A stretch of 64,000 nt of DNA from an uncultured Helicobacteraceae bacterium (lineage in GTDB: Bacteria > Campylobacterota > Campylobacteria > Campylobacterales > Helicobacteraceae), in assembly GCA_944323885.1 (NCBI GenBank), contig CALUUD010000002.1:62001-126000 (forward strand), in the 5' to 3' direction. The number at the start of each line of letters is the position of its first letter. Positions within the stretch are counted from its first letter, which is position 1. Below, one piece after another: positions 1 to 64,000 of this stretch. The notes under the pieces are model-generated. The model was given only the letters and a program-made list of their open reading frames with translations. It was not told where the DNA came from and ran no database searches. Both the position numbers and the translations under genes were made by a program.

Positions 1-701
1 AAAACTCCTCCTTCACATGCTATGTTTAGATATTTAACAGCATTAAATGGATTTTTTGGTGCATCATGTATGCCTGTTGCATACATATATCCAAGGTTTG
101 CACAACCTATTAGATCTCCTTGATTGCATGCTATATAATTTAAATCTAATAATCCTAATTTATCCTTATTTAACCCAAATATATTGTAAGTATTGCTTAG
201 CAATCCAAGATTGTAGCACCCAAGAGAGCTTCCCATATCACAAGCAAATTTATAATATTGTAGACTTCTAAAGTAATCTTTTTGCACCCCAATTCCATTT
301 GCATACATATATCCTAAATTATTACATGCAAATACATCCCCGCCATTGCATCCAACCATATATAGCTCACTTGCCATTATCTTATCTTGTGGTGTGCTTT
401 GTGATCCGTTATCATAAATTGATGCTAAGTTTGAGCAAGCAAGAGCATTTCCTCCACTACAAGATTTTTTGTAATAACTCATTGCTTTTTGATGATCTCC
501 ATTTGTACCAATTGCATACATATGCATAAGCCCAACACCAAGACAGCCATCAGCATCACCTTCTTCATTGCATGCTTTATTAAATAATGAAAATGCTTCT
601 ATATAATTACCTTTTTGTGCTAACGCTATACCTGCATTTGTGGCTGGATTGGCACTAAAAGATACACTAAGTAAAATCAATACAATAATAATGTATTTCA
701 T
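1..701 (-). CDS. Sel1-repeat cysteine-rich secreted protein (Hcp family), 3' end cut by window
   Basis: The reading frame is open from an ATG at 701 to the window edge (233 codons seen, stop not reached). The start has an N-terminal hydrophobic signal peptide (MKYIIIVLILLSVSFSA). It is followed by tandem Sel1/TPR-like repeats of about 36 residues. The repeats carry pairs of cysteines eight residues apart, for example CSGGNALAC, CNGGDVFAC and CNQGDLIGC, and a recurring NLGYMYA motif. This pattern is that of the Helicobacter cysteine-rich proteins (Hcp), which are secreted disulfide-bonded solenoids; some H. pylori members bind penicillin or provoke immune responses. Which Hcp this is, and any enzymatic role, cannot be told. 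A GGAG lies a few bases before the start. Confidence 0.85.
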   Translation of the reverse strand, partial: MKYIIIVLILLSVSFSANPATNAGIALAQKGNYIEAFSLFNKACNEEGDADGCLGVGLMHMYAIGTNGDHQKAMSYYKKSCSGGNALACSNLASIYDNGSQSTPQDKIMASELYMVGCNGGDVFACNNLGYMYANGIGVQKDYFRSLQYYKFACDMGSSLGCYNLGLLSNTYNIFGLNKDKLGLLDLNYIACNQGDLIGCANLGYMYATGIHDAPKNPFNAVKYLNIACEGGV

Positions 702-762
702 AATGTATAAACTCCATTGGATTTTTATATATTATCTCAAGCAAAAATAGTGCCATATATAT

Positions 763-1512
763 TTAATTTTTATTAATTTTTATAAATCTTATTAGATCAT
801 TTACACTTTTTATATTATTTGGTAATCGTAAAATACTTTCTTCAAATACCTTTAAAGCTATATAGCAATCAGCATAAGCTCTATGTCTCACTGGATAGTT
901 TATTTGTAAAAATTCATTTAGATATCCAAGTCCATGTTTTTGTGCCTGTAATGTTTTTTTTGCAAGTGCAAGAGTGCAAATCATTGGATTTTTCATTATT
1001 GGTATTTTTGCCATTTCTAATCTTTTATTGATAAAATTAAAATCAAATATAGCATTATGGGCCAAAAAAATAGAATCTTGTAAAAATATTTTAAATTCGA
1101 TTAATGCTTTATCTATTTTTGGTGCATTTCTAACCATTGATGTATCTATTCCTGTAATTTCTGTTATTTTATCTGGTATGTCTTCTGTAAATACATAGCT
1201 TTCAAAACTATCTACAATCTTTCCATTCTTGTATTTTATTGCACCAATTTCTATTATATTGTTTATTTGTGGAGAGAAACCTGTAGTTTCTATATCAACA
1301 ATACAAAATGTATTTTCAAATATATTCTCATTAGTTTTGATTGATATATTGCCATCTTTTATTTTTAATGGAATTCCAAGTGATTTTGCAATCTCTATGT
1401 TTATTTCATAATCTTCACCTAAAATATATTCAAGTTCTGTGAGATCAATAGAATCTTTGCTGTTTAGTATATTTATTAAATTATCATATATATCTAAAGA
1501 GTTTTGTATCAT
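763..1512 (-). CDS. dnaQ: DnaQ-type 3'-5' exonuclease (DNA polymerase III epsilon-like)
   Basis: A 249-aa DEDDh exonuclease, likely the proofreading subunit of DNA polymerase III. Exo I is seen as DIETTG at residues 73-78, Exo II as the AHNAIFDFNF stretch, and Exo III as HRAYADC near the C-terminus. About 65 residues precede the exonuclease core; this extension has no motif I know. The ATG overlaps the rpe stop by 4 nt (ATGA), so the two genes are translationally coupled. The rpe-dnaQ order matches what I recall for H. pylori (HP1386-HP1387). A general DEDDh nuclease not in the polymerase is the alternative. Confidence 0.85.
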   Translation of the reverse strand: MIQNSLDIYDNLINILNSKDSIDLTELEYILGEDYEINIEIAKSLGIPLKIKDGNISIKTNENIFENTFCIVDIETTGFSPQINNIIEIGAIKYKNGKIVDSFESYVFTEDIPDKITEITGIDTSMVRNAPKIDKALIEFKIFLQDSIFLAHNAIFDFNFINKRLEMAKIPIMKNPMICTLALAKKTLQAQKHGLGYLNEFLQINYPVRHRAYADCYIALKVFEESILRLPNNIKSVNDLIRFIKINKN

Positions 1513-2147
1513 CTAAGCAAATTTATAGCTTCTTGATAGTTTTTAGATTTAAAAATGTAATTCCCAGAAATAGCTATATCAACATCAGATTCTTTTAGCA
1601 AGTTGATATTTTGACTATTTACTCCACCATCCATTGATATTTTACAATTAAGATTATTATCTTTTATCATTTCTTTTAGTCTAATTGCTTTTTCTAATGT
1701 ACTTGATATAAAATTTTGTCCACCAAATCCGGGATTTACAGACATTAATAATACAAAATCAATATATCTTAATATGTATTCCAAAGAATTTTGTGATGTA
1801 TGTGGATTTAATGCTATTCCTGCTTTTATATCATTATCTTTAATTTGATGTATCATTTTATTTATATGTTTTTCTTCTTCTATGTGAAAGCTTATGCTAT
1901 ATGGTTTTACTTCTATCATCATTTTAATAAAGAAATCAATATTTTTTACCATTAAATGTATATCAAGAGGTTTTTTTGATCTTTTTGCAACAGCTTCAAC
2001 TATACATTTTCCAAAGGTAAGATTTGGCACAAAATGTCCATCCATAACATCAATGTGTATATAATCACAATCTGTTTTATTTAACTCATCTATTTCTTCA
2101 TTTAATCTACCAAAATCTGCAGACAAAATACTTGGTGCAATCAACAT
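1509..2147 (-). CDS. rpe: Ribulose-phosphate 3-epimerase
   Basis: A 212-aa TIM-barrel enzyme interconverting ribulose 5-phosphate and xylulose 5-phosphate in the non-oxidative pentose phosphate pathway. Family motifs are clear: APSILSADF at the N-terminus, DVMDGHFVPNLTFG with metal-binding His/Asp, VNPGFGGQ and DGGVN in the phosphate-binding region. Length is normal for the family. The ATG at 2147 is preceded by a GGAG in the TATGGAGTAATAA leader. It is the first gene of a coupled pair with dnaQ and diverges from the ABC transporter operon. Confidence 0.95.
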   Translation of the reverse strand: MLIAPSILSADFGRLNEEIDELNKTDCDYIHIDVMDGHFVPNLTFGKCIVEAVAKRSKKPLDIHLMVKNIDFFIKMMIEVKPYSISFHIEEEKHINKMIHQIKDNDIKAGIALNPHTSQNSLEYILRYIDFVLLMSVNPGFGGQNFISSTLEKAIRLKEMIKDNNLNCKISMDGGVNSQNINLLKESDVDIAISGNYIFKSKNYQEAINLLR

Positions 2148-2200
2148 TATTTATTACTCCATACATAACTAAATAACAAAATTTATAATAAGTGGCAGAA

Positions 2201-2211
2201 ATTATATTATA
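2201..2211 (-). promoter_or_regulatory. Putative sigma-70 -10 elements for rpe-dnaQ
   Basis: Two overlapping TATAAT hexamers read on the minus strand (complement of attatattata), about 55 bases upstream of the rpe start. Campylobacterota promoters often rely on the -10 box with little -35 conservation. Assigned by motif only; the region is generally AT-rich. Confidence 0.4.
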
Positions 2212-2223
2212 AATAGTTAAATA

Positions 2224-2234
2224 TATAATATAAT
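2224..2234 (+). promoter_or_regulatory. Putative sigma-70 -10 elements for the ABC transporter operon
   Basis: Two overlapping TATAAT hexamers (TATAATATAAT) on the plus strand, about 34 bases before the ABC ATPase start. They sit back to back with the presumed rpe promoter, so the roughly 120-base divergent region may hold both promoters. Motif evidence only. Confidence 0.45.
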
Positions 2235-2267
2235 TTGCTTTTAATCTTTGTTAGGCTCGGAGTTTTA

Positions 2268-2963
2268 ATGTCATATATTTTAGAGGTTCAGAATCTTAGT
2301 AAAAATTTTGGATCAACTAATGTGTTAAATAATGTATCATTTAATATTAGTGATGGTGAAATTGTTGGATTGCTTGGTCCAAACGGTTCTGGCAAAACTA
2401 CATTAATAAAAATTATTACAGGTTTAATTAATAATTATGAAGGTAGCGTTGTTGTATGTGGAAATAAAATTAATGTAACTACAAAGCAATATACAGCATA
2501 TCTACCAGATAGCAATTTCATTCCATCAGCATGGAGTGTATTTAGATGCATTTCTTATTTTTCAGATTTTTTTGATGATTTTGATAGAGTTAAATCTATT
2601 TCTTTATTGAAAGATTGCAATATACCATTGAATTTATCTTTTGGCGCTTTGTCAAAAGGAACAAAGGAAAAATTGCAATTAATTCTTACTCTAAGCAGAA
2701 GAGCAAAGCTATATATATTTGATGAGCCAATTGCTGGCGTTGATCCTGTTGCAAGGGATTTAATCTTTAAATTAATTTTAGATAATTATGATAAAAATGC
2801 TTCACTGCTAATATCCACTCATTTAATATCTAGTGTGGAATCAATCTTATCATCAGCTATTTTTATTAAATATGGTGAAATTATTGAATGTGATAGTATT
2901 ACAAACCTTAAAGAGCGATTTGATAATAAAGATTTAGAAAGTATCTTTAAGGAGCTATTTTGA
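2268..2963 (+). CDS. ABC transporter ATP-binding protein
   Basis: A 231-aa ATPase subunit. Walker A GPNGSGKTT, an LSKGTKEKLQ signature of the LSxG type, Walker B IFDEPIAGVDP and the switch STHL histidine are all present. The ATG at 2268 is chosen over an in-frame upstream ATG at 2235 because a CGGAG sits just before it and because the mature family start (MSYILEVQNLSKNFG) fits. Its stop overlaps the TTG start of the permease gene, so it is the ATPase of a two-gene exporter. It resembles the CcmA/YtrB-type ATPases of ABC-2 exporters; substrate unknown. Confidence 0.9.
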   Translation: MSYILEVQNLSKNFGSTNVLNNVSFNISDGEIVGLLGPNGSGKTTLIKIITGLINNYEGSVVVCGNKINVTTKQYTAYLPDSNFIPSAWSVFRCISYFSDFFDDFDRVKSISLLKDCNIPLNLSFGALSKGTKEKLQLILTLSRRAKLYIFDEPIAGVDPVARDLIFKLILDNYDKNASLLISTHLISSVESILSSAIFIKYGEIIECDSITNLKERFDNKDLESIFKELF

Positions 2964-3739
2964 AATTTTTTAAGTTATTAAAATATGAATTTTTAGAAAA
3001 TATTTCTTCTATTGCTCTGGTTAATAGTGCATTATTGATTTTACTTTTTGTTATGAGAGTTTATTTAAATAGTGATTTTAGTAGTATGCATTGGTTTGTT
3101 GGCGTTATTGTTATTATTGCCCCAGTTGCTATATTTGCATCATTAATATTTTTAATTACTATTATTGTTAGATCATTGTACTCAAGATTGTTTGGTAAAG
3201 AAGGTTATTTGACTTTAAGTTTGCCTGTTAGCATTGATTCTATTCTTATATCAAAGATATTGATAAGTATGTTTTGGGTTTTGATTAGTGTTTTTATTGT
3301 TTGGTTATGGCTCTTTATTGTTGTTGATAGTAGATACAATATAATGCAGAAAATATTTTTTGTAATTTCAAATAATTATAATTTTTTGGATATTGTTAGG
3401 ATTATTTTTTTAACTTTGATTTTTATAATAAAGCCTATAGTATTACTGTTGTTTGTATTATCTATTTTGCATATTGGAAAAATTACAAAGTTTAAGCAAT
3501 TTACTGGAATTATCTTATTTATGTTTATTTTATTTATTGAAAATATCATTACAAATTTTATATATGTATCTATCAATGATACTTTTTATTCTATGAATCC
3601 TATGGTGCTTTTCTATGGCTCTATTGATTATAAAGAGTATTCTTTTATGATACTGATATATTTTTGTATCAGCTTATTGCCTATATTTGTATATTATTTT
3701 TTAAGTAGATATTTAATTAAAAATAAACTTGAAATTTAA
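2960..3739 (+). CDS. ABC-2 type transporter permease (predicted)
   Basis: A 259-aa integral membrane protein with about six hydrophobic segments (roughly residues 20-36, 45-72, 110-128, 145-170, 178-198, 230-250). It begins with TTG inside the stop of the ATPase gene (TTGA overlap), with AAGGAG nearby, so the two are made together. The N-terminal FFKLLKYEFLEN pattern is common in ABC-2 permeases. No substrate can be inferred. The pair sits between rpe/dnaQ and fbp, where I recall none in H. pylori. Confidence 0.75.
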   Translation: MKFFKLLKYEFLENISSIALVNSALLILLFVMRVYLNSDFSSMHWFVGVIVIIAPVAIFASLIFLITIIVRSLYSRLFGKEGYLTLSLPVSIDSILISKILISMFWVLISVFIVWLWLFIVVDSRYNIMQKIFFVISNNYNFLDIVRIIFLTLIFIIKPIVLLLFVLSILHIGKITKFKQFTGIILFMFILFIENIITNFIYVSINDTFYSMNPMVLFYGSIDYKEYSFMILIYFCISLLPIFVYYFLSRYLIKNKLEI

Positions 3740-3752
3740 TTAGGGGATTTTT

Positions 3753-4616
3753 ATGCTTTATTCAATAATAGATGCATTACAACAAAGTGCAGTTTGTATA
3801 AATGATATATTAAAAAAATGCAACTTTGATTATCTTGACAGTGTTAATATTACAGGTGATTCTCAACTTGGTGTCGATGTTGAAGCTAATAATATTTTTA
3901 AAGAGTTTTTATTAGATCTTGATGCAGTTAGAGGAGTATGTAGCGAAGAAGAGAGTGATATTGTTTATAAGCAAGATTCAAGTGGGGTGTATTTGGTTGC
4001 ATTTGATCCACTTGATGGCTCATCTATTGTGTCATCAAATTTAAGTGTTGGTAGCATTTTTGGAATCTACAATAAGGAATTTAGTGCTAAAAATTTGATA
4101 GCAAGTGGATATATTGTATATGGTCCAAGGTTAGAAATGGTTGTAGCACAAGATAATGTTAATCATTATTTTTATAGTGGTGAAGAATGGAAAAATATGG
4201 GAAGTTTAATATTGAATAATAAAGGCAAGATTAATTCTCCAGGAGGAACACAAAAATATTGGAGTACAAAACATAAAATATTAATAGAATCTTTATTTTT
4301 AGATGGTTATCGCTTAAGGTATTCAGGCGGAATGGTGCCAGATTTGCATAATTTATTATGCAAAGGGGGAGGATTATTTAGTTATCCATCTACAAGTGAT
4401 GCTCCAAATGGAAAGCTACGAGCTTTATTTGAAGTTTTTCCATTTGCTTTTATTTTTGAAAAAGCAGGTGGTGAGGCCATAGGAAGCATAGGGGATAGTT
4501 TGCATGAAGGTTTGAGTAGGATTTTAGACCTAAATATAGATTCTATTCATCAAAGCTTACCTTGTTTTTTTGGAAGTAAAGATGAAATATCAAAAGTAAA
4601 GCTAGCGTATAAATAA
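3753..4616 (+). CDS. fbp: Fructose-1,6-bisphosphatase, class I
   Basis: A 287-aa gluconeogenic phosphatase converting fructose 1,6-bisphosphate to fructose 6-phosphate. The metal-binding motifs EEES and DPLDGSS and the sugar-phosphate region RYSGGMVPDLH are intact, followed by the C-terminal AFIFEKAGGEA block of the class I family. A GGGGA sits just before the ATG. It is somewhat shorter than the E. coli enzyme, as expected for Campylobacterota. It lies 13 bases after the ABC permease and just before a small Cys-rich gene and metG. Confidence 0.95.
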   Translation: MLYSIIDALQQSAVCINDILKKCNFDYLDSVNITGDSQLGVDVEANNIFKEFLLDLDAVRGVCSEEESDIVYKQDSSGVYLVAFDPLDGSSIVSSNLSVGSIFGIYNKEFSAKNLIASGYIVYGPRLEMVVAQDNVNHYFYSGEEWKNMGSLILNNKGKINSPGGTQKYWSTKHKILIESLFLDGYRLRYSGGMVPDLHNLLCKGGGLFSYPSTSDAPNGKLRALFEVFPFAFIFEKAGGEAIGSIGDSLHEGLSRILDLNIDSIHQSLPCFFGSKDEISKVKLAYK

Positions 4617-4618
4617 AA

Positions 4619-4822
4619 ATGAACAATTCAAGTGATAATTTTCAAAAAAAATTAGATGATAATATACAAAAGATAAAAGAATGCCAAAAAGAGCATGATG
4701 TAAATACTTGTTTTAAATGTGAGTTTGTTATTGAATGTAAGGTTAGAAAAGAGTATGTAGATTCTGCCTATTCTAGTATGAATAAGGGAAGTGGTGGATT
4801 TTTTAATTTTGAAACTGAATAA
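4619..4822 (+). CDS. Conserved small cysteine protein (67 aa), unknown function
   Basis: A 67-aa soluble protein starting 2 bases after the fbp stop. A charged, probably helical N-terminal half is followed by a three-cysteine motif CFKCEFVIEC (CxxC-x5-C) and a glycine-containing tail ending SGGFFNFE. A fourth Cys lies upstream at KECQ, so a metal site is possible. I recall a similarly sized gene between fbp and metG in Campylobacter (Cj0839c), which supports a real conserved gene. No function is known to me. It lacks a strong Shine-Dalgarno, suggesting coupling to fbp. Confidence 0.75.
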   Translation: MNNSSDNFQKKLDDNIQKIKECQKEHDVNTCFKCEFVIECKVRKEYVDSAYSSMNKGSGGFFNFETE

Positions 4823-4834
4823 TGAAAGGTAATA

Positions 4835-6721
4835 ATGGTAAAGTATGTTACAACCCCAATTTATTATGTAAATGATATTCCTCATATAGGACATGCTTAT
4901 ACAACTATATTGTGTGATATGTTTAAGCGATATCAAACTATAAAAGGTAATGAATGTTTATTGTTAACAGGCACAGATGAGCATGGACAAAAGATTGAAA
5001 ATTCTGCAAAACTAAGAGACAAGACTCCTAAAGAATACACTGATGAAGTTAGTTTTAAATTTCAAAATTTATGGAATAAATTTGATATTGCATATGATTA
5101 TTTTGTAAGGACCACAAATGAATCTCATGATAGTGGTGTAAAAAGAGCATTTGAAGAAATGTATAAAAATGGTGATATTTATAAGGGCTATTATGAAGGA
5201 CATTACTGTATTAGCTGTGAGACATTTTTTACAAAGCGACAATTAGTTGATGATTATTTTTGTCCTGATTGTGGCAAAGAGACTAATCCTCTTAAAGAAG
5301 AGAGTTATTTTTTTAGATTAAGCAAATATGAAAAGAAATTGCTTGAGTGGTATAATGAAAATCCAAATATTATTATGCCTTTACATAAGAGAAATGAAGT
5401 AATTAAATTTGTTGAAGGTGGACTTAGTGATTTATCTATTACTAGAAGCGGTTTTAAGTGGGGGATTAGTCTTCCACCTTTTATAGATGATAATAAACAT
5501 ATTATGTATGTATGGCTAGATGCTTTGCTTAGCTATATTACACCTCTTGGATATGGGAATGATATACCAAATAAAATGTATTTATTTAATGATGCTACTC
5601 ATTTTGTTGGAAAAGATATATTAAGATTTCACGCGGTATATTGGCCTGCATTCTTAATGAGCTTAAAACTACCACTACCAAAACAGATATATACTCATGG
5701 ATGGTGGACTATAGATGGTGTTAAAATGAGTAAGAGTATAGGGAATGTAGTGAATCCAGATGATATTGTAAATATGTATGGATTAGAAGTGATGAGATAC
5801 TTTTTGATTAGGGAGGTTCCATTTGGTCAAGATGGAGATTTTAGTCATAAAGCTCTTGTTGATCGCGCAAACTCAGATTTAAGTGATACTTTGGGTAACC
5901 TTGTAAATCGTTTACTTGGGATGAGTGATAAGTATTTTGATTTAAATTTGGAATGTGAAAATTTTGATTATTTAAAAAATGAAATTGAGCAGGTATCAAG
6001 TATTATTAGATCGCTGGAAATATACATGGTAAATATGATGCCACATAGATATTTAGAAGAGTTATGGAAGATATTTGATATTGCAAATGTTAGTATTACA
6101 AAATATGCACCTTGGGAGATGATGAAGATAGGAAAAGTTGATGATGTAAAATCATTACTTGTTTTTATTTCCAATATTTTATCAAAAGGGGCATTACTTA
6201 TTTATCCTATATTGCCACATACGGCACGAGAGATGATGAAATGTTTAAAGGTTGACTTTTCATTATATAATAAACTTATAGAAAATGATGAATTGTTGAA
6301 TAAATTTACCCTAACAAAGATACCACCACTATTCCCAAAATTAGAAGCTCAAATTATAATTAATAGAGTAGAAGAGAAAATTGATCTAAAAGATGAAATC
6401 AATATATCTCAATTTGATAAAATTGATATTAGGGTAGGTAGAATTATTGAAGCACTTGATGTAAAAGATTCAAATAAGTTATTAATATTAAAGATTGATT
6501 TTGGTGTAAATATAGGAATAAAACAGATAGTATCTGGTATAGCAAAATATTACTCACCAAATGATCTTAAGAATATTCTTGTATGTGCTATTATTAATTT
6601 AAAGCCGACAAAGTTTATGGGGATTTTAAGTGAGGGCATGGTTTTAAGCACTAAAGACAGTAAAGGTATGTTGCGTTTAGTTAGTGTTTGTGATGTTGAA
6701 GTTGGAAGCAAGGTTGGATAG
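4835..6721 (+). CDS. metG: Methionyl-tRNA synthetase
   Basis: A 628-aa class I aminoacyl-tRNA synthetase charging tRNA-Met. HIGH-type PHIGHAY is at the N-terminus, a zinc knuckle is seen as CISC...CPDC, and KMSKSIGN is in the middle. The C-terminal 110 residues form an EMAP/Trbp-type tRNA-binding OB fold (DIRVGRIIEA, then LSEGMVLS), which in this family also mediates dimerisation. AAAGG precedes the ATG. It is full length. The next gene starts 3 bases after its stop. Confidence 0.97.
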   Translation: MVKYVTTPIYYVNDIPHIGHAYTTILCDMFKRYQTIKGNECLLLTGTDEHGQKIENSAKLRDKTPKEYTDEVSFKFQNLWNKFDIAYDYFVRTTNESHDSGVKRAFEEMYKNGDIYKGYYEGHYCISCETFFTKRQLVDDYFCPDCGKETNPLKEESYFFRLSKYEKKLLEWYNENPNIIMPLHKRNEVIKFVEGGLSDLSITRSGFKWGISLPPFIDDNKHIMYVWLDALLSYITPLGYGNDIPNKMYLFNDATHFVGKDILRFHAVYWPAFLMSLKLPLPKQIYTHGWWTIDGVKMSKSIGNVVNPDDIVNMYGLEVMRYFLIREVPFGQDGDFSHKALVDRANSDLSDTLGNLVNRLLGMSDKYFDLNLECENFDYLKNEIEQVSSIIRSLEIYMVNMMPHRYLEELWKIFDIANVSITKYAPWEMMKIGKVDDVKSLLVFISNILSKGALLIYPILPHTAREMMKCLKVDFSLYNKLIENDELLNKFTLTKIPPLFPKLEAQIIINRVEEKIDLKDEINISQFDKIDIRVGRIIEALDVKDSNKLLILKIDFGVNIGIKQIVSGIAKYYSPNDLKNILVCAIINLKPTKFMGILSEGMVLSTKDSKGMLRLVSVCDVEVGSKVG

Positions 6722-6724
6722 ATT

Positions 6725-7672
6725 TTGCATTTAGATAATTTTGTAGAGATAATTTCTGGCAAACTTTTAAATAATCCTTGTATATCATCTATTAATCAAT
6801 TTACTTCAAAAGTTAAAAATGTAAATACTGGTGATGCTTTTTTATCAAGAGATATAAATGAGATACAAGAGGCTATTAAAAGAGGTGCTTATGCTATTGT
6901 AAGTGATGAGTGTCTTGATATTATAGATAATGAAATAGCTTGGATTTTAGTTAGTGATATAGATCTTTCAATTTTAAAATTTATCAAATATACAAAACTT
7001 ATGAACTCTATAAATATTTATCTTTTTGATGATATTTCATTTAAAATTGCAAAAAATATTATAAAAGATAAACAAGTAGCTATTGTTTCAGATACTTATG
7101 AATTATTAGAATCTGTATCTAAAAGACATATAATTATTAATTTTGATATATTATTATTTGATATTTACTTTTTGCAACATAGTGATGTATGGTTTTTTAA
7201 TATTATTAAACAAACTATGTTTGAGATAATGCTTGTATTTGATAATCAGGAGTATTATATAACTTTCCCAAGTATATTTATAACTTATTTAAATAATGTC
7301 ATTGCTTTTTGTAAGCAACGATACATTAATGTTACGCTAAATATAAATAGTGATATGTTTTTACCAATATTTATTACATCAAATGCATGCATATCAAGTT
7401 ATGGCTCTTCAATGAGGTTTATTTATGCTTCAAAAAACAATAATTTGATAAAGCACTATATTGATTTTGTCAAGGGTGCTAATTGGGGTGTTCCACTTTG
7501 TATTACAAATAAAAAATATGATGGGATTGATTGTCATAATTTTGATACCAAAGAAGCGTTAATAAATATTTTTAAAGATTGCAGATATCATTTTTTTATT
7601 GTTGAAGGTATAGAAAGTGATGAGCTTATACAGTTTTTAGATTGTAAAGATGTGATAAAGTCACTTTTTTAG
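6725..7672 (+). CDS. Unknown protein with a Mur-ligase N-terminal-like region (315 aa)
   Basis: A 315-aa soluble protein beginning with TTG 3 bases after metG. The first 75 residues read like the UDP-binding N-terminal domain of MurE/MurF: KVKNVNTGDAFLSR, then EAIKRGAYAIVSDE, comparable to the usual 'sr.v.pGdlF.a..g...idqAi.kGA.avv' pattern. The ATP-binding GTxGKT loop of the central Mur ligase domain is missing. The rest is hydrophobic-rich with no motif I recognise. A hypothetical gene follows metG in related genomes as I recall. A role tied to cell wall precursors is only a guess. Confidence 0.6.
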   Translation: MHLDNFVEIISGKLLNNPCISSINQFTSKVKNVNTGDAFLSRDINEIQEAIKRGAYAIVSDECLDIIDNEIAWILVSDIDLSILKFIKYTKLMNSINIYLFDDISFKIAKNIIKDKQVAIVSDTYELLESVSKRHIIINFDILLFDIYFLQHSDVWFFNIIKQTMFEIMLVFDNQEYYITFPSIFITYLNNVIAFCKQRYINVTLNINSDMFLPIFITSNACISSYGSSMRFIYASKNNNLIKHYIDFVKGANWGVPLCITNKKYDGIDCHNFDTKEALINIFKDCRYHFFIVEGIESDELIQFLDCKDVIKSLF

Positions 7673-7735
7673 AGTTTATTTATGGTTTAATGATATTTAT
7701 ATTGCTACAAAGCTATAGATTACCTTATTATTGTT

Positions 7736-7741
7736 TATAAT
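7736..7741 (+). promoter_or_regulatory. Putative -10 element for cstA
   Basis: TATAAT in the context GTTTATAATATT, about 44 bases before the cstA start and after a 60-base gap from the preceding gene. The leader then carries a strong GGGAGG Shine-Dalgarno at 7770-7775. Motif evidence only. Confidence 0.5.
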
Positions 7742-7784
7742 ATTTTTTCTTTAAGAAGAAATTGCTCTTGGGAGGCTAGGTTTA

Positions 7785-9947
7785 ATGAATAGGGTTTTTA
7801 GTTTTGTATTGTGGGGTTTCATTGCACTAATTGGTGCTTGGTGTTTTGGTGTGTTAGCATTACACACAGGAGAAAGTATTTCTGCAATATGGATTATTGT
7901 TGCAGCAGTATGTATTTACTCAATAGGCTATAGGTATTATTCAAAATATATTGCTATAAAGGTTTTAGAACTTGATGACAATCGTGCTACTCCAGCTGTA
8001 GTGCAAAATGATGGGCGTGACTTTGTTCCTACAAATAAAATAGTTCTTTTTGGTCACCACTTTGCAGCAATTGCAGGAGCTGGGCCGCTTGTTGGACCAA
8101 TTTTGGCAGCACAAATGGGGTATTTACCAAGTATGATTTGGATTGTAGTTGGTGTTGTTTTAGCAGGTGCAGTTCATGATTTTACAGTACTTTTTATTTC
8201 TATGCGCAGAAATGGTAAATCAATTGGTGAGATTATAAAATTAGAGCTAGGTGCAGGTGTTGGAAGTATCGCTATGGTTGGGATATTGGGTATTATGATG
8301 CTTATTATTGCAATTCTAGCTTTAGTAGTGGTGAATGCTCTAGCTGAGTCTCCTTGGGGGCTTTTTACAATTGCTATGACTATTCCTATTGCAATTTATA
8401 TGGGTATCCATATGAGATTTTTGCGTCCAGGGAAAATCGGAGAAGCAAGCATTATTGGATTTATTTTACTTTTACTTGCACTTTATTATGGGCGGTATGT
8501 AGCAGCCCATCCAGAACTAGGAGTTGTTTTTACTCTTAGTCCTGTTACATTGACATACATAACTATTGCCTATGGATTTATAGCTGCAATTTTACCTGTA
8601 TGGTTTTTACTTGCGCCTCGTGATTACCTAAGTACATTTTTAAAAATTGGTGTTATTGTGCTTATGGCAGGTGGAATTTTGATTGTTGCGCCAGAGGTTC
8701 AATTTTCGAGTGTTACTAAATTTGTAGATGGTACTGGTCCAGTTTTTAGTGGTCAATTATTTCCATTTTTATTTATCACTATCGCTTGTGGGGCAATTAG
8801 TGGCTTTCATGCATTAATTTCTAGTGGAACAACTCCAAAAATGTTAGAAAAAGAATCTCATGCTAGAATGGTAGGTTATGGATCAATGATTATGGAGTCA
8901 GCAGTTGCTATTATGGCTCTTATTGCAGCAATTATTCTTACTCCTGGGTTATATTTTGCTATAAATGTTGCACCTGCAGGACTTGGGACAACTGGTATAA
9001 AAGAATTTGGTGATGCTGCAATAATAGCTGCACAAACCATAAGTTCATGGGGTTTTACAATCACTCCTGATCAAATTATACATACTGCAAATGAGATTGG
9101 AGAACCAAGTATATTGAGCAAAACAGGTGGAGCTCCTACTTTTGCAATAGGACTTGCTACTATTATTTCTCAAGTACCTTTATTCAATCAAGGTTCTATG
9201 GCATTTTGGTATCATTTTGCTATTTTATTTGAAGCATTGTTTATTTTGACTGCTGTTGATGCAGGAACTCGTGCAGGTAGATTTATGGTTCAAGATGTTC
9301 TTGGAAATATATACAAACCTTTTGGCAATATTCACTCTATGCTTTATGGGATTCTGGCAACTCTAATTTGTGTAATTGGATGGGGTTATATTCTATACCA
9401 AGGTGTAACAGATCCACAAGGTGGAATAAAGTCATTATGGACACTATTTGGTGTGTCAAATCAGATGTTAGCTGGTATGGCATTGCTTGCTGTTATTGTT
9501 GTATTATTTAAAATGGGCAAAGGAAAAATGGCATGGGTTGCGATTTTGCCTGCAACTTGGGTTTTGATTAGCACACTTTATGCAGGAACTCTTAAGCTTC
9601 TTCCAGCAAATGGTGAAAAAGTTCATGATTCTGTAAGTCATATTGCTATTTGGCAAATAAATTCTAAAAAAGCACAAGATATCCAAAATATGCTTATGGA
9701 AATGGATCAAGAAAATGATGCTAATGAATATAAAAGGCTTGAATCTGATATGCAAAAAGCCAAAACTACTGCAAACAATAATCTTTTGAATGCTATTTTG
9801 TGTGCATTTTTTATGTTTGTAACAATATTATTACTTATTAAAACTATAATTATTTGTATTAGATGTAGTATGGGTGAAAAGTTTATATCGGCAGAAACGC
9901 CTTATTTAAAGGCTAAAGATTATGAAAATAAAGTGTTTAGTCATTAA
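7785..9947 (+). CDS. cstA: Carbon starvation protein A, peptide/pyruvate transporter family
   Basis: A 720-aa polytopic inner-membrane protein of the CstA/BtsT family. It has about 16-18 hydrophobic segments and the family signatures GHHFAAIAGAGPLVGP near residue 86 and ISSGTTPKM in the middle. Members import peptides or pyruvate, and the Campylobacterota ones are linked to di/tripeptide use. A hydrophilic loop at about 605-660 is followed by a last membrane helix. Start ATG has GGGAGG upstream. It overlaps the small YbdD-like gene by 26 nt, which is the usual CstA/YbdD pairing. Base composition is slightly richer in GC than the neighbours, as expected of a highly constrained membrane protein. 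Confidence 0.95.
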   Translation: MNRVFSFVLWGFIALIGAWCFGVLALHTGESISAIWIIVAAVCIYSIGYRYYSKYIAIKVLELDDNRATPAVVQNDGRDFVPTNKIVLFGHHFAAIAGAGPLVGPILAAQMGYLPSMIWIVVGVVLAGAVHDFTVLFISMRRNGKSIGEIIKLELGAGVGSIAMVGILGIMMLIIAILALVVVNALAESPWGLFTIAMTIPIAIYMGIHMRFLRPGKIGEASIIGFILLLLALYYGRYVAAHPELGVVFTLSPVTLTYITIAYGFIAAILPVWFLLAPRDYLSTFLKIGVIVLMAGGILIVAPEVQFSSVTKFVDGTGPVFSGQLFPFLFITIACGAISGFHALISSGTTPKMLEKESHARMVGYGSMIMESAVAIMALIAAIILTPGLYFAINVAPAGLGTTGIKEFGDAAIIAAQTISSWGFTITPDQIIHTANEIGEPSILSKTGGAPTFAIGLATIISQVPLFNQGSMAFWYHFAILFEALFILTAVDAGTRAGRFMVQDVLGNIYKPFGNIHSMLYGILATLICVIGWGYILYQGVTDPQGGIKSLWTLFGVSNQMLAGMALLAVIVVLFKMGKGKMAWVAILPATWVLISTLYAGTLKLLPANGEKVHDSVSHIAIWQINSKKAQDIQNMLMEMDQENDANEYKRLESDMQKAKTTANNNLLNAILCAFFMFVTILLLIKTIIICIRCSMGEKFISAETPYLKAKDYENKVFSH

Positions 9948-10140
9948 ATGTTTGTTAACTATCGTAAGAATTTATCAAAAATCTGATAGATTCTTGCATT
10001 TACTTGTTGGAATGCCAAGCTATGACAAATATTTAGAATATATGAAAAAATACCATCCAGATAAGATACCAAAGTCTCAAAAAGATTTTTTTAAGGAGGC
10101 AATGGATAAAAAGTATGGTGTTGGCAGTAATAAATGTTGA
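9922..10140 (+). CDS. YbdD/YjiX family small protein, CstA partner
   Basis: A 72-aa protein overlapping the cstA 3' end in another frame. The core GMPSYDKYLEYMKKYHPDK, followed by KDFFKEAMDKKYG and a C-terminal Cys, matches the YbdD/YjiX (DUF466) family that accompanies CstA and BtsT transporters. YbdD-type partners have been reported to be needed for transport by CstA-family proteins. The N-terminus before GMPSY is about 30 residues, close to the family size; a TTG at about 9955 is an alternative start. Confidence 0.85.
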   Translation: MKIKCLVIKCLLTIVRIYQKSDRFLHLLVGMPSYDKYLEYMKKYHPDKIPKSQKDFFKEAMDKKYGVGSNKC

Positions 10141-10192
10141 TAGAGAATAAGGGTATAGATTTTATACCATTACAAATTAATACAAAATTTTA

Positions 10193-10876
10193 TTAAAATC
10201 TGCTTGGTAGTTTTATATTTTTTAGTCTTGCAGCCCTGTAGAATCTAAATAGGCTAATTTTTGATTTATTTGATATTTTGTAGTGTATATGTTTTAAATA
10301 GTTTTTTATATCATTTTTTTCAATTTTTGATTTATTTGAATATTCTTGCAGTATATAATATGGAATCTTTATATTTTTATTATTAAATGATTTTGAAATA
10401 TTGTTATAAAGCTTTTCATATTTATTGCAACACAACAATCCAAACACAAATGGAAGCTTATGTTTTCTATACCATTCTAATCCTAGATCTATATAATCTT
10501 TGTTTGTTTTGTGATTATTAAGTTTGTATTTAAGAGCTCTATCCCCTATTAGAACTTCTCCATTAATTTTTAAAATAATAGATAGAGCATTTGAACTTGC
10601 TGATTGATAATCAAATTTACTATCATTTTTTATTGCAATCACACTCCATACTTCACCATATGATATTATCCCACTCTTTGTTTTTTTTGATTTTATTCCT
10701 GCTATTGATGATATAAAACCAGCATCAATTTTTTTAAATAAAAACTCTTTATTTAATTTTGAAGGATAACTTTTGTGTTTATTTATGAATAGTTTAAATG
10801 AATTTTGAATTGGATATTTCTTTATAAAAACATCAAATGGAGCTAAATTTAAATAATCAATTTTTCCAAAGCGCAT
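10193..10876 (-). CDS. mqnA: Chorismate dehydratase, futalosine menaquinone pathway
   Basis: A 227-aa MqnA/MqnD-fold protein. It starts RFGKIDYLNLAPFDVF, has the mid-protein LGLEWYRKHKLPFVFGLLC and a C-terminal lobe, matching MqnA of Helicobacter and Campylobacter. MqnA dehydrates chorismate to 3-enolpyruvylbenzoate, the first step of the futalosine route to menaquinone. The ATG follows the surA-like stop directly (TAAATG). It is the last gene of a long minus-strand operon, converging with cstA/ybdD. Confidence 0.85.
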   Translation of the reverse strand: MRFGKIDYLNLAPFDVFIKKYPIQNSFKLFINKHKSYPSKLNKEFLFKKIDAGFISSIAGIKSKKTKSGIISYGEVWSVIAIKNDSKFDYQSASSNALSIILKINGEVLIGDRALKYKLNNHKTNKDYIDLGLEWYRKHKLPFVFGLLCCNKYEKLYNNISKSFNNKNIKIPYYILQEYSNKSKIEKNDIKNYLKHIHYKISNKSKISLFRFYRAARLKNIKLPSRF

Positions 10877-11704
10877 TTATTCTCTTATATATTCTATATT
10901 TGTACTTGCTTTAATTTTATTGAAGTATTCATTTAACAAGTCATTTTCTTTAGCTTCAGCATATTTTTGCATAACATTTGGTTTTATGTCTTCAAATGGC
11001 ATTAATTCTTTATTTGTTTTTTCCTTTATAAAAAACACAATTAGCGTATTTCCTGAATTTAATATTGGAGTAAATTTTTTATCTGGCGTATTTAAAAATA
11101 TGCTAACCACTTGTGGTGGTAAGTTCTTAATATTTATCTCTTCATCTTTTGATTGTATGTTTGGATTCATAACTAGTGGATTAGACAGAAATTTTTGCAA
11201 CGCTTCATCACTTATTGAAGTATAACTTGTTACTTTTATTATAGTTGGAAATGTAAATATTGATGGATTTGCATCATAATATTTTTTTAAATCTTCATCA
11301 CTTGTTAGATTTGTATTTGTTTGCAATACTTTTTGCATTAAATCTCTATTTTCTAAGTGCTCTTTTAAGTTTTTTTTATAGTCTTGAAAGTCAATCCCTT
11401 GTGCTTTTAGTGCATTTATCAAATCTTCTCTTGTGATATTATTTGCTGAAGAAATATTGTTTATTTCATCATTTAATCTTTTGTCATCAATTATAATTCC
11501 AAGTCTTTTTATTTCATTTTCTTTTAACTTATTTACTATTATTAGATCTATTGCTTCTTTTTTACTTATTTTTTTTTCATGTTGTATCTTTTCAATCTCA
11601 TACATAGTAATAATATTTCCATTTACTTTTATTGCTATTCCATCTATTGGTTTTGCTATTACTAGATTTATCAAAATTGCTATAAATATTGTAATAAATT
11701 TCAT
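10877..11704 (-). CDS. SurA-like periplasmic chaperone / peptidyl-prolyl isomerase family
   Basis: A 275-aa exported protein. Signal peptide MKFITIFIAILINLVIA is followed by a SurA N-terminal domain (DGIAIKVNGNIITMYEIE, then helices with KEAIDLIIVNKL). A region from about 140 to 250 resembles a PPIC/parvulin domain, but conserved active-site residues are not obvious. SurA-type proteins escort outer-membrane proteins across the periplasm. AAAGG precedes the ATG; 11 bases after dusB. Catalytic isomerase activity is uncertain. Confidence 0.75.
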   Translation of the reverse strand: MKFITIFIAILINLVIAKPIDGIAIKVNGNIITMYEIEKIQHEKKISKKEAIDLIIVNKLKENEIKRLGIIIDDKRLNDEINNISSANNITREDLINALKAQGIDFQDYKKNLKEHLENRDLMQKVLQTNTNLTSDEDLKKYYDANPSIFTFPTIIKVTSYTSISDEALQKFLSNPLVMNPNIQSKDEEINIKNLPPQVVSIFLNTPDKKFTPILNSGNTLIVFFIKEKTNKELMPFEDIKPNVMQKYAEAKENDLLNEYFNKIKASTNIEYIRE

Positions 11705-11715
11705 AAATTACACCT

Positions 11716-12657
11716 TTATTTAATCTTTTCATTACTAAAGAAATTGATAATAGAATCTCTCATTTCTTGTGGATTTGTCATAGAATTAACTTTTGTTCTA
11801 AAATCATGTGCATTTTGATGATTCTTTGCATATGTATGTAGATTTTTTCTAAACATTATGCAACCACGATCTCCATACTCATTGATCATATTATCAAAAT
11901 GTTCTAATACTATATCTTTTTTTAAAACATTTGGAAGCTCTTTTGTGTTGTGTTTTAGTTGATAAAATATCCAAGGCTCTTTTAGTGCAAATCTTCCTAT
12001 CATCACTCCATTTGCATTTGTAATTTTTAACACCTCTTGTGCTTTTTCATAAGAATCTATCTCCCCATTTGCAATGAGTGGAATTTTAATTTTTTCTTTA
12101 ATCAAAGCAATAGCTCCATAATCTATTTTATCTCTTTTGTATGCATCCATCTTTGTTCTCCCATGCACTACAACAAAATCTGCTCCACAATCATTAATCA
12201 TGCTTGCAAGTTCAAGTGGTATTTTTTTATCAAATCCAAGTCGGACTTTTATGCTTGTATATTTCTTATTTGAATTAAGTTTGATTGTTTGCACTAGATT
12301 TGCAAGTAAATTTAAATCTTTTAATAATCCACTTCCATTTCCATGTGAACTTACTTTTGGTGCTGGACATCCACAATTTAAATCAATTATGTCAATACCA
12401 TCTTGTTTGTTTAATATGTCTACACTTCTTTTTATGATTTCTTTATTATTTCCTGCAATCTGAACAGAAAATGGGGTTTCAAGAGGACTTTTTTGAATCA
12501 TTCTTAATGTTTTTTTTGAATTAAAGCTAAGAGCATATGCACTTATCATTTCACTTACACTAATATCTACACCAAATTTTTTTACCATACTTCTAAATGG
12601 CAGATCGGTGTAGCCAGCAAGTGGTGCTAACATTAATAAATTATTAAAGTTAATCAT
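11716..12657 (-). CDS. dusB: tRNA-dihydrouridine synthase (DusB family)
   Basis: A 313-aa flavoenzyme reducing uridine to dihydrouridine in tRNA. Motifs: LAPLAGYTDLPFR at the FMN-binding start, QIAGN, LNCGCPAPKV with the catalytic Cys, KVRLGF, VVHGRTK and ANGEI. This is the NifR3/DusB type. Whether it modifies the DusA, B or C positions cannot be read from the sequence; the family assignment is firm. It sits between an unknown membrane protein and the surA-like gene, with short gaps of 11-15 bases. Confidence 0.93.
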   Translation of the reverse strand: MINFNNLLMLAPLAGYTDLPFRSMVKKFGVDISVSEMISAYALSFNSKKTLRMIQKSPLETPFSVQIAGNNKEIIKRSVDILNKQDGIDIIDLNCGCPAPKVSSHGNGSGLLKDLNLLANLVQTIKLNSNKKYTSIKVRLGFDKKIPLELASMINDCGADFVVVHGRTKMDAYKRDKIDYGAIALIKEKIKIPLIANGEIDSYEKAQEVLKITNANGVMIGRFALKEPWIFYQLKHNTKELPNVLKKDIVLEHFDNMINEYGDRGCIMFRKNLHTYAKNHQNAHDFRTKVNSMTNPQEMRDSIINFFSNEKIK

Positions 12658-12672
12658 GACTATAAAATATCT

Positions 12673-13686
12673 CTATTTAAAAAATAGATCTGTTGGATAT
12701 GATTTTCCTATTGCTTTTAGATCTAGATATGCACGAACATTTAGAAATTCATATGCAGGTTGTGTTCTTAATCTCTCTCTTGCTCTATCTAGCATCTCTA
12801 ACTCTAATAATACATAAAAATATGCATTCTCAGCATTTTCATCACTATCTGCTAAATATTCAGATACTTCAATCCAAGTATTTGGATCTAACTTTCCTTT
12901 TGCGGATTTAACTAAATTGAGGTAATCATCTTTTGTAAATTTTGTATTTTTGCATATATCTTTTATTTCCTGATTGCTTAATGATATTCTACCCTCTATA
13001 AATATATTTAATATCTCTTGAGCAATTTCTTTATCATAGCTTATTTGGTCTTTATATTTTTCTATTTCTTTAGAATCTGCATTTTTAAGCAATGCAATAA
13101 ATGCAAATTTTTTAAGTTCATATATATAATTTTTATTTTTTATGATTGGCAGCCCATTTTTATAATTTTTTGTTATGCTATTTTTTGTATTTAGTGTAAA
13201 TAATGAGCTAGTCTGTGGAATATTAAATTTGTGTATATCTATTTCTTCCCCATTTTTTAGATTTGAATACATTGCTAATAGTTTTTTTATTTCAGCATTA
13301 TTGCATTGTGTAGAATCTTCTTTTGGTATTATGTTAAATTGATCTATTATGTTGTTTATTTCTTTAAACAGATTTGTTTTTAGTATCAGATTTTCATCTT
13401 TTTTCTCTATAATTCTATTTTTTATTTTTTGGATAAATATTCTTTCATCATTTTTGATTGCTCGCTTATTCAAAAATATTTCCATTCTTTCAGAAAATAT
13501 AAAAATAATTGTAATAACAAAAAATGTATAAACGATTGTTACAATCCAAAGTGCAACAGGCATATTGTATGTTAAGTTGCTAAATGGAATTGTATATGAA
13601 AACATAGTGTTATCAATATTATATATATAAAAGCCAAGTAGCGCGCCAAGGATTAATATTGTAAGAGGATAGTATTTATAAGCCAT
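12673..13686 (-). CDS. Unknown membrane-anchored protein (337 aa)
   Basis: A 337-aa protein with two N-terminal membrane helices (about residues 7-23 and 43-64) and a long, Lys/Glu/Asn-rich cytoplasmic part. The C-terminal 100 residues look all-helical (KSAKGKLDPNTWIEVSEYL, ENAYFYVLLELEMLDRARERL) and might be TPR-like. I do not recognise the family. It starts 2 bases after the dksA stop and precedes dusB, so it belongs to the operon of accD-rlmH-dksA. Its place suggests a conserved Campylobacterota gene; function unknown. Confidence 0.7.
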   Translation of the reverse strand: MAYKYYPLTILILGALLGFYIYNIDNTMFSYTIPFSNLTYNMPVALWIVTIVYTFFVITIIFIFSERMEIFLNKRAIKNDERIFIQKIKNRIIEKKDENLILKTNLFKEINNIIDQFNIIPKEDSTQCNNAEIKKLLAMYSNLKNGEEIDIHKFNIPQTSSLFTLNTKNSITKNYKNGLPIIKNKNYIYELKKFAFIALLKNADSKEIEKYKDQISYDKEIAQEILNIFIEGRISLSNQEIKDICKNTKFTKDDYLNLVKSAKGKLDPNTWIEVSEYLADSDENAENAYFYVLLELEMLDRARERLRTQPAYEFLNVRAYLDLKAIGKSYPTDLFFK

Positions 13687-13688
13687 TG

Positions 13689-14060
13689 TTATACCTTTAT
13701 TTTACTTTTAGTATTTTGTTTTTCATATATTTCTCTACATGTTATACAGAATCTAGCATATGGTTTTGTTCGTAATCTCCTTATATCAATTTGTTCATCA
13801 CACATTTCACATTTTCCATATTCATTTTTTTCAATTTTTTGAATTGCTCTATTGATATCCTCTAAATCTCTATTATTATGTTTTAGGATGTTTTCATCAA
13901 TGTATGCAAGTGACTTAAAACTACTTATATCGGCTTCTTCACTTGTGCTCATACCATTTAGAGTATTTATTGTATCATTTGAGTCTTGTATAGAAATCAT
14001 AATATTGCGTCTTAATAAATCAAGTTTTGTTTTTAACTCTTCAATTTCTTTTTTTCTCAT
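13689..14060 (-). CDS. dksA: DksA/TraR-type zinc-finger transcription factor
   Basis: A 123-aa protein with an N-terminal coiled-coil and a C4 zinc finger with cysteines at 84, 87, 105 and 108 (CEMC...CITC). DksA binds the RNA polymerase secondary channel and, with ppGpp, adjusts transcription in the stringent response. The acidic tip region reads EEADIS rather than the textbook DxxDxA. AAGGAGT precedes the ATG. It is 9 bases after rlmH. Size agrees with the short DksA of Campylobacterota. Confidence 0.88.
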   Translation of the reverse strand: MRKKEIEELKTKLDLLRRNIMISIQDSNDTINTLNGMSTSEEADISSFKSLAYIDENILKHNNRDLEDINRAIQKIEKNEYGKCEMCDEQIDIRRLRTKPYARFCITCREIYEKQNTKSKIKV

Positions 14061-14069
14061 ATTACTCCT

Positions 14070-14519
14070 TCATTCTTTATGATACGGATGATTATTTATA
14101 ATGCTTAAAGCTCTAAATATTTGTTCAAATATAATGATTTTTGCAATTCTGTGACTAAAGGTCAGCTTGCTTAATGAAATATTGATAGTTTTTGACAAGA
14201 ACGCATCATTGAAACCAAATGCACCACCAATAAAAAAGAGTATTTCACTTCTATTCTTTAATAATTCACTAAAAGCATATGTATCTATTTCTTTTCCATT
14301 TGGATGTAAGGCAATATTTAATGCACTAGATTTAATATATTTACTAAATTCTAAATCATAAGATTCTCTAGCACTTTGTTGAGAAATTTTTTGTGCTTTT
14401 TGTATACTTGAATTAAATATATTTATATCTTCCACGACTACCCCAAATTGTTTGATTTGCTTCACAAAATCATCACATTTATTTTGTTTTTTTGATATTG
14501 AATAAATTTTTATTTTCAT
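14070..14519 (-). CDS. rlmH: 23S rRNA pseudouridine-1915 N3-methyltransferase
   Basis: A 149-aa SPOUT methyltransferase. The knotted C-terminal half shows [11 protein letters not shown], the [24 protein letters not shown] helix region and the invariant NHPYHKE end, all diagnostic of RlmH. It methylates pseudouridine 1915 in helix 69 of 23S rRNA. Its start lies inside accD with a 41-nt overlap, which is long for this genome. The rlmH-accD linkage matches what I recall of H. pylori (HP0949-HP0950). Confidence 0.95.
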
Positions 14520-15363
14520 TTGTTAACATTTCTAATAAATCGCTCAAAGTTTTTTTTAACTCTTTTCTATGAACCACCATATCGATTAATCCATGCTCTA
14601 GCAAGAATTCTGCAGTTTGAAATCCTTTTGGCAGGTCCTCTCCTATAGTTTGTTTTATTACCCTTGCTCCAGCAAATCCTATTGTAGCGCCAGGCTCTGC
14701 TATTATAATATCGCCTAAAAAAGCAAATGATGCACTAACGCCACCCATAGTAGGGTCTGTTAAAATTGATATATACGGAAGTGAAGCTTTTGATAGTTTA
14801 TCTAATGCAGCGCTAGTTTTTGCCATTTGCATCAAAGAAAATGTGCTTTCTTGCATTCTTGCGCCACCACTTGATGAACATATTATTAATCCTTGTCTTT
14901 TATTTATAGCTCTATTTATTGCCCTAACTATCTTTTCACCTTCAACCGAAGCAAGACTGCCTCCCATAAATTCAAAATCAAATATTACAGATTGAACATC
15001 TATTCCATTTATTTTTCCTTCTATGCTTACTGCAGAACTTTCTCTACCATCAGTTTTTTTGGAGTATTCTTCAATTCTTTGCTTATAGCTCTTTTTGTCT
15101 ACAAAGTTTAGTGGATCTGTAGGTGATAAGTTTTTATCATGTTCTATTATAGTATCATCATCAAAAATTAATTTTATTCTATCAATCACATTAATTCTAA
15201 AATGATAATTACATTTTGGACATACAGAGTTTTGGCTTAGCACTTCTTTGTAATACATTAATGCGTTACAAGAATTACATTTTATCCATTGTGTTTGAAT
15301 TTCTTTTTGAGTAGTTTGTGTTTGGGCTTGTTTATTTTTCTTGTTAAAAATTCCTAAAGCCAT
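14479..15363 (-). CDS. accD: Acetyl-CoA carboxylase carboxyltransferase subunit beta
   Basis: A 294-aa crotonase-fold subunit carrying out carboxyl transfer to acetyl-CoA, first step of fatty acid synthesis, with AccA. The N-terminal zinc ribbon shows CNSC...CPKC with the YKEVL stretch between. The core has [25 protein letters not shown] and [10 protein letters not shown], the acyl-CoA binding signatures. The last 41 nt overlap rlmH. It follows the inositol phosphatase-like gene by 2 bases. accC is elsewhere in this window (32312-33736). Confidence 0.96.
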
Positions 15364-15365
15364 TA

Positions 15366-16088
15366 TTATTTCCCTTTTTCTAAAAGTTTTGAAATATTAT
15401 CAAATAACTTCTTATCTTTACTAATAAGAATAAAATTTTTATTTTCATATCTATATAAATTTTTTGTTATAAAAAAACCTGCTTTTGTGTCATAGATTCT
15501 GCTATCACTATGAAATAGTATGAAATCTACCTCATACCCAAGTCCAAGAGATAATGCTAAAGCTCCAAGTGAGCGAAATTTGATATGATTGTTTGCTAAT
15601 ATTTTACACATATCTGGATCTTTGTATGCTCTCTCAAATATGTCACATTTAGATAATTTTGTTTTTAATTTATAAAATTTTTTGTTATACAAATTTCCTC
15701 TAAATGCCCCATCTTTTGTGCCTAATGTGAATTCTGCATTGCAAAAATTAATAATAATACCAACTTCTGTATTTAAACTATTATCACACAAAGCTATACT
15801 AGTACCATAATATGGTATATTTGATACAAAGTTATCACTTCCATCTAATGGATCTATGATTATTGTTTTGTCTTTTTTATTATCAACAAAGCCGCTTTCT
15901 TCAGAATCTATATTTCCAAATTTACTTAAATGTTGAATTAATATTTCTTCACTCTTTAAATCAGCACCTATGCTTATATCACCACCTACACCTCTGGTAT
16001 GATTTTGATATAGAAAATCAATTTTAAAATCTAAGATTTTTTTAATTTGTAGAGCGGATTCTAAAACAGCATCTATAAAGCTTTCCAA
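15366..16088 (-). CDS. Inositol monophosphatase family phosphatase
   Basis: A 240-aa phosphatase of the IMPase/CysQ/SuhB superfamily. Metal-binding motifs are seen as DSEESG, then [11 protein letters not shown], and a C-terminal DTKAGFFI in place of the usual WDxAAG. The substrate (inositol phosphate, PAP, fructose bisphosphate or other) cannot be set from sequence. First gene of the minus-strand run ending in mqnA, and divergent from recO. Confidence 0.82.
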
Positions 16089-16190
16089 AAAAATTGTCCC
16101 AAATAAAATTTCATCATAATATTTTATAAAATTGTAGATTATAATTTTTAGATTCTAATTTAAAGTTTAATATTAACTTAATTTTAAATC

Positions 16191-16196
16191 TATAAT
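16191..16196 (+). promoter_or_regulatory. Putative -10 element for recO
   Basis: TATAAT in AATCTATAATTTTTG, 18 bases before the TTG start of recO. A start of transcription near 16203 would give a very short leader that still includes the GGAG at 16206-16209. Motif evidence only. The same gap holds one intergenic copy of the TAGATTCTA word at 16149-16157. Confidence 0.4.
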
Positions 16197-16214
16197 TTTT
16201 GTTATGGAGTAATT

Positions 16215-16835
16215 TTGCAGGGCTTTATAAGTGGCATTACAAAGCTAAAAAACGAAGATATAATAGTCCAAATTATCACACAAAGTAAATTTTTAAATTT
16301 GTATAGATTCTATGGGCTTAGGCATAGTATTATTAGTATTGGTAGAAAAATTGATTTTGATATAGAATATAATGGGCAATTTATGCCTCGACTACGCAAT
16401 ATTATGCAACTAGGTTTTGTATGGGAGAGCGATTATTTTCGCCTTTATTATTGGCAACAATTTTTAAAGTTGTTAAATTCACATTTACAAGATACAGAAG
16501 ATATATCAAATTTTTATTTTAATTTATTAAACAATGGGGCCTTTGTATTAAGCAAACAAAACCCATGTAGGGTGTTAATAGAAATGTATTTAAAACTGCT
16601 AAATTTTGAAGGAAGACTAAATGTAGATTCTAATTGTTTTATTTGCGGCGAAGAATTATCTAGTAAAGTTGTTGTTGTTAGAGGATTTTTGTGTGCTCAT
16701 AATAGTTGCATTCCTAATAATACTCAAATGATTGATAAAGACATTTTCTTTAATTTTATTAGTATTGGTAAAAGCATATTCTTAAGAGATGATGAGGTTG
16801 AGTATCTCTTAAAAGTGCTTTTACTTGGAATTTAA
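16215..16835 (+). CDS. recO: Recombination mediator RecO (Campylobacterota type)
   Basis: A 206-aa protein with the N-terminal RecO OB-fold pattern MQGFISGITKLKNEDIIVQI and YRFYGLRHSIISIGRK, then a helical domain with a CFICG zinc-knuckle-like half site and a later AHNSC. RecO helps RecR load RecA on SSB-covered single strands. The Campylobacterota RecO is short and divergent; gene order next to accD/rlmH fits H. pylori HP0951 as I recall. Start is TTG with ATGGAG upstream. The 3' end overlaps the convergent thioesterase gene by 4 nt. Confidence 0.8.
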   Translation: MQGFISGITKLKNEDIIVQIITQSKFLNLYRFYGLRHSIISIGRKIDFDIEYNGQFMPRLRNIMQLGFVWESDYFRLYYWQQFLKLLNSHLQDTEDISNFYFNLLNNGAFVLSKQNPCRVLIEMYLKLLNFEGRLNVDSNCFICGEELSSKVVVVRGFLCAHNSCIPNNTQMIDKDIFFNFISIGKSIFLRDDEVEYLLKVLLLGI

Positions 16836-17287
16836 TTTCTACTTCTTTTTGCTTTTCTTTTTTTTGCATCTTCATATCTTCTTTTATCTTCATCATTTAT
16901 TGGTACCAATTGATCTATTTCTAATGGTTTTCCATCTGGATCTAGCGCTACCATAGTAAAATAACAGCTATTTGTATGTGTTGCTGTGCGATTTTTTATA
17001 TCTTCACTTACAACTTTTATCCCAACTTCCATTGAACTTCTTCCTGTATAATTTACTCTTGCTAAAAATGTAACTAGATTGCCAATTGGTACTGGCTGTT
17101 TAAAACTAACACTATCTACATGTGCAGTTACAACATCTACACCACAATACCTAGTAGCACATGCATAAGCTACTTGATCTAATATCCTCATTAGATGTCC
17201 GCCATGCACCACTCCACTGAAATTTGACAATTCTGGTGTCATTAAAATAGTCATAGTTAATGATTTTCTATCAAAAATATCTTCCAT
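16832..17287 (-). CDS. Acyl-CoA thioesterase, hotdog fold (YciA/BACH type)
   Basis: A 151-aa single-hotdog protein. Family features: GVVHGGHLMRILDQVAYACA with the catalytic-loop HGG, then the VDSVSFKQPVPIGN strand and a TNSCYFTMVALDPDGKP segment. These match acyl-CoA hydrolases of the YciA group. It hydrolyses acyl-CoA thioesters; chain length is unknown. A basic tail (KKRKAKRSRN) ends the protein. AAAGG precedes the ATG. It is a single gene, convergent with recO and divergent from galE. Confidence 0.88.
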   Translation of the reverse strand: MEDIFDRKSLTMTILMTPELSNFSGVVHGGHLMRILDQVAYACATRYCGVDVVTAHVDSVSFKQPVPIGNLVTFLARVNYTGRSSMEVGIKVVSEDIKNRTATHTNSCYFTMVALDPDGKPLEIDQLVPINDEDKRRYEDAKKRKAKRSRN

Positions 17288-17345
17288 AATTAAACCTTTA
17301 TTTTTAGTATTACTTAATTATTTAAATTTGAAGATTAGTAAAATA

Positions 17346-17372
17346 AATATTAAAAATATTAAAAATATTAAA
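17346..17372. repeat. Three perfect tandem copies of AATATTAAA
   Basis: A 9-nt unit occurs three times in a row in the 185-base divergent region between the thioesterase gene and galE, the longest non-coding gap in the window. The region has no other structure I can see apart from the galE promoter. Tandem AT-rich units could be a regulator-binding array or simply low-complexity sequence. Confidence 0.5.
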
Positions 17373-17442
17373 TTAAATCAATTAAAAATGGTATATCAAA
17401 GTAACACTTAGTATTATAAAAAATAAGCATAAAACATTATTG

Positions 17443-17448
17443 TATAAT
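17443..17448 (+). promoter_or_regulatory. Putative extended -10 element for galE-wecA
   Basis: TGTATAAT (extended -10) in the context ATTATTGTATAATTTTG, 25 bases before the TTG start chosen for galE. It lies inside a longer open frame upstream, which supports the shorter gene start. Motif evidence only. Confidence 0.55.
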
Positions 17449-17472
17449 TTTGTAAAAAAATTAGGGGTGATT

Positions 17473-18507
17473 TTGCAAAATATACTTTTTACTGGTGCAG
17501 CTGGATATATAGGGTCTTGCAGTGTTTATCATTTTTTAAAAAATACAAATTGCAATGCATTTATTATTGATAATTTGAGTAGTGGTTTTATAGAAAATAT
17601 TCAATTCTTAGAATCTAATTTTAAAGATAGAGTTCATTTTATTAATATTGATTTAAATGATTTATGTTCTATTAGAGATATTTTTTCTCAAACTAATTTT
17701 GATTGTGTTGTTCACTTTGCTGCTTCTCTTATTGTTCCTGAGTCTGTGATAAAACCACTTTTATATTATTCAAATAATACAAAAAATACTATAGATTTGA
17801 TTTCATTATGTATAGAATTTAGTGTTAATAAATTTATTTTTAGCTCCACTGCAGCTGTATATGGTGAACCAAAAACACTTCCTGTATATGAAGATTCATT
17901 GCTTAATCCTATTAATCCATATGGATTTTCAAAGATGATGAGTGAAATAGTTTTAAGAGATTGTGCTAAAGCATATAGTAATTTTAATTTTGTTGCACTT
18001 AGATATTTCAATGTTGCTGGAGCATTAAGCGATAGTGATTTTAGTAAAAAAACAGGTCTTGGGCAAAGAAGCAAAAATGCAACACATTTAATAAAGGTAG
18101 CTTGTGAATGTGCAGTTGGGAAAAGAGAAAGTATAAGTATTTTTGGAAATGACTATGATACAAAAGATGGCAGCTGCATTAGGGATTATATACATATTGA
18201 TGATTTGGCTTTAGCACATTTATCTGCATATAATTTTTTAAACGATAATTATAGAAGTGAAGTATTTAATGTTGGATATGGAAATGGATATAGTGTAAAA
18301 GAAGTAGTAGATGTAGTAAAAGAAGTAAGTGGTGTTGATTTTAGAGTAGTGCAAGATGAAAGAAGGGATGGCGATCCTGCAAGTTTGATATCTAACAATA
18401 GGAAAATATTAGACTTAACAGATTGGAAGCCAAGATATAATGATTTAAAATATATAGTAAATAGTGCTTATTTGTGGGAAAAGACTCTAAAGGAAACCAA
18501 TGTTTAA
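17473..18507 (+). CDS. galE: UDP-glucose 4-epimerase
   Basis: A 344-aa short-chain dehydrogenase-type epimerase supplying UDP-galactose (or UDP-GalNAc) for surface glycans. NAD-binding GAAGYIGS is at the start, the catalytic pair is seen as SSTAAVYGEP and YGFSK, and the C-terminal DGSCIRDYIHIDDLA and NVGYGNGYSV are typical of GalE. I chose the TTG at 17473 over an ATG at 17440: AGGGGTGA lies directly before it, the extra residues do not belong to the Rossmann fold, and the -10 box overlaps the earlier start. The next gene overlaps by 8 nt. Confidence 0.92.
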   Translation: MQNILFTGAAGYIGSCSVYHFLKNTNCNAFIIDNLSSGFIENIQFLESNFKDRVHFINIDLNDLCSIRDIFSQTNFDCVVHFAASLIVPESVIKPLLYYSNNTKNTIDLISLCIEFSVNKFIFSSTAAVYGEPKTLPVYEDSLLNPINPYGFSKMMSEIVLRDCAKAYSNFNFVALRYFNVAGALSDSDFSKKTGLGQRSKNATHLIKVACECAVGKRESISIFGNDYDTKDGSCIRDYIHIDDLALAHLSAYNFLNDNYRSEVFNVGYGNGYSVKEVVDVVKEVSGVDFRVVQDERRDGDPASLISNNRKILDLTDWKPRYNDLKYIVNSAYLWEKTLKETNV

Positions 18508-19543
18508 AGTATATGAAATTGTATATTTTAGTGAAATGTTTTTTATTTCGCTATTTATTGCTTTTATTTCTAGTATTTTTATAATTAAATACACGCAAAA
18601 AAGTGGCTTGTTGCTTGATAAAGATTCTATATTAAAACCTCAAAAAATGCACTATGGAGATATACCTAGAGCAGGTGGGATTGGTATTATGGTGTCACTT
18701 TGCTTTATTGTTTTATTTGGATTAAAATATTGGGATGTTGTGTTATTTGTGCCTATTTTTTTAGTATTTTTAAGTGGAATATTAGAAGATTTGCATAATT
18801 CACTAAGCCCAAAACAAAGACTTGCCTTGCAAATTTTATCTGCAGTTAGCGCAATCTATTTTTTTAATTGTGTAATTACTGATGTTGGTATTTCCATGCC
18901 ATATTATGTTGGTGTCATATTTAGTATATTTTGTATAGTTGGCATTATTAATGCAATTAATATTATTGATGGATTTAATGGCTTATCTGGTGGTTTTTCT
19001 GTATTAGTATTAATTAGTATTGCTTGCGTTTCATATATTGTCCATAATATAGATATATTTTATATGTGTATAGGCCTAATTGGAAGTATTATTGGTTTTT
19101 TAATTCTTAATTTTCCAAAAGGAAAAATTTTTCTTGGTGATGGAGGAGCGTATTTGCTAGGTTTTATTCTAGCATTTTTGCTTATTTTGCTTACTCAAGA
19201 TGAAAATAGCATAGTAAGTCCTTGGTATGGTGTATGTATAATGATATATCCTATATTTGAAGTTTTATTTTCTATTTACAGAAAGAAGATATTACGCTCT
19301 ATGTCTGCTATGGAACCAGATGGAATTCATTTTCATATGTTAATATATAAGCGTATAACACGCTCAAATTATAAAACATCTATATTAATATGGATATTTA
19401 ATGTCCCATTTGTATTTTTGCCAGTTTTATTTTTTGATAACACTATAGCACTTATTATTTTATCAATTGTATTTATTTGTATTTATCTGTTTGTTTATTT
19501 TAAGATCATCAAGTTTGCTGGTTTAAAATTAACTAAAAATTAA
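18500..19543 (+). CDS. wecA: Polyprenyl-phosphate sugar-1-phosphate transferase (WecA/MraY-like, GT4)
   Basis: A 347-aa membrane protein with about ten helices. The family motifs are present: IPRAGGIG near residue 55, GILEDL, the IIDGFNGLSGG loop and FLGDGGAYLLGF, followed by the cytoplasmic HFHMLIYKR histidine motif. Such enzymes move HexNAc-1-phosphate to undecaprenyl phosphate to start O-antigen synthesis. It overlaps galE by 8 nt. It is clearly the WecA/TagO branch and not MraY, since there is no cell-division cluster. The exact sugar is unknown. Confidence 0.88.
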   Translation: MFKVYEIVYFSEMFFISLFIAFISSIFIIKYTQKSGLLLDKDSILKPQKMHYGDIPRAGGIGIMVSLCFIVLFGLKYWDVVLFVPIFLVFLSGILEDLHNSLSPKQRLALQILSAVSAIYFFNCVITDVGISMPYYVGVIFSIFCIVGIINAINIIDGFNGLSGGFSVLVLISIACVSYIVHNIDIFYMCIGLIGSIIGFLILNFPKGKIFLGDGGAYLLGFILAFLLILLTQDENSIVSPWYGVCIMIYPIFEVLFSIYRKKILRSMSAMEPDGIHFHMLIYKRITRSNYKTSILIWIFNVPFVFLPVLFFDNTIALIILSIVFICIYLFVYFKIIKFAGLKLTKN

Positions 19544-19603
19544 TATTTTTTTCTTAAAATTTTTTAATTTTACTTTTTAGATAAACTTAAAAAGAGATGT
19601 ATT

Positions 19604-20062
19604 ATGAAGTTTGTATTTGTTTTTATTTGTGCTTTTTTGACATTAAGAGCAGATTTTTTAGGAATTGTTTATATGGAGTTAAAAGCACTTAATTTGTCAC
19701 AAGAGCAGCAAGTCAAAATAAGTAATATTATAAAACACCATCATTCTTTTTTGCGTCAGTGGTATATTGATTTTAAAAAAAACAATGATGATATTATAGA
19801 GAGTTTTTCTAACTCATCTCTTAGCTTAGATTCTGCCATAATTAATAACAGTATCAATCTTGAAAATGAAAGAATTAAGGCAGAGAGAAGTTTTTTGATT
19901 AATGTTTATGAAATATTGAATAAAGAACAGCGTGCAGCTTTTGGTTTAAGAATTAAAGAAAGAGAAAATTACAGTAGAATCTTACAAGACAAATTTGAAG
20001 ATTCCCAAAAGCTCCATCAATCCGATCTTAATGGTGATTTATTTGGAGAAGTAAAGCGATAA
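19604..20062 (+). CDS. Spy/CpxP-like periplasmic protein
   Basis: A 152-aa exported protein. A signal peptide (MKFVFVFICAFLTLRA) is followed by an all-helical domain rich in charged residues. The text LNLSQEQQVKISNIIKHHH and later LNKEQRAAFGLRIKERE are the paired LTxeQ-like motifs of the Spy/CpxP/CnrX family. Such proteins sense misfolded proteins or metals and often modulate a neighbouring sensor kinase. The regulator gene starts 22 bases after its stop, so a sensory link is likely but inferred. Confidence 0.65.
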   Translation: MKFVFVFICAFLTLRADFLGIVYMELKALNLSQEQQVKISNIIKHHHSFLRQWYIDFKKNNDDIIESFSNSSLSLDSAIINNSINLENERIKAERSFLINVYEILNKEQRAAFGLRIKERENYSRILQDKFEDSQKLHQSDLNGDLFGEVKR

Positions 20063-20083
20063 ATTATTTTTTGGAGAGTTTTT

Positions 20084-20749
20084 GTGCATAAGTTATTATT
20101 AGTTGAAGATGATTTGGAGATGCAAGGTCTTATTGTGGCGTATTTGACACAATCTAAATATGATGTAATAGCAACACATTCACCAAGTAAAGCATTAGAA
20201 ATACTTGGTGGAAAACATAATATTGATCTTGTAATTCTAGATTTAACTTTACCTGAGATGGATGGATTTAAGCTTTGTAAAAAAATACGCCATATAACAC
20301 AAGTTCCAATTATTATATCAAGTGCTAGAGGTGATATTTTTAATAAAGTAGAGGGCTTTGAATTGGGTGCAGATGATTATCTTGCAAAGCCTTATGAGCC
20401 TGTTGAGCTTCTTGCTCGTATAAATGCCTTGCTTAGAAGATTGAAACCAAAAAATCTTGAATTTGGCGATATGAGTATCAATATAGAACAACGAAGTGTT
20501 GCAATTAATGGTATCAATGTTGATTTAACACCAACCGAATTTGATATATTGCTTTTTTTGATAGAAAATAGACAAAAACCAATGAGTAGAGAACAAATTG
20601 CAAATAGTATTGTTGCAATGAGCGAAGATTCTACACTGCGAAGTATTGATACGCATATAAGAAATATTAGATTTAAAATTAATGATAATGCAAAAGAGCC
20701 AAAATTTATACAATCAGTATGGGGTATAGGTTATAGATTTTGCAGTTAA
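20084..20749 (+). CDS. OmpR/PhoB-family response regulator
   Basis: A 221-aa regulator. The receiver has acidic ED at 9-10, phospho-acceptor Asp53 (ILDLTLPEMDG) and the LAKPYEP lysine. A winged-helix DNA-binding domain follows (LTPTEFDILLFLIEN, DTHIRNIRFKI, VWGIGYRF). GTG start with TTGGAGAG upstream. The kinase gene begins inside the last codons. Its target genes probably include the Spy-like gene in front, by analogy with CpxR or CusR systems; this is inference. Confidence 0.93.
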   Translation: MHKLLLVEDDLEMQGLIVAYLTQSKYDVIATHSPSKALEILGGKHNIDLVILDLTLPEMDGFKLCKKIRHITQVPIIISSARGDIFNKVEGFELGADDYLAKPYEPVELLARINALLRRLKPKNLEFGDMSINIEQRSVAINGINVDLTPTEFDILLFLIENRQKPMSREQIANSIVAMSEDSTLRSIDTHIRNIRFKINDNAKEPKFIQSVWGIGYRFCS

Positions 20750-21924
20750 AACATAAGTTTATTATTCTTATTTTTACTCTTTTTGTAATAACAATTGCAT
20801 TTTTTATGCAGACAGATAGGATTATACAAGATAGTGAAAATAATCGTTTAAAAAGTGAAATGATAGTATTTGCTCAAGCTATTATGTCGTATTATTTAAA
20901 TGGCAATCTTGATGCTGTTTATAGGATGGGGAATAGCTTTGGCTATACTCAAGTTGAAAATGTTCCCAAAAATGCTGTAACACTTTATGAGAGTTTTAAT
21001 GATATCTTATATTTTAAAATTTTCTCATATGACTCTTTTATGGGTTTTAGTATTGTTTTCTTAGAAGATACAATAAGTTTTGTGAAACTTATTAGCAGGA
21101 ATGCCTGGGATGATTATAAGATATTGATATTATTGTTTCAATTAAGCATTATTTCTTTACTTGCATTTTTTTTATTTCATCAAGTTCTTCGTCCATTAAG
21201 TAAGCTTCGATTTGCTATAGATGAATTAAAGGCTGGAATTTATGCAAGAATGATAAAAATAAGCCAAAAAGATGAAATAGGTCGTTTGATGGTAGCATTT
21301 AATGAGATGAATGAAAGAATTTCACATTTAATTAAGGCTCGTGAGTTGATCACTAGGAATATTGCTCATGAGCTTAAAACTCCTCTTGCAAAAATAAAGT
21401 TATCTCTTAGTTTAAAGGAGGGGGAGGAACTTAAAAAGGACTTAAAGAGGTATATAGATTCTCTTGATAGAATTAGTCAAAATATGCTTGAATATGAAAG
21501 AATACAAGATGGTAATTTTACTCTTAATTTTAGTGAATTTATGAGTGAGAGTATATTGTTTGAAGCATTGAGAGATTTGGAAAATCAAAAAATAGTATTA
21601 AGTATTATTAAGAGTATCAAAATTAATGGTGATTTAAGATTACTTGGTGTTGCTGTAAAAAATCTTATAGAGAATGCTATCAAATACAGTGATGATGGTG
21701 TTGTAGATATTGAATTAAATGAAAAAGGTATTATGTTTTGCAATAAAGGCAGTCCTTTGCAAAATGATATATCTTATTATTTTGAACCATTTTATCGTGG
21801 TGAAATTACAAAGAGTGGATATGGTCTTGGACTATCTATTGTAAATGAGATTTTAAAGTTACATAAAATGAAAATTGAATATAGTTATACAAATGGTACT
21901 CATGTATTCTATATAATATTTTAA
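20740..21924 (+). CDS. Two-component sensor histidine kinase
   Basis: A 394-aa kinase. Membrane helices at about 7-23 and 128-148 enclose a periplasmic sensor of about 105 residues. A HAMP segment leads to the H-box with His210 (NIAHELKTPLAKIK), then N-box NLIENAIKYS and the YGLGLSIV G-box. TTG start overlaps the regulator stop by 10 nt. It resembles the compact ArsS/CrdS-type kinases of Campylobacterota. The G1 motif (DxGxG) is not clear; instead the sequence reads FCNKGSPLQND, a variant. The stimulus is unknown. Confidence 0.92.
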   Translation: MQLKHKFIILIFTLFVITIAFFMQTDRIIQDSENNRLKSEMIVFAQAIMSYYLNGNLDAVYRMGNSFGYTQVENVPKNAVTLYESFNDILYFKIFSYDSFMGFSIVFLEDTISFVKLISRNAWDDYKILILLFQLSIISLLAFFLFHQVLRPLSKLRFAIDELKAGIYARMIKISQKDEIGRLMVAFNEMNERISHLIKARELITRNIAHELKTPLAKIKLSLSLKEGEELKKDLKRYIDSLDRISQNMLEYERIQDGNFTLNFSEFMSESILFEALRDLENQKIVLSIIKSIKINGDLRLLGVAVKNLIENAIKYSDDGVVDIELNEKGIMFCNKGSPLQNDISYYFEPFYRGEITKSGYGLGLSIVNEILKLHKMKIEYSYTNGTHVFYIIF

Positions 21925-21939
21925 ATGTGGAGATATTAA

Positions 21940-24558
21940 TTGAAAAGTATAAGTTTTGTTTATAAAGATAAAGATCAATTAAAAGATAAACTTAGTATTT
22001 TTAGTAATGAAAAGAATATTCTTATACAAATCTTTGATAGTAAGTTTGATACAGATTTTACTAATAAATTAACGAGAGATTTACTTGAATTGTTGCCATT
22101 TAGTGAGATTATGATAACAACAAGTATTGCTGGAATTTCAGATTCTAATGCATTTGAAGGTGAAATTACGATATCAGTTTCTATTTTTCGGGATACTAGT
22201 GTTAAGGTTTTTAGTTTTAGTGGTGATGATGATCACGATATTGCAGGACAAATTTTAAGTAAAGTAACTGATAATACAAAATTATTAATTCTTTTTGGTG
22301 ATAAGAATAAAATTAATTGTGAAATGTTGTTAGATGATATAGCCACCCAATCTCCAGCGACAGTTATTGCAGGTGGAATAGCTGGTGATGATCTAAGTTT
22401 TCAGCGTATACGACTTGGGGATAAAAATGGGATTGGCGATTTTTCATTTATTTGTGCTGTATTAGATTCTAAAATTCTCAAAGTTTATACAAATTATATC
22501 TTTGAGTTCATAGGTATTGGCACCACTATGACTGTAACCAGTGTCGATAAAAATGGTATCGTAAAAACAATAAACAATATGCCAGTAAAAGAGGTTTATA
22601 GAAAGTATCTTGGTGATTTGGTTGCCGATAATCTACCAATGAGTAGTTTTGAATTTCCATTAATATTAAAAGAAAATGGATTGTCTGTTGGTAAGGTTGC
22701 TATTGAAATATTTGATGATGGATCTGCAAGGTATTCAAGTGATGTAAAGCTTGGTGCAGAAGTTGGCTTTGGTGTAAGATCTATTGTTGATACAAGAAAT
22801 AAGGTGTCTAATCAATCAAAAAGTTTAAAAGATTTAAAAATTGAAGGAATCTATCTTTATCTTTGTGCTACTAGGTATATATATTTCAAAAAGGCGCAAT
22901 TAGAAAATCAGTATGTAGATAGGTTTGATAGTGTTGCGCATGCTAGCGGTTTTTTTGCACATGGAGAATTTTTTCATATTAATAATAATAACTATGTATT
23001 TAATGTTTCAAGCACACTTGTTGCTTTGAGTGAGGGTGGTCAAGATGCAGATGGTAAATATGATTCATTAGATTCTCCAATACAAAATACTCAATCTGAT
23101 ATGATTATTCATAGTTTAAGTCATTTATCTAGGGTTGCAAATGATGACTATGAAGCTATGGTTAAGGTGTTTAGGCAGTATAAAGAATTGTTAGAAGAAA
23201 GCTCTATGATATTATATATGAATCAAAAAGGTGTTATAGTAGGTGTAAATAAAGTGTTTTTAGATACATCAAAATATCAAAAATCAAATATAATTGGTAG
23301 AAGACTATCAAACTTTATCTCTTCAGATTCTAAGGGTATTATTGAAAATATATGGGATTGTATTAAGCAACATAAAACATGGAAAGGTACAATAAAAAAT
23401 ATAGCGCAAGATGGTAGCATTTTTTATACTCGTTCCATAGTGAAGCCAATAGTAGATTCCAAAAATAATGTATTGATGTATATTTGTGGAATGGACGATA
23501 TTACAGAATATGAATTAAAAAGACAACGGCTTGAAGATAGTATAGATGCTATTACGGAAATATCATTTGAGAAAGAAAAGATTATTCAAGAATATCAAAC
23601 ACTTCTAGATAGAAGCACTGCTATGGTTAGACTTAAAAAAGGTCATTTTATTGAAGTAAATAAGTCTTGTGAGCAGTTATTTGGATATGCAAGTGGTGAG
23701 CTTATAAATAGACACTTTTCAATAGTTTTAGATAGCAGTAGAAATAATATTACAAATATGATTGATAATATCAAAAAAGTGCTTACTGCAAGAGGATATA
23801 TAAATACATATATACCTTGTATTGATAAAAATGGAAATAGGTTGCACATTCAAGCCTACATAATGACAATAAATACAATTGATAAAGAAGATGCTAGTCA
23901 AGAGTTTGTTGGAATCTTACATAATGTAACAGAAATATTTGAAATACAACAAGAGTTAGTAAATGTTCAAAAAGAAGTTATCTATGCCATGGGTTCAATT
24001 AGTGAAGGCAGAAGTAGAGAAACAGGAAATCATGTAAAAAGAGTTGCTGAGTATTCATATCTTTTGGCTAAATTGTATGGATTAGATGAAACTCAAGCAA
24101 TATTGATAAAAACTGCTTCTCCAATGCATGATATAGGCAAACTTGCAATACCTGATGCTATATTAAATAAGCCTGGAAAACTTACAGAAGAAGAGTTTGA
24201 AATTATGAAGACACATGCCCAAAAAGGCTATGATATGCTCCATTTTTCTGATAGGCCAATTTTAAAAGCAAGTGCAGAAATTGCATTAACTCATCATGAA
24301 TGGTGGAATGGAAATGGTTATCCAAATAAGCTTGTTGGTGAAGATATACCATTATTTGGGCGAATTACTTCTGTTGCAGATGTTTTTGATGCTTTAAGTC
24401 ATGATAGATGTTATAAAAAGGCATGGCCAATGGAAGAAGTCATTGATTATATGCTTAAGATGAAGGATATTCAATTCCAAGGTGTATTAGTTGATTTACT
24501 TGTTGAAAATCTTGATGAATTTATAAAAATAAAAACTGAATTTGAAGACAAATTTTAA
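21940..24558 (+). CDS. FIST-PAS-PAS-HD-GYP signalling protein
   Basis: An 872-aa soluble signalling protein. Residues about 25-220 form a FIST N domain (SIAGISDSNAFEG, then IAGGIAGDD) and about 225-385 a FIST C domain. Two PAS domains follow at about 410-530 and 545-670. The C-terminus is an HD-GYP phosphodiesterase: HD at 730-731 in HDIGK, HHE at 785-787 and GYP at 793-795 are all intact. HD-GYP enzymes break down cyclic di-GMP or related cyclic dinucleotides; FIST domains sense small molecules. TTG start with GTGGAGA upstream, 15 bases after the kinase gene, so it is probably co-expressed. Confidence 0.88.
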   Translation: MKSISFVYKDKDQLKDKLSIFSNEKNILIQIFDSKFDTDFTNKLTRDLLELLPFSEIMITTSIAGISDSNAFEGEITISVSIFRDTSVKVFSFSGDDDHDIAGQILSKVTDNTKLLILFGDKNKINCEMLLDDIATQSPATVIAGGIAGDDLSFQRIRLGDKNGIGDFSFICAVLDSKILKVYTNYIFEFIGIGTTMTVTSVDKNGIVKTINNMPVKEVYRKYLGDLVADNLPMSSFEFPLILKENGLSVGKVAIEIFDDGSARYSSDVKLGAEVGFGVRSIVDTRNKVSNQSKSLKDLKIEGIYLYLCATRYIYFKKAQLENQYVDRFDSVAHASGFFAHGEFFHINNNNYVFNVSSTLVALSEGGQDADGKYDSLDSPIQNTQSDMIIHSLSHLSRVANDDYEAMVKVFRQYKELLEESSMILYMNQKGVIVGVNKVFLDTSKYQKSNIIGRRLSNFISSDSKGIIENIWDCIKQHKTWKGTIKNIAQDGSIFYTRSIVKPIVDSKNNVLMYICGMDDITEYELKRQRLEDSIDAITEISFEKEKIIQEYQTLLDRSTAMVRLKKGHFIEVNKSCEQLFGYASGELINRHFSIVLDSSRNNITNMIDNIKKVLTARGYINTYIPCIDKNGNRLHIQAYIMTINTIDKEDASQEFVGILHNVTEIFEIQQELVNVQKEVIYAMGSISEGRSRETGNHVKRVAEYSYLLAKLYGLDETQAILIKTASPMHDIGKLAIPDAILNKPGKLTEEEFEIMKTHAQKGYDMLHFSDRPILKASAEIALTHHEWWNGNGYPNKLVGEDIPLFGRITSVADVFDALSHDRCYKKAWPMEEVIDYMLKMKDIQFQGVLVDLLVENLDEFIKIKTEFEDKF

Positions 24559-24564
24559 TTTGGT

Positions 24565-24570
24565 TAGAAT
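24565..24570 (+). promoter_or_regulatory. Putative -10 element for gltX
   Basis: TAGAAT in TTTGGTTAGAATCC, immediately downstream of the HD-GYP gene stop and about 30 bases before the gltX start. This suggests gltX-yggT-slt has its own promoter. Motif evidence only. Confidence 0.4.
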
Positions 24571-24600
24571 CCTTGCTTGATATTATTTTTTGGAGTTTTT

Positions 24601-25896
24601 ATGTTGCGTTTTGCCCCAAGTCCAACAGGTGATTTGCATATAGGAAATCTTCGTGCTGCAATTTTAAATTATGTCATTGCAAAGCAAACAAATCAAGAAT
24701 TTTTAGTTCGTATTGAAGATACTGATAATGCAAGAAATATTCAAGGTAAAGATAAAGAAATTTTGGGATTATTAAATCTCTTTGGTTTATTGTGGGATAG
24801 ACTTGTTTATCAAAGTGAAAATTTTAATCAACACAGCATTATTGCAAATAAGTTAGTCAAGTCTGGTAAAGCTTTTTATTGTTATTGCACAAAAGAGTTT
24901 TTAGCAGAAAAAAAAGAAGAAGCAATAAAGGAGGGTAGAGCATTTAGATATGATGATTCTTGGGCATTATTGTGTAAAGATATAAACAATAAACCAGTAA
25001 TTAGATTAAAAGGTGCTATAGATACTATTAGTTTTTTTGATGAAATAAAAGGCGAGTGTAGTTTTGATCAAAACGAGATTGATAGTTTTGTAATTATTAG
25101 AGATGATGGAGTTCCAACTTATAATTTTGCTTGCAGTATTGATGATATGATTTATGATATTAGTTATATTATAAGAGGTGAAGATCATACATCAAATACT
25201 CCAAAGCAAATTTTAATACGCAATTATTTGGGATATTTAAAAGAGATAAAGCACGCACATTTACCAATAATACTCAATAAATTTGGAAAAAAAATGAGTA
25301 AAAGAGATAATGAATCAAGTGTAAATTGGTTATTAGAGCAAGGATTTCTGCCACAAGCAATTATTAATTATCTCTTATCTATGGGGAATAAGCCAAAAGA
25401 AGATATTTTTACTTTAAAGGATGCCATAGAGTGGTTTGATATAAAAACATTATCAAAGTCTCCAGTAAAATTTGACATAGATCAGCTAAGACATATAAAT
25501 AGAGAACATTTAAAGCGCCTAAATATAAAAGATATGGCAAATTTATTAGAATCTTCAGATTTAAGTATTGGAGCATTAGCCAAGGTTTATCTTCAAGAAG
25601 CAAGCACTTTAAATGAATTAAGAGATAAAATTTCATTAATATTTTCTAAAAAAGAAATATTAGATAACAATATGAAGCTTATTAGGGATAGTCTTGTTAA
25701 ATTATTAGATGAAGATTCTAAGAGTTTAGATGATTTTAGCTCATTAAAAAATGAATTAATGAATATCACTAATTTGCATGGCAAAGCCTTGTTTCACCCA
25801 CTTAGGTACTTACTTACAGGATCATATAATGGACCATTGTTAAATGATATTTATGTATATATACGATTTTATTTAAAAGAGATTATAAAGGGGTAG
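24601..25896 (+). CDS. gltX: Glutamyl-tRNA synthetase (probable GltX2 / tRNA-Gln type)
   Basis: A 431-aa class I synthetase. HIGH-type PTGDLHIGNLRA at residues 7-17 and KKMSKRDN for KMSKS are intact. The ATG at 24601 follows TTTGGAG; an earlier ATG at 24577 would add eight residues before the canonical LRFAPSPTG. The gltX-yggT-slt order is that of H. pylori HP0643-HP0645 as I recall. HP0643 is the GluRS2 reported to charge mainly tRNA-Gln with Glu for later amidation by GatCAB. Assignment to that branch rests on gene order; the synthetase call itself is firm. Confidence 0.93.
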   Translation: MLRFAPSPTGDLHIGNLRAAILNYVIAKQTNQEFLVRIEDTDNARNIQGKDKEILGLLNLFGLLWDRLVYQSENFNQHSIIANKLVKSGKAFYCYCTKEFLAEKKEEAIKEGRAFRYDDSWALLCKDINNKPVIRLKGAIDTISFFDEIKGECSFDQNEIDSFVIIRDDGVPTYNFACSIDDMIYDISYIIRGEDHTSNTPKQILIRNYLGYLKEIKHAHLPIILNKFGKKMSKRDNESSVNWLLEQGFLPQAIINYLLSMGNKPKEDIFTLKDAIEWFDIKTLSKSPVKFDIDQLRHINREHLKRLNIKDMANLLESSDLSIGALAKVYLQEASTLNELRDKISLIFSKKEILDNNMKLIRDSLVKLLDEDSKSLDDFSSLKNELMNITNLHGKALFHPLRYLLTGSYNGPLLNDIYVYIRFYLKEIIKG

Positions 25897-25898
25897 TT

Positions 25899-26192
25899 AT
25901 GATTCTTGCTACATTTTTAAATGCAATTATTGAGATTTTGCATATATTAATTAGTGCTTATATATGGGTTGTTATAATTGCATCTCTTATCACTTTTGTA
26001 AGACCTGATCCGTATAATCAAATTGTTCAAATTTTATATAGACTTACAGAACCAGTATTTATACAAGTAAGAAGGGTTATTCCTACTATTTTTGGTGGAA
26101 TAGATTTTGCACCTTTAATTGTTATTATATTTTTAAAATTTATTGATTTATTTTTTATTGGAATATTGAGAAATTATGTTTCTAGCTTATAA
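25899..26192 (+). CDS. YggT family membrane protein
   Basis: A 97-aa integral membrane protein with two hydrophobic hairpins. The central motif FVRPDPYNQIVQILYRLTEP, ending ...FIQVRRVIP, is the YggT signature. YggT proteins have been linked to cell division and membrane stress responses, but no reaction is known. The ATG is 2 bases after gltX with GGGG upstream, and the slt gene begins 17 nt before its stop. Confidence 0.9.
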   Translation: MILATFLNAIIEILHILISAYIWVVIIASLITFVRPDPYNQIVQILYRLTEPVFIQVRRVIPTIFGGIDFAPLIVIIFLKFIDLFFIGILRNYVSSL

Positions 26193-27771
26193 AATATTTT
26201 TAATACTTTTGTTTAATTTAAAAGTTTTTGGTAGCGATATCTCATTTATAGAGTCTAAACCGCAAGGTATTGTTAGAGATTTTTATATATATGAATATTT
26301 ACAGGGTGATGTGTCTTATGATGATGCAATTAAATTATATACACTAATACACAATAAAAGCCCAAAAATAATTGATGCTATTGTAAAGAAAATACCACAA
26401 GATAAGCTTCCAAGAGAGTTGTATTGTAAGAGAGTTTCATATAAAAAGTTATTAGAAAGTGATGATGAATGTTTCAACTTAGGTTTTAGATTAATTTATG
26501 CAATAGATGCAAAGATTGATCAAAAAACCATGAGTAGAATAAAAAGCGAGAAAACTTTACGACAAGTAAAAATATTAGAATCTAAAAATATATTAGATTC
26601 TATTGTTGCTTCTAAAGGAGAGGATTTTAGTGATATTTATTTTGCATTATCAAGTAGACCAAATATATTAAATAATATACCAAATAATCCACAATCTCTA
26701 TCAAATAAGAATTATAATCAAGCGTTGTATCATTTAGTTATTTCAAAAAAGTATCCAAAATTTACAAAAGCACTATTAGGTGTCACTATAGAAAATGTAA
26801 ACGATTGGAGTTTTTTTGCACTTGGATTAAATGAATTAAATGCAAATAATATAAAAAAAGCAACAGATTATTTTTTAAAAGCTTCAGATACTAAGAATCT
26901 ATTTTTACGAGATAAAGCTTTATTTTGGGTGTATAAATTAACTAATAAAAAAGATATATTAGAAAAACTGGCGAAGAGTAAAAATTTTAATCTTTACTCT
27001 TTATATGCAAGCAGCATTATAGGTGATAAACCAAATATTGATATTATTACCATTGATAGTCCGATATTTCAAGGTATTTTGGATAAAGAGAGTGCATTTG
27101 ATATATCTAATCCATTTGAATGGCAAATCATTAGCCAGAATATAGCATTAATAAAAGATAAAGAGGCATTGCTTGATATTGCAAAGTTATTCTATTATAA
27201 AAATACAATTCCACATTTAATTTTTGTATTAAATAGATATTTTGGTCATTCAAAAAAGTTTTTTGTTATGCCATACAATGATGATCTTGATTCTGATATG
27301 AGTTTGGAGACTAAGACTTTATTATATGCTGTAGCAAAACAAGAGAGTAGATTTTTGCCTTCTGTAGTATCAAGATCCTATGCACTTGGGATGATGCAAA
27401 TTATGCCATTTAATGTTTCTTATTTTGCAAATAATATGGGTGTCAGTGCAGTAAAAGAAGATATGTTTAATCCAAAAAAAGCATTAAGATTTGGTGCATA
27501 TTATTTAGAACATTTAAAGAAAGAGTTTAAACATCCTTTGTTTATTTCTTATGCATATAATGGTGGTCCTACTTTTATAAGAAATTATTTAAAAAATACA
27601 CAAGTTTTTAGCAAGAGCAATAAATTTGATCCTTGGCTTAGCATGGAGTTCATTCCGTATGAAGAGAGTAGAATCTATGGTATGAAAGTAATGGCCAACT
27701 ATATTATTTACAATAGACTTTTACAAAATTACATAGATATTGATGTCTTTCTTAACTCTTCTCTTAGATAG
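26176..27771 (+). CDS. slt: Soluble lytic murein transglycosylase
   Basis: A 531-aa periplasmic enzyme. An N-terminal signal peptide (MFLAYKIFLILLFNLKVFGS) leads to a long helical superhelix and a C-terminal SLT domain from about 375. The catalytic Glu is residue 390 in AVAKQESRF, followed by ALGMMQIMPF and YAYNGGP, standard for Slt70-like enzymes. It cleaves peptidoglycan glycan strands to anhydromuropeptides. The start overlaps yggT by 17 nt. Two TAGAWTCTA words lie in inverted orientation at 26576-26602 inside this gene. Confidence 0.92.
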   Translation: MFLAYKIFLILLFNLKVFGSDISFIESKPQGIVRDFYIYEYLQGDVSYDDAIKLYTLIHNKSPKIIDAIVKKIPQDKLPRELYCKRVSYKKLLESDDECFNLGFRLIYAIDAKIDQKTMSRIKSEKTLRQVKILESKNILDSIVASKGEDFSDIYFALSSRPNILNNIPNNPQSLSNKNYNQALYHLVISKKYPKFTKALLGVTIENVNDWSFFALGLNELNANNIKKATDYFLKASDTKNLFLRDKALFWVYKLTNKKDILEKLAKSKNFNLYSLYASSIIGDKPNIDIITIDSPIFQGILDKESAFDISNPFEWQIISQNIALIKDKEALLDIAKLFYYKNTIPHLIFVLNRYFGHSKKFFVMPYNDDLDSDMSLETKTLLYAVAKQESRFLPSVVSRSYALGMMQIMPFNVSYFANNMGVSAVKEDMFNPKKALRFGAYYLEHLKKEFKHPLFISYAYNGGPTFIRNYLKNTQVFSKSNKFDPWLSMEFIPYEESRIYGMKVMANYIIYNRLLQNYIDIDVFLNSSLR

Positions 27772-27774
27772 TAT

Positions 27775-29109
27775 TTATTTTCCAAGGCAAAATTCACTAA
27801 ACATAGAATCTAGCATTTCATTATTATTAAATGGCTTTGTCAGCATATCAAGAGAGTGAAGTGCTTCATTAATATAAAAGCTAAAAATTTCAAAATTATA
27901 TATATTTTCTTTGGCGTTATTTAAAGATTTTATGCATAGTTTGATGCATTCAATCTGTCTAGTTGAAGTAAGAATAATTTCTTGTGTATTAATAGAAACT
28001 TGATTAATTTTTTTCTCTATTATGTCACGCAATTTAAATACACTAGAATCTAGTGTTGATATTCTTATTGTTTCATATTCTTTTAGCTTATCTTGATTAA
28101 ATATTTGTTTTCTATCATTTTTATTTATTACTGCAATGATAATTTTTTCTTTGTTTTGCTCTAGAATATCTAGTATCCATTGATCATCAAATTCTCTACT
28201 ACCATCAAATAATGCAATTATTATTGTTGCATCCTGTGTATATTGCAATGTCTTTTGGATTCCTATTTTTTCTATTTCATCATTGCTATCTCTTATGCCT
28301 GCTGTGTCTATTATCTTTACTATTTGATTATTTATTGTTATTGTTTCTTCTAAAATATCTCTTGTTGTGCCTTCTATGTTAGAAATAATTGCTCTATCTT
28401 TTAATAATAATTTATTTAGAAGTGAGCTTTTCCCAACATTTGGACGACCAATAATGACAAGTCTATGTCCATCTATAATATGTTGCATACTAAGAGAATG
28501 ACTATGTATATCATTTAATTTTTTTATAGCATTATTTAGTTTAGTATCTATAGATATTTCTAGATCTTTTGGTAAGTCTTCTTCTGCATAATCAATAAGA
28601 ACTTCAATGTGAGCTAAAATTTCTATTAAATTTTTTCTAAAAGTTTCTATAAATTCTTTTAAATCACCCTTTAATAATCTTCCTAATATCTCATTTGCTT
28701 GGTTACTTTGAGACAAGATTAGCTTTGATATACTTTCTGCAGTGCTTAAATCTAGTTTGTTGTTTAGTAATGCTCTTTTGCTAAATTCTCCAGGATTTGC
28801 AATTCTTGCACCAAGTCTAATGCATTCATTTACTATATTTTTAGGAACAGAAACACCACCATGACTTTGAAATTCAATGATATCCTCACCACTGAAACTA
28901 TATGGTGCTTTAAAATAGATAACAATGCATCTATCAATAACATTATTATTGTTATTATATATATATTTTAGGTGTGCATATCGTGGTTTAAAGTTAGTAG
29001 ATTTTGTAATTGATTTTGCAATTTCTAGCGCATCTTTGCCACTTAGCCTTACAATGCTTAAAGCACTTATTCCAATTGTAGTTGAGATAGCAACTATTGT
29101 ATCATTCAT
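27775..29109 (-). CDS. mnmE: tRNA uridine-5-carboxymethylaminomethyl(34) GTPase MnmE
   Basis: A 444-aa GTPase working with MnmG to modify wobble uridine 34. It has the N-terminal folate-binding domain (ISALSIVRLSG), the central G domain with GRPNVGKSSLLN, GTTRD, DTAGIRD and NKND, and the C-terminal CxGK motif (FCLGK). It overlaps jag by 8 nt and converges on slt with a 3-base gap. The order rnpA-yidD-yidC-jag-mnmE is the common bacterial arrangement. Confidence 0.96.
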   Translation of the reverse strand: MNDTIVAISTTIGISALSIVRLSGKDALEIAKSITKSTNFKPRYAHLKYIYNNNNNVIDRCIVIYFKAPYSFSGEDIIEFQSHGGVSVPKNIVNECIRLGARIANPGEFSKRALLNNKLDLSTAESISKLILSQSNQANEILGRLLKGDLKEFIETFRKNLIEILAHIEVLIDYAEEDLPKDLEISIDTKLNNAIKKLNDIHSHSLSMQHIIDGHRLVIIGRPNVGKSSLLNKLLLKDRAIISNIEGTTRDILEETITINNQIVKIIDTAGIRDSNDEIEKIGIQKTLQYTQDATIIIALFDGSREFDDQWILDILEQNKEKIIIAVINKNDRKQIFNQDKLKEYETIRISTLDSSVFKLRDIIEKKINQVSINTQEIILTSTRQIECIKLCIKSLNNAKENIYNFEIFSFYINEALHSLDMLTKPFNNNEMLDSMFSEFCLGK

Positions 29110-29773
29110 TATTGTTTGAAACCACTATATATGCTTCATCATATTCATTTTTTTTCACCATAATGAATCTATCAGGTAATTTTTCTCGTAAAACCTTCAA
29201 TGCAATATATGCAAGAACTCCATCAAATGGTTTTGTAGTAAATGATTTATTTGATTGTTTTATTTCTTCTATGATTGGTTCTAAATATGCTTCAATCATC
29301 TCTTCTTGATTTGATAAAAATCTTTCAATTTCAAGTCTTATATTGAAACCATATTTTGGATTAATCCAATTAAATAATAAATATGATATGGCTTTATATC
29401 TATATCCTTTTTCACCAATAAGCAACGCAGAATCTACACCTTTAAATTGTATGGAGATCGTATGTGAATCATATTTGTCAACATTTATTTCATCAATTTC
29501 AAATGGTAATTTGGAGAATAACTCATTTATTTCTTGTTTAACTTCTTGAATTGCATATTCTATGTTATGTTTTTTTATCTCACTATGTTGTGGTTTTTTG
29601 TTTTGTTTTTCTTTGATAGATGCTACTATTATTGCATCTTTTTTACCAATGCCAAATAATCCATTGCTTGGTTGCTGAACTACTTCATAATCTAGATCTA
29701 TGCATGAGCAATTCAATTCTTTTGATGCTAGAAGCAGAGCTTGTTCTATATCACTAGCTTTAATTTTTATCAC
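29102..29773 (-). CDS. jag: Jag/KhpB-type RNA-binding protein
   Basis: A 223-aa protein. The N-terminal Jag-N domain is seen ([35 protein letters not shown]), then a KH domain with [21 protein letters not shown] and an R3H-like C-terminal part. Jag/KhpB proteins bind small RNAs and mRNAs in other bacteria. It overlaps yidC by 14 nt and mnmE by 8 nt, in a tightly coupled operon. The R3H motif is weak, so the C-terminal domain is less certain. Confidence 0.88.
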
Positions 29774-31343
29774 TTTTTTGCCTTTTATGCTCTTCTATTT
29801 CTTGTATTTTTTTCTTCTCCATAACCTTATTTATAATAATTTGCTGAATGATAGAAAATATATTATTTACAGTCCAATACAATATTAACCCAGCTGGAAA
29901 TGTAATTAAAAATATAGTAAAAAATACTGGTAAAAGTTTAAATATTTTTTCTTGTGTTGGATCATTAAATGTTGCTGGACTTAAATGCTGTTGTAGATAC
30001 ATTGTAGCACCCATTAGTATTGGTAATATAAAATATGGATCCATAGCTGATAAGTCTTGTATCCAAAATAACCAAGCAGAATCTTTTAATTCAACTGCAT
30101 TGTATAATACTCTATAAATAGCGAAAAATACAGGTATCTGAAGCAGTAATGGCAAGCACCCACCCATAGGATTTACATTATGTTTTTTATATAAGTCCAT
30201 CATATGGAGTTGAAGTTTTTGTGTATCACCTTTGTATTTTGTTTGTATTTCCTTTAGTTTTGGTGCTAAGTCCTTTAATTTTTGCATTGACACCATACCT
30301 TTGTATGTCAAAGGATATAGAACAATTCTTACAATTAGTGTTAATGCTATAATAGCCCAACCCCAATTTGAAAAAATATTAAATAACCATTCTAGAAGCA
30401 AGAATAATGGCTTTGCAAAAAATGTAATTACCCCATATTCAACAACATCTGTTAGGTTGTTAGAGATAGCTTTTAAATCTTGATAATTTTTTGGACCTAT
30501 ATAGCCATTAAAAAATGAGTCCCCTTTTAGCATTATATAAGGTATAGCATTTTCATTCTTATCTGTATCTGTTACCACATCAAATCCATCTTTACTGAAA
30601 AATAAAGTTGAGTAATATCTATCAACACTTGCTACAAATTTAGCATTATTAAATGTTAATGTTTCATTGCTGTCACCATCTTCTATTTTTTCTATTTTGT
30701 CATCATTTTTTTTGATTATTACCCCTTTAAATACATAAGGCGAGCTATCAGCAATTGGACGAGAGCCATTTGATATAAAATATTCTACTTGTTCACTTAG
30801 CTCAATTTTTATTTCATAGCTTAGGTTGCTATGAAATGTTAAGATTTTTTTTACTATCAATTCCCCTAAATCTTGAGTTAATGTTATGCTTTGTGAGTTA
30901 TTATCTATATTTAAATTGCTTATACTAGCTTTATATGGAGTATTGAAGGCTTTTTTGTTAATTGTACTATCACTAAATCTCATTTCAAGCGGTTTTATTG
31001 AGTTTTTATCTAATAGTCCAAGTGGTTTGCCATCCTCACCAATGAATTTTTTATCCTTTAAAAATATATTTGAAATTCTTCCAAGTTCATCTACTTCAAT
31101 GTCAAATTCTTTGGATTCTATTTTTGCAATAATATTTGAGCTATCTATTGGTGCTTTTATTTCATTATTTATACTTTTAGTATTTGATATTGGTGCATTA
31201 TTTTCTTGTATTGTTTTATTTGCAGAAATTATTGTTTCATTTGTATGTGGCTTTGGAGAGAAAAAATACATATATGGTATCAAAAATAATAATGACAGCA
31301 CTATTGCTATTAAGATTCTTGTATTTGAATTATTGTTATTCAT
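29760..31343 (-). CDS. yidC: Membrane protein insertase YidC
   Basis: A 527-aa insertase. The N-terminal anchor helix (about residues 9-27) precedes a periplasmic beta domain of about 300 residues. The five-helix core follows, with [22 protein letters not shown] and the [17 protein letters not shown] segment, and a basic C-tail. It inserts inner-membrane proteins alone or with SecYEG. The start is directly linked to the yidD stop, and the stop overlaps the jag start by 14 nt. Confidence 0.97.
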
Positions 31344-31669
31344 TAATCTTCCTTCAAGTTTTTAATAACATAAAAATAATTTTTATCTTTTGGTATCAAC
31401 CAAAAGTCTATGTTTATCTTTTTATTATTATGCAATATTTTGATGTTGTTTATATTTAATTTTACTATTGGATACTCAATACCGCCACTAAAAATTTGAT
31501 TGCAGCGTAAGATTCTAGCAATGGTTTTTATTAGTGCTAATAATGGATTTTGAAATCTAAACTGGATATTAGCATATTCAGAGCAAGTTGGATAAAACCT
31601 GCAGCTAGGTGGATTTAGTGGAGAAATATACTTCTTATAGAATCTAAACAAAGAATCAATTTTCATCAT
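31343..31669 (-). CDS. yidD: Membrane protein insertion efficiency factor YidD
   Basis: A 108-aa small protein with the YidD core [24 protein letters not shown] and the amphipathic helix that follows. The family assists YidC. A C-terminal extension of about 35 residues (NNINDILH-type, Lys/Asn-rich) is longer than in many homologues, as is usual in Helicobacter. It overlaps rnpA by 4 nt and yidC by 1 nt. Confidence 0.92.
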
Positions 31670-32061
31670 TTAAGTTTATTTGTATTATCCATTTTTAATA
31701 GATTATTATATATTTGTTCTCTTAAATACGAAAATTGGGCAGTTTTAATCCCATTTTTTGCAATGACTATGAATATATATTCCATTTGCTTGCAATTCAA
31801 ACTTTTATCAACCAATATTTCTCTACAAATTGCTTTAAGTCTTCTTTTTATAAGATTTCTATCCACTGCCTTACCAATCTTTTTTGAAACACTAAGCCCG
31901 ATAGTATGAATTTTCTGCATCTTTTTAAACTTATTAAAAAACTTATTTGTAGCCTTACTTTCTAATATACAAATATCATATATTTGGCTTCTATATTTTC
32001 TAGAGTTTTTATACACAAAATCAAATTCTTTTTTATTTTTTAGAGTTTGTATGTTTTTCAA
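31666..32061 (-). CDS. rnpA: Ribonuclease P protein component
   Basis: A 131-aa basic protein. It starts NIQTLKNKKEFDFVYKNSRK, has the GLSVSKKIGKAVDRN and LIKRRLK motifs that bind RNase P RNA, and ends with a hydrophobic strand and FSYLREQIYNN. It matures tRNA 5' ends with the M1 RNA. Start is TTG, 3 bases after the rpmH stop. Length is typical. Confidence 0.95.
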   Translation of the reverse strand: MKNIQTLKNKKEFDFVYKNSRKYRSQIYDICILESKATNKFFNKFKKMQKIHTIGLSVSKKIGKAVDRNLIKRRLKAICREILVDKSLNCKQMEYIFIVIAKNGIKTAQFSYLREQIYNNLLKMDNTNKLK

Positions 32062-32064
32062 AAT

Positions 32065-32199
32065 TTATACAGCTAATCTTTTTCTACCTTTTGCACGTCT
32101 GTTTCTTATCACTCTTTGACCATTTTTTGTTTTCATTCTAGCTCTAAATCCATGAGTTGTTTTTCTTGGTTTTTTATGTGGCTGATATGTTCTTTTCAT
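32065..32199 (-). CDS. rpmH: 50S ribosomal protein L34
   Basis: A 44-aa, very basic protein: it starts [18 protein letters not shown], continues [21 protein letters not shown] and ends RKRLAV before a TAA. This is the L34 consensus with little change. AAAGGGATGTAA sits before the ATG. It is the first gene of the rpmH-rnpA-yidD-yidC-jag-mnmE operon. Confidence 0.98.
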
Positions 32200-32233
32200 T
32201 TACATCCCTTTATTTTTGGCTTAAAAGGGTGTA

Positions 32234-32239
32234 ATTATA
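32234..32239 (-). promoter_or_regulatory. Putative -10 element of the rpmH operon
   Basis: TATAAT on the minus strand in GATAGTATAATTACACCC, 35 bases upstream of the rpmH start, with T-runs further upstream. Good match and position for a strong housekeeping promoter driving rpmH to mnmE. Confidence 0.6.
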
Positions 32240-32311
32240 CTATCAAAAAACTTTAAAGTATATTACATCTGCTTAAATATTTTTATAATTTTACTAATGT
32301 GTAATATATGA

Positions 32312-33736
32312 CTAATTTATCCTAGATTTTATTGCAATAGCCGCTGCAATAGCCGCTGCAACGTCATCTTTATTTATAGTTTCATTTGGCATTAGTTCTT
32401 CCATTTTAGATTCTAGGTATGATGTATCATAGTTTCCTTTCCTAAAATCTTTATCTTTTGCAATATTTAATAAAAATGGAATAGTTGTTTTTATACCTCT
32501 TATTGTAAATTCTTCTAATGCTCTAATTAATTTATTTACTGCCAAATCATAGCTTGATGCTCTAACAATAAGTTTCGCAATCATTGAATCATAGTTTGGT
32601 GGTATTGTATAATCTTTATAAACGGCACTATCAATTCTTACAAATGGTCCTAAAGATGGGTAGTATGTTGTAATTTTTCCAGGATTTGGTGTAAAGTCAT
32701 TTGCTACATCTTCTGCATTAATTCTTACTTCTATTGCATACCCTTGATGTATTACTTCATTTTGATTGAGATCCAAAATCTCACCAGCTGCACATCTTAT
32801 TTGTCTTCCTATTAAATCTAATCCTGTGATTTCTTCTGTAATTCCATGCTCAACTTGAATTCTTGTATTCATTTCCATAAAGTAGAATCTTCCTAAATCA
32901 TCTACCAAGAATTCTATTGTTCCTGCATTTGTATATTTGGCAGCTTTTGCAGCAGCTACTGCTACAGCACCCATCCTTCTTCTTAAATCAAGACTCATTG
33001 TTGGACTTGGTGCAATTTCTACTAATTTTTGATGTCGTCTTTGTATGGAACAATCTCTCTCTAATAGATGTATAATATTTCCATAATTATCTCCTAGTAT
33101 TTGAAATTCAATATGCTTTGGATTTTCTATGTATTTTTCCATAAATACATCATCATTTTTAAAAAATGCCATAGCCTCCCTTTTGCAAGCATTTAGACTT
33201 TCTTCTATCTCGCTATCATTTCTTACAACTCTAATTCCTCTGCCTCCTCCTCCACTGCTTGCTTTTAAAATTATAGGGTATCCAATTTTATTTGCCATAA
33301 TTTTTATTTCTTGTATGCTGTATCCGTTTAATGTATCTGTACCTGGCACTATTGGTATGCCATTGTCTTTCATTAATTCTCTTGCAGCATTTTTATCTCC
33401 CATCTTGGCAATAACACTAGAATCTGGGCCAATCCAAATAAGTCCAGCATCTTTTACTTTTTTTGCAAATTCGGCATTTTCACTTAAAAATCCATATCCA
33501 GGATGTATAGCTTCAGCGCCAGACGATAATGCGATATCAATTATTGCATCTCCATCAAGATATGCTTTTAATGGATCTTGACTTACCTCATAACTTTCAC
33601 TTGCCATTTTTACATGCATTGATTCTTTGTCAATCCTAGAGTAAATAGCAACACTTTTAATATTTAAATCATTGCATGCTCTAATAATCCTAACTGCAAT
33701 TTCACCCCTATTTGCTATTAATATTTTTGAAAACAT
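32312..33736 (-). CDS. accC: Biotin carboxylase (acetyl-CoA carboxylase subunit)
   Basis: A 474-aa ATP-grasp enzyme that carboxylates biotin on AccB using bicarbonate and ATP. Motifs: ILIANRGEIAVRIIRA, HPGYGFLSENA, KASSGGGGRGIR, RDCSIQRRHQKLVE and FMEMNTRIQVEHG are intact. It is slightly longer than the usual 445-455 residues because of a C-terminal tail ending in Ala/Ile repeats. AAAGGGG precedes the ATG. No accB gene adjoins it in this window. Confidence 0.97.
   Translation of the reverse strand: MFSKILIANRGEIAVRIIRACNDLNIKSVAIYSRIDKESMHVKMASESYEVSQDPLKAYLDGDAIIDIALSSGAEAIHPGYGFLSENAEFAKKVKDAGLIWIGPDSSVIAKMGDKNAARELMKDNGIPIVPGTDTLNGYSIQEIKIMANKIGYPIILKASSGGGGRGIRVVRNDSEIEESLNACKREAMAFFKNDDVFMEKYIENPKHIEFQILGDNYGNIIHLLERDCSIQRRHQKLVEIAPSPTMSLDLRRRMGAVAVAAAKAAKYTNAGTIEFLVDDLGRFYFMEMNTRIQVEHGITEEITGLDLIGRQIRCAAGEILDLNQNEVIHQGYAIEVRINAEDVANDFTPNPGKITTYYPSLGPFVRIDSAVYKDYTIPPNYDSMIAKLIVRASSYDLAVNKLIRALEEFTIRGIKTTIPFLLNIAKDKDFRKGNYDTSYLESKMEELMPNETINKDDVAAAIAAAIAIKSRIN
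32334..32357. repeat. 12-bp direct repeat in the accC 3' end
   Basis: GCAATAGCCGCT occurs twice in tandem, followed by a partial third copy (GCAACG). On the coding strand it encodes AAAIAAAIA in the accC C-terminal tail. A 12-bp unit keeps the frame if copy number changes. Confidence 0.7.
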
Positions 33737-33803
33737 TGAATAAACCCCTTTTTGGATGGCATTAATATTGTCACAAAATTTTAGTGTTTTAACCTTTGAA
33801 TGT

Positions 33804-33809
33804 TATAAT
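33804..33809 (+). promoter_or_regulatory. Putative extended -10 element for uppP
   Basis: TATAAT in the context GAATGTTATAATATT, 33 bases upstream of the chosen uppP ATG. Its position just before the alternative earlier ATG at 33812 favours the downstream start. Motif evidence only. Confidence 0.5.
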
Positions 33810-33841
33810 ATTTGTCTGTTATTTATAGAATTAGGATTAAT

Positions 33842-34603
33842 ATGAATATTATTGATGTTGTTATTTTAAGCATTATCGAAGGTGTAACTGAGTTTCTGCC
33901 TATATCATCAACAGGGCATTTAATTCTTGCTTCAAAATTACTAGAAATAGAGCAAGATTCTTTTCTTACTAGCTTTCAAATAATTATCCAATTAGGAGCA
34001 ATTCTTGCGGTTTTGTTTTTATTTTGGCGTAAGTTTTTAGATGTTAAATTATTAGCTAAGCTTTTTATTGCATTTTTGCCAACAGGCATCTTTGGATTAC
34101 TCTTGTATAAATTTATAAAAAATTTATTTCATCCCAATACTGTCGCGTATATGTTGATTATTGGTGGTATTTTATTTATTGTCTTAGAGTTATTTTTAAA
34201 AGATAAAAAAACAAAGGTAAATAGCATAGAATCTATAAGTTATAAAAATGCATTTTTTATAGGATGTTTTCAATGTCTTGCTATGATTCCAGGGACTTCA
34301 AGAAGTGGTGCTACTATATTTGGTGGTTTATTATTAAAGCTTGATAGAAAAGTTGCAACAGAATTTTCATTTTTATTAGCAGTTCCTACTATGTTTATTG
34401 CAAGTGGATATGATATATATAAAAATATTGATACTTTTAGTACACAAAATATATCATTTATATTGTTTGGAATGGTTTCTACTTTTATTTTTGCTATTTT
34501 TGCAATCAAAATATTGCTGAAGTTTATTTCAAATTTTAGTTATATATCATTTGGAATTTATAGAATTATTGTGGGTATTATTTTCCTTAGTATTATTTTG
34601 TAA
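33842..34603 (+). CDS. uppP: Undecaprenyl-diphosphatase
   Basis: A 253-aa membrane phosphatase (BacA family) recycling undecaprenyl pyrophosphate for cell wall and O-antigen synthesis. The two signature loops EGVTEFLPISSTGH and PGTSRSGATIFGG are intact, with about eight helices. The ATG at 33842 follows TTAGGATTAA; an upstream ATG at 33812 would add ten residues lying at the presumed transcription start. The 3' end overlaps the convergent transporter gene by 11 nt. Confidence 0.95.
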   Translation: MNIIDVVILSIIEGVTEFLPISSTGHLILASKLLEIEQDSFLTSFQIIIQLGAILAVLFLFWRKFLDVKLLAKLFIAFLPTGIFGLLLYKFIKNLFHPNTVAYMLIIGGILFIVLELFLKDKKTKVNSIESISYKNAFFIGCFQCLAMIPGTSRSGATIFGGLLLKLDRKVATEFSFLLAVPTMFIASGYDIYKNIDTFSTQNISFILFGMVSTFIFAIFAIKILLKFISNFSYISFGIYRIIVGIIFLSIIL

Positions 34604-35510
34604 TATTTGCTTTGAATTTGATTATGTATTTTTTTATATTTAAAAAATGTATATGTTTTTTATTGTATATACTAATTAGGTATATTGCAAAAATTGCTAG
34701 AGTTCCACCTATAACAATATGCAGGTTCGGAGTTTCTTTCAATATAATTCCAGATGACAATAATGCAAAAAATGGCACCAATAATGTAAATGATGCTGAT
34801 TTTGTGATACCTAGTACTTCTATGCCTTTAAAATATATTGTTGTTCCAAATACTGTTGAAAATAGCACTATAATAAGTAGTAAAATCATAGAATCTGCAT
34901 CTTTTAATATTAAAAAATCTTTTGCTTCTAAAAATGGAATAAATAAAATAGCACTGCAAAGTGAACTATAAAAATTAATCACAAATGGGTTAATATCCCC
35001 TAATTTTTTTGCACTTAGCGTTACACAAGCCCATAAAAATGAACATATAGTAAAAAATATATTAAATGGATTAAGCAAGGATTCTATACTAGTTAGATTT
35101 AGCAAGAAAAATCCAGATATAAGTCCAATGATTAATCCCAATCCTTCTTTTGTTTTAAGCTTGTTTTTAAAGATGATAATTGATAAAAATGTAGCTATTA
35201 TTGGTGCTAAGGTTGTGGTGATTACACCCGCACTTCCTGCATTTCCAAATCTTATGGCATAAAAAAATAAAATTGAGTATGATGCATTAAATATAATATT
35301 TGCAATTATTGTTGGTATTTTATTTTTTGGTATTTTTATGTTTATCTTAGAATATACTAGTATAGGAATGATGCATAGCGAAACTAGGATAAATCTCATA
35401 AATGCTATCCCAAATACAGAATGAGTATTTGATAATATCTTTGATAATGGCCAAGATAACCCCCAAGCAAACATTGCAAAGAATAATAATATTATAAATA
35501 TATTCTTCAT
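34593..35510 (-). CDS. EamA/DMT-family transporter
   Basis: A 305-aa protein with ten predicted membrane helices in two EamA repeats. It shows AWGLSWPLSKIL at the start, GNAGSAGVITTTLAPI after helix 3 and IVLFSTVFGTTIYFKGIEVLG in the second repeat. Members export amino acids, metabolites or sugars; the substrate here is unknown. Its ATG shares one base with the stop of the 550-aa GTPase gene (TAATG), so it is part of the GTPase operon. Confidence 0.88.
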   Translation of the reverse strand: MKNIFIILLFFAMFAWGLSWPLSKILSNTHSVFGIAFMRFILVSLCIIPILVYSKINIKIPKNKIPTIIANIIFNASYSILFFYAIRFGNAGSAGVITTTLAPIIATFLSIIIFKNKLKTKEGLGLIIGLISGFFLLNLTSIESLLNPFNIFFTICSFLWACVTLSAKKLGDINPFVINFYSSLCSAILFIPFLEAKDFLILKDADSMILLLIIVLFSTVFGTTIYFKGIEVLGITKSASFTLLVPFFALLSSGIILKETPNLHIVIGGTLAIFAIYLISIYNKKHIHFLNIKKYIIKFKANITK

Positions 35511-37162
35511 TATTTTTCTTTATTTATTATGCTTAGTAGACTTTGGGCATTTGCTTTTAATATTTCTATATCTAGTATTATTTTGCTTATTTGTTCACAT
35601 TTTGTTGCTTTTGTGCTTTCAAATTCAATTGCTATATTTCGTATAAAATTAGAATCAAATTTATTTGTAAATATGTATGAATTAACAATATTTTCTATTA
35701 TAAGTTCTATATCATTTTTGCTTGGTTTATCATTTAGTTTTTCTAACTCATCATTTATTTTGTTTAAAATGAATTCAATTAATAATTTTCTTTGAATATC
35801 AAATGATGATTCTATTTTTGATATTTGTGCCGTTATATTTAAAATTAAATCAAGCGACAATAATACAAAGCTATTAATGATATTTTCATGTATTTTTAGA
35901 GCATAGAATTTTAGATTATCTATATGAAGCTCTGTAATGAAAGTATTTGTCTTATTAAAATTATGTATTTTTATTTGCCATATTTTTACATCACCTACAA
36001 AATCATTTCTGTATTGTTTTATTTGGTTTATCACATCTTCTTTTATTTTTGATAATTTATATATATTTGCACGATTATTTCTTGAATAGTTATTATCTTC
36101 ATCAAGTAATTCATTTCTTAATATATCTGTATTTAGTGCATATTGTATTTTAGTATCTATTTTTTTTACTTTTAGAAGTTTATTTTTTCTTATAAAGTCA
36201 ATTTTTTTAGAGATTATATTTGAATAACAGAGTTTTGATATTGTTTTTAGATTTATAATGAAATCATCGTTTGCATTACTTAAATTAGATTCTATTGCAT
36301 CACTTAATTCTGCAATGTGTTGCATAAAATTTTGATTGTTTATTATATTATGTAGCTCAAGATATGAATCTATTAGTTCATCATATGATTTTATGCTATC
36401 TTGAATTAGTTTTACCATAGCTCTTTTTATTCTTTTTGTTTTTTTTGCTTGAGCTTTTTTTATTATTATATTTTCTAATACGTCTTTTATATTATTATCT
36501 TGTGATATGATAGATGTGAGCATTATTGGTGTTTTTTGAAGAGATTCTATATTGCTAGATTCTATTAGTGAATATTTATCTTTTATTGTTATTTTTATGT
36601 CATTTAGTTCATCTTGTGTCAATAAATCTATTTTGCTAAGTATTGCAAAATCACAATCTAGAAAATCTAATTTATCATTTATGTGGATACAAATATCATA
36701 GTTGTCATAATCAATGTATTTAGAATCATTTTCTATAATTGTTATGTTTTTTAATATATCATTATCTAAAAATATTTCTATAAATTCACATTCACTTATC
36801 ATATCTAACATATTTATGCTTTGAGTTAATACCCCATCTTTTGTATGTATTTTGATATATGGAATATTTGAATATTTTATTGTGGCATTAACTTTGTTTT
36901 TCTTTGATACTATATTACCACCTAATATGGCATTTATAAAACTAGTTTTACCTACCCCTGTATTACCTTTTATACATATCGATAGTGGCTCATTAATGCT
37001 GTTTTTAATGTTGGCTTTAAAATCTAGCATCTTCTTTTTGTCTTTTATTCGTGTGTATTCTAAAAATGTTGATAACTCTTTTAGAATATTATCTGGTTTA
37101 TTATTTTCATTTATTCTTGATATTTTTAAATATTCTTCTATAAAATTATTTATTATGCTCAT
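35510..37162 (-). CDS. Large P-loop GTPase-like protein A (550 aa), unknown function
   Basis: A 550-aa protein with a clear Walker A/G1 GNTGVGKT at residues 66-73 and a G4 SKID at 176-179. The canonical DxxG switch (G3) is absent: the matching strand reads TIIENDSKYIDYD. After about residue 220 the protein is long-helical and Lys/Asn/Ile-rich, probably coiled coil. This plan (short G domain, long helical stalk) recalls dynamin-like and GBP-type GTPases, but I do not recognise the family. ATG overlaps the stop of GTPase B (ATGA), so the two are coupled and likely act together. Confidence 0.7.
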   Translation of the reverse strand: MSIINNFIEEYLKISRINENNKPDNILKELSTFLEYTRIKDKKKMLDFKANIKNSINEPLSICIKGNTGVGKTSFINAILGGNIVSKKNKVNATIKYSNIPYIKIHTKDGVLTQSINMLDMISECEFIEIFLDNDILKNITIIENDSKYIDYDNYDICIHINDKLDFLDCDFAILSKIDLLTQDELNDIKITIKDKYSLIESSNIESLQKTPIMLTSIISQDNNIKDVLENIIIKKAQAKKTKRIKRAMVKLIQDSIKSYDELIDSYLELHNIINNQNFMQHIAELSDAIESNLSNANDDFIINLKTISKLCYSNIISKKIDFIRKNKLLKVKKIDTKIQYALNTDILRNELLDEDNNYSRNNRANIYKLSKIKEDVINQIKQYRNDFVGDVKIWQIKIHNFNKTNTFITELHIDNLKFYALKIHENIINSFVLLSLDLILNITAQISKIESSFDIQRKLLIEFILNKINDELEKLNDKPSKNDIELIIENIVNSYIFTNKFDSNFIRNIAIEFESTKATKCEQISKIILDIEILKANAQSLLSIINKEK

Positions 37163-39045
37163 TTTTTATCTTTATTCAATGTAATTAGTGACATCAATAT
37201 TTCTCTTGCTTGTTTTAAGTTATCTTTATTGTGCTTTGTCTTAAGTGATTCTTCAATACTGTTTAAACATTGCTTTGATTTGTTTAATACCATGGTAATT
37301 TTATTTTCTATGTCTAAACAAATAAAAATACATTTTCTTGTATACATAAAATTTTCTTTGTTTATATTGCTGTTTAATAAATCTGCCATTGCATTTATTA
37401 AAAAAGGATTCTTAAATATAAATATTTTTTTTATTTCATTTTTTAATATGTTTAGATGTAGTGCCATAATATCTTTTTGTCGTTTGTTTAGATTGATTGA
37501 TGATTTTATATTATTTAGGAATTTAAGTGTTGCTGTTTCAAATGATTTAGAAGTATCAATAAATATATCATTCATTGAATCACTAACTTTTATTTTTAAT
37601 AGTATTTGCTTATTTATTCTATTATTTTGTTGCAATATAGATTCAAATATTATTTTTGTCATTGCTGTTATTTTGCTATACATTTTGTTTTTTATTCTTT
37701 TTAATTCAATTTCATATTCATTTATTATTTGATGATCAAATTGGACTTCTATGCTGTTATTTTGCATCATTTGGATATATATTTTTAACTGCGTGCTAAG
37801 TGTTGAAACTAGTTCCCTGTGTGTTGTTTTTAGCTGTTCTTTATTATTAAAAATATGATCTTTTATATAATTATTTAATTTATATATTCCGCTATCTTGG
37901 ATTCTAAAACCTTTGCTTAATGCTAAATGTCCTTTATCTTGTATATACATCATAGCTATATTTGGTGCTGTTGCTATAAAATTTAGTTTATTTATGATTT
38001 CTACTTCTTTTATTTTATATCTTTTCAGTGTGAAATATATCTTCTTTGTTATGCTTTTTTTTATAATTTTTAATTCATCAGAGCTAATTAAATCAAAATG
38101 GCTGCAGATGATTATGATATTTTTTGTTTCTTTGAATATAAATGCAATATTATTTATATCAATATCACTAATTTCCTTGCTTATATCAATAATATACAAT
38201 ATTAGGTTTGCACTATTTATTATATTTTGTGAATAAATTTTTGTGAAAGGATTGCAAATTGGTGGTATTTCATATATATTAATATTGCAGTTTGTAATGT
38301 CACTTCTTATGAAAATGTTATTTTGCAAATTTAAGTCACTCTTGTTGTAGTATCTTAATATTTCTAGCATAGCATCACTTGCTATAAAATTTGTATTTTT
38401 ACTTGATATAAGTGTAATACCATTTTTACTAGGAATTGCATCTGTCTTGTTTAATGCTTTTATTAGCGTAGTTTTGCCAGCACCACTTAATCCAAGAATA
38501 ACAATATTGAACATCTTATTGTTGTTAATGATGTATTTTATTTTTTGCTGTATATCTTTGCTTTCTATATTTTTTGTTATATTTGTTATGGTATTTATTA
38601 ATTCTATATAGTTATTGTTTTCTAAGAAATCAATATCATTCCTTATATCTTTTATATTTTTTTCATTTACAATATTTTTATCATTACCTATTGTATTTTT
38701 TATATTTTGTTCTTCTTCATAATAAATAATATGGCTTGCTCTTAGCTTTGATATAAGGCTTATTATGTGCTTTTTATTATTTGATTGTATAAAATATAGT
38801 AATGCCTCGTTTTGTAAAATTTTTATAGAATCTTCATTAATTTCTAATTGTATTTTATTGCATAATTTTTTTATTAAGCTGTGTTGCAAAAAAATAGACA
38901 TATTCCTTTTATTACAACACAGTAATATTGCTATTATTTCATCTTCATTTGCCTTATTGTCTAAAAATTCATTGAAAGGAATTCTTTTGTTTGGTGGATT
39001 TTGATTGTAAATATTTAGAAAGAAGTATTTGCTAATTTTATTCAT
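37159..39045 (-). CDS. Large P-loop GTPase-like protein B (628 aa), unknown function
   Basis: A 628-aa protein. About 180 N-terminal helical residues precede a P-loop GLSGAGKTT at about 185-193. The G3 position reads YEIPP where most GTPases have DxPG, and G4 reads CSHFDL. The C-terminal half is helical. It pairs with GTPase A on the same message. I chose the ATG at 39045, which shares a base with the upstream TGA stop; a TTG one codon earlier is possible. Paired bacterial dynamin-like proteins exist in Campylobacter; kinship is suggested only by layout. Confidence 0.68.
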   Translation of the reverse strand: MNKISKYFFLNIYNQNPPNKRIPFNEFLDNKANEDEIIAILLCCNKRNMSIFLQHSLIKKLCNKIQLEINEDSIKILQNEALLYFIQSNNKKHIISLISKLRASHIIYYEEEQNIKNTIGNDKNIVNEKNIKDIRNDIDFLENNNYIELINTITNITKNIESKDIQQKIKYIINNNKMFNIVILGLSGAGKTTLIKALNKTDAIPSKNGITLISSKNTNFIASDAMLEILRYYNKSDLNLQNNIFIRSDITNCNINIYEIPPICNPFTKIYSQNIINSANLILYIIDISKEISDIDINNIAFIFKETKNIIIICSHFDLISSDELKIIKKSITKKIYFTLKRYKIKEVEIINKLNFIATAPNIAMMYIQDKGHLALSKGFRIQDSGIYKLNNYIKDHIFNNKEQLKTTHRELVSTLSTQLKIYIQMMQNNSIEVQFDHQIINEYEIELKRIKNKMYSKITAMTKIIFESILQQNNRINKQILLKIKVSDSMNDIFIDTSKSFETATLKFLNNIKSSINLNKRQKDIMALHLNILKNEIKKIFIFKNPFLINAMADLLNSNINKENFMYTRKCIFICLDIENKITMVLNKSKQCLNSIEESLKTKHNKDNLKQAREILMSLITLNKDKK

Positions 39046-39653
39046 CAATTATTCCATAGATATAATGCCACAGCTTGAAGTCCTTTTTCATCTATATTGT
39101 TGCAATATTGTTTTAATTTGATTTTTAAATCAGCGATATTTTTAGCTTTTATTTTATCTGTATTATTGCAATACTCATCTGCTATATTTTTACCAAGTTT
39201 TATCATTTTGGCTTGGTTGTTTTTAATCATTTTTGCATCATCATCAAATTTTGATTTTACATATTGTATTATTTCTTTACCATTAATTATTTTGCCACCA
39301 TTTTCTTGTATAAATATTTTTACATCATCATTATCACTAAATGCAAATTCACTTTCTTTAGTCATTGCACCCTTTTTATTGCTGCCTATTACATAAATTA
39401 ATTCACCTATTGGTTTAAAAGAATTTGTAGTATTGTCAAATCCCATGATTTTATAGTTATTGTTATTTTTTGTTGTTTCTATAACACAATGCAATGAGCA
39501 TACAGATGTTTCTTCCTCATTTATTATTACTTTGTGTTGCGTTTCTTTGTGATGTTTCAAATTCATTCCACACTTTTGACAATATTCATTTGTATATAGT
39601 AAAAATGGGATTAGCAGTATTGCAAAGATTCTCATAGTATGGATTTTTTTCAT
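39045..39653 (-). CDS. NosL-like protein with degenerate cytochrome-like C-terminus
   Basis: A 202-aa exported protein. A hydrophobic segment (about 8-20) precedes CQKCGM at 25-30 and CSLHC at 52-56, the cysteine/methionine pattern of NosL-type copper-binding proteins. The C-terminal 70 residues (KLGKNIADEYCN, then GLQAVALYLWNN) resemble a c-type cytochrome domain but have no CxxCH haem site. No nos genes are nearby. It is first in the operon with the two GTPases and the EamA transporter. A role in copper or redox handling at the membrane is inferred. Confidence 0.6.
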   Translation of the reverse strand: MKKIHTMRIFAILLIPFLLYTNEYCQKCGMNLKHHKETQHKVIINEEETSVCSLHCVIETTKNNNNYKIMGFDNTTNSFKPIGELIYVIGSNKKGAMTKESEFAFSDNDDVKIFIQENGGKIINGKEIIQYVKSKFDDDAKMIKNNQAKMIKLGKNIADEYCNNTDKIKAKNIADLKIKLKQYCNNIDEKGLQAVALYLWNN

Positions 39654-39694
39654 AATTAAAACCTTTAAAATTATAAGATTTTTTGGGGTCTCAA

Positions 39695-39700
39695 ATTATA
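39695..39700 (-). promoter_or_regulatory. Putative -10 element for the NosL-like/GTPase operon
   Basis: TATAAT on the minus strand (AATATATAATTTGAG), 42 bases upstream of the NosL-like start; AAGG lies in the leader. A second TATAAT at 39670-39675 would leave almost no leader. Motif evidence only. Confidence 0.4.
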
Positions 39701-39719
39701 TATTAAATCTAGTTTTTTG

Positions 39720-39725
39720 TATAAT
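39720..39725 (+). promoter_or_regulatory. Putative extended -10 element for nrdB
   Basis: TGTATAAT after a T-run (TTTTTTGTATAATGC), 52 bases upstream of the nrdB ATG. The match, extended TG and T-rich upstream region make this one of the better promoters in the window. It diverges from the NosL-like operon. Confidence 0.6.
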
Positions 39726-39776
39726 GCAAATTTACTTAATTTTTTTAGACTACACTTCTGTCTTTAAGGAAAATTT

Positions 39777-40814
39777 ATGAATGATACTATTGCTAAGAGA
39801 AAAAAAATTTATAATCCAGAATCTACTGAAAGTGTTAATGAAAGAAAAATTTTTAATGGTAATCCAACGAGTATGTTTGATTTGAATAAAATCAAGTATC
39901 AATGGGCTTATAATCTTTGGAAGGTAATGCTTGCAAATACTTGGTTTCCAGAAGAGGTAGGCATGGCTCAAGATAAAAGAGATTATGCAAGCGGATTAAC
40001 AGAGCAAGAAAAACTAGGATATGATAGAGCCTTAGCCCAACTTATTTTCATGGATTCTTTGCAAACAAATAATTTGATTGATAATGTAAATCCATATATT
40101 ACAAGTCCTGAGTTAAATCTAATATTGGTGCGTCAAGCCTATGAAGAAGCACTTCATTCTCAAAGCTATGATGTAATGGTGCAGGCAATTAGTGATAATA
40201 GCGATGAAATATATGAGATGTGGCGTCGTGATGTTGAGCTTAGAAATAAAAATGATCATATAGCAGATGTTTATATGGACTTAGCAAAGAATCCTACAGA
40301 AGCAAATTTGTTAAAAGTTTTCTTTGCAAACCAGATTTTAGAAGGTATTTATTTTTATTCCGGGTTTTCATATTTTTATACACTTGCAAAGAGTGGCAAA
40401 ATGCTTGCTAGTGCAAATATGATTAGATTTATACAAAGAGATGAAGTTACTCATCTTGTATTATTCTCTTCGCTTATTAATTCTGTTAGAAAAGAGCGCC
40501 CAGATTTATTTACAAAAACACTAGAAGATGAAGTTATTGAAATGTTCAGGAAAGCTGTAGATTTAGAAGCTTCGTGGGGTGAGTATATCACACAAGGTCA
40601 AATTTTAGGACTTACAACAGAAATTATTAGGCAGTATATTGAATATTTAGCTGATGAGCGATTAGAGCGTGTTGGTATGAAAAAGCTATATAATTCTAAG
40701 CATCCTATCAAGTGGGTGGATCAATTTAGTAGTTTTAATGATCAAAAGACAAATTTCTTCGAATCTAAAGTTACAAATTATTCAAAAGGGAGCATTTCAT
40801 TTGATGACTTTTAA
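39777..40814 (+). CDS. nrdB: Ribonucleoside-diphosphate reductase subunit beta (class Ia type)
   Basis: A 345-aa di-iron protein. Ligand candidates are Asp93 (FMDSLQTNN), Glu124 and His127 in EALHSQSY, plus later RDEVTHL. The radical tyrosine is kept as Tyr131, four residues after the histidine, so it is not a Tyr-less class Ic protein. With NrdA it makes deoxyribonucleotides. AAGGA precedes the ATG. The downstream gene starts 11 nt before the stop. The nrdB-...-pcm linkage matches H. pylori as I recall. Confidence 0.96.
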
Positions 40815-41532
40815 AAAACGCTTGTATGCATTACAAATTAAGACGAGATTTAATTTTGAAGATAATTTAAAAAATATAGAGAGTATATCAAAAAATTGTG
40901 GTGAAGGTGCTATTATAGTGACACCAGAAGTAGCTATTAGCGGTTTTTGTTATCAAAGAATGAATGAGGCAAGTGAATTTTCAAAAGTTGCAACAGAGAG
41001 GCTTTTGGAAGCTAGTGAAGATAAAACTATAGTTACCACAATGATAGAGAAATATAATAATAAGTATTTTAATAATCTAAAAGTTTTTTCTCGCGGTGTT
41101 ATGGTGCATAAGCAAACAAAAAGTAAGCTTTTTTCACTTGGTGATGAGCATAATCACTTTAGTAATGGAAAAGAAAGTGAAATTTGTTTATTTGATATTG
41201 ATGGCATTAAATGTGGAGCGCTCAATTGTTTTGAACTTAGATTCCCTCATTTGTGGGAATTAGTGCGTGGTGCATCAATTATATTTGTTCCAGGTCAATG
41301 GGGCAGGGAGAGAAAAGAACATTGGGAGAATCTTACTCGTACTTTAGCAATTATTAATCAAGCATTTGTTATTTGTGCAGATAGTGCAAATGATACTATG
41401 GCAAAAGGTAGTGCTGTTATTTCTCCATTTGGAGTTGTTATTAAAGATGATAAAAGAGAAGTTGTATCATCTGAAGTTGATTTAAATGAAGTTCAAAAAA
41501 TGCGAAAATATATAAATATAGGGCTTGCATGA
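40804..41532 (+). CDS. Carbon-nitrogen hydrolase (nitrilase superfamily)
   Basis: A 242-aa amidase-fold protein. The Glu-Lys-Cys triad can be placed at Glu42 (TPEVAISGF), Lys108 (TKSKLF) and Cys142 ([10 protein letters not shown]). The start is ATG 40804, inside the nrdB end, with AAGGGAG about ten bases before it; a further upstream start would read through nrdB out of frame for 66 bases. The substrate is not evident; related H. pylori proteins are annotated only as nitrilase-like. The stop overlaps pcm (ATGA). Confidence 0.85.
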
Positions 41533-42164
41533 ATATTCAGCTTATTCGTATGGTAGATCTTATAGATTCAAAGTTTAAACTATCTTTAAGAGTAAAAGAA
41601 GCTATGCTTGGAGTTCCCAGAGAGGTTTTTGTCCCATCTGTTATGCTACACAATGCATATAGTCTTGATGCATTGCCAATAGGGCTAAATCAATATATAA
41701 GTTCACCATTTACTGTTGCTAAAATGACACAATATTTAGATAGTGATGGTTGTGATAGTGTATTAGAGATAGGTTGTGGTAGTGGCTATCAAGCTGCAAT
41801 ATTAAGCAAGTTATTTAGAAGAGTTTTTAGTATAGAAAGAATTGATAAGTTAAAAAGAGAGGCTGCAGAAAGGTTTAAAAAACTTGGTATTATGAATGTT
41901 AGTATTAAGTTTGATGATGGGCAGAATGGTTGGGAGGTGTATTCCCCATTTGATAGAATCTTGTTTTCTGCTGCAACTTCAATGATTTCAGATAAATTGG
42001 TTGATCAATTAGTAGAGGGCGGCATTATTGTTGCACCAATTATAGAATCTAGTAACAAGCAAGTTATTAAAAGATTTATAAAGAAAAATTCTAGATTGCA
42101 TTTGCTAGATTCTAAGGGTGAATGCTCATTTGTTCTTGTAAAAAATAATGTGGAGAATTGTTAA
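41529..42164 (+). CDS. pcm: Protein-L-isoaspartate O-methyltransferase
   Basis: A 211-aa SAM-dependent methyltransferase that repairs isoaspartyl residues in aged proteins. Motifs: REVFVPSVM, SSPFTVAKMTQYL, SAM-binding VLEIGCGSGYQAAIL and GGIIVAPI. The ATG overlaps the nitrilase-like stop by 4 nt. Matches H. pylori HP0363 in name and linkage to nrdB as I recall. Confidence 0.93.
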   Translation: MNIQLIRMVDLIDSKFKLSLRVKEAMLGVPREVFVPSVMLHNAYSLDALPIGLNQYISSPFTVAKMTQYLDSDGCDSVLEIGCGSGYQAAILSKLFRRVFSIERIDKLKREAAERFKKLGIMNVSIKFDDGQNGWEVYSPFDRILFSAATSMISDKLVDQLVEGGIIVAPIIESSNKQVIKRFIKKNSRLHLLDSKGECSFVLVKNNVENC

Positions 42165-42910
42165 TGTTAGGTTTGGTAGCTATATTACTTGGTTTATGTT
42201 TTGGTTCATTCTTGAATGTTGTAATTATTAGAATCCCGCAAAATAAAAGTGTTATCCTGCCACCAAGTAGTTGTAATAATTGTGGAAATAAACTAAAACC
42301 TTATCACAATATTCCTATTTTTTCATATATATTTTTAGGTGGAAAATGTGGATTTTGTAAGACTAAGATTTCTATAATGTATCCTATTATAGAAGCAGCA
42401 TCAGCAGTCATTGCATATGCAGTATATTTGAAATTTGGATATACATTTTATGCTTTATTTATAGGTCTTAGTATTCTCTTATTGTTTGCCTTGTGTATTA
42501 TTGATTTAAAAACCTTAGAAATTCCAGATAGTGTAAATTTCACTGCATTAATATTTGCCATAATTGGTGGTATTTTGTATTTTGAAGATTTTTTATTTGT
42601 TGTATCTAGCTCTTTGTCTCTGGCAGGATTTTTTACATTGCTTAGATTTGCTATGCAGACTTTGATCAAAAAAGATGTTTTAGGAGAGGGTGATATCATT
42701 GTTGTTGCTACTATGGGAGCATTGCTTGGTTGGAAGCTTACTTTTTTTGCTATATTTTTATCGGCTGTTTTTGCCTTGGTTATTTTAATATTGTTATCAA
42801 AAAAAGATCATAAGATTCCATTTGTTCCATTTTTATTTTTAGGCACATTACCTTGTTTATTTTTTCCAGATTTTTTCAATAGTTACATAATGGGATATCT
42901 TTTAGCTTGA
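42164..42910 (+). CDS. Type IV prepilin peptidase / N-methyltransferase (PilD family)
   Basis: A 248-aa membrane protein of the A24 aspartyl protease family. FGSFLNVVIIR at the start is followed by the four-cysteine zinc domain (CNNC...CGFC). The catalytic aspartates lie in IIDLKTLEIPD and GEGDI. All key residues are present, so it should be active. Start ATG 42164 is set by TGGAGA 8 bases upstream; a TTG two codons earlier is too close to it. No pilin gene is in this window. In Campylobacter such a peptidase serves a type II-like DNA uptake system. Confidence 0.92.
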   Translation: MLGLVAILLGLCFGSFLNVVIIRIPQNKSVILPPSSCNNCGNKLKPYHNIPIFSYIFLGGKCGFCKTKISIMYPIIEAASAVIAYAVYLKFGYTFYALFIGLSILLLFALCIIDLKTLEIPDSVNFTALIFAIIGGILYFEDFLFVVSSSLSLAGFFTLLRFAMQTLIKKDVLGEGDIIVVATMGALLGWKLTFFAIFLSAVFALVILILLSKKDHKIPFVPFLFLGTLPCLFFPDFFNSYIMGYLLA

Positions 42911-42917
42911 GTATGAA

Positions 42918-43964
42918 ATGATTGCTCTAAACTTTTTTACAAGTAGCATAAGGTATTATTTATTTTTATCGTTTGCAAGATTATTTTTTATTTTTTTTAT
43001 TGTTTTATTTTTTATTTCATCAATTGTTGTTTTAATAGGGATAGCAGGTGTTACTTTTGTAGTAAAAATTTCCTTTAGTGAACTATTGTATTTATATTTA
43101 TATTCCTTGCCAAATAGTGTATTTTTTATTCTCCCAATTACATTTTTTACTACTGCTGTTTTATCATTATCAAAATTATCTTATGATTCAGAGTTATTAG
43201 TATTTTTTTCACTTGGAATAAGTCCTAATTCTATAATAAAAGTTTTTTTGCCAATTAGTGTATTAATAAGCATTACACTTCTTATTTTTTCTCTTGCTAT
43301 TGTGCCATTATCTAATTCTGCTTATAGGAATTTTATTGATGAAAAAAAAACAAATATTGATGTTAATATCAAAGCAGGCGAATTTGGTCAAAAATTGGGC
43401 GATTGGTTGATTTATGTAGATAATGTTGATAAAAGAGAGTATTATAATTTAGTTCTATTCTCAAAGAAAGGTTTGGATTTTGAGAGTTTTATATTATCAA
43501 CGCGTGGAAGTGCAAATAATAGATCTGGCATTTTTGAGATGAATTTATATGATGGAAATGCATATATTGCAGAAAATAATGATTTTAAAAAAATTGTGTT
43601 TGAAAATATGATTGTAAGAAGCAAATTAGGCGAGCCACAACTTAGAAGTTATGATTTGTTTGCTTATTGGTCTAAGGCATTTGATGGTAGTTCAAAGAAA
43701 ATATCACAATTGTTTTCTCAATCTATTTTAATATCTTTTTTTCCATTATTTAGCATAGCTTTGCTTCCTTTATTTGGGATTGCAAATCCTAGGTTTCATA
43801 AAAACTTTTCTTATTTGTATATTATAGTTTCAATTTTGATTTTTTATATCTTTACATATTTCATCTCTAATTATGCACCATTGTTAGGCATTGTTCCATT
43901 CTTAGTATTTTGGAGCATAATCTCTTATATTTTATATAAGAGATATATATTAAGGTACTATTAG
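42918..43964 (+). CDS. LptF/LptG-family permease (YjgP/YjgQ)
   Basis: A 348-aa inner-membrane protein with three helices at each end around a periplasmic beta domain of about residues 130-260. Such permeases with LptB move lipopolysaccharide from the inner membrane to the outer. The pattern LYLYLYSLPNSVFFILPITFF and LLPLFGIANPRFHKN is family-like. LptG versus LptF cannot be fixed. H. pylori HP0362, next to pcm, is annotated as such a permease, as I recall. Confidence 0.85.
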   Translation: MIALNFFTSSIRYYLFLSFARLFFIFFIVLFFISSIVVLIGIAGVTFVVKISFSELLYLYLYSLPNSVFFILPITFFTTAVLSLSKLSYDSELLVFFSLGISPNSIIKVFLPISVLISITLLIFSLAIVPLSNSAYRNFIDEKKTNIDVNIKAGEFGQKLGDWLIYVDNVDKREYYNLVLFSKKGLDFESFILSTRGSANNRSGIFEMNLYDGNAYIAENNDFKKIVFENMIVRSKLGEPQLRSYDLFAYWSKAFDGSSKKISQLFSQSILISFFPLFSIALLPLFGIANPRFHKNFSYLYIIVSILIFYIFTYFISNYAPLLGIVPFLVFWSIISYILYKRYILRYY

Positions 43965-43979
43965 TATAAGAGGTCTTAT

Positions 43980-44651
43980 ATGAGCAATATTGATTTGGTT
44001 TCATTGTTTTTAATAGCTCTTAGTGCTTCCTTTGGGCATTGTATTGGTATGTGTGGCGGAATAGTCATAGCATATAGTAGGATTGAGTTATCAAATAAAT
44101 TTTACAAGATGGCATCACATTTTATTTATGGTTTTGGTCGTATTACCACATATATGGTTATTGGTTCAATTAGTGCATTTTTAGGTACTGGTATAGCTGT
44201 TTCACAAAGCACTAAAGGTGGGTTTTTTATTATTATTGGTTTTATTATGGTTTTATTTGGAATCTTATTTCTTTTAAATCCTAAAGTTTTAGCACTATTT
44301 GAGATAAATATAGCAAATAGTCAAATATTTAAGAAGATTTTTTCTTTTGTATTGACTAAAAGTAATCTATATAGTTTCTATTTTATAGGCCTTTTAAATG
44401 GATTAATCCCGTGTGGAATAGTTTATTTTTTTGCATTGAGTGCAAGTGTTAGTGGTAATGTAATAAATGGTGCGATTGTTATGTTGGTATTTGGTATTGC
44501 TACCCTTATACCTATGGTTTTATTTGGGTTATTTAATTCATTTTTATCTAGTATTAGATATAGAAGTATTATGAATAAAATACTATGTATTTTAATTGTG
44601 TTATTTGGAATTTATACAATTATAAAAGGTTTTAAAATTTTATTTTCTTAA
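43980..44651 (+). CDS. SafE/UreH-domain type membrane protein (DsbD-like)
   Basis: A 223-aa membrane protein with about six helices. Two conserved cysteine-bearing loops are seen: SFGHCIGMCGG near residue 20 and GLIPCGIVYF in the middle, the hallmark of the sulfite exporter TauE/SafE (UreH-domain) group. In related bacteria such genes sit with cytochrome oxidase assembly or metal transport genes. Here it heads the heptose operon, 12 bases before gmhB. Role not set. Confidence 0.8.
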   Translation: MSNIDLVSLFLIALSASFGHCIGMCGGIVIAYSRIELSNKFYKMASHFIYGFGRITTYMVIGSISAFLGTGIAVSQSTKGGFFIIIGFIMVLFGILFLLNPKVLALFEINIANSQIFKKIFSFVLTKSNLYSFYFIGLLNGLIPCGIVYFFALSASVSGNVINGAIVMLVFGIATLIPMVLFGLFNSFLSSIRYRSIMNKILCILIVLFGIYTIIKGFKILFS

Positions 44652-44663
44652 AAAAGGTAGATA

Positions 44664-45176
44664 GTGCAAAAGGCTGTATTTTTTGATAGAGATGGTGTTG
44701 TAAATATTGATACAGAATACATATATAAAATAGAGGATTTTGTATATGTTGATGGTTTTTTAGATTTATTTAAACTATGTAAAGAAAAAGGATATCTTCT
44801 ATTTGTAGTTACAAATCAATCTGGTATTGGCAGGGGGTATTATACATTAGATGATTTCTTAAAGCTAAGTTCATTTATGCAAAATGATTTACAGGCTCGA
44901 CTTGGTTTTTGTTTTGATAAAATTTATTATTGTTCTCATAATGTAGATTCTAATTGTGAATGCAGGAAACCAAAAAGTGGTATGATAAAACAGGCATTAA
45001 TTGACTTTGATATTGATTTAAATAATTCTTTCTTAATTGGTGATAAAGAAAGCGATATAGAGGCAGGCATCAATGGAGGAATAAAGACAACCATTTTATT
45101 TAATAAATTTGATATTAAATCAAAAGCAAATTTTGTCGTAGATTCTCTTTATGAAATAAAGAGTATAATAAATTAG
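44664..45176 (+). CDS. gmhB: D-glycero-beta-D-manno-heptose-1,7-bisphosphate 7-phosphatase
   Basis: A 170-aa HAD phosphatase. FDRDGVVN with the nucleophile and acid Asp, VTNQSGIGRGYY, zinc-binding CSHNVDSNCECRKPKSGM and LIGDKESDIEAG identify GmhB. It removes the 7-phosphate in the ADP-heptose pathway for the LPS core. Start is GTG 12 bases after the SafE-like gene, AAAGGTAG upstream. First of four heptose genes in the H. pylori HP0860-HP0857 order. Confidence 0.94.
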   Translation: MQKAVFFDRDGVVNIDTEYIYKIEDFVYVDGFLDLFKLCKEKGYLLFVVTNQSGIGRGYYTLDDFLKLSSFMQNDLQARLGFCFDKIYYCSHNVDSNCECRKPKSGMIKQALIDFDIDLNNSFLIGDKESDIEAGINGGIKTTILFNKFDIKSKANFVVDSLYEIKSIIN

Positions 45177-45192
45177 TTTTTAGGGGTTATAT

Positions 45193-46197
45193 ATGAAATA
45201 TATTTATGATGATTTACAAGGAAAAAATATTTTAATAACAGGTGGCGCAGGTTTTATTGGTAGCAACATAGCTTATTATTTAAATAAATATCACCCAGAA
45301 TCTAATATCTTTATATTTGATAAATTTAGGGATAATATTGCTTTTGAAAATGGCAATCTATCATCACTTGGACATTTTAAAAATTTATTAGATGTTAAGT
45401 GTGAAGTAATTGTTGGCGATTTAGCAAATAAAGATGATTTAAAAAAACTTAATGATTATAAATTTGATTATATATTCCATCAAGGAGCCATATCTGATAC
45501 TACTTGCAAAGATCAAAATCTTGTATTAAAAACAAATTACGAGAGCTTAGATTATTTTATCAATAAAGCAAAAGAAAGTGAAGGAATGTTAATTTATGCT
45601 TCTTCTGCTGCTACATACGGCAACTCACCAGCTCCAAATATTGCTGGTAGTGGAGAAAAACCAGAAAATGTGTATGGTTTTTCAAAACTACTAATGGATA
45701 TGAAATTAAGAGAAATTATTAAAAATGGCATAGATGACAATTTTAAGATTATTTCTCTTAGGTATTTTAATGTATATGGGAAGGGTGAATATTTTAAAGG
45801 AAATACTGCTTCAATGATATTACAACTTGGACTTCAGGTGCTTAGAAATAAAAAAGTAAAATTATTTGAATTTGGTGAACAACTAAGGGATTTTGTATAC
45901 ATAAAAGATGTTATTCAAGCAAACATTAAGGCTATAGAATCTAACAAAAGTGGTATTTATAATGTTGGTAGTGGAAAAGCAAGAAGTTTTAATGATATTG
46001 TTGATATTTTAAAAATATATCTTGGAGATTTTGAGGTGGAGTACATTAAGAATCCTTATAGTTTCTATCAAAATCATACACAAGCAGACATATCTGATAC
46101 TATAAAAGATTTATTTTATGAACCTAGATATACTTTGGAATCTGGAATTGAAGATTATATTGATGAGATAAAAAGGATATATAAAGACGAAAGATGA
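45193..46197 (+). CDS. hldD: ADP-L-glycero-D-manno-heptose-6-epimerase
   Basis: A 334-aa SDR epimerase. NAD(P)-binding ITGGAGFIGSN, then HQGAISDTT, ASSAATYGN and YGFSKLLMD are the HldD motifs. It makes ADP-L-glycero-D-manno-heptose for the LPS inner core. TAGGGGT precedes the ATG; the stop overlaps hldE by 4 nt. Confidence 0.95.
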   Translation: MKYIYDDLQGKNILITGGAGFIGSNIAYYLNKYHPESNIFIFDKFRDNIAFENGNLSSLGHFKNLLDVKCEVIVGDLANKDDLKKLNDYKFDYIFHQGAISDTTCKDQNLVLKTNYESLDYFINKAKESEGMLIYASSAATYGNSPAPNIAGSGEKPENVYGFSKLLMDMKLREIIKNGIDDNFKIISLRYFNVYGKGEYFKGNTASMILQLGLQVLRNKKVKLFEFGEQLRDFVYIKDVIQANIKAIESNKSGIYNVGSGKARSFNDIVDILKIYLGDFEVEYIKNPYSFYQNHTQADISDTIKDLFYEPRYTLESGIEDYIDEIKRIYKDER

Positions 46198-47585
46198 TCG
46201 ATCTATTTAATTGTAAGCCAAATATTTTAGTTGTTGGCGATTTAATGCTTGATAATTATATTTATGGTGATTGTAATAGAATTTCTCCTGAAGCGCCAGT
46301 TCCTGTATTTAGAATAACAAATGAAGATAATCGTCTAGGTGGTGCTTGTAATGTGGCAAATAATTTATTAGCTCTTGGTGCCAATGTTTCATTGTGCGGC
46401 TTTATAGGAGATGATTATGATGGTAAATTTTTATTTTCTATGTTAGAGAAATTGCAAATTGATGCAAGATTTGTAAAAGTTGTGCAACAATATCGCACTA
46501 TCAAAAAAACTAGACTTTTAGCTCAAAATCAGCAAGTTATGAGAGTTGATAAAGAATGTGAAGATGTCTATTTTGATTTTTCAAAGTTATTAAATGATTT
46601 AGAATCTAGTATAAAAGAATTTGATAGTGTAATTTTAAGTGATTATGCAAAGGGTGCTTTACCCTTTGGCTTTACTCAAGGTTTGATTAGATTAGCAAAT
46701 AAGCACAATATACCAATTTTGTGCGATCCAAAGGGGCTTGATTATTCAAAATATGCAAATGCAACAATAATTACACCAAATAAAAAAGAAGCACAAAATG
46801 CTACAAATATTAAAATAGATTCCAAAGATTCTTTATTTCAGGCTGGGTTTAAATTAAAAAATGATTTAAATTTAACATATTCAATTATTACACTTAGTGA
46901 AGATGGAATGGCAATATTTGGTGATGAGATGATAGAGATACCAACACTTGCACGGGAAGTATTTGATGTAACAGGTGCAGGTGATAGCGTTATTGCAGGG
47001 CTTGCATTTGGTTTATCATGTGGTCTTGATATAGATAAAAGTGCTAGGCTCGCAAATGCTGCTGCTGCTGTTGTTGTTAGTAAAGTTGGAAGCGCAACGG
47101 CAAAATTAAGTGAAATAATGAATTATAATCCTGATTTATCTTATATAGATGATTTTTCATTAATTGAAAATTTAAAAAAAGATGGTAAAAAGATTGTATT
47201 TACTAATGGTTGTTTTGATATTTTACATAGAGGTCATGTTACATATTTGCAGCAAGCAAAAAGCTTTGGTGATATTTTGGTGATTGGTTTAAATAGTGAT
47301 AGTTCAATAAAGCGTATAAAAGGCAGTGATAGACCTATTAATAATCAAGATGATAGATTATTTTTATTAAAGAATTTATCTTGTGTTGATTTTGTTATTA
47401 TTTTTGATGAAGATACACCATATGATTTGATTAATAAAATAAAACCAGATGTTTTGGTTAAAGGTGGTGATTATAGGGATAAAGAAGTTATTGGTAGTGA
47501 TATTGTGCCAGAGTTGAGAATTGTTGATTTTGTGAAAAATAAAAGCACAACAAATATCATTAATCAAATAAAGGAAAATAAATGA
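46194..47585 (+). CDS. hldE: Bifunctional heptose-7-phosphate kinase / heptose-1-phosphate adenylyltransferase
   Basis: A 463-aa two-domain enzyme. Residues 1-315 are a ribokinase-type kinase ([23 protein letters not shown], then [12 protein letters not shown]). Residues about 330-463 are a nucleotidyltransferase with [16 protein letters not shown] and LKGGDY-like VKGGDY. Both functions of heptose activation are present. Overlaps hldD and gmhA by 4 nt each. Confidence 0.96.
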
Positions 47586-48148
47586 GAGATTTTATACGGA
47601 GTGAATTTCTTTCACATATTGACACTACGCATAGTGTTTTAAAATTGCTAATTGATGATATATCTAATGCTTGTAATATGATGATTGAGGCATTAAAGAA
47701 TGGAAATAAAATTATGGTATGTGGGAATGGGGGTTCTGCGGCAGATTCACAGCATTTTGCAGCGGAATTAAGTGGTAGATATAAATTAGATAGAGAGGCG
47801 ATAAGCTGTATAGCACTAACTACAGATACATCAGCATTAACTGCCATTGGTAATGATTTTGGTTTTGATTTTGTCTTTTCAAGACAAGTTGAGGCACTTG
47901 CTAAAAGCGGAGATATACTACTTGCTATATCAACAAGTGGAAATTCTAACAATGTTATAAAAGCAGCAAATGTAGCAAAATTAAAGGGTTGCAAGATTAT
48001 AGGATTAAGCGGTAAAGGAGGGGGAGAATTAAGCTCTTATTGTGATATAAATATTATTATTCCAAGTTCTAATACACCTAGAATCCAAGAGATGCATTTA
48101 ATTATCGAGCACATTATTTGCGATATGATTGAGAGAGAATTTGTTTGA
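47582..48148 (+). CDS. gmhA: Phosphoheptose isomerase
   Basis: A 188-aa SIS-fold isomerase turning sedoheptulose 7-phosphate into D-glycero-D-manno-heptose 7-phosphate. [30 protein letters not shown] and the C-terminal [15 protein letters not shown] are characteristic. It completes the gmhB-hldD-hldE-gmhA set. Starts 4 nt inside hldE (ATGA), ends overlapping the next gene by 4 nt. Confidence 0.96.
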
Positions 48149-48720
48149 GCATTGGAAAGAAAGATTTAGAATTCCCAAATCTTGAAGACTTCTTTTTAGA
48201 AAAAGTTAGAAATGGAGTTATAGTAAAATATGTGGATATTATTTTTGGTAAGTATTTTTTATATATTCTTACTCCACAAAATATTTTATATCCATGTGTT
48301 ATTTATAATCATATAATGCAACAAAATGAATATGTAAAGCATAGTAAACCTTTGATACACTTTTGCAAGTGTAATAGGCTTTGGAGTGTATATGATAAGA
48401 ATGCAACATTTCTAAAAGCAAAAATACCATATAACAATTCATTTGATTTCCAAGTTGGTGGTGGAAGAAATAATTCAAATAAGTTGTTTTACAATGTAGA
48501 GCTTCCATTTTGTAATGAATGTATAAAGATTTATGAAAGGTTATTTTTAAAGTTTCATGTTAATGAGCATTTTGAACTTTGGAATAATATTTTTTTAACT
48601 AAAAATGTTATCGAATTAGAAAAAAAGGCAATTGAATATGCAATAAACTTAGATTCTAATTTTTTATCTATGGATGTTGATATAAATGATGGATATTTTT
48701 ACCTTAGGCGAAAAGCCTAA
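48145..48720 (+). CDS. Unknown protein coupled to the heptose operon (191 aa)
   Basis: A 191-aa soluble protein beginning with TTG overlapping the gmhA stop (TTGA), GAGAGAG upstream. Four cysteines in two pairs, HFCKC and FCNEC, separated by about 60 residues, look like a split zinc-binding site. Another hypothetical gene lies downstream of gmhA in H. pylori (HP0856) as I recall. I do not recognise the family. Coupling suggests a role in envelope or sugar metabolism, without direct evidence. Confidence 0.65.
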
Positions 48721-48740
48721 AATTTTTAAGGATTCTTTAA

Positions 48741-49253
48741 ATGGCATTAATTGGTAATATTTATGATTTGGAGTTTATGTTTAATAAAAGTGAAGTCTTG
48801 CAAATTTTGTGCAAATATCTCTTAGATTCTATTAATAAAAATTCACATATATACAATCGTATAATTAATCTTAATTGTAATGGCACTAGAATAGAGAATA
48901 AAATTGATATCGGGTTTGATATTATTGCAATTGAGCAAAGTTATAAGTTAGGCAATGGTGGTGAATTTGAATCACATAATAATTTTGTCGATTTTCAACT
49001 TTTGATTTCTGGTAGTGAATATATGGAATTTGGCAGCATTAGAGATTTTAATGTCTCTAGTGGTTATGATATTACTAAAGATGTTACTTTTTATCATAAA
49101 CATACAAATGTCTCAAGGGTGCTATTAAGAGATACTTCTCTTGCTGTATTTTTTCCACATGATGTGCATAGAGGTGGTATTTTATTTAGTGATGATATAG
49201 TGTATAAAAGTGTTGTAAAAGTTCCAAATAAATTATTAAAGTTTTGTTTTTAG
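48741..49253 (+). CDS. YhcH/YjgK/YiaL family protein (DUF386)
   Basis: A 170-aa cupin-like protein. ESHNNFVDFQLLISGSEYMEFG and AVFFPHDVHRGG carry the family's histidine/glutamate metal-binding pattern. Members include EbgC and YiaL, linked to sugar (often sialic acid or galactoside) metabolism. No sugar catabolic genes are nearby except the LPS heptose set. AAGGATT lies before the ATG. Confidence 0.82.
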   Translation: MALIGNIYDLEFMFNKSEVLQILCKYLLDSINKNSHIYNRIINLNCNGTRIENKIDIGFDIIAIEQSYKLGNGGEFESHNNFVDFQLLISGSEYMEFGSIRDFNVSSGYDITKDVTFYHKHTNVSRVLLRDTSLAVFFPHDVHRGGILFSDDIVYKSVVKVPNKLLKFCF

Positions 49254-49757
49254 ATGATTAAAATTGTTTTTATTAATTGCTTATTACTTTGTTTATTATT
49301 TGGTAATAATTGTAGAAATATTAACGACATTATAGGATATTGGCTTAGTCCAAAAGATGAAGTATCAGGTAGAAGCTCTATTGTAAAAATAGTAAAAAAA
49401 GATGGTAAATATTTTGGATATAAAGTTGCATTTTTAGATTCTCTTCCTGGTGGAGATGATGCAAATAACGAAAGATACTCTTTGCGAGATAGAAGTATTT
49501 TAGGTAGTGTTTATATTTATAATTTAGAGCGTAACTCAAATAATTCATATATTAATGGGCGATATTACGATTTTAGTATAGGAAAAACATTTCATGCTAA
49601 AGTAAGATTAGAATGTGATAGACTTATCTTTATAGTTAGTGTTGATAATATAGGTATGCTTGGATCAAAGAAGATTTATCAATATCTTGATAAAGGTGAT
49701 GTAAAATTTTATATCAAAGAAAATGTAGAAGCTGATTTTAGTGGTATAGATAATTAA
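49254..49757 (+). CDS. DUF2147 secreted protein
   Basis: A 167-aa exported protein. A signal peptide of about 18 residues is followed by DIIGYWLSPKDEVSGRSSIV and the YFGYKV strand; then NGRYYDFSIGKTFHAKVRL, the DUF2147 fold (a small lipocalin-like barrel). Function is unknown in the family. The ATG begins directly after the DUF386 stop with no gap. Confidence 0.78.
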   Translation: MIKIVFINCLLLCLLFGNNCRNINDIIGYWLSPKDEVSGRSSIVKIVKKDGKYFGYKVAFLDSLPGGDDANNERYSLRDRSILGSVYIYNLERNSNNSYINGRYYDFSIGKTFHAKVRLECDRLIFIVSVDNIGMLGSKKIYQYLDKGDVKFYIKENVEADFSGIDN

Positions 49758-49768
49758 AAGGAGTTTTT

Positions 49769-50368
49769 TTGAGATTTGATAGAATGGTTTGGCAATGGAT
49801 AGTTGGTGTATTATTCTTAATTTGGATATTATTTAGTGCACCAAAATTAGTTTGTATGCAAGTATTATTTAATATTATTGGATTATTTTTGTTGTTTATT
49901 GGCATTGTAGGCCGTCTGTATGCAACTTTATATATAGGTGGTATGAAAAATAGTGGCAATGATGGCAATAGTTTTATAAATGATGGCATTTATAGTGTAT
50001 GCAGGAATCCTCTTTATTTATTTTCATTTATTGCATTAATTGGGGTTTTGTTTTTAAAGGGTCAGATAAGTTTGATAATATTAGGAGGAGTAGTATTCCT
50101 GCTTATATATAGATTTACAATTCTAAGCGAAGAGGCATTTTTAAGAAATAAATTCGGGGAGTCGTATGAAGAATTTTTAAAAAATACACCTAGATTTTTC
50201 CCTAATTTTTCTAAATTTAAATATAGTGAAAGATTAGAAATTAGACCATTTTTTCTACATAAAGAAATAAAGAGAGCATTTGTGTGGCTTCTTGGAGCGT
50301 TTTTAATATATATTATTTCAATATTTCAAGATTTTGGCTTTTTGCCTGTGCTAATTACGGCTTATTAA
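49769..50368 (+). CDS. Isoprenylcysteine methyltransferase/phospholipid methyltransferase-like membrane protein
   Basis: A 199-aa membrane protein with about four helices. The signature INDGIYSVCRNPLYLFSF and the EEAFLRNKFGESYEEF helix are those of the ICMT/PEMT-type methyltransferases. TTG start 6 bases after AAGGAG. The true substrate is unknown; phospholipid or lipid methylation is plausible. It overlaps convergent ligA by 18 nt at the 3' end. Confidence 0.78.
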   Translation: MRFDRMVWQWIVGVLFLIWILFSAPKLVCMQVLFNIIGLFLLFIGIVGRLYATLYIGGMKNSGNDGNSFINDGIYSVCRNPLYLFSFIALIGVLFLKGQISLIILGGVVFLLIYRFTILSEEAFLRNKFGESYEEFLKNTPRFFPNFSKFKYSERLEIRPFFLHKEIKRAFVWLLGAFLIYIISIFQDFGFLPVLITAY

Positions 50369-52300
50369 GATATTCATCTCATTTTCACTTAAAATTTTAA
50401 TCCCAAGCTCATTAGCTTTGGCTAGCTTACTTCCAGCATTCTCTCCAGCTAATAATAAAGTAGTTTTCTTGCTTACATTTGAGCTTATGTTGGCACCTAG
50501 ACTTTCTAGTTTTTTTGCCATTTCATCTCTACTTATTGATAGTGTGCCTGTAATTGTTATTACCTCGCCTTGCAATATTCCATTATTATTTTTTACAATA
50601 GGTTGAATAATATTTAATAAATCTTTAATGAGATTCTTATTTGTTTCTATGAATAATATAAATGATTTAGCGCTTTCTTCTCCTACTCCATCTACTTTTA
50701 GCAGTTCATCATATGTGATATCAAATATGTCTATCCCAAACATATCTACCAGCTTTTTACTAGCACCTTCTCCTATATGCTCAATTCCTAATGCATTTAC
50801 AAAACGCCATAATTCAATATTTTTTGTTGATTGAATAGAATTTATTATATTTTGTATTTTTTTATCTCTCCAACCCTCTTTATCTTGTAGTGTTTGTGAT
50901 GTTATTTTATATATATCTAGGATATTTTTTATTATCCCTTCTTCAAATAAAAAATCAATAATCCTTTCTCCAAGTCCATTTATATCCATAGCTTTTTTGC
51001 TACAAAAATGAATGATAGAGTTTTTTACTCTTGCTTTACATTGTAGATTCTGACACTTTATAAGTATATTTTCTATTAATAGTTCACTACTGCATATTGG
51101 GCAATGTGATGGTTTTTTTATTTGAATTTCATTTCCATTTCTTAATTCTTTTATTGGTTTTATTATTTTTGGGATAACATCACCACTTCTTATTATTAGC
51201 ACATTATCATTTATTCTTATATCCTTTTTTTCTATTTCCTCAAAATTATGTAGTGTTGCTCTACTTATTAATGCACCTTCTATGTTTATTGGATCTAGTT
51301 CTGCAACTGGTGTTATTACACCACTTCTACCAACACTAAAAGTGATATTTGTAATTTTTGTTTGTTTTTCTATTGGAGGAAATTTATAAGCCACGGCAAA
51401 TCTAGGATTTTTTGCTGTGTATCCAAGTGAATTTTGTAGATTGATATTATCTAATCTAACAACCATTCCATCAAGCATAATATCATATGAATGTCTCATT
51501 GAAATTAGTTTATTATAAAAATTTTCTACTTCATCAATACTATCACATACCATACTTAGTTTTGTATCAATAAAACCAAAGCTTTTAATTATGTTTAATC
51601 TATTAAAAAAACTATTATCATTAATATTAAAATATCCAAAACCCCAGGGAATAAATTTTAATTTTCTTTGTTTTGTAATTTTAGAATCTAATTGTCTTAG
51701 ACTTCCTGAAGCGGCATTTCTAGGATTTGCAAATATGCTTTCATTGTTTTTTAGCCTCTGTTTGTTTATATTTTCAAAATCATCTTTGTTGATTATTACT
51801 TCACCCCTAATTTCAATTTTTTCTTCATATGGTATTTCAAGTGGAATAGAATTAATTGTTCTTGCATTCTCTAATATACTCTCACCAATATTACCATCAC
51901 CCCTTGTTGCAGCACTTATTAGTTTGCCTTTTTCATAAGTTAAATTTAGACTTGCCCCGTCAAATTTTGCATCACACATGAATGTTATTTTTGTATTAGT
52001 TTTATTTATTCTTTTTTCCCATGCAATAAGTTCATCTAAATTAAATACATCATCCAAACTCCACATACGCTCTATATGTGAAATTTTTTTAAAACTTTCC
52101 TTGGCTTCATTTCCAACCCTTTGTGTTGGTGATGTATTGTCTATATCATTTGGATTATTTTTTTCGTATTCTACTAGTTCAAAATATAATTTATCATATT
52201 CATCATCACTTGCTATTGGATCATCTAATACATAATAATGATATGCCATTTTTTTTAAAACTTCGGTTTTTGTTTTATATTGCTCTAAATTATTAATCAT
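50351..52300 (-). CDS. ligA: NAD-dependent DNA ligase
   Basis: A 649-aa ligase. The adenylated Lys is residue 112 in AKFDGA. Domain order: Ia, adenylation, OB fold (SVGRSGVITPVAEL), a four-Cys zinc finger (CPIC...CQNLQC), HhH and C-terminal BRCT (LSENEMNILIS). Seals nicks in replication and repair using NAD. It is transcribed opposite to the neighbours. H. pylori HP0615-HP0618 has the same ligA-cheV-aspS-adk order. Confidence 0.97.
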   Translation of the reverse strand: MINNLEQYKTKTEVLKKMAYHYYVLDDPIASDDEYDKLYFELVEYEKNNPNDIDNTSPTQRVGNEAKESFKKISHIERMWSLDDVFNLDELIAWEKRINKTNTKITFMCDAKFDGASLNLTYEKGKLISAATRGDGNIGESILENARTINSIPLEIPYEEKIEIRGEVIINKDDFENINKQRLKNNESIFANPRNAASGSLRQLDSKITKQRKLKFIPWGFGYFNINDNSFFNRLNIIKSFGFIDTKLSMVCDSIDEVENFYNKLISMRHSYDIMLDGMVVRLDNINLQNSLGYTAKNPRFAVAYKFPPIEKQTKITNITFSVGRSGVITPVAELDPINIEGALISRATLHNFEEIEKKDIRINDNVLIIRSGDVIPKIIKPIKELRNGNEIQIKKPSHCPICSSELLIENILIKCQNLQCKARVKNSIIHFCSKKAMDINGLGERIIDFLFEEGIIKNILDIYKITSQTLQDKEGWRDKKIQNIINSIQSTKNIELWRFVNALGIEHIGEGASKKLVDMFGIDIFDITYDELLKVDGVGEESAKSFILFIETNKNLIKDLLNIIQPIVKNNNGILQGEVITITGTLSISRDEMAKKLESLGANISSNVSKKTTLLLAGENAGSKLAKANELGIKILSENEMNILISRN

Positions 52301-52432
52301 AAATCTTTCTTTAAATATTGTTTAATTTGTGTAATACGCAAGATGTATTTGGATAATTGTTTAATGATTTTATAATCACAAAACATAAAATTGATATATC
52401 TTAAAAATACAAAACTTTTAAAGTTAAAATTA

Positions 52433-52438
52433 TATAAT
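52433..52438 (+). promoter_or_regulatory. Putative -10 element for cheV
   Basis: TATAAT in AATTATATAATAATT, 30 bases before the cheV TTG start, followed by AAGGAAG at 52455-52461. It lies in the 167-base ligA-cheV divergent region, which holds nothing else I can name. Motif evidence only. Confidence 0.5.
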
Positions 52439-52467
52439 AATTAAAATATCTTTGAAGGAAGCTAAAG

Positions 52468-53415
52468 TTGGTTAATAAAATTGTAGAAAATACAGAGCTG
52501 CACTTATTAAATGAGGTTCAGTTTTTATGTTTTTTGCTTGAAGAAGATGGTGAATTATACGCTACAAATGTATTTAAAGTTCGTGAAGTAGTGCATTATA
52601 CAGATGTAATTACAACAACAGAAGGAGAAGATAATGATGTTGTTATTGGCTTTATTACTATGCGTGGCGAATCTATACCTCTTCTTGATTTAAGAAGATG
52701 GCTTTATTACAATCCAGAATCTAAGGTAAACAATCTAAAAGATTTTTCTATTAATTCAAGTAAAGAGCTTGTTGTTATATGTGAATTTAGCGGATACACT
52801 ATAGGGCTTAGAATCTACTCTGTAAAAAGGATTATACAAAGGAATTGGAGTGAGGTGGTTACAGGTAGTGAGTATGGATTTCAAAAAAATGGCAAAGTTA
52901 TAGCTACTACAAAATTTGATGATGGTAAGATAGTTCAAGTTTTAGATGTTGAAAAGATGCTAAGTGAGATTTTTCCTATGGTTAATGATGATGAGTATAT
53001 TGGAATGCAGACACTTGATAGAATAAATAGTAATAAAATTATACTTTTAGCTGAAGATTCTATGTCTGTCACAAAATCAATGCAATTTATTCTAGAAAAG
53101 CTTGGATTAAAATATTATACTTTTCCAAATGGAAATGGTCTATTGCAATTTTTAAATCAAACAGATGATCTTCATACTATAGGTGCTGTTATTACAGACT
53201 TAGAGATGCCAGTAATATCTGGTTTTGAAGTGTTAAAACAGATAAAAAATAATAAAGAATTTCAACATATACCTGTAATTATCAATACTTCAATGAGTAG
53301 CGAATCAAATATACAGATGGCAAAATCTCTAAAAGCAGATGCCTTTATCACAAAATTAAAGGCTACTGAAATTGAATTTGAATTAAGAAAAATATTGGAA
53401 CATACTAGTTTGTAG
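52468..53415 (+). CDS. cheV: CheV chemotaxis coupling protein (CheW-receiver), probable CheV2
   Basis: A 315-aa protein with a CheW domain (about 15-170, GFITMRGESIPLLDLRRWL) and a C-terminal receiver from about 190 with phospho-acceptor Asp244 (ITDLEMPVISGFEV). CheV couples receptors to CheA and may act as a phosphate sink. Start is TTG with AAGGAAG upstream. By location (after ligA, before aspS) it matches the H. pylori CheV encoded at HP0616. Confidence 0.94.
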   Translation: MVNKIVENTELHLLNEVQFLCFLLEEDGELYATNVFKVREVVHYTDVITTTEGEDNDVVIGFITMRGESIPLLDLRRWLYYNPESKVNNLKDFSINSSKELVVICEFSGYTIGLRIYSVKRIIQRNWSEVVTGSEYGFQKNGKVIATTKFDDGKIVQVLDVEKMLSEIFPMVNDDEYIGMQTLDRINSNKIILLAEDSMSVTKSMQFILEKLGLKYYTFPNGNGLLQFLNQTDDLHTIGAVITDLEMPVISGFEVLKQIKNNKEFQHIPVIINTSMSSESNIQMAKSLKADAFITKLKATEIEFELRKILEHTSL

Positions 53416-53421
53416 TTTTGC

Positions 53422-53427
53422 TAGAAT
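53422..53427 (+). promoter_or_regulatory. Putative -10 element for aspS-adk-ppa
   Basis: TAGAAT in GTTTTGCTAGAATCG, 33 bases before the aspS start and just after the cheV stop. The short TG-extended match and the following leader with TTGGGAAA support a separate promoter. Motif evidence only. Confidence 0.4.
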
Positions 53428-53459
53428 CGTAAGTTTAATTTTTTATTTGGGAAATTTTA

Positions 53460-55220
53460 ATGTTTAGAACACATTTATGCAGTAATTTAGATGAAACAAA
53501 TATTGGAGAAAGTGTAAAGCTTTGTGGTTGGTGTAACACATATAGAGATCATGGTGGTATTATCTTTATTGATTTACGAGATAAAAGTGGCATTGTTCAA
53601 TTAGTCTGCGATCCAAGCAGTTTAGCTTATAATGATGCAAGTTTGGTTCGTGATGAATTCGTTTTAATAGTAGAAGGTATCGTTAGAGCTCGCGGTGATG
53701 GTTTGGAGAATCCAAGATTAAAAACTGGCAAAATAGAAGTTGTGTTAAATTCGTTAATCATAGAAAATAGGAGTAAAACTCCTCCAATTACAATAGGTGA
53801 TCTAAATACGAATGAAGAATTAAGGTTAAAATATAGATATTTAGATTTGCGTTCAAAAGAGTCTTTTAATATATTCAAATTAAGGAGTGATATAACGCTT
53901 AAGGTCAGGGAATGTCTTGGCAAAATGGATTTTTTAGAGGTTGAAACTCCCGTATTAACTAGGGCTACGCCAGAGGGAGCTAGGGATTATCTAGTTCCAA
54001 GCAGGGTTTATAATGGTGAGTTTTTTGCATTACCTCAAAGCCCACAATTATTTAAGCAATTGCTTATGATAGGTGGTTTTGATAGATATTTTCAGATTGC
54101 AAAATGTTTTAGAGATGAAGATTTAAGAGCAGATAGGCAGCCTGAATTTAGCCAGATTGATGTTGAAATGAGTTTTTGCGATCAAGATGATGTAATTAAT
54201 GTTGCAGAAATTTTACTAAAAGAAATTTTTGGCATTTGTGGATATGCTATAAATACACCCTTTATGCGTATGTCATATAATGAGGCTATGGAAAAATATG
54301 GAAGTGATAAGCCTGATTTAAGATTTGATCTACCTTTACTTGATATTGGTGAATGTTTTTTAGATTCTAGTAATGATGTTTTTAAAGATATTGCTAATAA
54401 TTTAGATAAAAATAGATTTAAGGCATTAAAAGTTCCAAATGGTGATAGTTTTTTTACTAGAAAGTTGCTTAGTGAGTGTGATGACTTTGTAAGGAAATTT
54501 GGAGCTAAAGGACTTGCTTATATTCAAGCAAGAGATGGTGATTTAAAAGGTCCCATTATTAAATTTTTAAGCAACTCATCTTTAGAAAAAATGAAAAATT
54601 TGTTATCCATCAAAGATGGTGATATTATATTTTTTGGTGCAGGAGAAAAACATATAATATTGGATTATATGGGGAGGCTTAGGTTGAAAATAGCATCTAT
54701 GATGAATCTAGTCGATGATAATGAATTTAAATTTTTATGGGTTGTTGATTTTCCTATGTTTGAGTATGCTGACAGTCGTTTGAAAGCCCTGCATCATCCT
54801 TTTACGATGCCAAATAATATTGATGAAGACGATCCTTTAAGAATTGGTTCTATTGCATATGATGTTGTATTAAATGGAGTAGAATTAGGTGGCGGAAGTA
54901 TTAGAAACCATAAATTTGATATTCAAAAGAAAGTATTTGAATTATTAGGTATTGATGAGAATGAAGCAAATGAAAAATTTGGTTTTTTACTTGAAGCATT
55001 AAGTTATGGTGCTCCACCACATGGTGGATTTGCTATTGGGCTTGATAGATTGGTTATGCTGCTTGCAAAACAAAATAGCATTAGGGATGTAATAGCATTT
55101 CCAAAAACGCAAAAATCTACTTGTTTATTAACAGATGCTCCAAGTAGTATTGATAGAATGCAATTAAACGAACTTGGTCTAAGAATAAAGGATAATAAAG
55201 ATAATAAGGAGTGGAAATGA
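53460..55220 (+). CDS. aspS: Aspartyl-tRNA synthetase (probably non-discriminating)
   Basis: A 586-aa class II synthetase of bacterial type. It has the N-terminal OB fold ([19 protein letters not shown]), motif 2 region [23 protein letters not shown], the bacterial GAD insertion and motif 3 [13 protein letters not shown]. Helicobacter enzymes of this kind are known to charge both tRNA-Asp and tRNA-Asn, corrected by GatCAB; that is carried over from the family. It overlaps adk by 4 nt. Confidence 0.95.
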
Positions 55221-55789
55221 AAAAATTATTTTTAATCATTGGAGCACCTGGGAGCGGCAAGACTACCGATGCGCAAAATATAGCAATTAATAATAGTGAT
55301 TTGATTGTTCATTTATCAACAGGTGATCTATTAAGAGAAGAGGTGGCAAAAGAAAGCGATCTTGGTAAAACCATAGATTCTTATATTTCAAAAGGTAATC
55401 TTGTTCCGCTAGATATTGTTGTAAATACGATTTTATCTGCATTAAGAAATGCTCCAAAGGACATAATATTAATAGATGGATATCCAAGAAGTGTTGAACA
55501 AATGGAAGCTTTAAATGATGTATTAAAAAATCAAGATGATGTACAGTTAATTAGTGTTATTGAAGTTGTTGTAAGCGAACAGACAGCAAGTGATAGAGTA
55601 TTAGGTAGAGCTAGAGGCAGTGATGATAATATAGAAGTTTTTAAAAATAGAATGAAAGTTTACACAGATCCTCTAAAACAGATACAGGACTTTTATGATA
55701 GTCTTGGAATTTTAAAGAAGATTGATGGAGAAAGAAGTATTAAAGAGATTGTAGATGAGATGGAAGCTTTTATAAAAAGTAAAATTTAA
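55217..55789 (+). CDS. adk: Adenylate kinase
   Basis: A 190-aa kinase balancing ATP, ADP and AMP. P-loop GAPGSGKTT at 9-17, AMP-site [12 protein letters not shown] and [12 protein letters not shown] are intact. It has the short lid (GRARGSDDN) without zinc cysteines. The ATG at 55217 follows AAGGAG and overlaps the aspS stop (ATGA); a GTG two codons earlier overlaps the Shine-Dalgarno and is unlikely. Confidence 0.95.
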
Positions 55790-55799
55790 GGAGAAGTAA

Positions 55800-56318
55800 A
55801 TGAATTTAGATAAGATTGGATATGGCACAAAAGATTATGTGAATGCTGTAATTGAGATACCTTATGGATCAAGTGTTAAGTATGAGGTTGATAAAGAGAG
55901 TGGGGCTGTATTTGTAGATAGGGTAATGTATAGTGCTGTTTATTATCCAGCAAATTACGGCTTTGTTCCAAATACTCTTGCAGATGATGGAGATCCTTTG
56001 GATATTTTGGTATTAAACACTTATCCATTACAGGCAGGTAGTGTTATAAAGTGTAGATTAATAGGTGTATTGATAATGGAAGATGAAAGTGGTATGGATG
56101 AAAAAATATTAGCGCTTCCAATTAATAAGGTTGATCCAAATTATTCCAATATAGATAGTATTGATGATTTACCAGAATCTACTCTTGCTAGAATTAAGAA
56201 TTTTTTTGAAACATATAAAATGCTAGAAAAGGATAAATGGGTAAAAGTCAAAAACTATGAAAATAAAATTAAGGCATATGAAATTTTAGAATCTTGTATA
56301 AAAAATTATAAAAGCTAA
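55800..56318 (+). CDS. ppa: Inorganic pyrophosphatase
   Basis: A 172-aa family I pyrophosphatase. IEIPYGSSVKYEVDKESGA, the YPANYGFVPNT block and DDGDPLDILVL carry the metal-binding residues. Removes pyrophosphate made by biosynthesis. AAGGAGAAGTAA precedes the ATG. The aspS-adk-ppa order agrees with H. pylori. Confidence 0.97.
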   Translation: MNLDKIGYGTKDYVNAVIEIPYGSSVKYEVDKESGAVFVDRVMYSAVYYPANYGFVPNTLADDGDPLDILVLNTYPLQAGSVIKCRLIGVLIMEDESGMDEKILALPINKVDPNYSNIDSIDDLPESTLARIKNFFETYKMLEKDKWVKVKNYENKIKAYEILESCIKNYKS

Positions 56319-56321
56319 TAT

Positions 56322-57731
56322 ATGCATGAGTTATTTAATCTTGCAATAGAGCGCTCACTTCTTTCTGCTATTCTTTATGATCCTAGTATTTTTAGTGATT
56401 GTGAAGAATTATTAGAATCTAGCGATTTTGGCTATAAAAATCATAGTGAGATTTTTGCAGCTATAAAAGAGCTTTATCATCTTGATTTACCTATATCTGA
56501 AGATTTTATACAAAAAAAGGTATCTATTGATATAGATGATGATTTATCTGAGATACTTGCCACAGCTCCAATTGTTGATATTAAATCATATATAAGAGAA
56601 ATCAAAGATTTATCATTAAAGAGAAAATTGCATCAACTAGCAATGTTTATACAAGATAAATCTCTAAACAAAGATTTGTCATCTATTGAAATTATGAATG
56701 AAATTGAAAGTAAAATATTTAAAATTCAAAGTAATTCTCAAAATAGAGATTTTAGAAGATTTGATGATGTCACTTCATCAATGTTACATGATTTATTAAA
56801 ATTAAAAGAGCGTGGGAATTCATTTCAAATCGGTATTGATACTGGCTTTAGTGAATTAAACAAAATTACCACTGGATTTAATAAAGGGGAATTGATTATT
56901 CTTGCCGCTCGTCCTGCTATGGGAAAGACTGCTCTTGCATTGAATATGGCTATACCAACACTAAAAGAAGGAAAAGGTGTTGCATTTTTCAGCCTTGAAA
57001 TGGGAGCAGAGCAACTTGCACTTAGAGTTATGTCATTTATGAGCAGGATACCATTACAGAAATTGAGAATTGGAGATCTTGATGATAAAGAATGGCAATA
57101 TTTTCAAGATATTTCTACTAAATTATCATCTTGGAAATTTTATATAGATGATACTGGTGGATTAAATATTACTCATTTACGAAGCAAATTGAGAAAATTA
57201 AAACTTAGAGACCCAAGTTTATCACTTGTCATTGTTGATTATTTGCAAATTATGAGTGGAATAAATAATAAAGATAGACATTTAGAGGTTGCAGAAATAT
57301 CTAGAGGATTAAAGATACTTGCACGCGAACTTGAAGTACCAATCATTGCGCTAAGTCAATTAAATAGAAGTCTAGAGACTAGAGGGGATAGACGTCCTAC
57401 ACTAAGTGATTTAAGGGAGTCAGGATCAATAGAACAAGATGCTGATATTATTTTATTTATTTATCGTGATGCTTATTATAAAAGAAAAGATGCAAAAGAA
57501 AATATAGAGCGTGCTAAAAAAGAAGGAAAGCAATTGCCAAAAGAAGAGATTCCAATGGAGCAAGAAATAGAAGAGGTAGAGCTTATAATTGGTAAACATA
57601 GAAATGGTCCAATTGGAACAGTAAAGCTACAAATGCATACAATATATACTTATTTTACAAGTATTGCAAAAGATGAAATTGAGTATCAAGATACAAAGAT
57701 AGAGGATGAAGTAGATTTAATGCCAATATAG
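56322..57731 (+). CDS. dnaB: Replicative DNA helicase
   Basis: A 469-aa hexameric helicase. The N-terminal helical domain (ERSLLSAILYDPS) precedes the RecA-like motor with Walker A ARPAMGKT at 196-203, VIVDYLQIM for Walker B and the SIEQDADIILF and GPIGTVKL signatures. Full length, no intein. It begins 3 bases after ppa with weak Shine-Dalgarno. In H. pylori dnaB is next to comEC; here three LPS genes lie between. Confidence 0.97.
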   Translation: MHELFNLAIERSLLSAILYDPSIFSDCEELLESSDFGYKNHSEIFAAIKELYHLDLPISEDFIQKKVSIDIDDDLSEILATAPIVDIKSYIREIKDLSLKRKLHQLAMFIQDKSLNKDLSSIEIMNEIESKIFKIQSNSQNRDFRRFDDVTSSMLHDLLKLKERGNSFQIGIDTGFSELNKITTGFNKGELIILAARPAMGKTALALNMAIPTLKEGKGVAFFSLEMGAEQLALRVMSFMSRIPLQKLRIGDLDDKEWQYFQDISTKLSSWKFYIDDTGGLNITHLRSKLRKLKLRDPSLSLVIVDYLQIMSGINNKDRHLEVAEISRGLKILARELEVPIIALSQLNRSLETRGDRRPTLSDLRESGSIEQDADIILFIYRDAYYKRKDAKENIERAKKEGKQLPKEEIPMEQEIEEVELIIGKHRNGPIGTVKLQMHTIYTYFTSIAKDEIEYQDTKIEDEVDLMPI

Positions 57732-57739
57732 GAGAAGTT

Positions 57740-58990
57740 ATGATTAGCAGGAAATATTTAGATTATATTTTTATTGTAGTTGCTGTGTTGTTTTTATGTA
57801 CAGCCAGTATACGACCTAGTGTTCAGATTATAAGTATTTTATTATTTGTTTTGTTGAGTTTTTTTTATTATTATTTCAAATTTAGCAATTGTAATAATGC
57901 AATATTTTTATTAAATAAAAATGAAAAGTTTGTATGCTTATCTTTGTTTCTTATGTGTATCAGTATTATACCTTCTTTATTGGTGAACAATTCTTTGTCA
58001 GTTGGTTTTAGAGAGTTGGATCTTCCATCTAAATATTTATTATTTTCATTGATTGCATTACTATTGTTTAAATTAAAACCAAATATTTCTAGTAATTTAC
58101 TTATTTATTTTATTGGAGTTTCTGGTTTTATTTTTGGCTTGATTTCTATTTTTCATATATTCATTTTTCCACAAATGTTATACCATGGTAGACTTACAGG
58201 CTATACTGGTATTAATGAGTTTGGCTTCATGTGTGGCATCCTTAGTGTAATTAACATATCTTTAGTGCTTTACCATAGTAAAAAATTATTTTTTTTTATT
58301 GCTGGTTTATTGGCATTCGTAGGAGTTATTGGTTCTGGACTTAGAGGATCATTGCTAGCTGTATTGCTTAGTATTTTTATAATTTTTATCATTTATTGTT
58401 TTTACAATAGAAACTTATTAATGTTTGTTGCAAAACTTTTTATTTTTATTTCTATTTTATTTTTTGTTACTACTTATTTTGTCTATCAAAGTTTGCCAAC
58501 AGATAGGCTAGATTATACAAAGGAAGAGTTAAGCGCTATTAGCAATGGAAATTATAATACTTCAATTGGCTCTAGATTGGTTATGTATAAAGAAGCATTA
58601 GCCATATTTTTGTTATCTCCTATTATAGGAATGAGTGCTAAGAGTCAAGCTGATAATGCAGAAAAAATAGCAAATATAAGCGGCTTTAATAATATTGTAG
58701 AAGCAGCAAAAAAAGGTCCAATATTTGGTAAAAAACATAATGATATTTTAAATATTATGGCAACTAGAGGTATTTTAGGGTTTATTAGTTTATTTTTATT
58801 TTATATTTCTATAGCAAAGATGATCTTAATTTCAAGTGATAATTATACTCGTATAGCTGGCTGTGGAGCTATTTTATACTGTATATTTGCAGGGTTTAGT
58901 GGAGATCCATTGGGAGGTCATGGAGAATCTACATTTTTTGTTGTCTTGTTATTGTTAATAATTATTGCAAGGCCTTCATCTAATGTTTAA
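57740..58990 (+). CDS. O-antigen ligase-like membrane protein (WaaL/Wzy_C family)
   Basis: A 416-aa protein with about 11 membrane helices. The large periplasmic loop ends with KKHNDILNIMATRGILGFISLF, the O-antigen ligase (Wzy_C) signature, preceded by GSGLRGSLLAV and SIGSRLVMYKEAL. WaaL joins O-chains to lipid A-core. The O-antigen polymerase Wzy shares this fold, so which it is depends on locus; a single copy beside glycosyltransferases suits a ligase. AGGAGA lies before the ATG, 8 bases after dnaB. Confidence 0.82.
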   Translation: MISRKYLDYIFIVVAVLFLCTASIRPSVQIISILLFVLLSFFYYYFKFSNCNNAIFLLNKNEKFVCLSLFLMCISIIPSLLVNNSLSVGFRELDLPSKYLLFSLIALLLFKLKPNISSNLLIYFIGVSGFIFGLISIFHIFIFPQMLYHGRLTGYTGINEFGFMCGILSVINISLVLYHSKKLFFFIAGLLAFVGVIGSGLRGSLLAVLLSIFIIFIIYCFYNRNLLMFVAKLFIFISILFFVTTYFVYQSLPTDRLDYTKEELSAISNGNYNTSIGSRLVMYKEALAIFLLSPIIGMSAKSQADNAEKIANISGFNNIVEAAKKGPIFGKKHNDILNIMATRGILGFISLFLFYISIAKMILISSDNYTRIAGCGAILYCIFAGFSGDPLGGHGESTFFVVLLLLIIIARPSSNV

Positions 58991-59008
58991 TAGTTCTAAA
59001 GACTTAAT

Positions 59009-60103
59009 TTGAAAATTCTTCTTACAATTAATGATATTACACTTACAGGTGGAGCGGAGAGAGTTGTAACAAATCTTGCTAATTCATTATATGATATTGG
59101 ATATGATGTTGAGATTTTAAGTTTTTTTAGAACAAATGATATTCTTCCTTATAAAATCAATGACAATATAAAACTTAGTTTTTGGTATAATTTATCTGAA
59201 TCTAGCCATAAAGAGAAATTTTTAAAATCTCAAATTTTAAAAATTTATTATAAAAATATACATAAAATAGCATTAAGTATTCAACTTTACAATAGGTATT
59301 TTGATTGTTGCGCTATTATTGCTAGTTGTTCTATTTATATGCCATTGTTTAAAAATAAAAATACCATTTATATAAAGATAATGCATTTAAATTTTAATAC
59401 TTTTAATAAAAGAAATTCATATTTTGATAATATTGTTATTCTTTCATCGCGTGAGCTTACTCTTTGGCAGCATTATTATAATAATGTAGAGGTTATTCCA
59501 AATTTTCTACCTTTTATACCAGATAAATCAAGTAATCTAGATTCTAAAATAGTTTTAAGTATTGGTAGATTTTCTTATCAAAAAGGTTTTTTAAGACTTA
59601 TTGATATATGGAAACAAGTTATTCAAGATAAAAATCTAAGAGATTGGAAGCTATGCATCATAGGTGATGGAGAACTTAAAATAGATATAAAAAATAAAAT
59701 TCATATGTTAAATCTTCAAGATTCTATAATACTTAAGCCTTTTACTAATGATATAGAAATAGAATACTTACAAGCAAGTATTTATGTTATGACTAGTTAT
59801 TTTGAAGGATTTGGTATGGTTTTGGCAGAGTCTGCATCTTATGGCCTACCTTCAATTGCATTTGATATTAATACAGGACCAAGTGATATTATAGAAGATA
59901 ATGTAAGTGGATATCTCATAGAAGATGATAATATAGAAGATTTTGCCTTCAAATTGCGTATTTTGATGAATGATGGATGTTTAAGGAGTAGATTTGGAAA
60001 TAATGCAAAACAATTAATAAAACAAAAATTTTCTAAAGAAGTTATAATGCCTCTATGGGAAGCAATACTTAGAAAAAATCATAAAAGGGTTTATTTTGGT
60101 TGA
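59009..60103 (+). CDS. Glycosyltransferase family 4
   Basis: A 364-aa GT-B fold retaining glycosyltransferase. N-terminal LTINDITLTGGAERVVTNLANSL for acceptor binding and SIGRFSYQKGFLRLIDIW, then IYVMTSYFEGFGMVLAESASYGLPSIAFD with the EX7E catalytic motif. TTG start, CTTAAT-type leader without a clear Shine-Dalgarno. Likely builds LPS core or O-chain; donor sugar unknown. The next gene overlaps by 8 nt. Confidence 0.88.
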   Translation: MKILLTINDITLTGGAERVVTNLANSLYDIGYDVEILSFFRTNDILPYKINDNIKLSFWYNLSESSHKEKFLKSQILKIYYKNIHKIALSIQLYNRYFDCCAIIASCSIYMPLFKNKNTIYIKIMHLNFNTFNKRNSYFDNIVILSSRELTLWQHYYNNVEVIPNFLPFIPDKSSNLDSKIVLSIGRFSYQKGFLRLIDIWKQVIQDKNLRDWKLCIIGDGELKIDIKNKIHMLNLQDSIILKPFTNDIEIEYLQASIYVMTSYFEGFGMVLAESASYGLPSIAFDINTGPSDIIEDNVSGYLIEDDNIEDFAFKLRILMNDGCLRSRFGNNAKQLIKQKFSKEVIMPLWEAILRKNHKRVYFG

Positions 60104-61652
60104 TATTAGTGCGTGTATTGTTGTCAAAAATGCTAAAGACACAATAAGAGAGTGTTTAAATTCTTTAAGAGAATTTAATGAAGTTATTATTTTGGATAAT
60201 GGTAGTATTGATGATACTATAGCTATTGCAAATGAATTTAGTAATGTTTGTGTATTTAAGAGTGAATTTATTGGTTTTGGTCCTTTAAAAAATCTTGCTA
60301 TTTCATATGCTAAGAATGATTGGATTTTAAGTATTGATAGTGATGAAATTTTAGAATATAGCACTCTTGATTGTATAAAAAATCTAAAATTAGATTCAAA
60401 TATTATTTATGCTTTACCTCGTAAAAATCTATATAATGGCAAGTGGATAAAAGCATGTGGTTGGTATCCAGACTATGTATATAGGATTTTTAATAAAAAT
60501 CATACCCGTTTTAATAATAATATAGTCCATGAAAGTGTAATCATACAAAAAGATTCTATTGTAAAAAAGCTAGATCAAGGACTTAGGCATTATGCATTTA
60601 GGGATATTAATCATTTAATTGATAAGTTACAATATTATTCAACCCTATGGGCAGAACAAAATACACATAAAAGCTCATCTCCATTAAAATCTACATTAAG
60701 ATCTATTTGGAGTTTTTTAAATAATTATTTATTCAAAAAGGGCATCTTGTATGGATATGAAGGTTTTGTTATTAGCGTTTGTAATGCTTTGGGAGTATTT
60801 TTTAAATATATGAAACTCTATGAAAATAAAAAGATGCAATCTGCTTTTATTCCTAAAACAAATTCACTTATAGTTACAACTTATAATCAAAAGGAAAGAT
60901 TATCTCTAGTGTTAGATTCTATAAAAAATCTACAACCATTACCTAGTGAAGTTTTAATAGCTGATGATGGAAGCAAGGAAGATACAAGAGAGCTTATAGA
61001 ATCTTATATGCAAAACTTTCCTTGTAGATTGAAGCATATTTGGCAAGAAGATATTGGTTTTCGTCTAAGTGAAATCCGAAATAAGGCTATAAAAGCTGCT
61101 ATTGGAGAATATATTATTATTGTAGATGGTGATATGATTTTAGAATCTCATTTTATACAGGATCATTTAATATATGCTAAAAGAGGTGTATTTTTACAAG
61201 GCTCAAGAGTTATTCTAGATTCTAAACAAACACAAGAGATCTTAGATTCTATGGACTATAAAATTGCCTTTAAGTATAGTGATTTTAAAGCCACGAGATT
61301 AGATCCTTTTGCAAAATTTATATATTTAACTTCTAAATTAACCTCAAAAGTTTTTAACAAAAATGAACTCATTAAAGGTGTTCGTGGTTGTAATATGAGT
61401 TTTTATAAAAGTGATTGTGAGGCTATAAATGGTTTCAATGAAGACTTTATAGGGTGGGGTAGAGAAGATAGTGAGTTTGTAGCAAGATTTTTATTTAATA
61501 ATGGAAAATTTCACAGAATTAAATTTAATGCTATTGCTTATCATCTTTACCATCAAGAAAATACACGCACTATGCTAGAATCTAATCATCTTGTATATCT
61601 TAATACTATAAAAAATAAACTTACTTGGTGCAAAAAAGGTATTACAATATGA
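60096..61652 (+). CDS. Fused double glycosyltransferase (GT2 WaaE-like plus GT2/GT7C-like), 518 aa
   Basis: A 518-aa protein with two GT-A domains. Residues about 3-235 are WaaE/KdtX-like: ISACIVVKNAKDTIRECL, ILDNGS, SIDSDE (DxD-type) and GWYPDYVYRIF. Residues about 255-515 form a second GT2: LIVTTYNQKERLSLVLDSI, IADDGS, VDGDM and RGCNMSFYKSDCEAINGF with GWGREDSEF, the Glyco_transf_7C ending of galactosyl/chondroitin-type transferases. TTG start 8 nt inside the previous gene. The two domains probably add successive sugars to LPS. Separate proteins are usual; a fusion is uncommon. Confidence 0.85.
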   Translation: MVDISACIVVKNAKDTIRECLNSLREFNEVIILDNGSIDDTIAIANEFSNVCVFKSEFIGFGPLKNLAISYAKNDWILSIDSDEILEYSTLDCIKNLKLDSNIIYALPRKNLYNGKWIKACGWYPDYVYRIFNKNHTRFNNNIVHESVIIQKDSIVKKLDQGLRHYAFRDINHLIDKLQYYSTLWAEQNTHKSSSPLKSTLRSIWSFLNNYLFKKGILYGYEGFVISVCNALGVFFKYMKLYENKKMQSAFIPKTNSLIVTTYNQKERLSLVLDSIKNLQPLPSEVLIADDGSKEDTRELIESYMQNFPCRLKHIWQEDIGFRLSEIRNKAIKAAIGEYIIIVDGDMILESHFIQDHLIYAKRGVFLQGSRVILDSKQTQEILDSMDYKIAFKYSDFKATRLDPFAKFIYLTSKLTSKVFNKNELIKGVRGCNMSFYKSDCEAINGFNEDFIGWGREDSEFVARFLFNNGKFHRIKFNAIAYHLYHQENTRTMLESNHLVYLNTIKNKLTWCKKGITI

Positions 61653-61690
61653 AAGATGGTATTGTTATAGAACTACAATCTTTTTAGATA

Positions 61691-61696
61691 TATAAT
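61691..61696 (+). promoter_or_regulatory. Putative -10 element for comEC
   Basis: TATAAT in TAGATATATAATCTAT, 28 bases upstream of the comEC start, in the 66-base gap after the LPS genes. It would give comEC a promoter apart from the LPS operon. No clear Shine-Dalgarno follows. Motif evidence only. Confidence 0.4.
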
Positions 61697-61718
61697 CTAT
61701 AAATATTTATATGATTAT

Positions 61719-63023
61719 ATGAAAACCATGAAAAAAATACATTCATCTCTAGAAGTTGATTTAATTAGTTCAAAAAAAGATATTTTTTATATCACAATTT
61801 TATTAGTTGCTTTATTTTGCTCATCTTTATATTATGAATTTTATAAGTATCAGAAACTATTAGAAAATAAAAATATTAATATTAATGCAAAAGTATTACT
61901 TCAGTATAAAAAGAATAATTATTTTGTATTAAAACTAAAAGATAGTTTTGGGGCTATATTTTATACTATTTCTAGAGATGATTTAATTGATTTGCGTGGT
62001 AGATTTATTAGAGTTTATGGAATATTAAATAAAAACTGTAATTTCCTTAGCTATCTGCAATCGTGCTATATCACAAGCTTTGAAATATCACTGCTTCATA
62101 AAAGAGATTATAAAGATAACATAATACACTATATAAATTCGCAACATGATATAGCCTATTTTGATGGAGTATTTAATATCAATTTGCTAGGTTCATTATA
62201 TAATGCTATATTTTTAGCACTACCCCTTGAAAGAGAGGTAAGAAACTTTAGTACAAGCCTTGGCATAGCGCACTTGTTTGCAATTAGTGGATTTCATCTT
62301 GGGGTATTATCATTTGTCTTGTATGCATTTTTGCTGCCATTATATAAAAGCTTGCAAAACAAATATTTTAGCTACAGAAATGAGTTTTATGATATAAATA
62401 TGGTTGTTTTGTTTATTTCTTTTTTATATCTTATTGTTCTTGATTTTAGCCCCAGTTTTTTACGTGCATTTGTTATGTTTGCATTAGGATTTTTTATGCT
62501 TTATAGTGGCATTAGACTGCTTAGTTTTAAATTATTATTTCTTTGTGCTGCATTTATTATTGCGTTATTTCCTAGGGTATTTTTCTCTATAGGATTTTGG
62601 TTATCTTTTAGTGGAGTATTTTATATTTACCTATTTTTAAGTCACTTTAAACATCTTAGTAATATAAAAATATTCTTTTTATTAAATATTATTGTATTTT
62701 TAAATATGCTTATTATTTCTCATTATTTTTTCTATACATTTAGTGTATATCAAGTTTTATCTCCAATTTTTACAATATTATTTATTGTATTTTATCCATT
62801 TATGTTGTTTATGCACATTATTGGTTTTGGTGGGATTTTAGATTCTATTTTAATATTGCTTATTAATTATGATTTTTTTAATGTAGAATTACAGACACCA
62901 TTATGGTTGTTAAGTATTTTTATACTAATTTCAATCATAGCAATTTTTACTAAAAAGATGTATTATTGTGTAATGTTAATATCATTTTTGTATTTTTTAT
63001 ATGGTATTTTTTTAACTATCTAA
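61719..63023 (+). CDS. comEC: ComEC/Rec2-type DNA-uptake channel (short form)
   Basis: A 434-aa membrane protein. The competence core signature is seen as LGIAHLFAISGFHLGVLSFVLY, with a following series of helices including FSPSFLRAFVMFALGF and SIGFWLSFSGVFYIYLF. It lacks the C-terminal metallo-beta-lactamase domain of Bacillus ComEC; H. pylori's ComEC is about the same short length. It passes single-stranded DNA through the inner membrane during natural transformation. The H. pylori order dnaB-comEC-ubiA is kept apart from the inserted genes. Confidence 0.85.
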   Translation: MKTMKKIHSSLEVDLISSKKDIFYITILLVALFCSSLYYEFYKYQKLLENKNININAKVLLQYKKNNYFVLKLKDSFGAIFYTISRDDLIDLRGRFIRVYGILNKNCNFLSYLQSCYITSFEISLLHKRDYKDNIIHYINSQHDIAYFDGVFNINLLGSLYNAIFLALPLEREVRNFSTSLGIAHLFAISGFHLGVLSFVLYAFLLPLYKSLQNKYFSYRNEFYDINMVVLFISFLYLIVLDFSPSFLRAFVMFALGFFMLYSGIRLLSFKLLFLCAAFIIALFPRVFFSIGFWLSFSGVFYIYLFLSHFKHLSNIKIFFLLNIIVFLNMLIISHYFFYTFSVYQVLSPIFTILFIVFYPFMLFMHIIGFGGILDSILILLINYDFFNVELQTPLWLLSIFILISIIAIFTKKMYYCVMLISFLYFLYGIFLTI

Positions 63024-63032
63024 GGAAATTTT

Positions 63033-63575
63033 ATGAATCACTTTTTATCATATATTTTTAAGGGTATATTGGCTTTATTGCCAATAATTATTTTAATTTG
63101 GTTAATAAAAATTGTTTATAATTCAATTAGTGGCATCGTTGGTTATATATTTTCTATTTCATCTCAAAGTCTAATTGCCACTATTATTGTATGTATTTTA
63201 GTGGTTGTATTGTTTTTCCTTCTTGGATTTATTGTTGAGAAAAACAAAAATGCAATTTTATTAAAAATTACAGAATTAATTATTGGTAAAATACCAGTTA
63301 TTGCTTCAGTTTATTCAACACTAAAAGAAGCTATAAATCTATTTTCTGGAAAAAATACAGAAAATTATTTAGGTGTGGTTTATGTAACATTAAATGATTA
63401 TAAAATGATGGGTTTTGTTACAAAAGAAGTAGGTGATGATTATTGGGTTTTTGTTCCAACTACGCCAAATCCAACATCTGGATTTTTGTTAAAAGTAAAT
63501 AAAAATAGTGTTGAAAAAAGTGATTTAAGTGTTGCAAATGGATTTAAAAAATTGGTTTCATTAGGTATTAAATAG
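63033..63575 (+). CDS. DUF502 family membrane protein
   Basis: A 180-aa protein with two N-terminal helices (about 10-28 and 45-70) and a soluble C-terminal part. The motifs IPVIASVYSTLKEAI and FVPTTPNPTSGFLL are the DUF502 signatures. Its function is not known. AAGGAAATTTT precedes the ATG. The next gene starts on the last base of its stop. Confidence 0.85.
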   Translation: MNHFLSYIFKGILALLPIIILIWLIKIVYNSISGIVGYIFSISSQSLIATIIVCILVVVLFFLLGFIVEKNKNAILLKITELIIGKIPVIASVYSTLKEAINLFSGKNTENYLGVVYVTLNDYKMMGFVTKEVGDDYWVFVPTTPNPTSGFLLKVNKNSVEKSDLSVANGFKKLVSLGIK

Positions 63576-64000
63576 TGTTGCAGCAAATTAAAAATTTAAG
63601 TGAGCTTGTAGTTTTTGAGCACACTATATTTTCATCATCTTTTATTCTTATTGCTATGGTTGTGGCTGCAAACGGTTGGTTTGGATTTGATATTTTTATA
63701 TTATGCACATTAGCTTTAATTGGTGCTAGAAATTTTGCTATGGCAATAAATAGATATGCTGATATTGATATAGATAAGGAAAACCCAAGAACAAAATTCC
63801 GTCCAAATGCAGATGGTAGAATCTCGCCTATAAAAATTATGATTTTTGCGATTTTGAATGCAGCAATATTTGTGCTTGTTTCATATTTTATAAATGATTT
63901 AGCATTTTTATTATCATTTCCATTTTTATTTATTCTTGCTATCTATTCTTATTTTAAACGATTTAGTGTATTTGCGCACTTTATTTTAGGAGTTTCACTT
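63575..64000 (+). CDS. ubiA: UbiA-family prenyltransferase (MqnP-type), 3' end cut by window
   Basis: 142 codons are visible, ending at the window edge. The catalytic aspartate motif AINRYADIDIDKENPRT (NRxxDxxxDxxNPRT) marks the UbiA superfamily; helices flank it. Next to ComEC in H. pylori is the gene annotated ubiA. Because the organism makes menaquinone by the futalosine route, MqnP (prenylating 1,4-dihydroxy-6-naphthoate) is the likely role. Start GTG at 63575 shares one base with the DUF502 stop; TTG at 63578 is an alternative. Confidence 0.85.
   Translation, partial: MLQQIKNLSELVVFEHTIFSSSFILIAMVVAANGWFGFDIFILCTLALIGARNFAMAINRYADIDIDKENPRTKFRPNADGRISPIKIMIFAILNAAIFVLVSYFINDLAFLLSFPFLFILAIYSYFKRFSVFAHFILGVSL

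Follow-up and report, generated by a model that had tools for sequence, protein, structure and literature searches.

An adjacent Helicobacteraceae gene pair related to the dynamin-like proteins Cj-DLP1 and Cj-DLP2 lacks the switch II motif in both partners

Within a 64,000-nucleotide stretch of DNA from an uncultured Helicobacteraceae bacterium (here, the window), we identified two adjacent genes whose products are, judged by profile comparison, far-diverged relatives of the dynamin-like proteins Cj-DLP1 and Cj-DLP2 of Campylobacter jejuni (PDB 5owv). Both partners lack the catalytic DTPG motif of switch II, this loss has a single-clade origin and both genes are under purifying selection. The reading we favour, with a probability of roughly 55%, is that the products form a heteromeric Cj-type pair acting as a membrane tether, in which GTP hydrolysis has been or is being lost.

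Gene 1, of the DLP1 type (37159..39045, minus strand, as are all features given below), encodes 628 amino acids from its ATG, or 629 in the ORF listing, which starts at an upstream TTG; gene 2, of the DLP2 type (35510..37162), encodes 550. The first-pass annotation had reported proteins of these lengths and an ATGA overlap, and re-reading the frames and the 4-base junction (AAAATGAGC) bore this out. The cluster extends beyond the pair: a NosL-family lipoprotein gene (39045..39653; Pfam NosL, 1.1e-13) comes first, its stop codon overlapping the DLP1 start, and an EamA-family transporter gene (34593..35510; Pfam EamA, 1.9e-38) lies downstream, with overlaps of 1-4 bases joining all four genes. 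A promoter and terminator scan gave no more signals than shuffled sequences did. A congeneric genome, G002, has the NosL neighbour and holds both genes intact and adjacent, at 48% (DLP1) and 47% (DLP2) identity; as dN/dS between the two species is also low, at 0.17 and 0.30 respectively, we take the window genes to be real.

The proteins had been likened in layout to paired dynamin-like proteins of a family that could not be named. The likeness holds, and the family now has a name, the Cj-DLP1/Cj-DLP2 dynamin-like pair of Campylobacterales. Profile A1 matches 5owv_A at 2.1e-119 and profile A2 matches 5owv_C at 1.6e-107, and for each profile and each structural model the protein's own partner in 5owv ranks first. 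The genus sequences alone (n = 2) align with the canonical profiles in hhalign at 7e-28 (DLP1) and 1.8e-26 (DLP2). AlphaFold models (pLDDT 78 and 80) predict for both partners a G domain, neck and trunk folded in the dynamin-like manner; the DLP2 model matches 5owv_C (Z 23.9, 5.7 Å over 531 residues) and the DLP1 model 5owv_B (Z 22.1), matches that are not independent of the canonical relatives included in the input alignments. Single-sequence phmmer searches of PDB, Pfam and NCBIfam gave weak P-loop or Der-like matches only, and the two-sequence genus profiles did not reach 5owv in PDB, so the homology depends on intermediates, which come from Helicobacteraceae. The GBP, septin and YjiA/YeeP-type families, named earlier for comparison, gave no competing full-length match.

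Cj-DLP1 and Cj-DLP2 (cj0411/cj0412; PDB 5owv, 5oxf; PMC6104087) are likewise encoded by adjacent genes with the same domain order, and the likeness extends to an assembly domain at the DLP1 N terminus, a helix 1 in DLP2 and partner-specific matches of sequence and fold. Structural alignments nevertheless give only about 13-19% identity, and the NosL and EamA neighbours set the window cluster apart from the C. jejuni operon. The assembly domain (residues 1-119; 38689..39045), aligned with canonical members and 5owv_A, is the part of window DLP1 that best matches its relatives. Helix 1 of DLP2 (MSIINNFIEEYLKISR; 37115..37162) carries an F7 that is invariant in alignments A2 and A7; in the C. jejuni pair the assembly domain of DLP1 receives this helix, and deleting either part abolishes the complex (PMC6104087). 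Identity to relatives is 22-36% in the assembly domain and 24-46% in helix 1, equal to or above that of the rest of the proteins. The helical neck and trunk of DLP1 (residues 405-628; 37162..37833) were delimited from its model and the alignment to 5owv_B; the trunk is shortened and poorly conserved, at 9-14% identity to the groups compared, which leaves membrane binding uncertain. The hydrophobic FVLF loop that binds lipid at the trunk tip of Cj-DLP2 is absent from window DLP2 in alignment with canonical DLP2 and 5owv_C: about 12 residues, including its position, are missing at the site NDKPSKND (35711..35734).

The two proteins had also been described as having clean P-loops without a DxxG motif, and alignment to relatives agrees. 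Both satisfy the GxxxxGK(S/T) consensus at G1, with GLSGAGKTT in DLP1 (residues 185-193; 38467..38493) and GNTGVGKTS in DLP2 (residues 66-74; 36941..36967). DxxG is absent from both at the aligned G3 position, where YEIPP lies in the DLP1 segment IYEIPPICNP (residues 257-266; 38248..38277; canonical (I/L)(V/I)DTPGLDDP) and IENDS in the DLP2 segment IIENDS (residues 142-147; 36722..36739; canonical FLDTPG). Remnants of G4 are SHFD in DLP1 (38092..38103; canonical T(R/H)xD) and SKID in DLP2 (36626..36637; canonical NQKD), so that each window protein retains the G4 Asp and the P-loop Lys. In the G domain of DLP1 (residues 177-404; 37834..38517), the stretch from G1 to G3 measures 72 residues in the window and 104-131 in the other groups, and so falls short of relatives by about 57 residues. 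Compared with the C. jejuni pair, the window proteins lack DTPG in both partners, have an unconserved switch I and have shortened G domains. Neither matches Pfam Dynamin_N (E up to 1), which scores 107 and 96 bits in the one canonical pair tested.

The altered motifs are real and meaningful, and a wider survey led us to reject a loss peculiar to the window species. The window pair sits in a clade of four genus-level groups, with 22-23 proteins per partner. DTPG is absent from every degenerate-clade sequence (23/23 for DLP1, 22/22 for DLP2) and kept in every canonical one (36/36 and 37/37), and switch I is not conserved in the clade. Sister lineages hold degenerate pairs in 7 genomes (g2), 2 genomes (g4) and about 12 genomes (g5). 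Trees of DLP1 and of DLP2, built with the motif columns removed, recover the same clade, with an SH-aLRT of 99 in both, and the same branching order. The window branch is long (about 2 changes per column). Convergent losses joined by long-branch attraction were considered and rejected: with g4/g5B, g1 or g2 dropped in turn, a single branch still set all degenerate sequences apart in 3/3 trees, these being quick trees of which one warns of joined long branches. Outside Helicobacteraceae, DTPG is present in all 28 DLP1 loci read, the top-scoring ones from a 299-genome sample of the order. The canonical full-length homologues of the pair in other Helicobacteraceae, Sulfurospirillum and Poseidonibacter are mostly neighbouring genes and, unlike the window pair, keep G1, G3 and G4 intact.

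The first-pass label of a GTPase pair is doubtful as a statement of function, because neither partner has the hydrolysis residues, in the window as in the related lineages. The outcome named earlier as refuting, placement among ordinary GTPases of known role, holds by half: the family is known, but these members are not ordinary. With the P-loop Lys and G4 Asp still in place in both window proteins, the pair may bind nucleotide, or hydrolyse it with residues that have migrated. One rival reading is a dynamin GTPase pair that has diverged yet is active, its catalytic residues relocated or substituted (for example, by Glu at the G3 Asp position), and that still hydrolyses GTP through hetero-G-dimers. 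Retention of the P-loop GK and the G4 Asp by both window proteins, and for the most part by g2, purifying selection over the whole protein and a G domain still modelled as a G fold all speak for this. However, the residue replacing the G3 Asp is itself unconserved (DLP1 has YEIPP in the window, FSIPA in the congener, NTPN in g2 and MLPS in g4), the P-loop of congener G002 DLP1 reads GKQ in place of GK(S/T), and DLP2 has no P-loop at all in g4 (GENPSDKLL) and g5B (GDCHLSMIA), whereas turnover by Cj-DLP1/2, which runs at 3.6 uM/min at 1 uM, needs both P-loops. We consider an active pair unlikely.

Where dS could be measured in the clade, dN/dS lies between 0.08 and 0.30. In the five canonical groups the G domain of DLP1 leads, with identity 1.5-2.5-fold that of the assembly domain, whereas the ratio is 0.9-1.2-fold in the four degenerate groups; DLP2 shows an equivalent contrast when helix 1 and the segment after it are used. 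In the degenerate clade the G domain has thus lost ground in conservation to the assembly parts.

No second dynamin-like system was detected in the genome that carries the window pair. A scan of genome contigs with DLP2 as query gave no match. The pair is present in 2/4 near-complete genomes of the genus and was not found in the other two, and so may be dispensable or being lost; in G004, UppP and nrdB have no NosL-DLP1-DLP2-EamA block between them. This patchy presence, the long branch and the shortened G domains would fit a relic under relaxed constraint that is disappearing from the genus and has no important present function. That explanation is about as improbable as an active pair: the frames are intact in two species at just 48% identity, dN/dS between them is low, few parts are better conserved than the assembly domain and helix 1, and sister lineages g2, g4 and g5 retain degenerate pairs. 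An unrelated P-loop family resembling dynamins by chance would explain the weak single-sequence searches and the two-sequence profiles that miss 5owv, but is effectively refuted by long profile-profile alignments to canonical members with E-values of 1e-26 to 1e-28, by the partner-specific structure matches and by an EamA gene also found near the pair in g2.

The reading of the pair as a tether starts from the catalytic residues being lost while the joining parts are kept, and hence the pair may no longer be run by GTP. As a heteromeric pair descended from the Cj-DLP1/Cj-DLP2 type, the proteins would form a heterotetramer in which helix 1 of DLP2 plugs into the N-terminal assembly domain of DLP1, and the helical trunks, chiefly that of DLP1, would bind and bridge membranes; window DLP2 has also lost its lipid-binding tip loop. 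With DTPG gone from both partners and switch I unconserved, GTP hydrolysis would be reduced or absent, leaving a nucleotide-independent tether or scaffold whose DLP1 perhaps still binds nucleotide. In the C. jejuni pair, lipid binding and tethering are independent of nucleotide, and recruitment at low concentration is done by DLP1 (PMC6104087). More tentatively, and with somewhat less than even confidence, we suggest that this Helicobacteraceae clade made the dynamin pair into a true pseudo-GTPase tether, replacing the GTP-driven version in g1, g2 and g4.

Mitofusins, Nostoc BDLP1, IniA, LeoA and Bacillus DynA share the dynamin superfamily fold predicted for the window pair; a Cj-type assembly domain is not among the features described for them in the cited literature. 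Nucleotide-independent tethering has been reported for DynA and IniA (PMC6104087, PMC6715688). LeoA tested alone neither bound nor hydrolysed nucleotide (PMC4159319) but, unlike the window pair, retains most hydrolysis residues. In the library searched by title and abstract, no report of bacterial dynamins that are degenerate or pseudo-GTPases came up. Membrane tethering by Cj-DLP1/2 occurs both in the presence and in the absence of GTP, and its authors describe what the nucleotide contributes as unclear (PMC6104087); a clade in which both partners have lost their catalytic motifs while the genes remain under purifying selection offers a natural separation-of-function experiment. This clade also constitutes a group of dynamin-like proteins that escapes standard domain models. 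Finally, the assembly domain, described as Campylobacter-specific, also occurs in Helicobacteraceae, Sulfurospirillum and Poseidonibacter and is thus wider in the order.

The two genes of the pair (35510-39045, minus strand; 628 and 550 aa) lie where the first-pass annotation placed them and share an ATGA overlap at their junction; its reading that both proteins have P-loops and lack DxxG also holds. Searched singly, they give only weak P-loop matches. The same bacterial family contains relatives of greater length, about 720-880 and 570-700 aa, which form adjacent pairs in most genera. Where the motifs are intact, these relatives are clearly dynamin-like; an example pair scores 107 and 96 bits on Dynamin_N. 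The family is taken as Helicobacteraceae, since its genus g10 clusters closely with a record under the name Helicobacter labetoulli. Family profiles that include the window proteins match the Campylobacter jejuni Cj-DLP1/Cj-DLP2 crystal structure, 5owv_A at 2.1e-119 and 5owv_C at 1.6e-107, with each protein's own partner ranking first. Because canonical members (pairs with intact G motifs) dominate these mixed profiles, we compared the two sequences from the window's genus alone with canonical-only profiles, which still gave E = 7e-28 and 1.8e-26 (hhalign). The predicted folds point the same way: for both AlphaFold models (mean pLDDT 78.1 and 79.9) the best match is again the protein's own partner, DLP2 against 5owv_C with Z 23.9 and 5.7 A over 531 residues, and DLP1 against 5owv_B with Z 22.1. 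Differences at the hinges would account for the large rmsd of the DLP1 match.

The DTPG switch separates two kinds of pair. Our motif survey found it in every canonical row (36/36 DLP1, 37/37 DLP2) and in none of the 23 DLP1 and 22 DLP2 rows of four degenerate groups, namely the window's genus, g1 (window and congener G002), g2 (7 genomes), g4 (2 genomes) and a second copy in g5, g5B (12 DLP1 and 11 DLP2 rows). Erosion among these groups is graded. Genus g2 retains full length and an intact DLP1 P-loop, with NTPN in DLP1 and K(H/C/Y)PD in DLP2 at the G3 position; the G1-to-G3 stretch of g1 DLP1 has shrunk by about 57 residues, and GKQ replaces GKT in G002; DLP2 of g4 and g5B is without any P-loop. 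Dynamin_N scores drop in parallel, from 107/96 bits in the canonical pair to 55/24 in a g2 pair and no match in the tested g1, g4 and g5B pairs. All loci read from a 299-genome sample of the order outside the family were canonical.

In maximum-likelihood trees of DLP1 and of DLP2, built with motif columns excluded, the degenerate set forms one clade (SH-aLRT 99 in each) with the same branching order, (g1,(g2,(g4,g5B))), and the clade stays unbroken in a joint tree when g1, g2 or g4/g5B is removed. A single origin is therefore likely from these sequences. In g5 genomes the degenerate copy coexists with canonical DLP1 and DLP2, and either duplication or transfer could have supplied it. The second copies form an adjacent degenerate pair at L099, L100, L103, L104 and L188-L194; the canonical g5 genes are unlinked where both were located (G008, G020 and G095), an unusual split for a pair normally found together.

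The degenerate-clade genes are not pseudogenes. Between the window and G002, dN/dS is 0.17 for DLP1 and 0.30 for DLP2, at near-saturated dS; in g2, g4 and g5B pairs with measurable dS it is 0.08-0.14, compared with 0.09-0.15 in canonical pairs. What is conserved has shifted. The ratio of G-domain to assembly-domain conservation in DLP1 is 1.5-2.5x in five canonical groups and 0.9-1.2x in the four degenerate ones. In DLP2, helix 1 and the following segment together equal or surpass the G domain in degenerate groups, whereas in canonical groups they are on average less conserved than it. The measure fully separates the two kinds for both partners, although the four degenerate groups, sharing one origin, are not independent.

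The C. jejuni proteins form a 2:2 tetramer through insertion of DLP2 helix 1 into the assembly domain of DLP1; their GTP turnover requires both P-loops, and membrane binding and tethering proceed with or without nucleotide but require the DLP1 trunk (PMC6104087). Compared with that system, the window pair still has the parts through which the partners join, as well as a short and poorly conserved DLP1 trunk, but has lost the switch motif from both partners and, from DLP2, the segment bearing the lipid-binding FVLF. The most economical reading is that the window pair would act as a tether or scaffold independent of GTP hydrolysis; its proteins would still form a complex and bind membrane, and hydrolysis would be absent. 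Nucleotide binding is possible, since the P-loop Lys and G4 Asp are kept.

DLP1 and DLP2 are the middle two of four clustered genes, NosL-DLP1-DLP2-EamA, each overlapping the next by 1-4 bases. G002 has the same four genes in identical order, its pair proteins being 48% and 47% identical to those of the window. Within the genus the pair has a patchy distribution (2/4 near-complete genomes); in G004 the entire block is absent between UppP and nrdB, where two ORFs (133 and 250 aa; L132:6911-8114) match nothing in the part of the window used for comparison. G+C is 0.219 over the pair and 0.275 over the window as a whole. Neighbours of the pair differ between genera of the family, and canonical pairs at L051:2657-9834 (G043) and L052:3166-10393 (G054) are preceded by apparent fumarate reductase genes. 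No other dynamin-like pair was seen in the window's genome (two weak Dynamin_N matches; only this gene with the DLP1 profile). G002 carries a second cluster of Dynamin_N-like genes (C27:97463-100813), with three frames (503, 607 and 276 aa) and a position that bears no relation to the pair; similar clusters occur in other genomes of the family. Elsewhere in the window, 21940-24558 (plus strand) encodes an 872 aa protein combining FIST sensor, PAS and HD domains.
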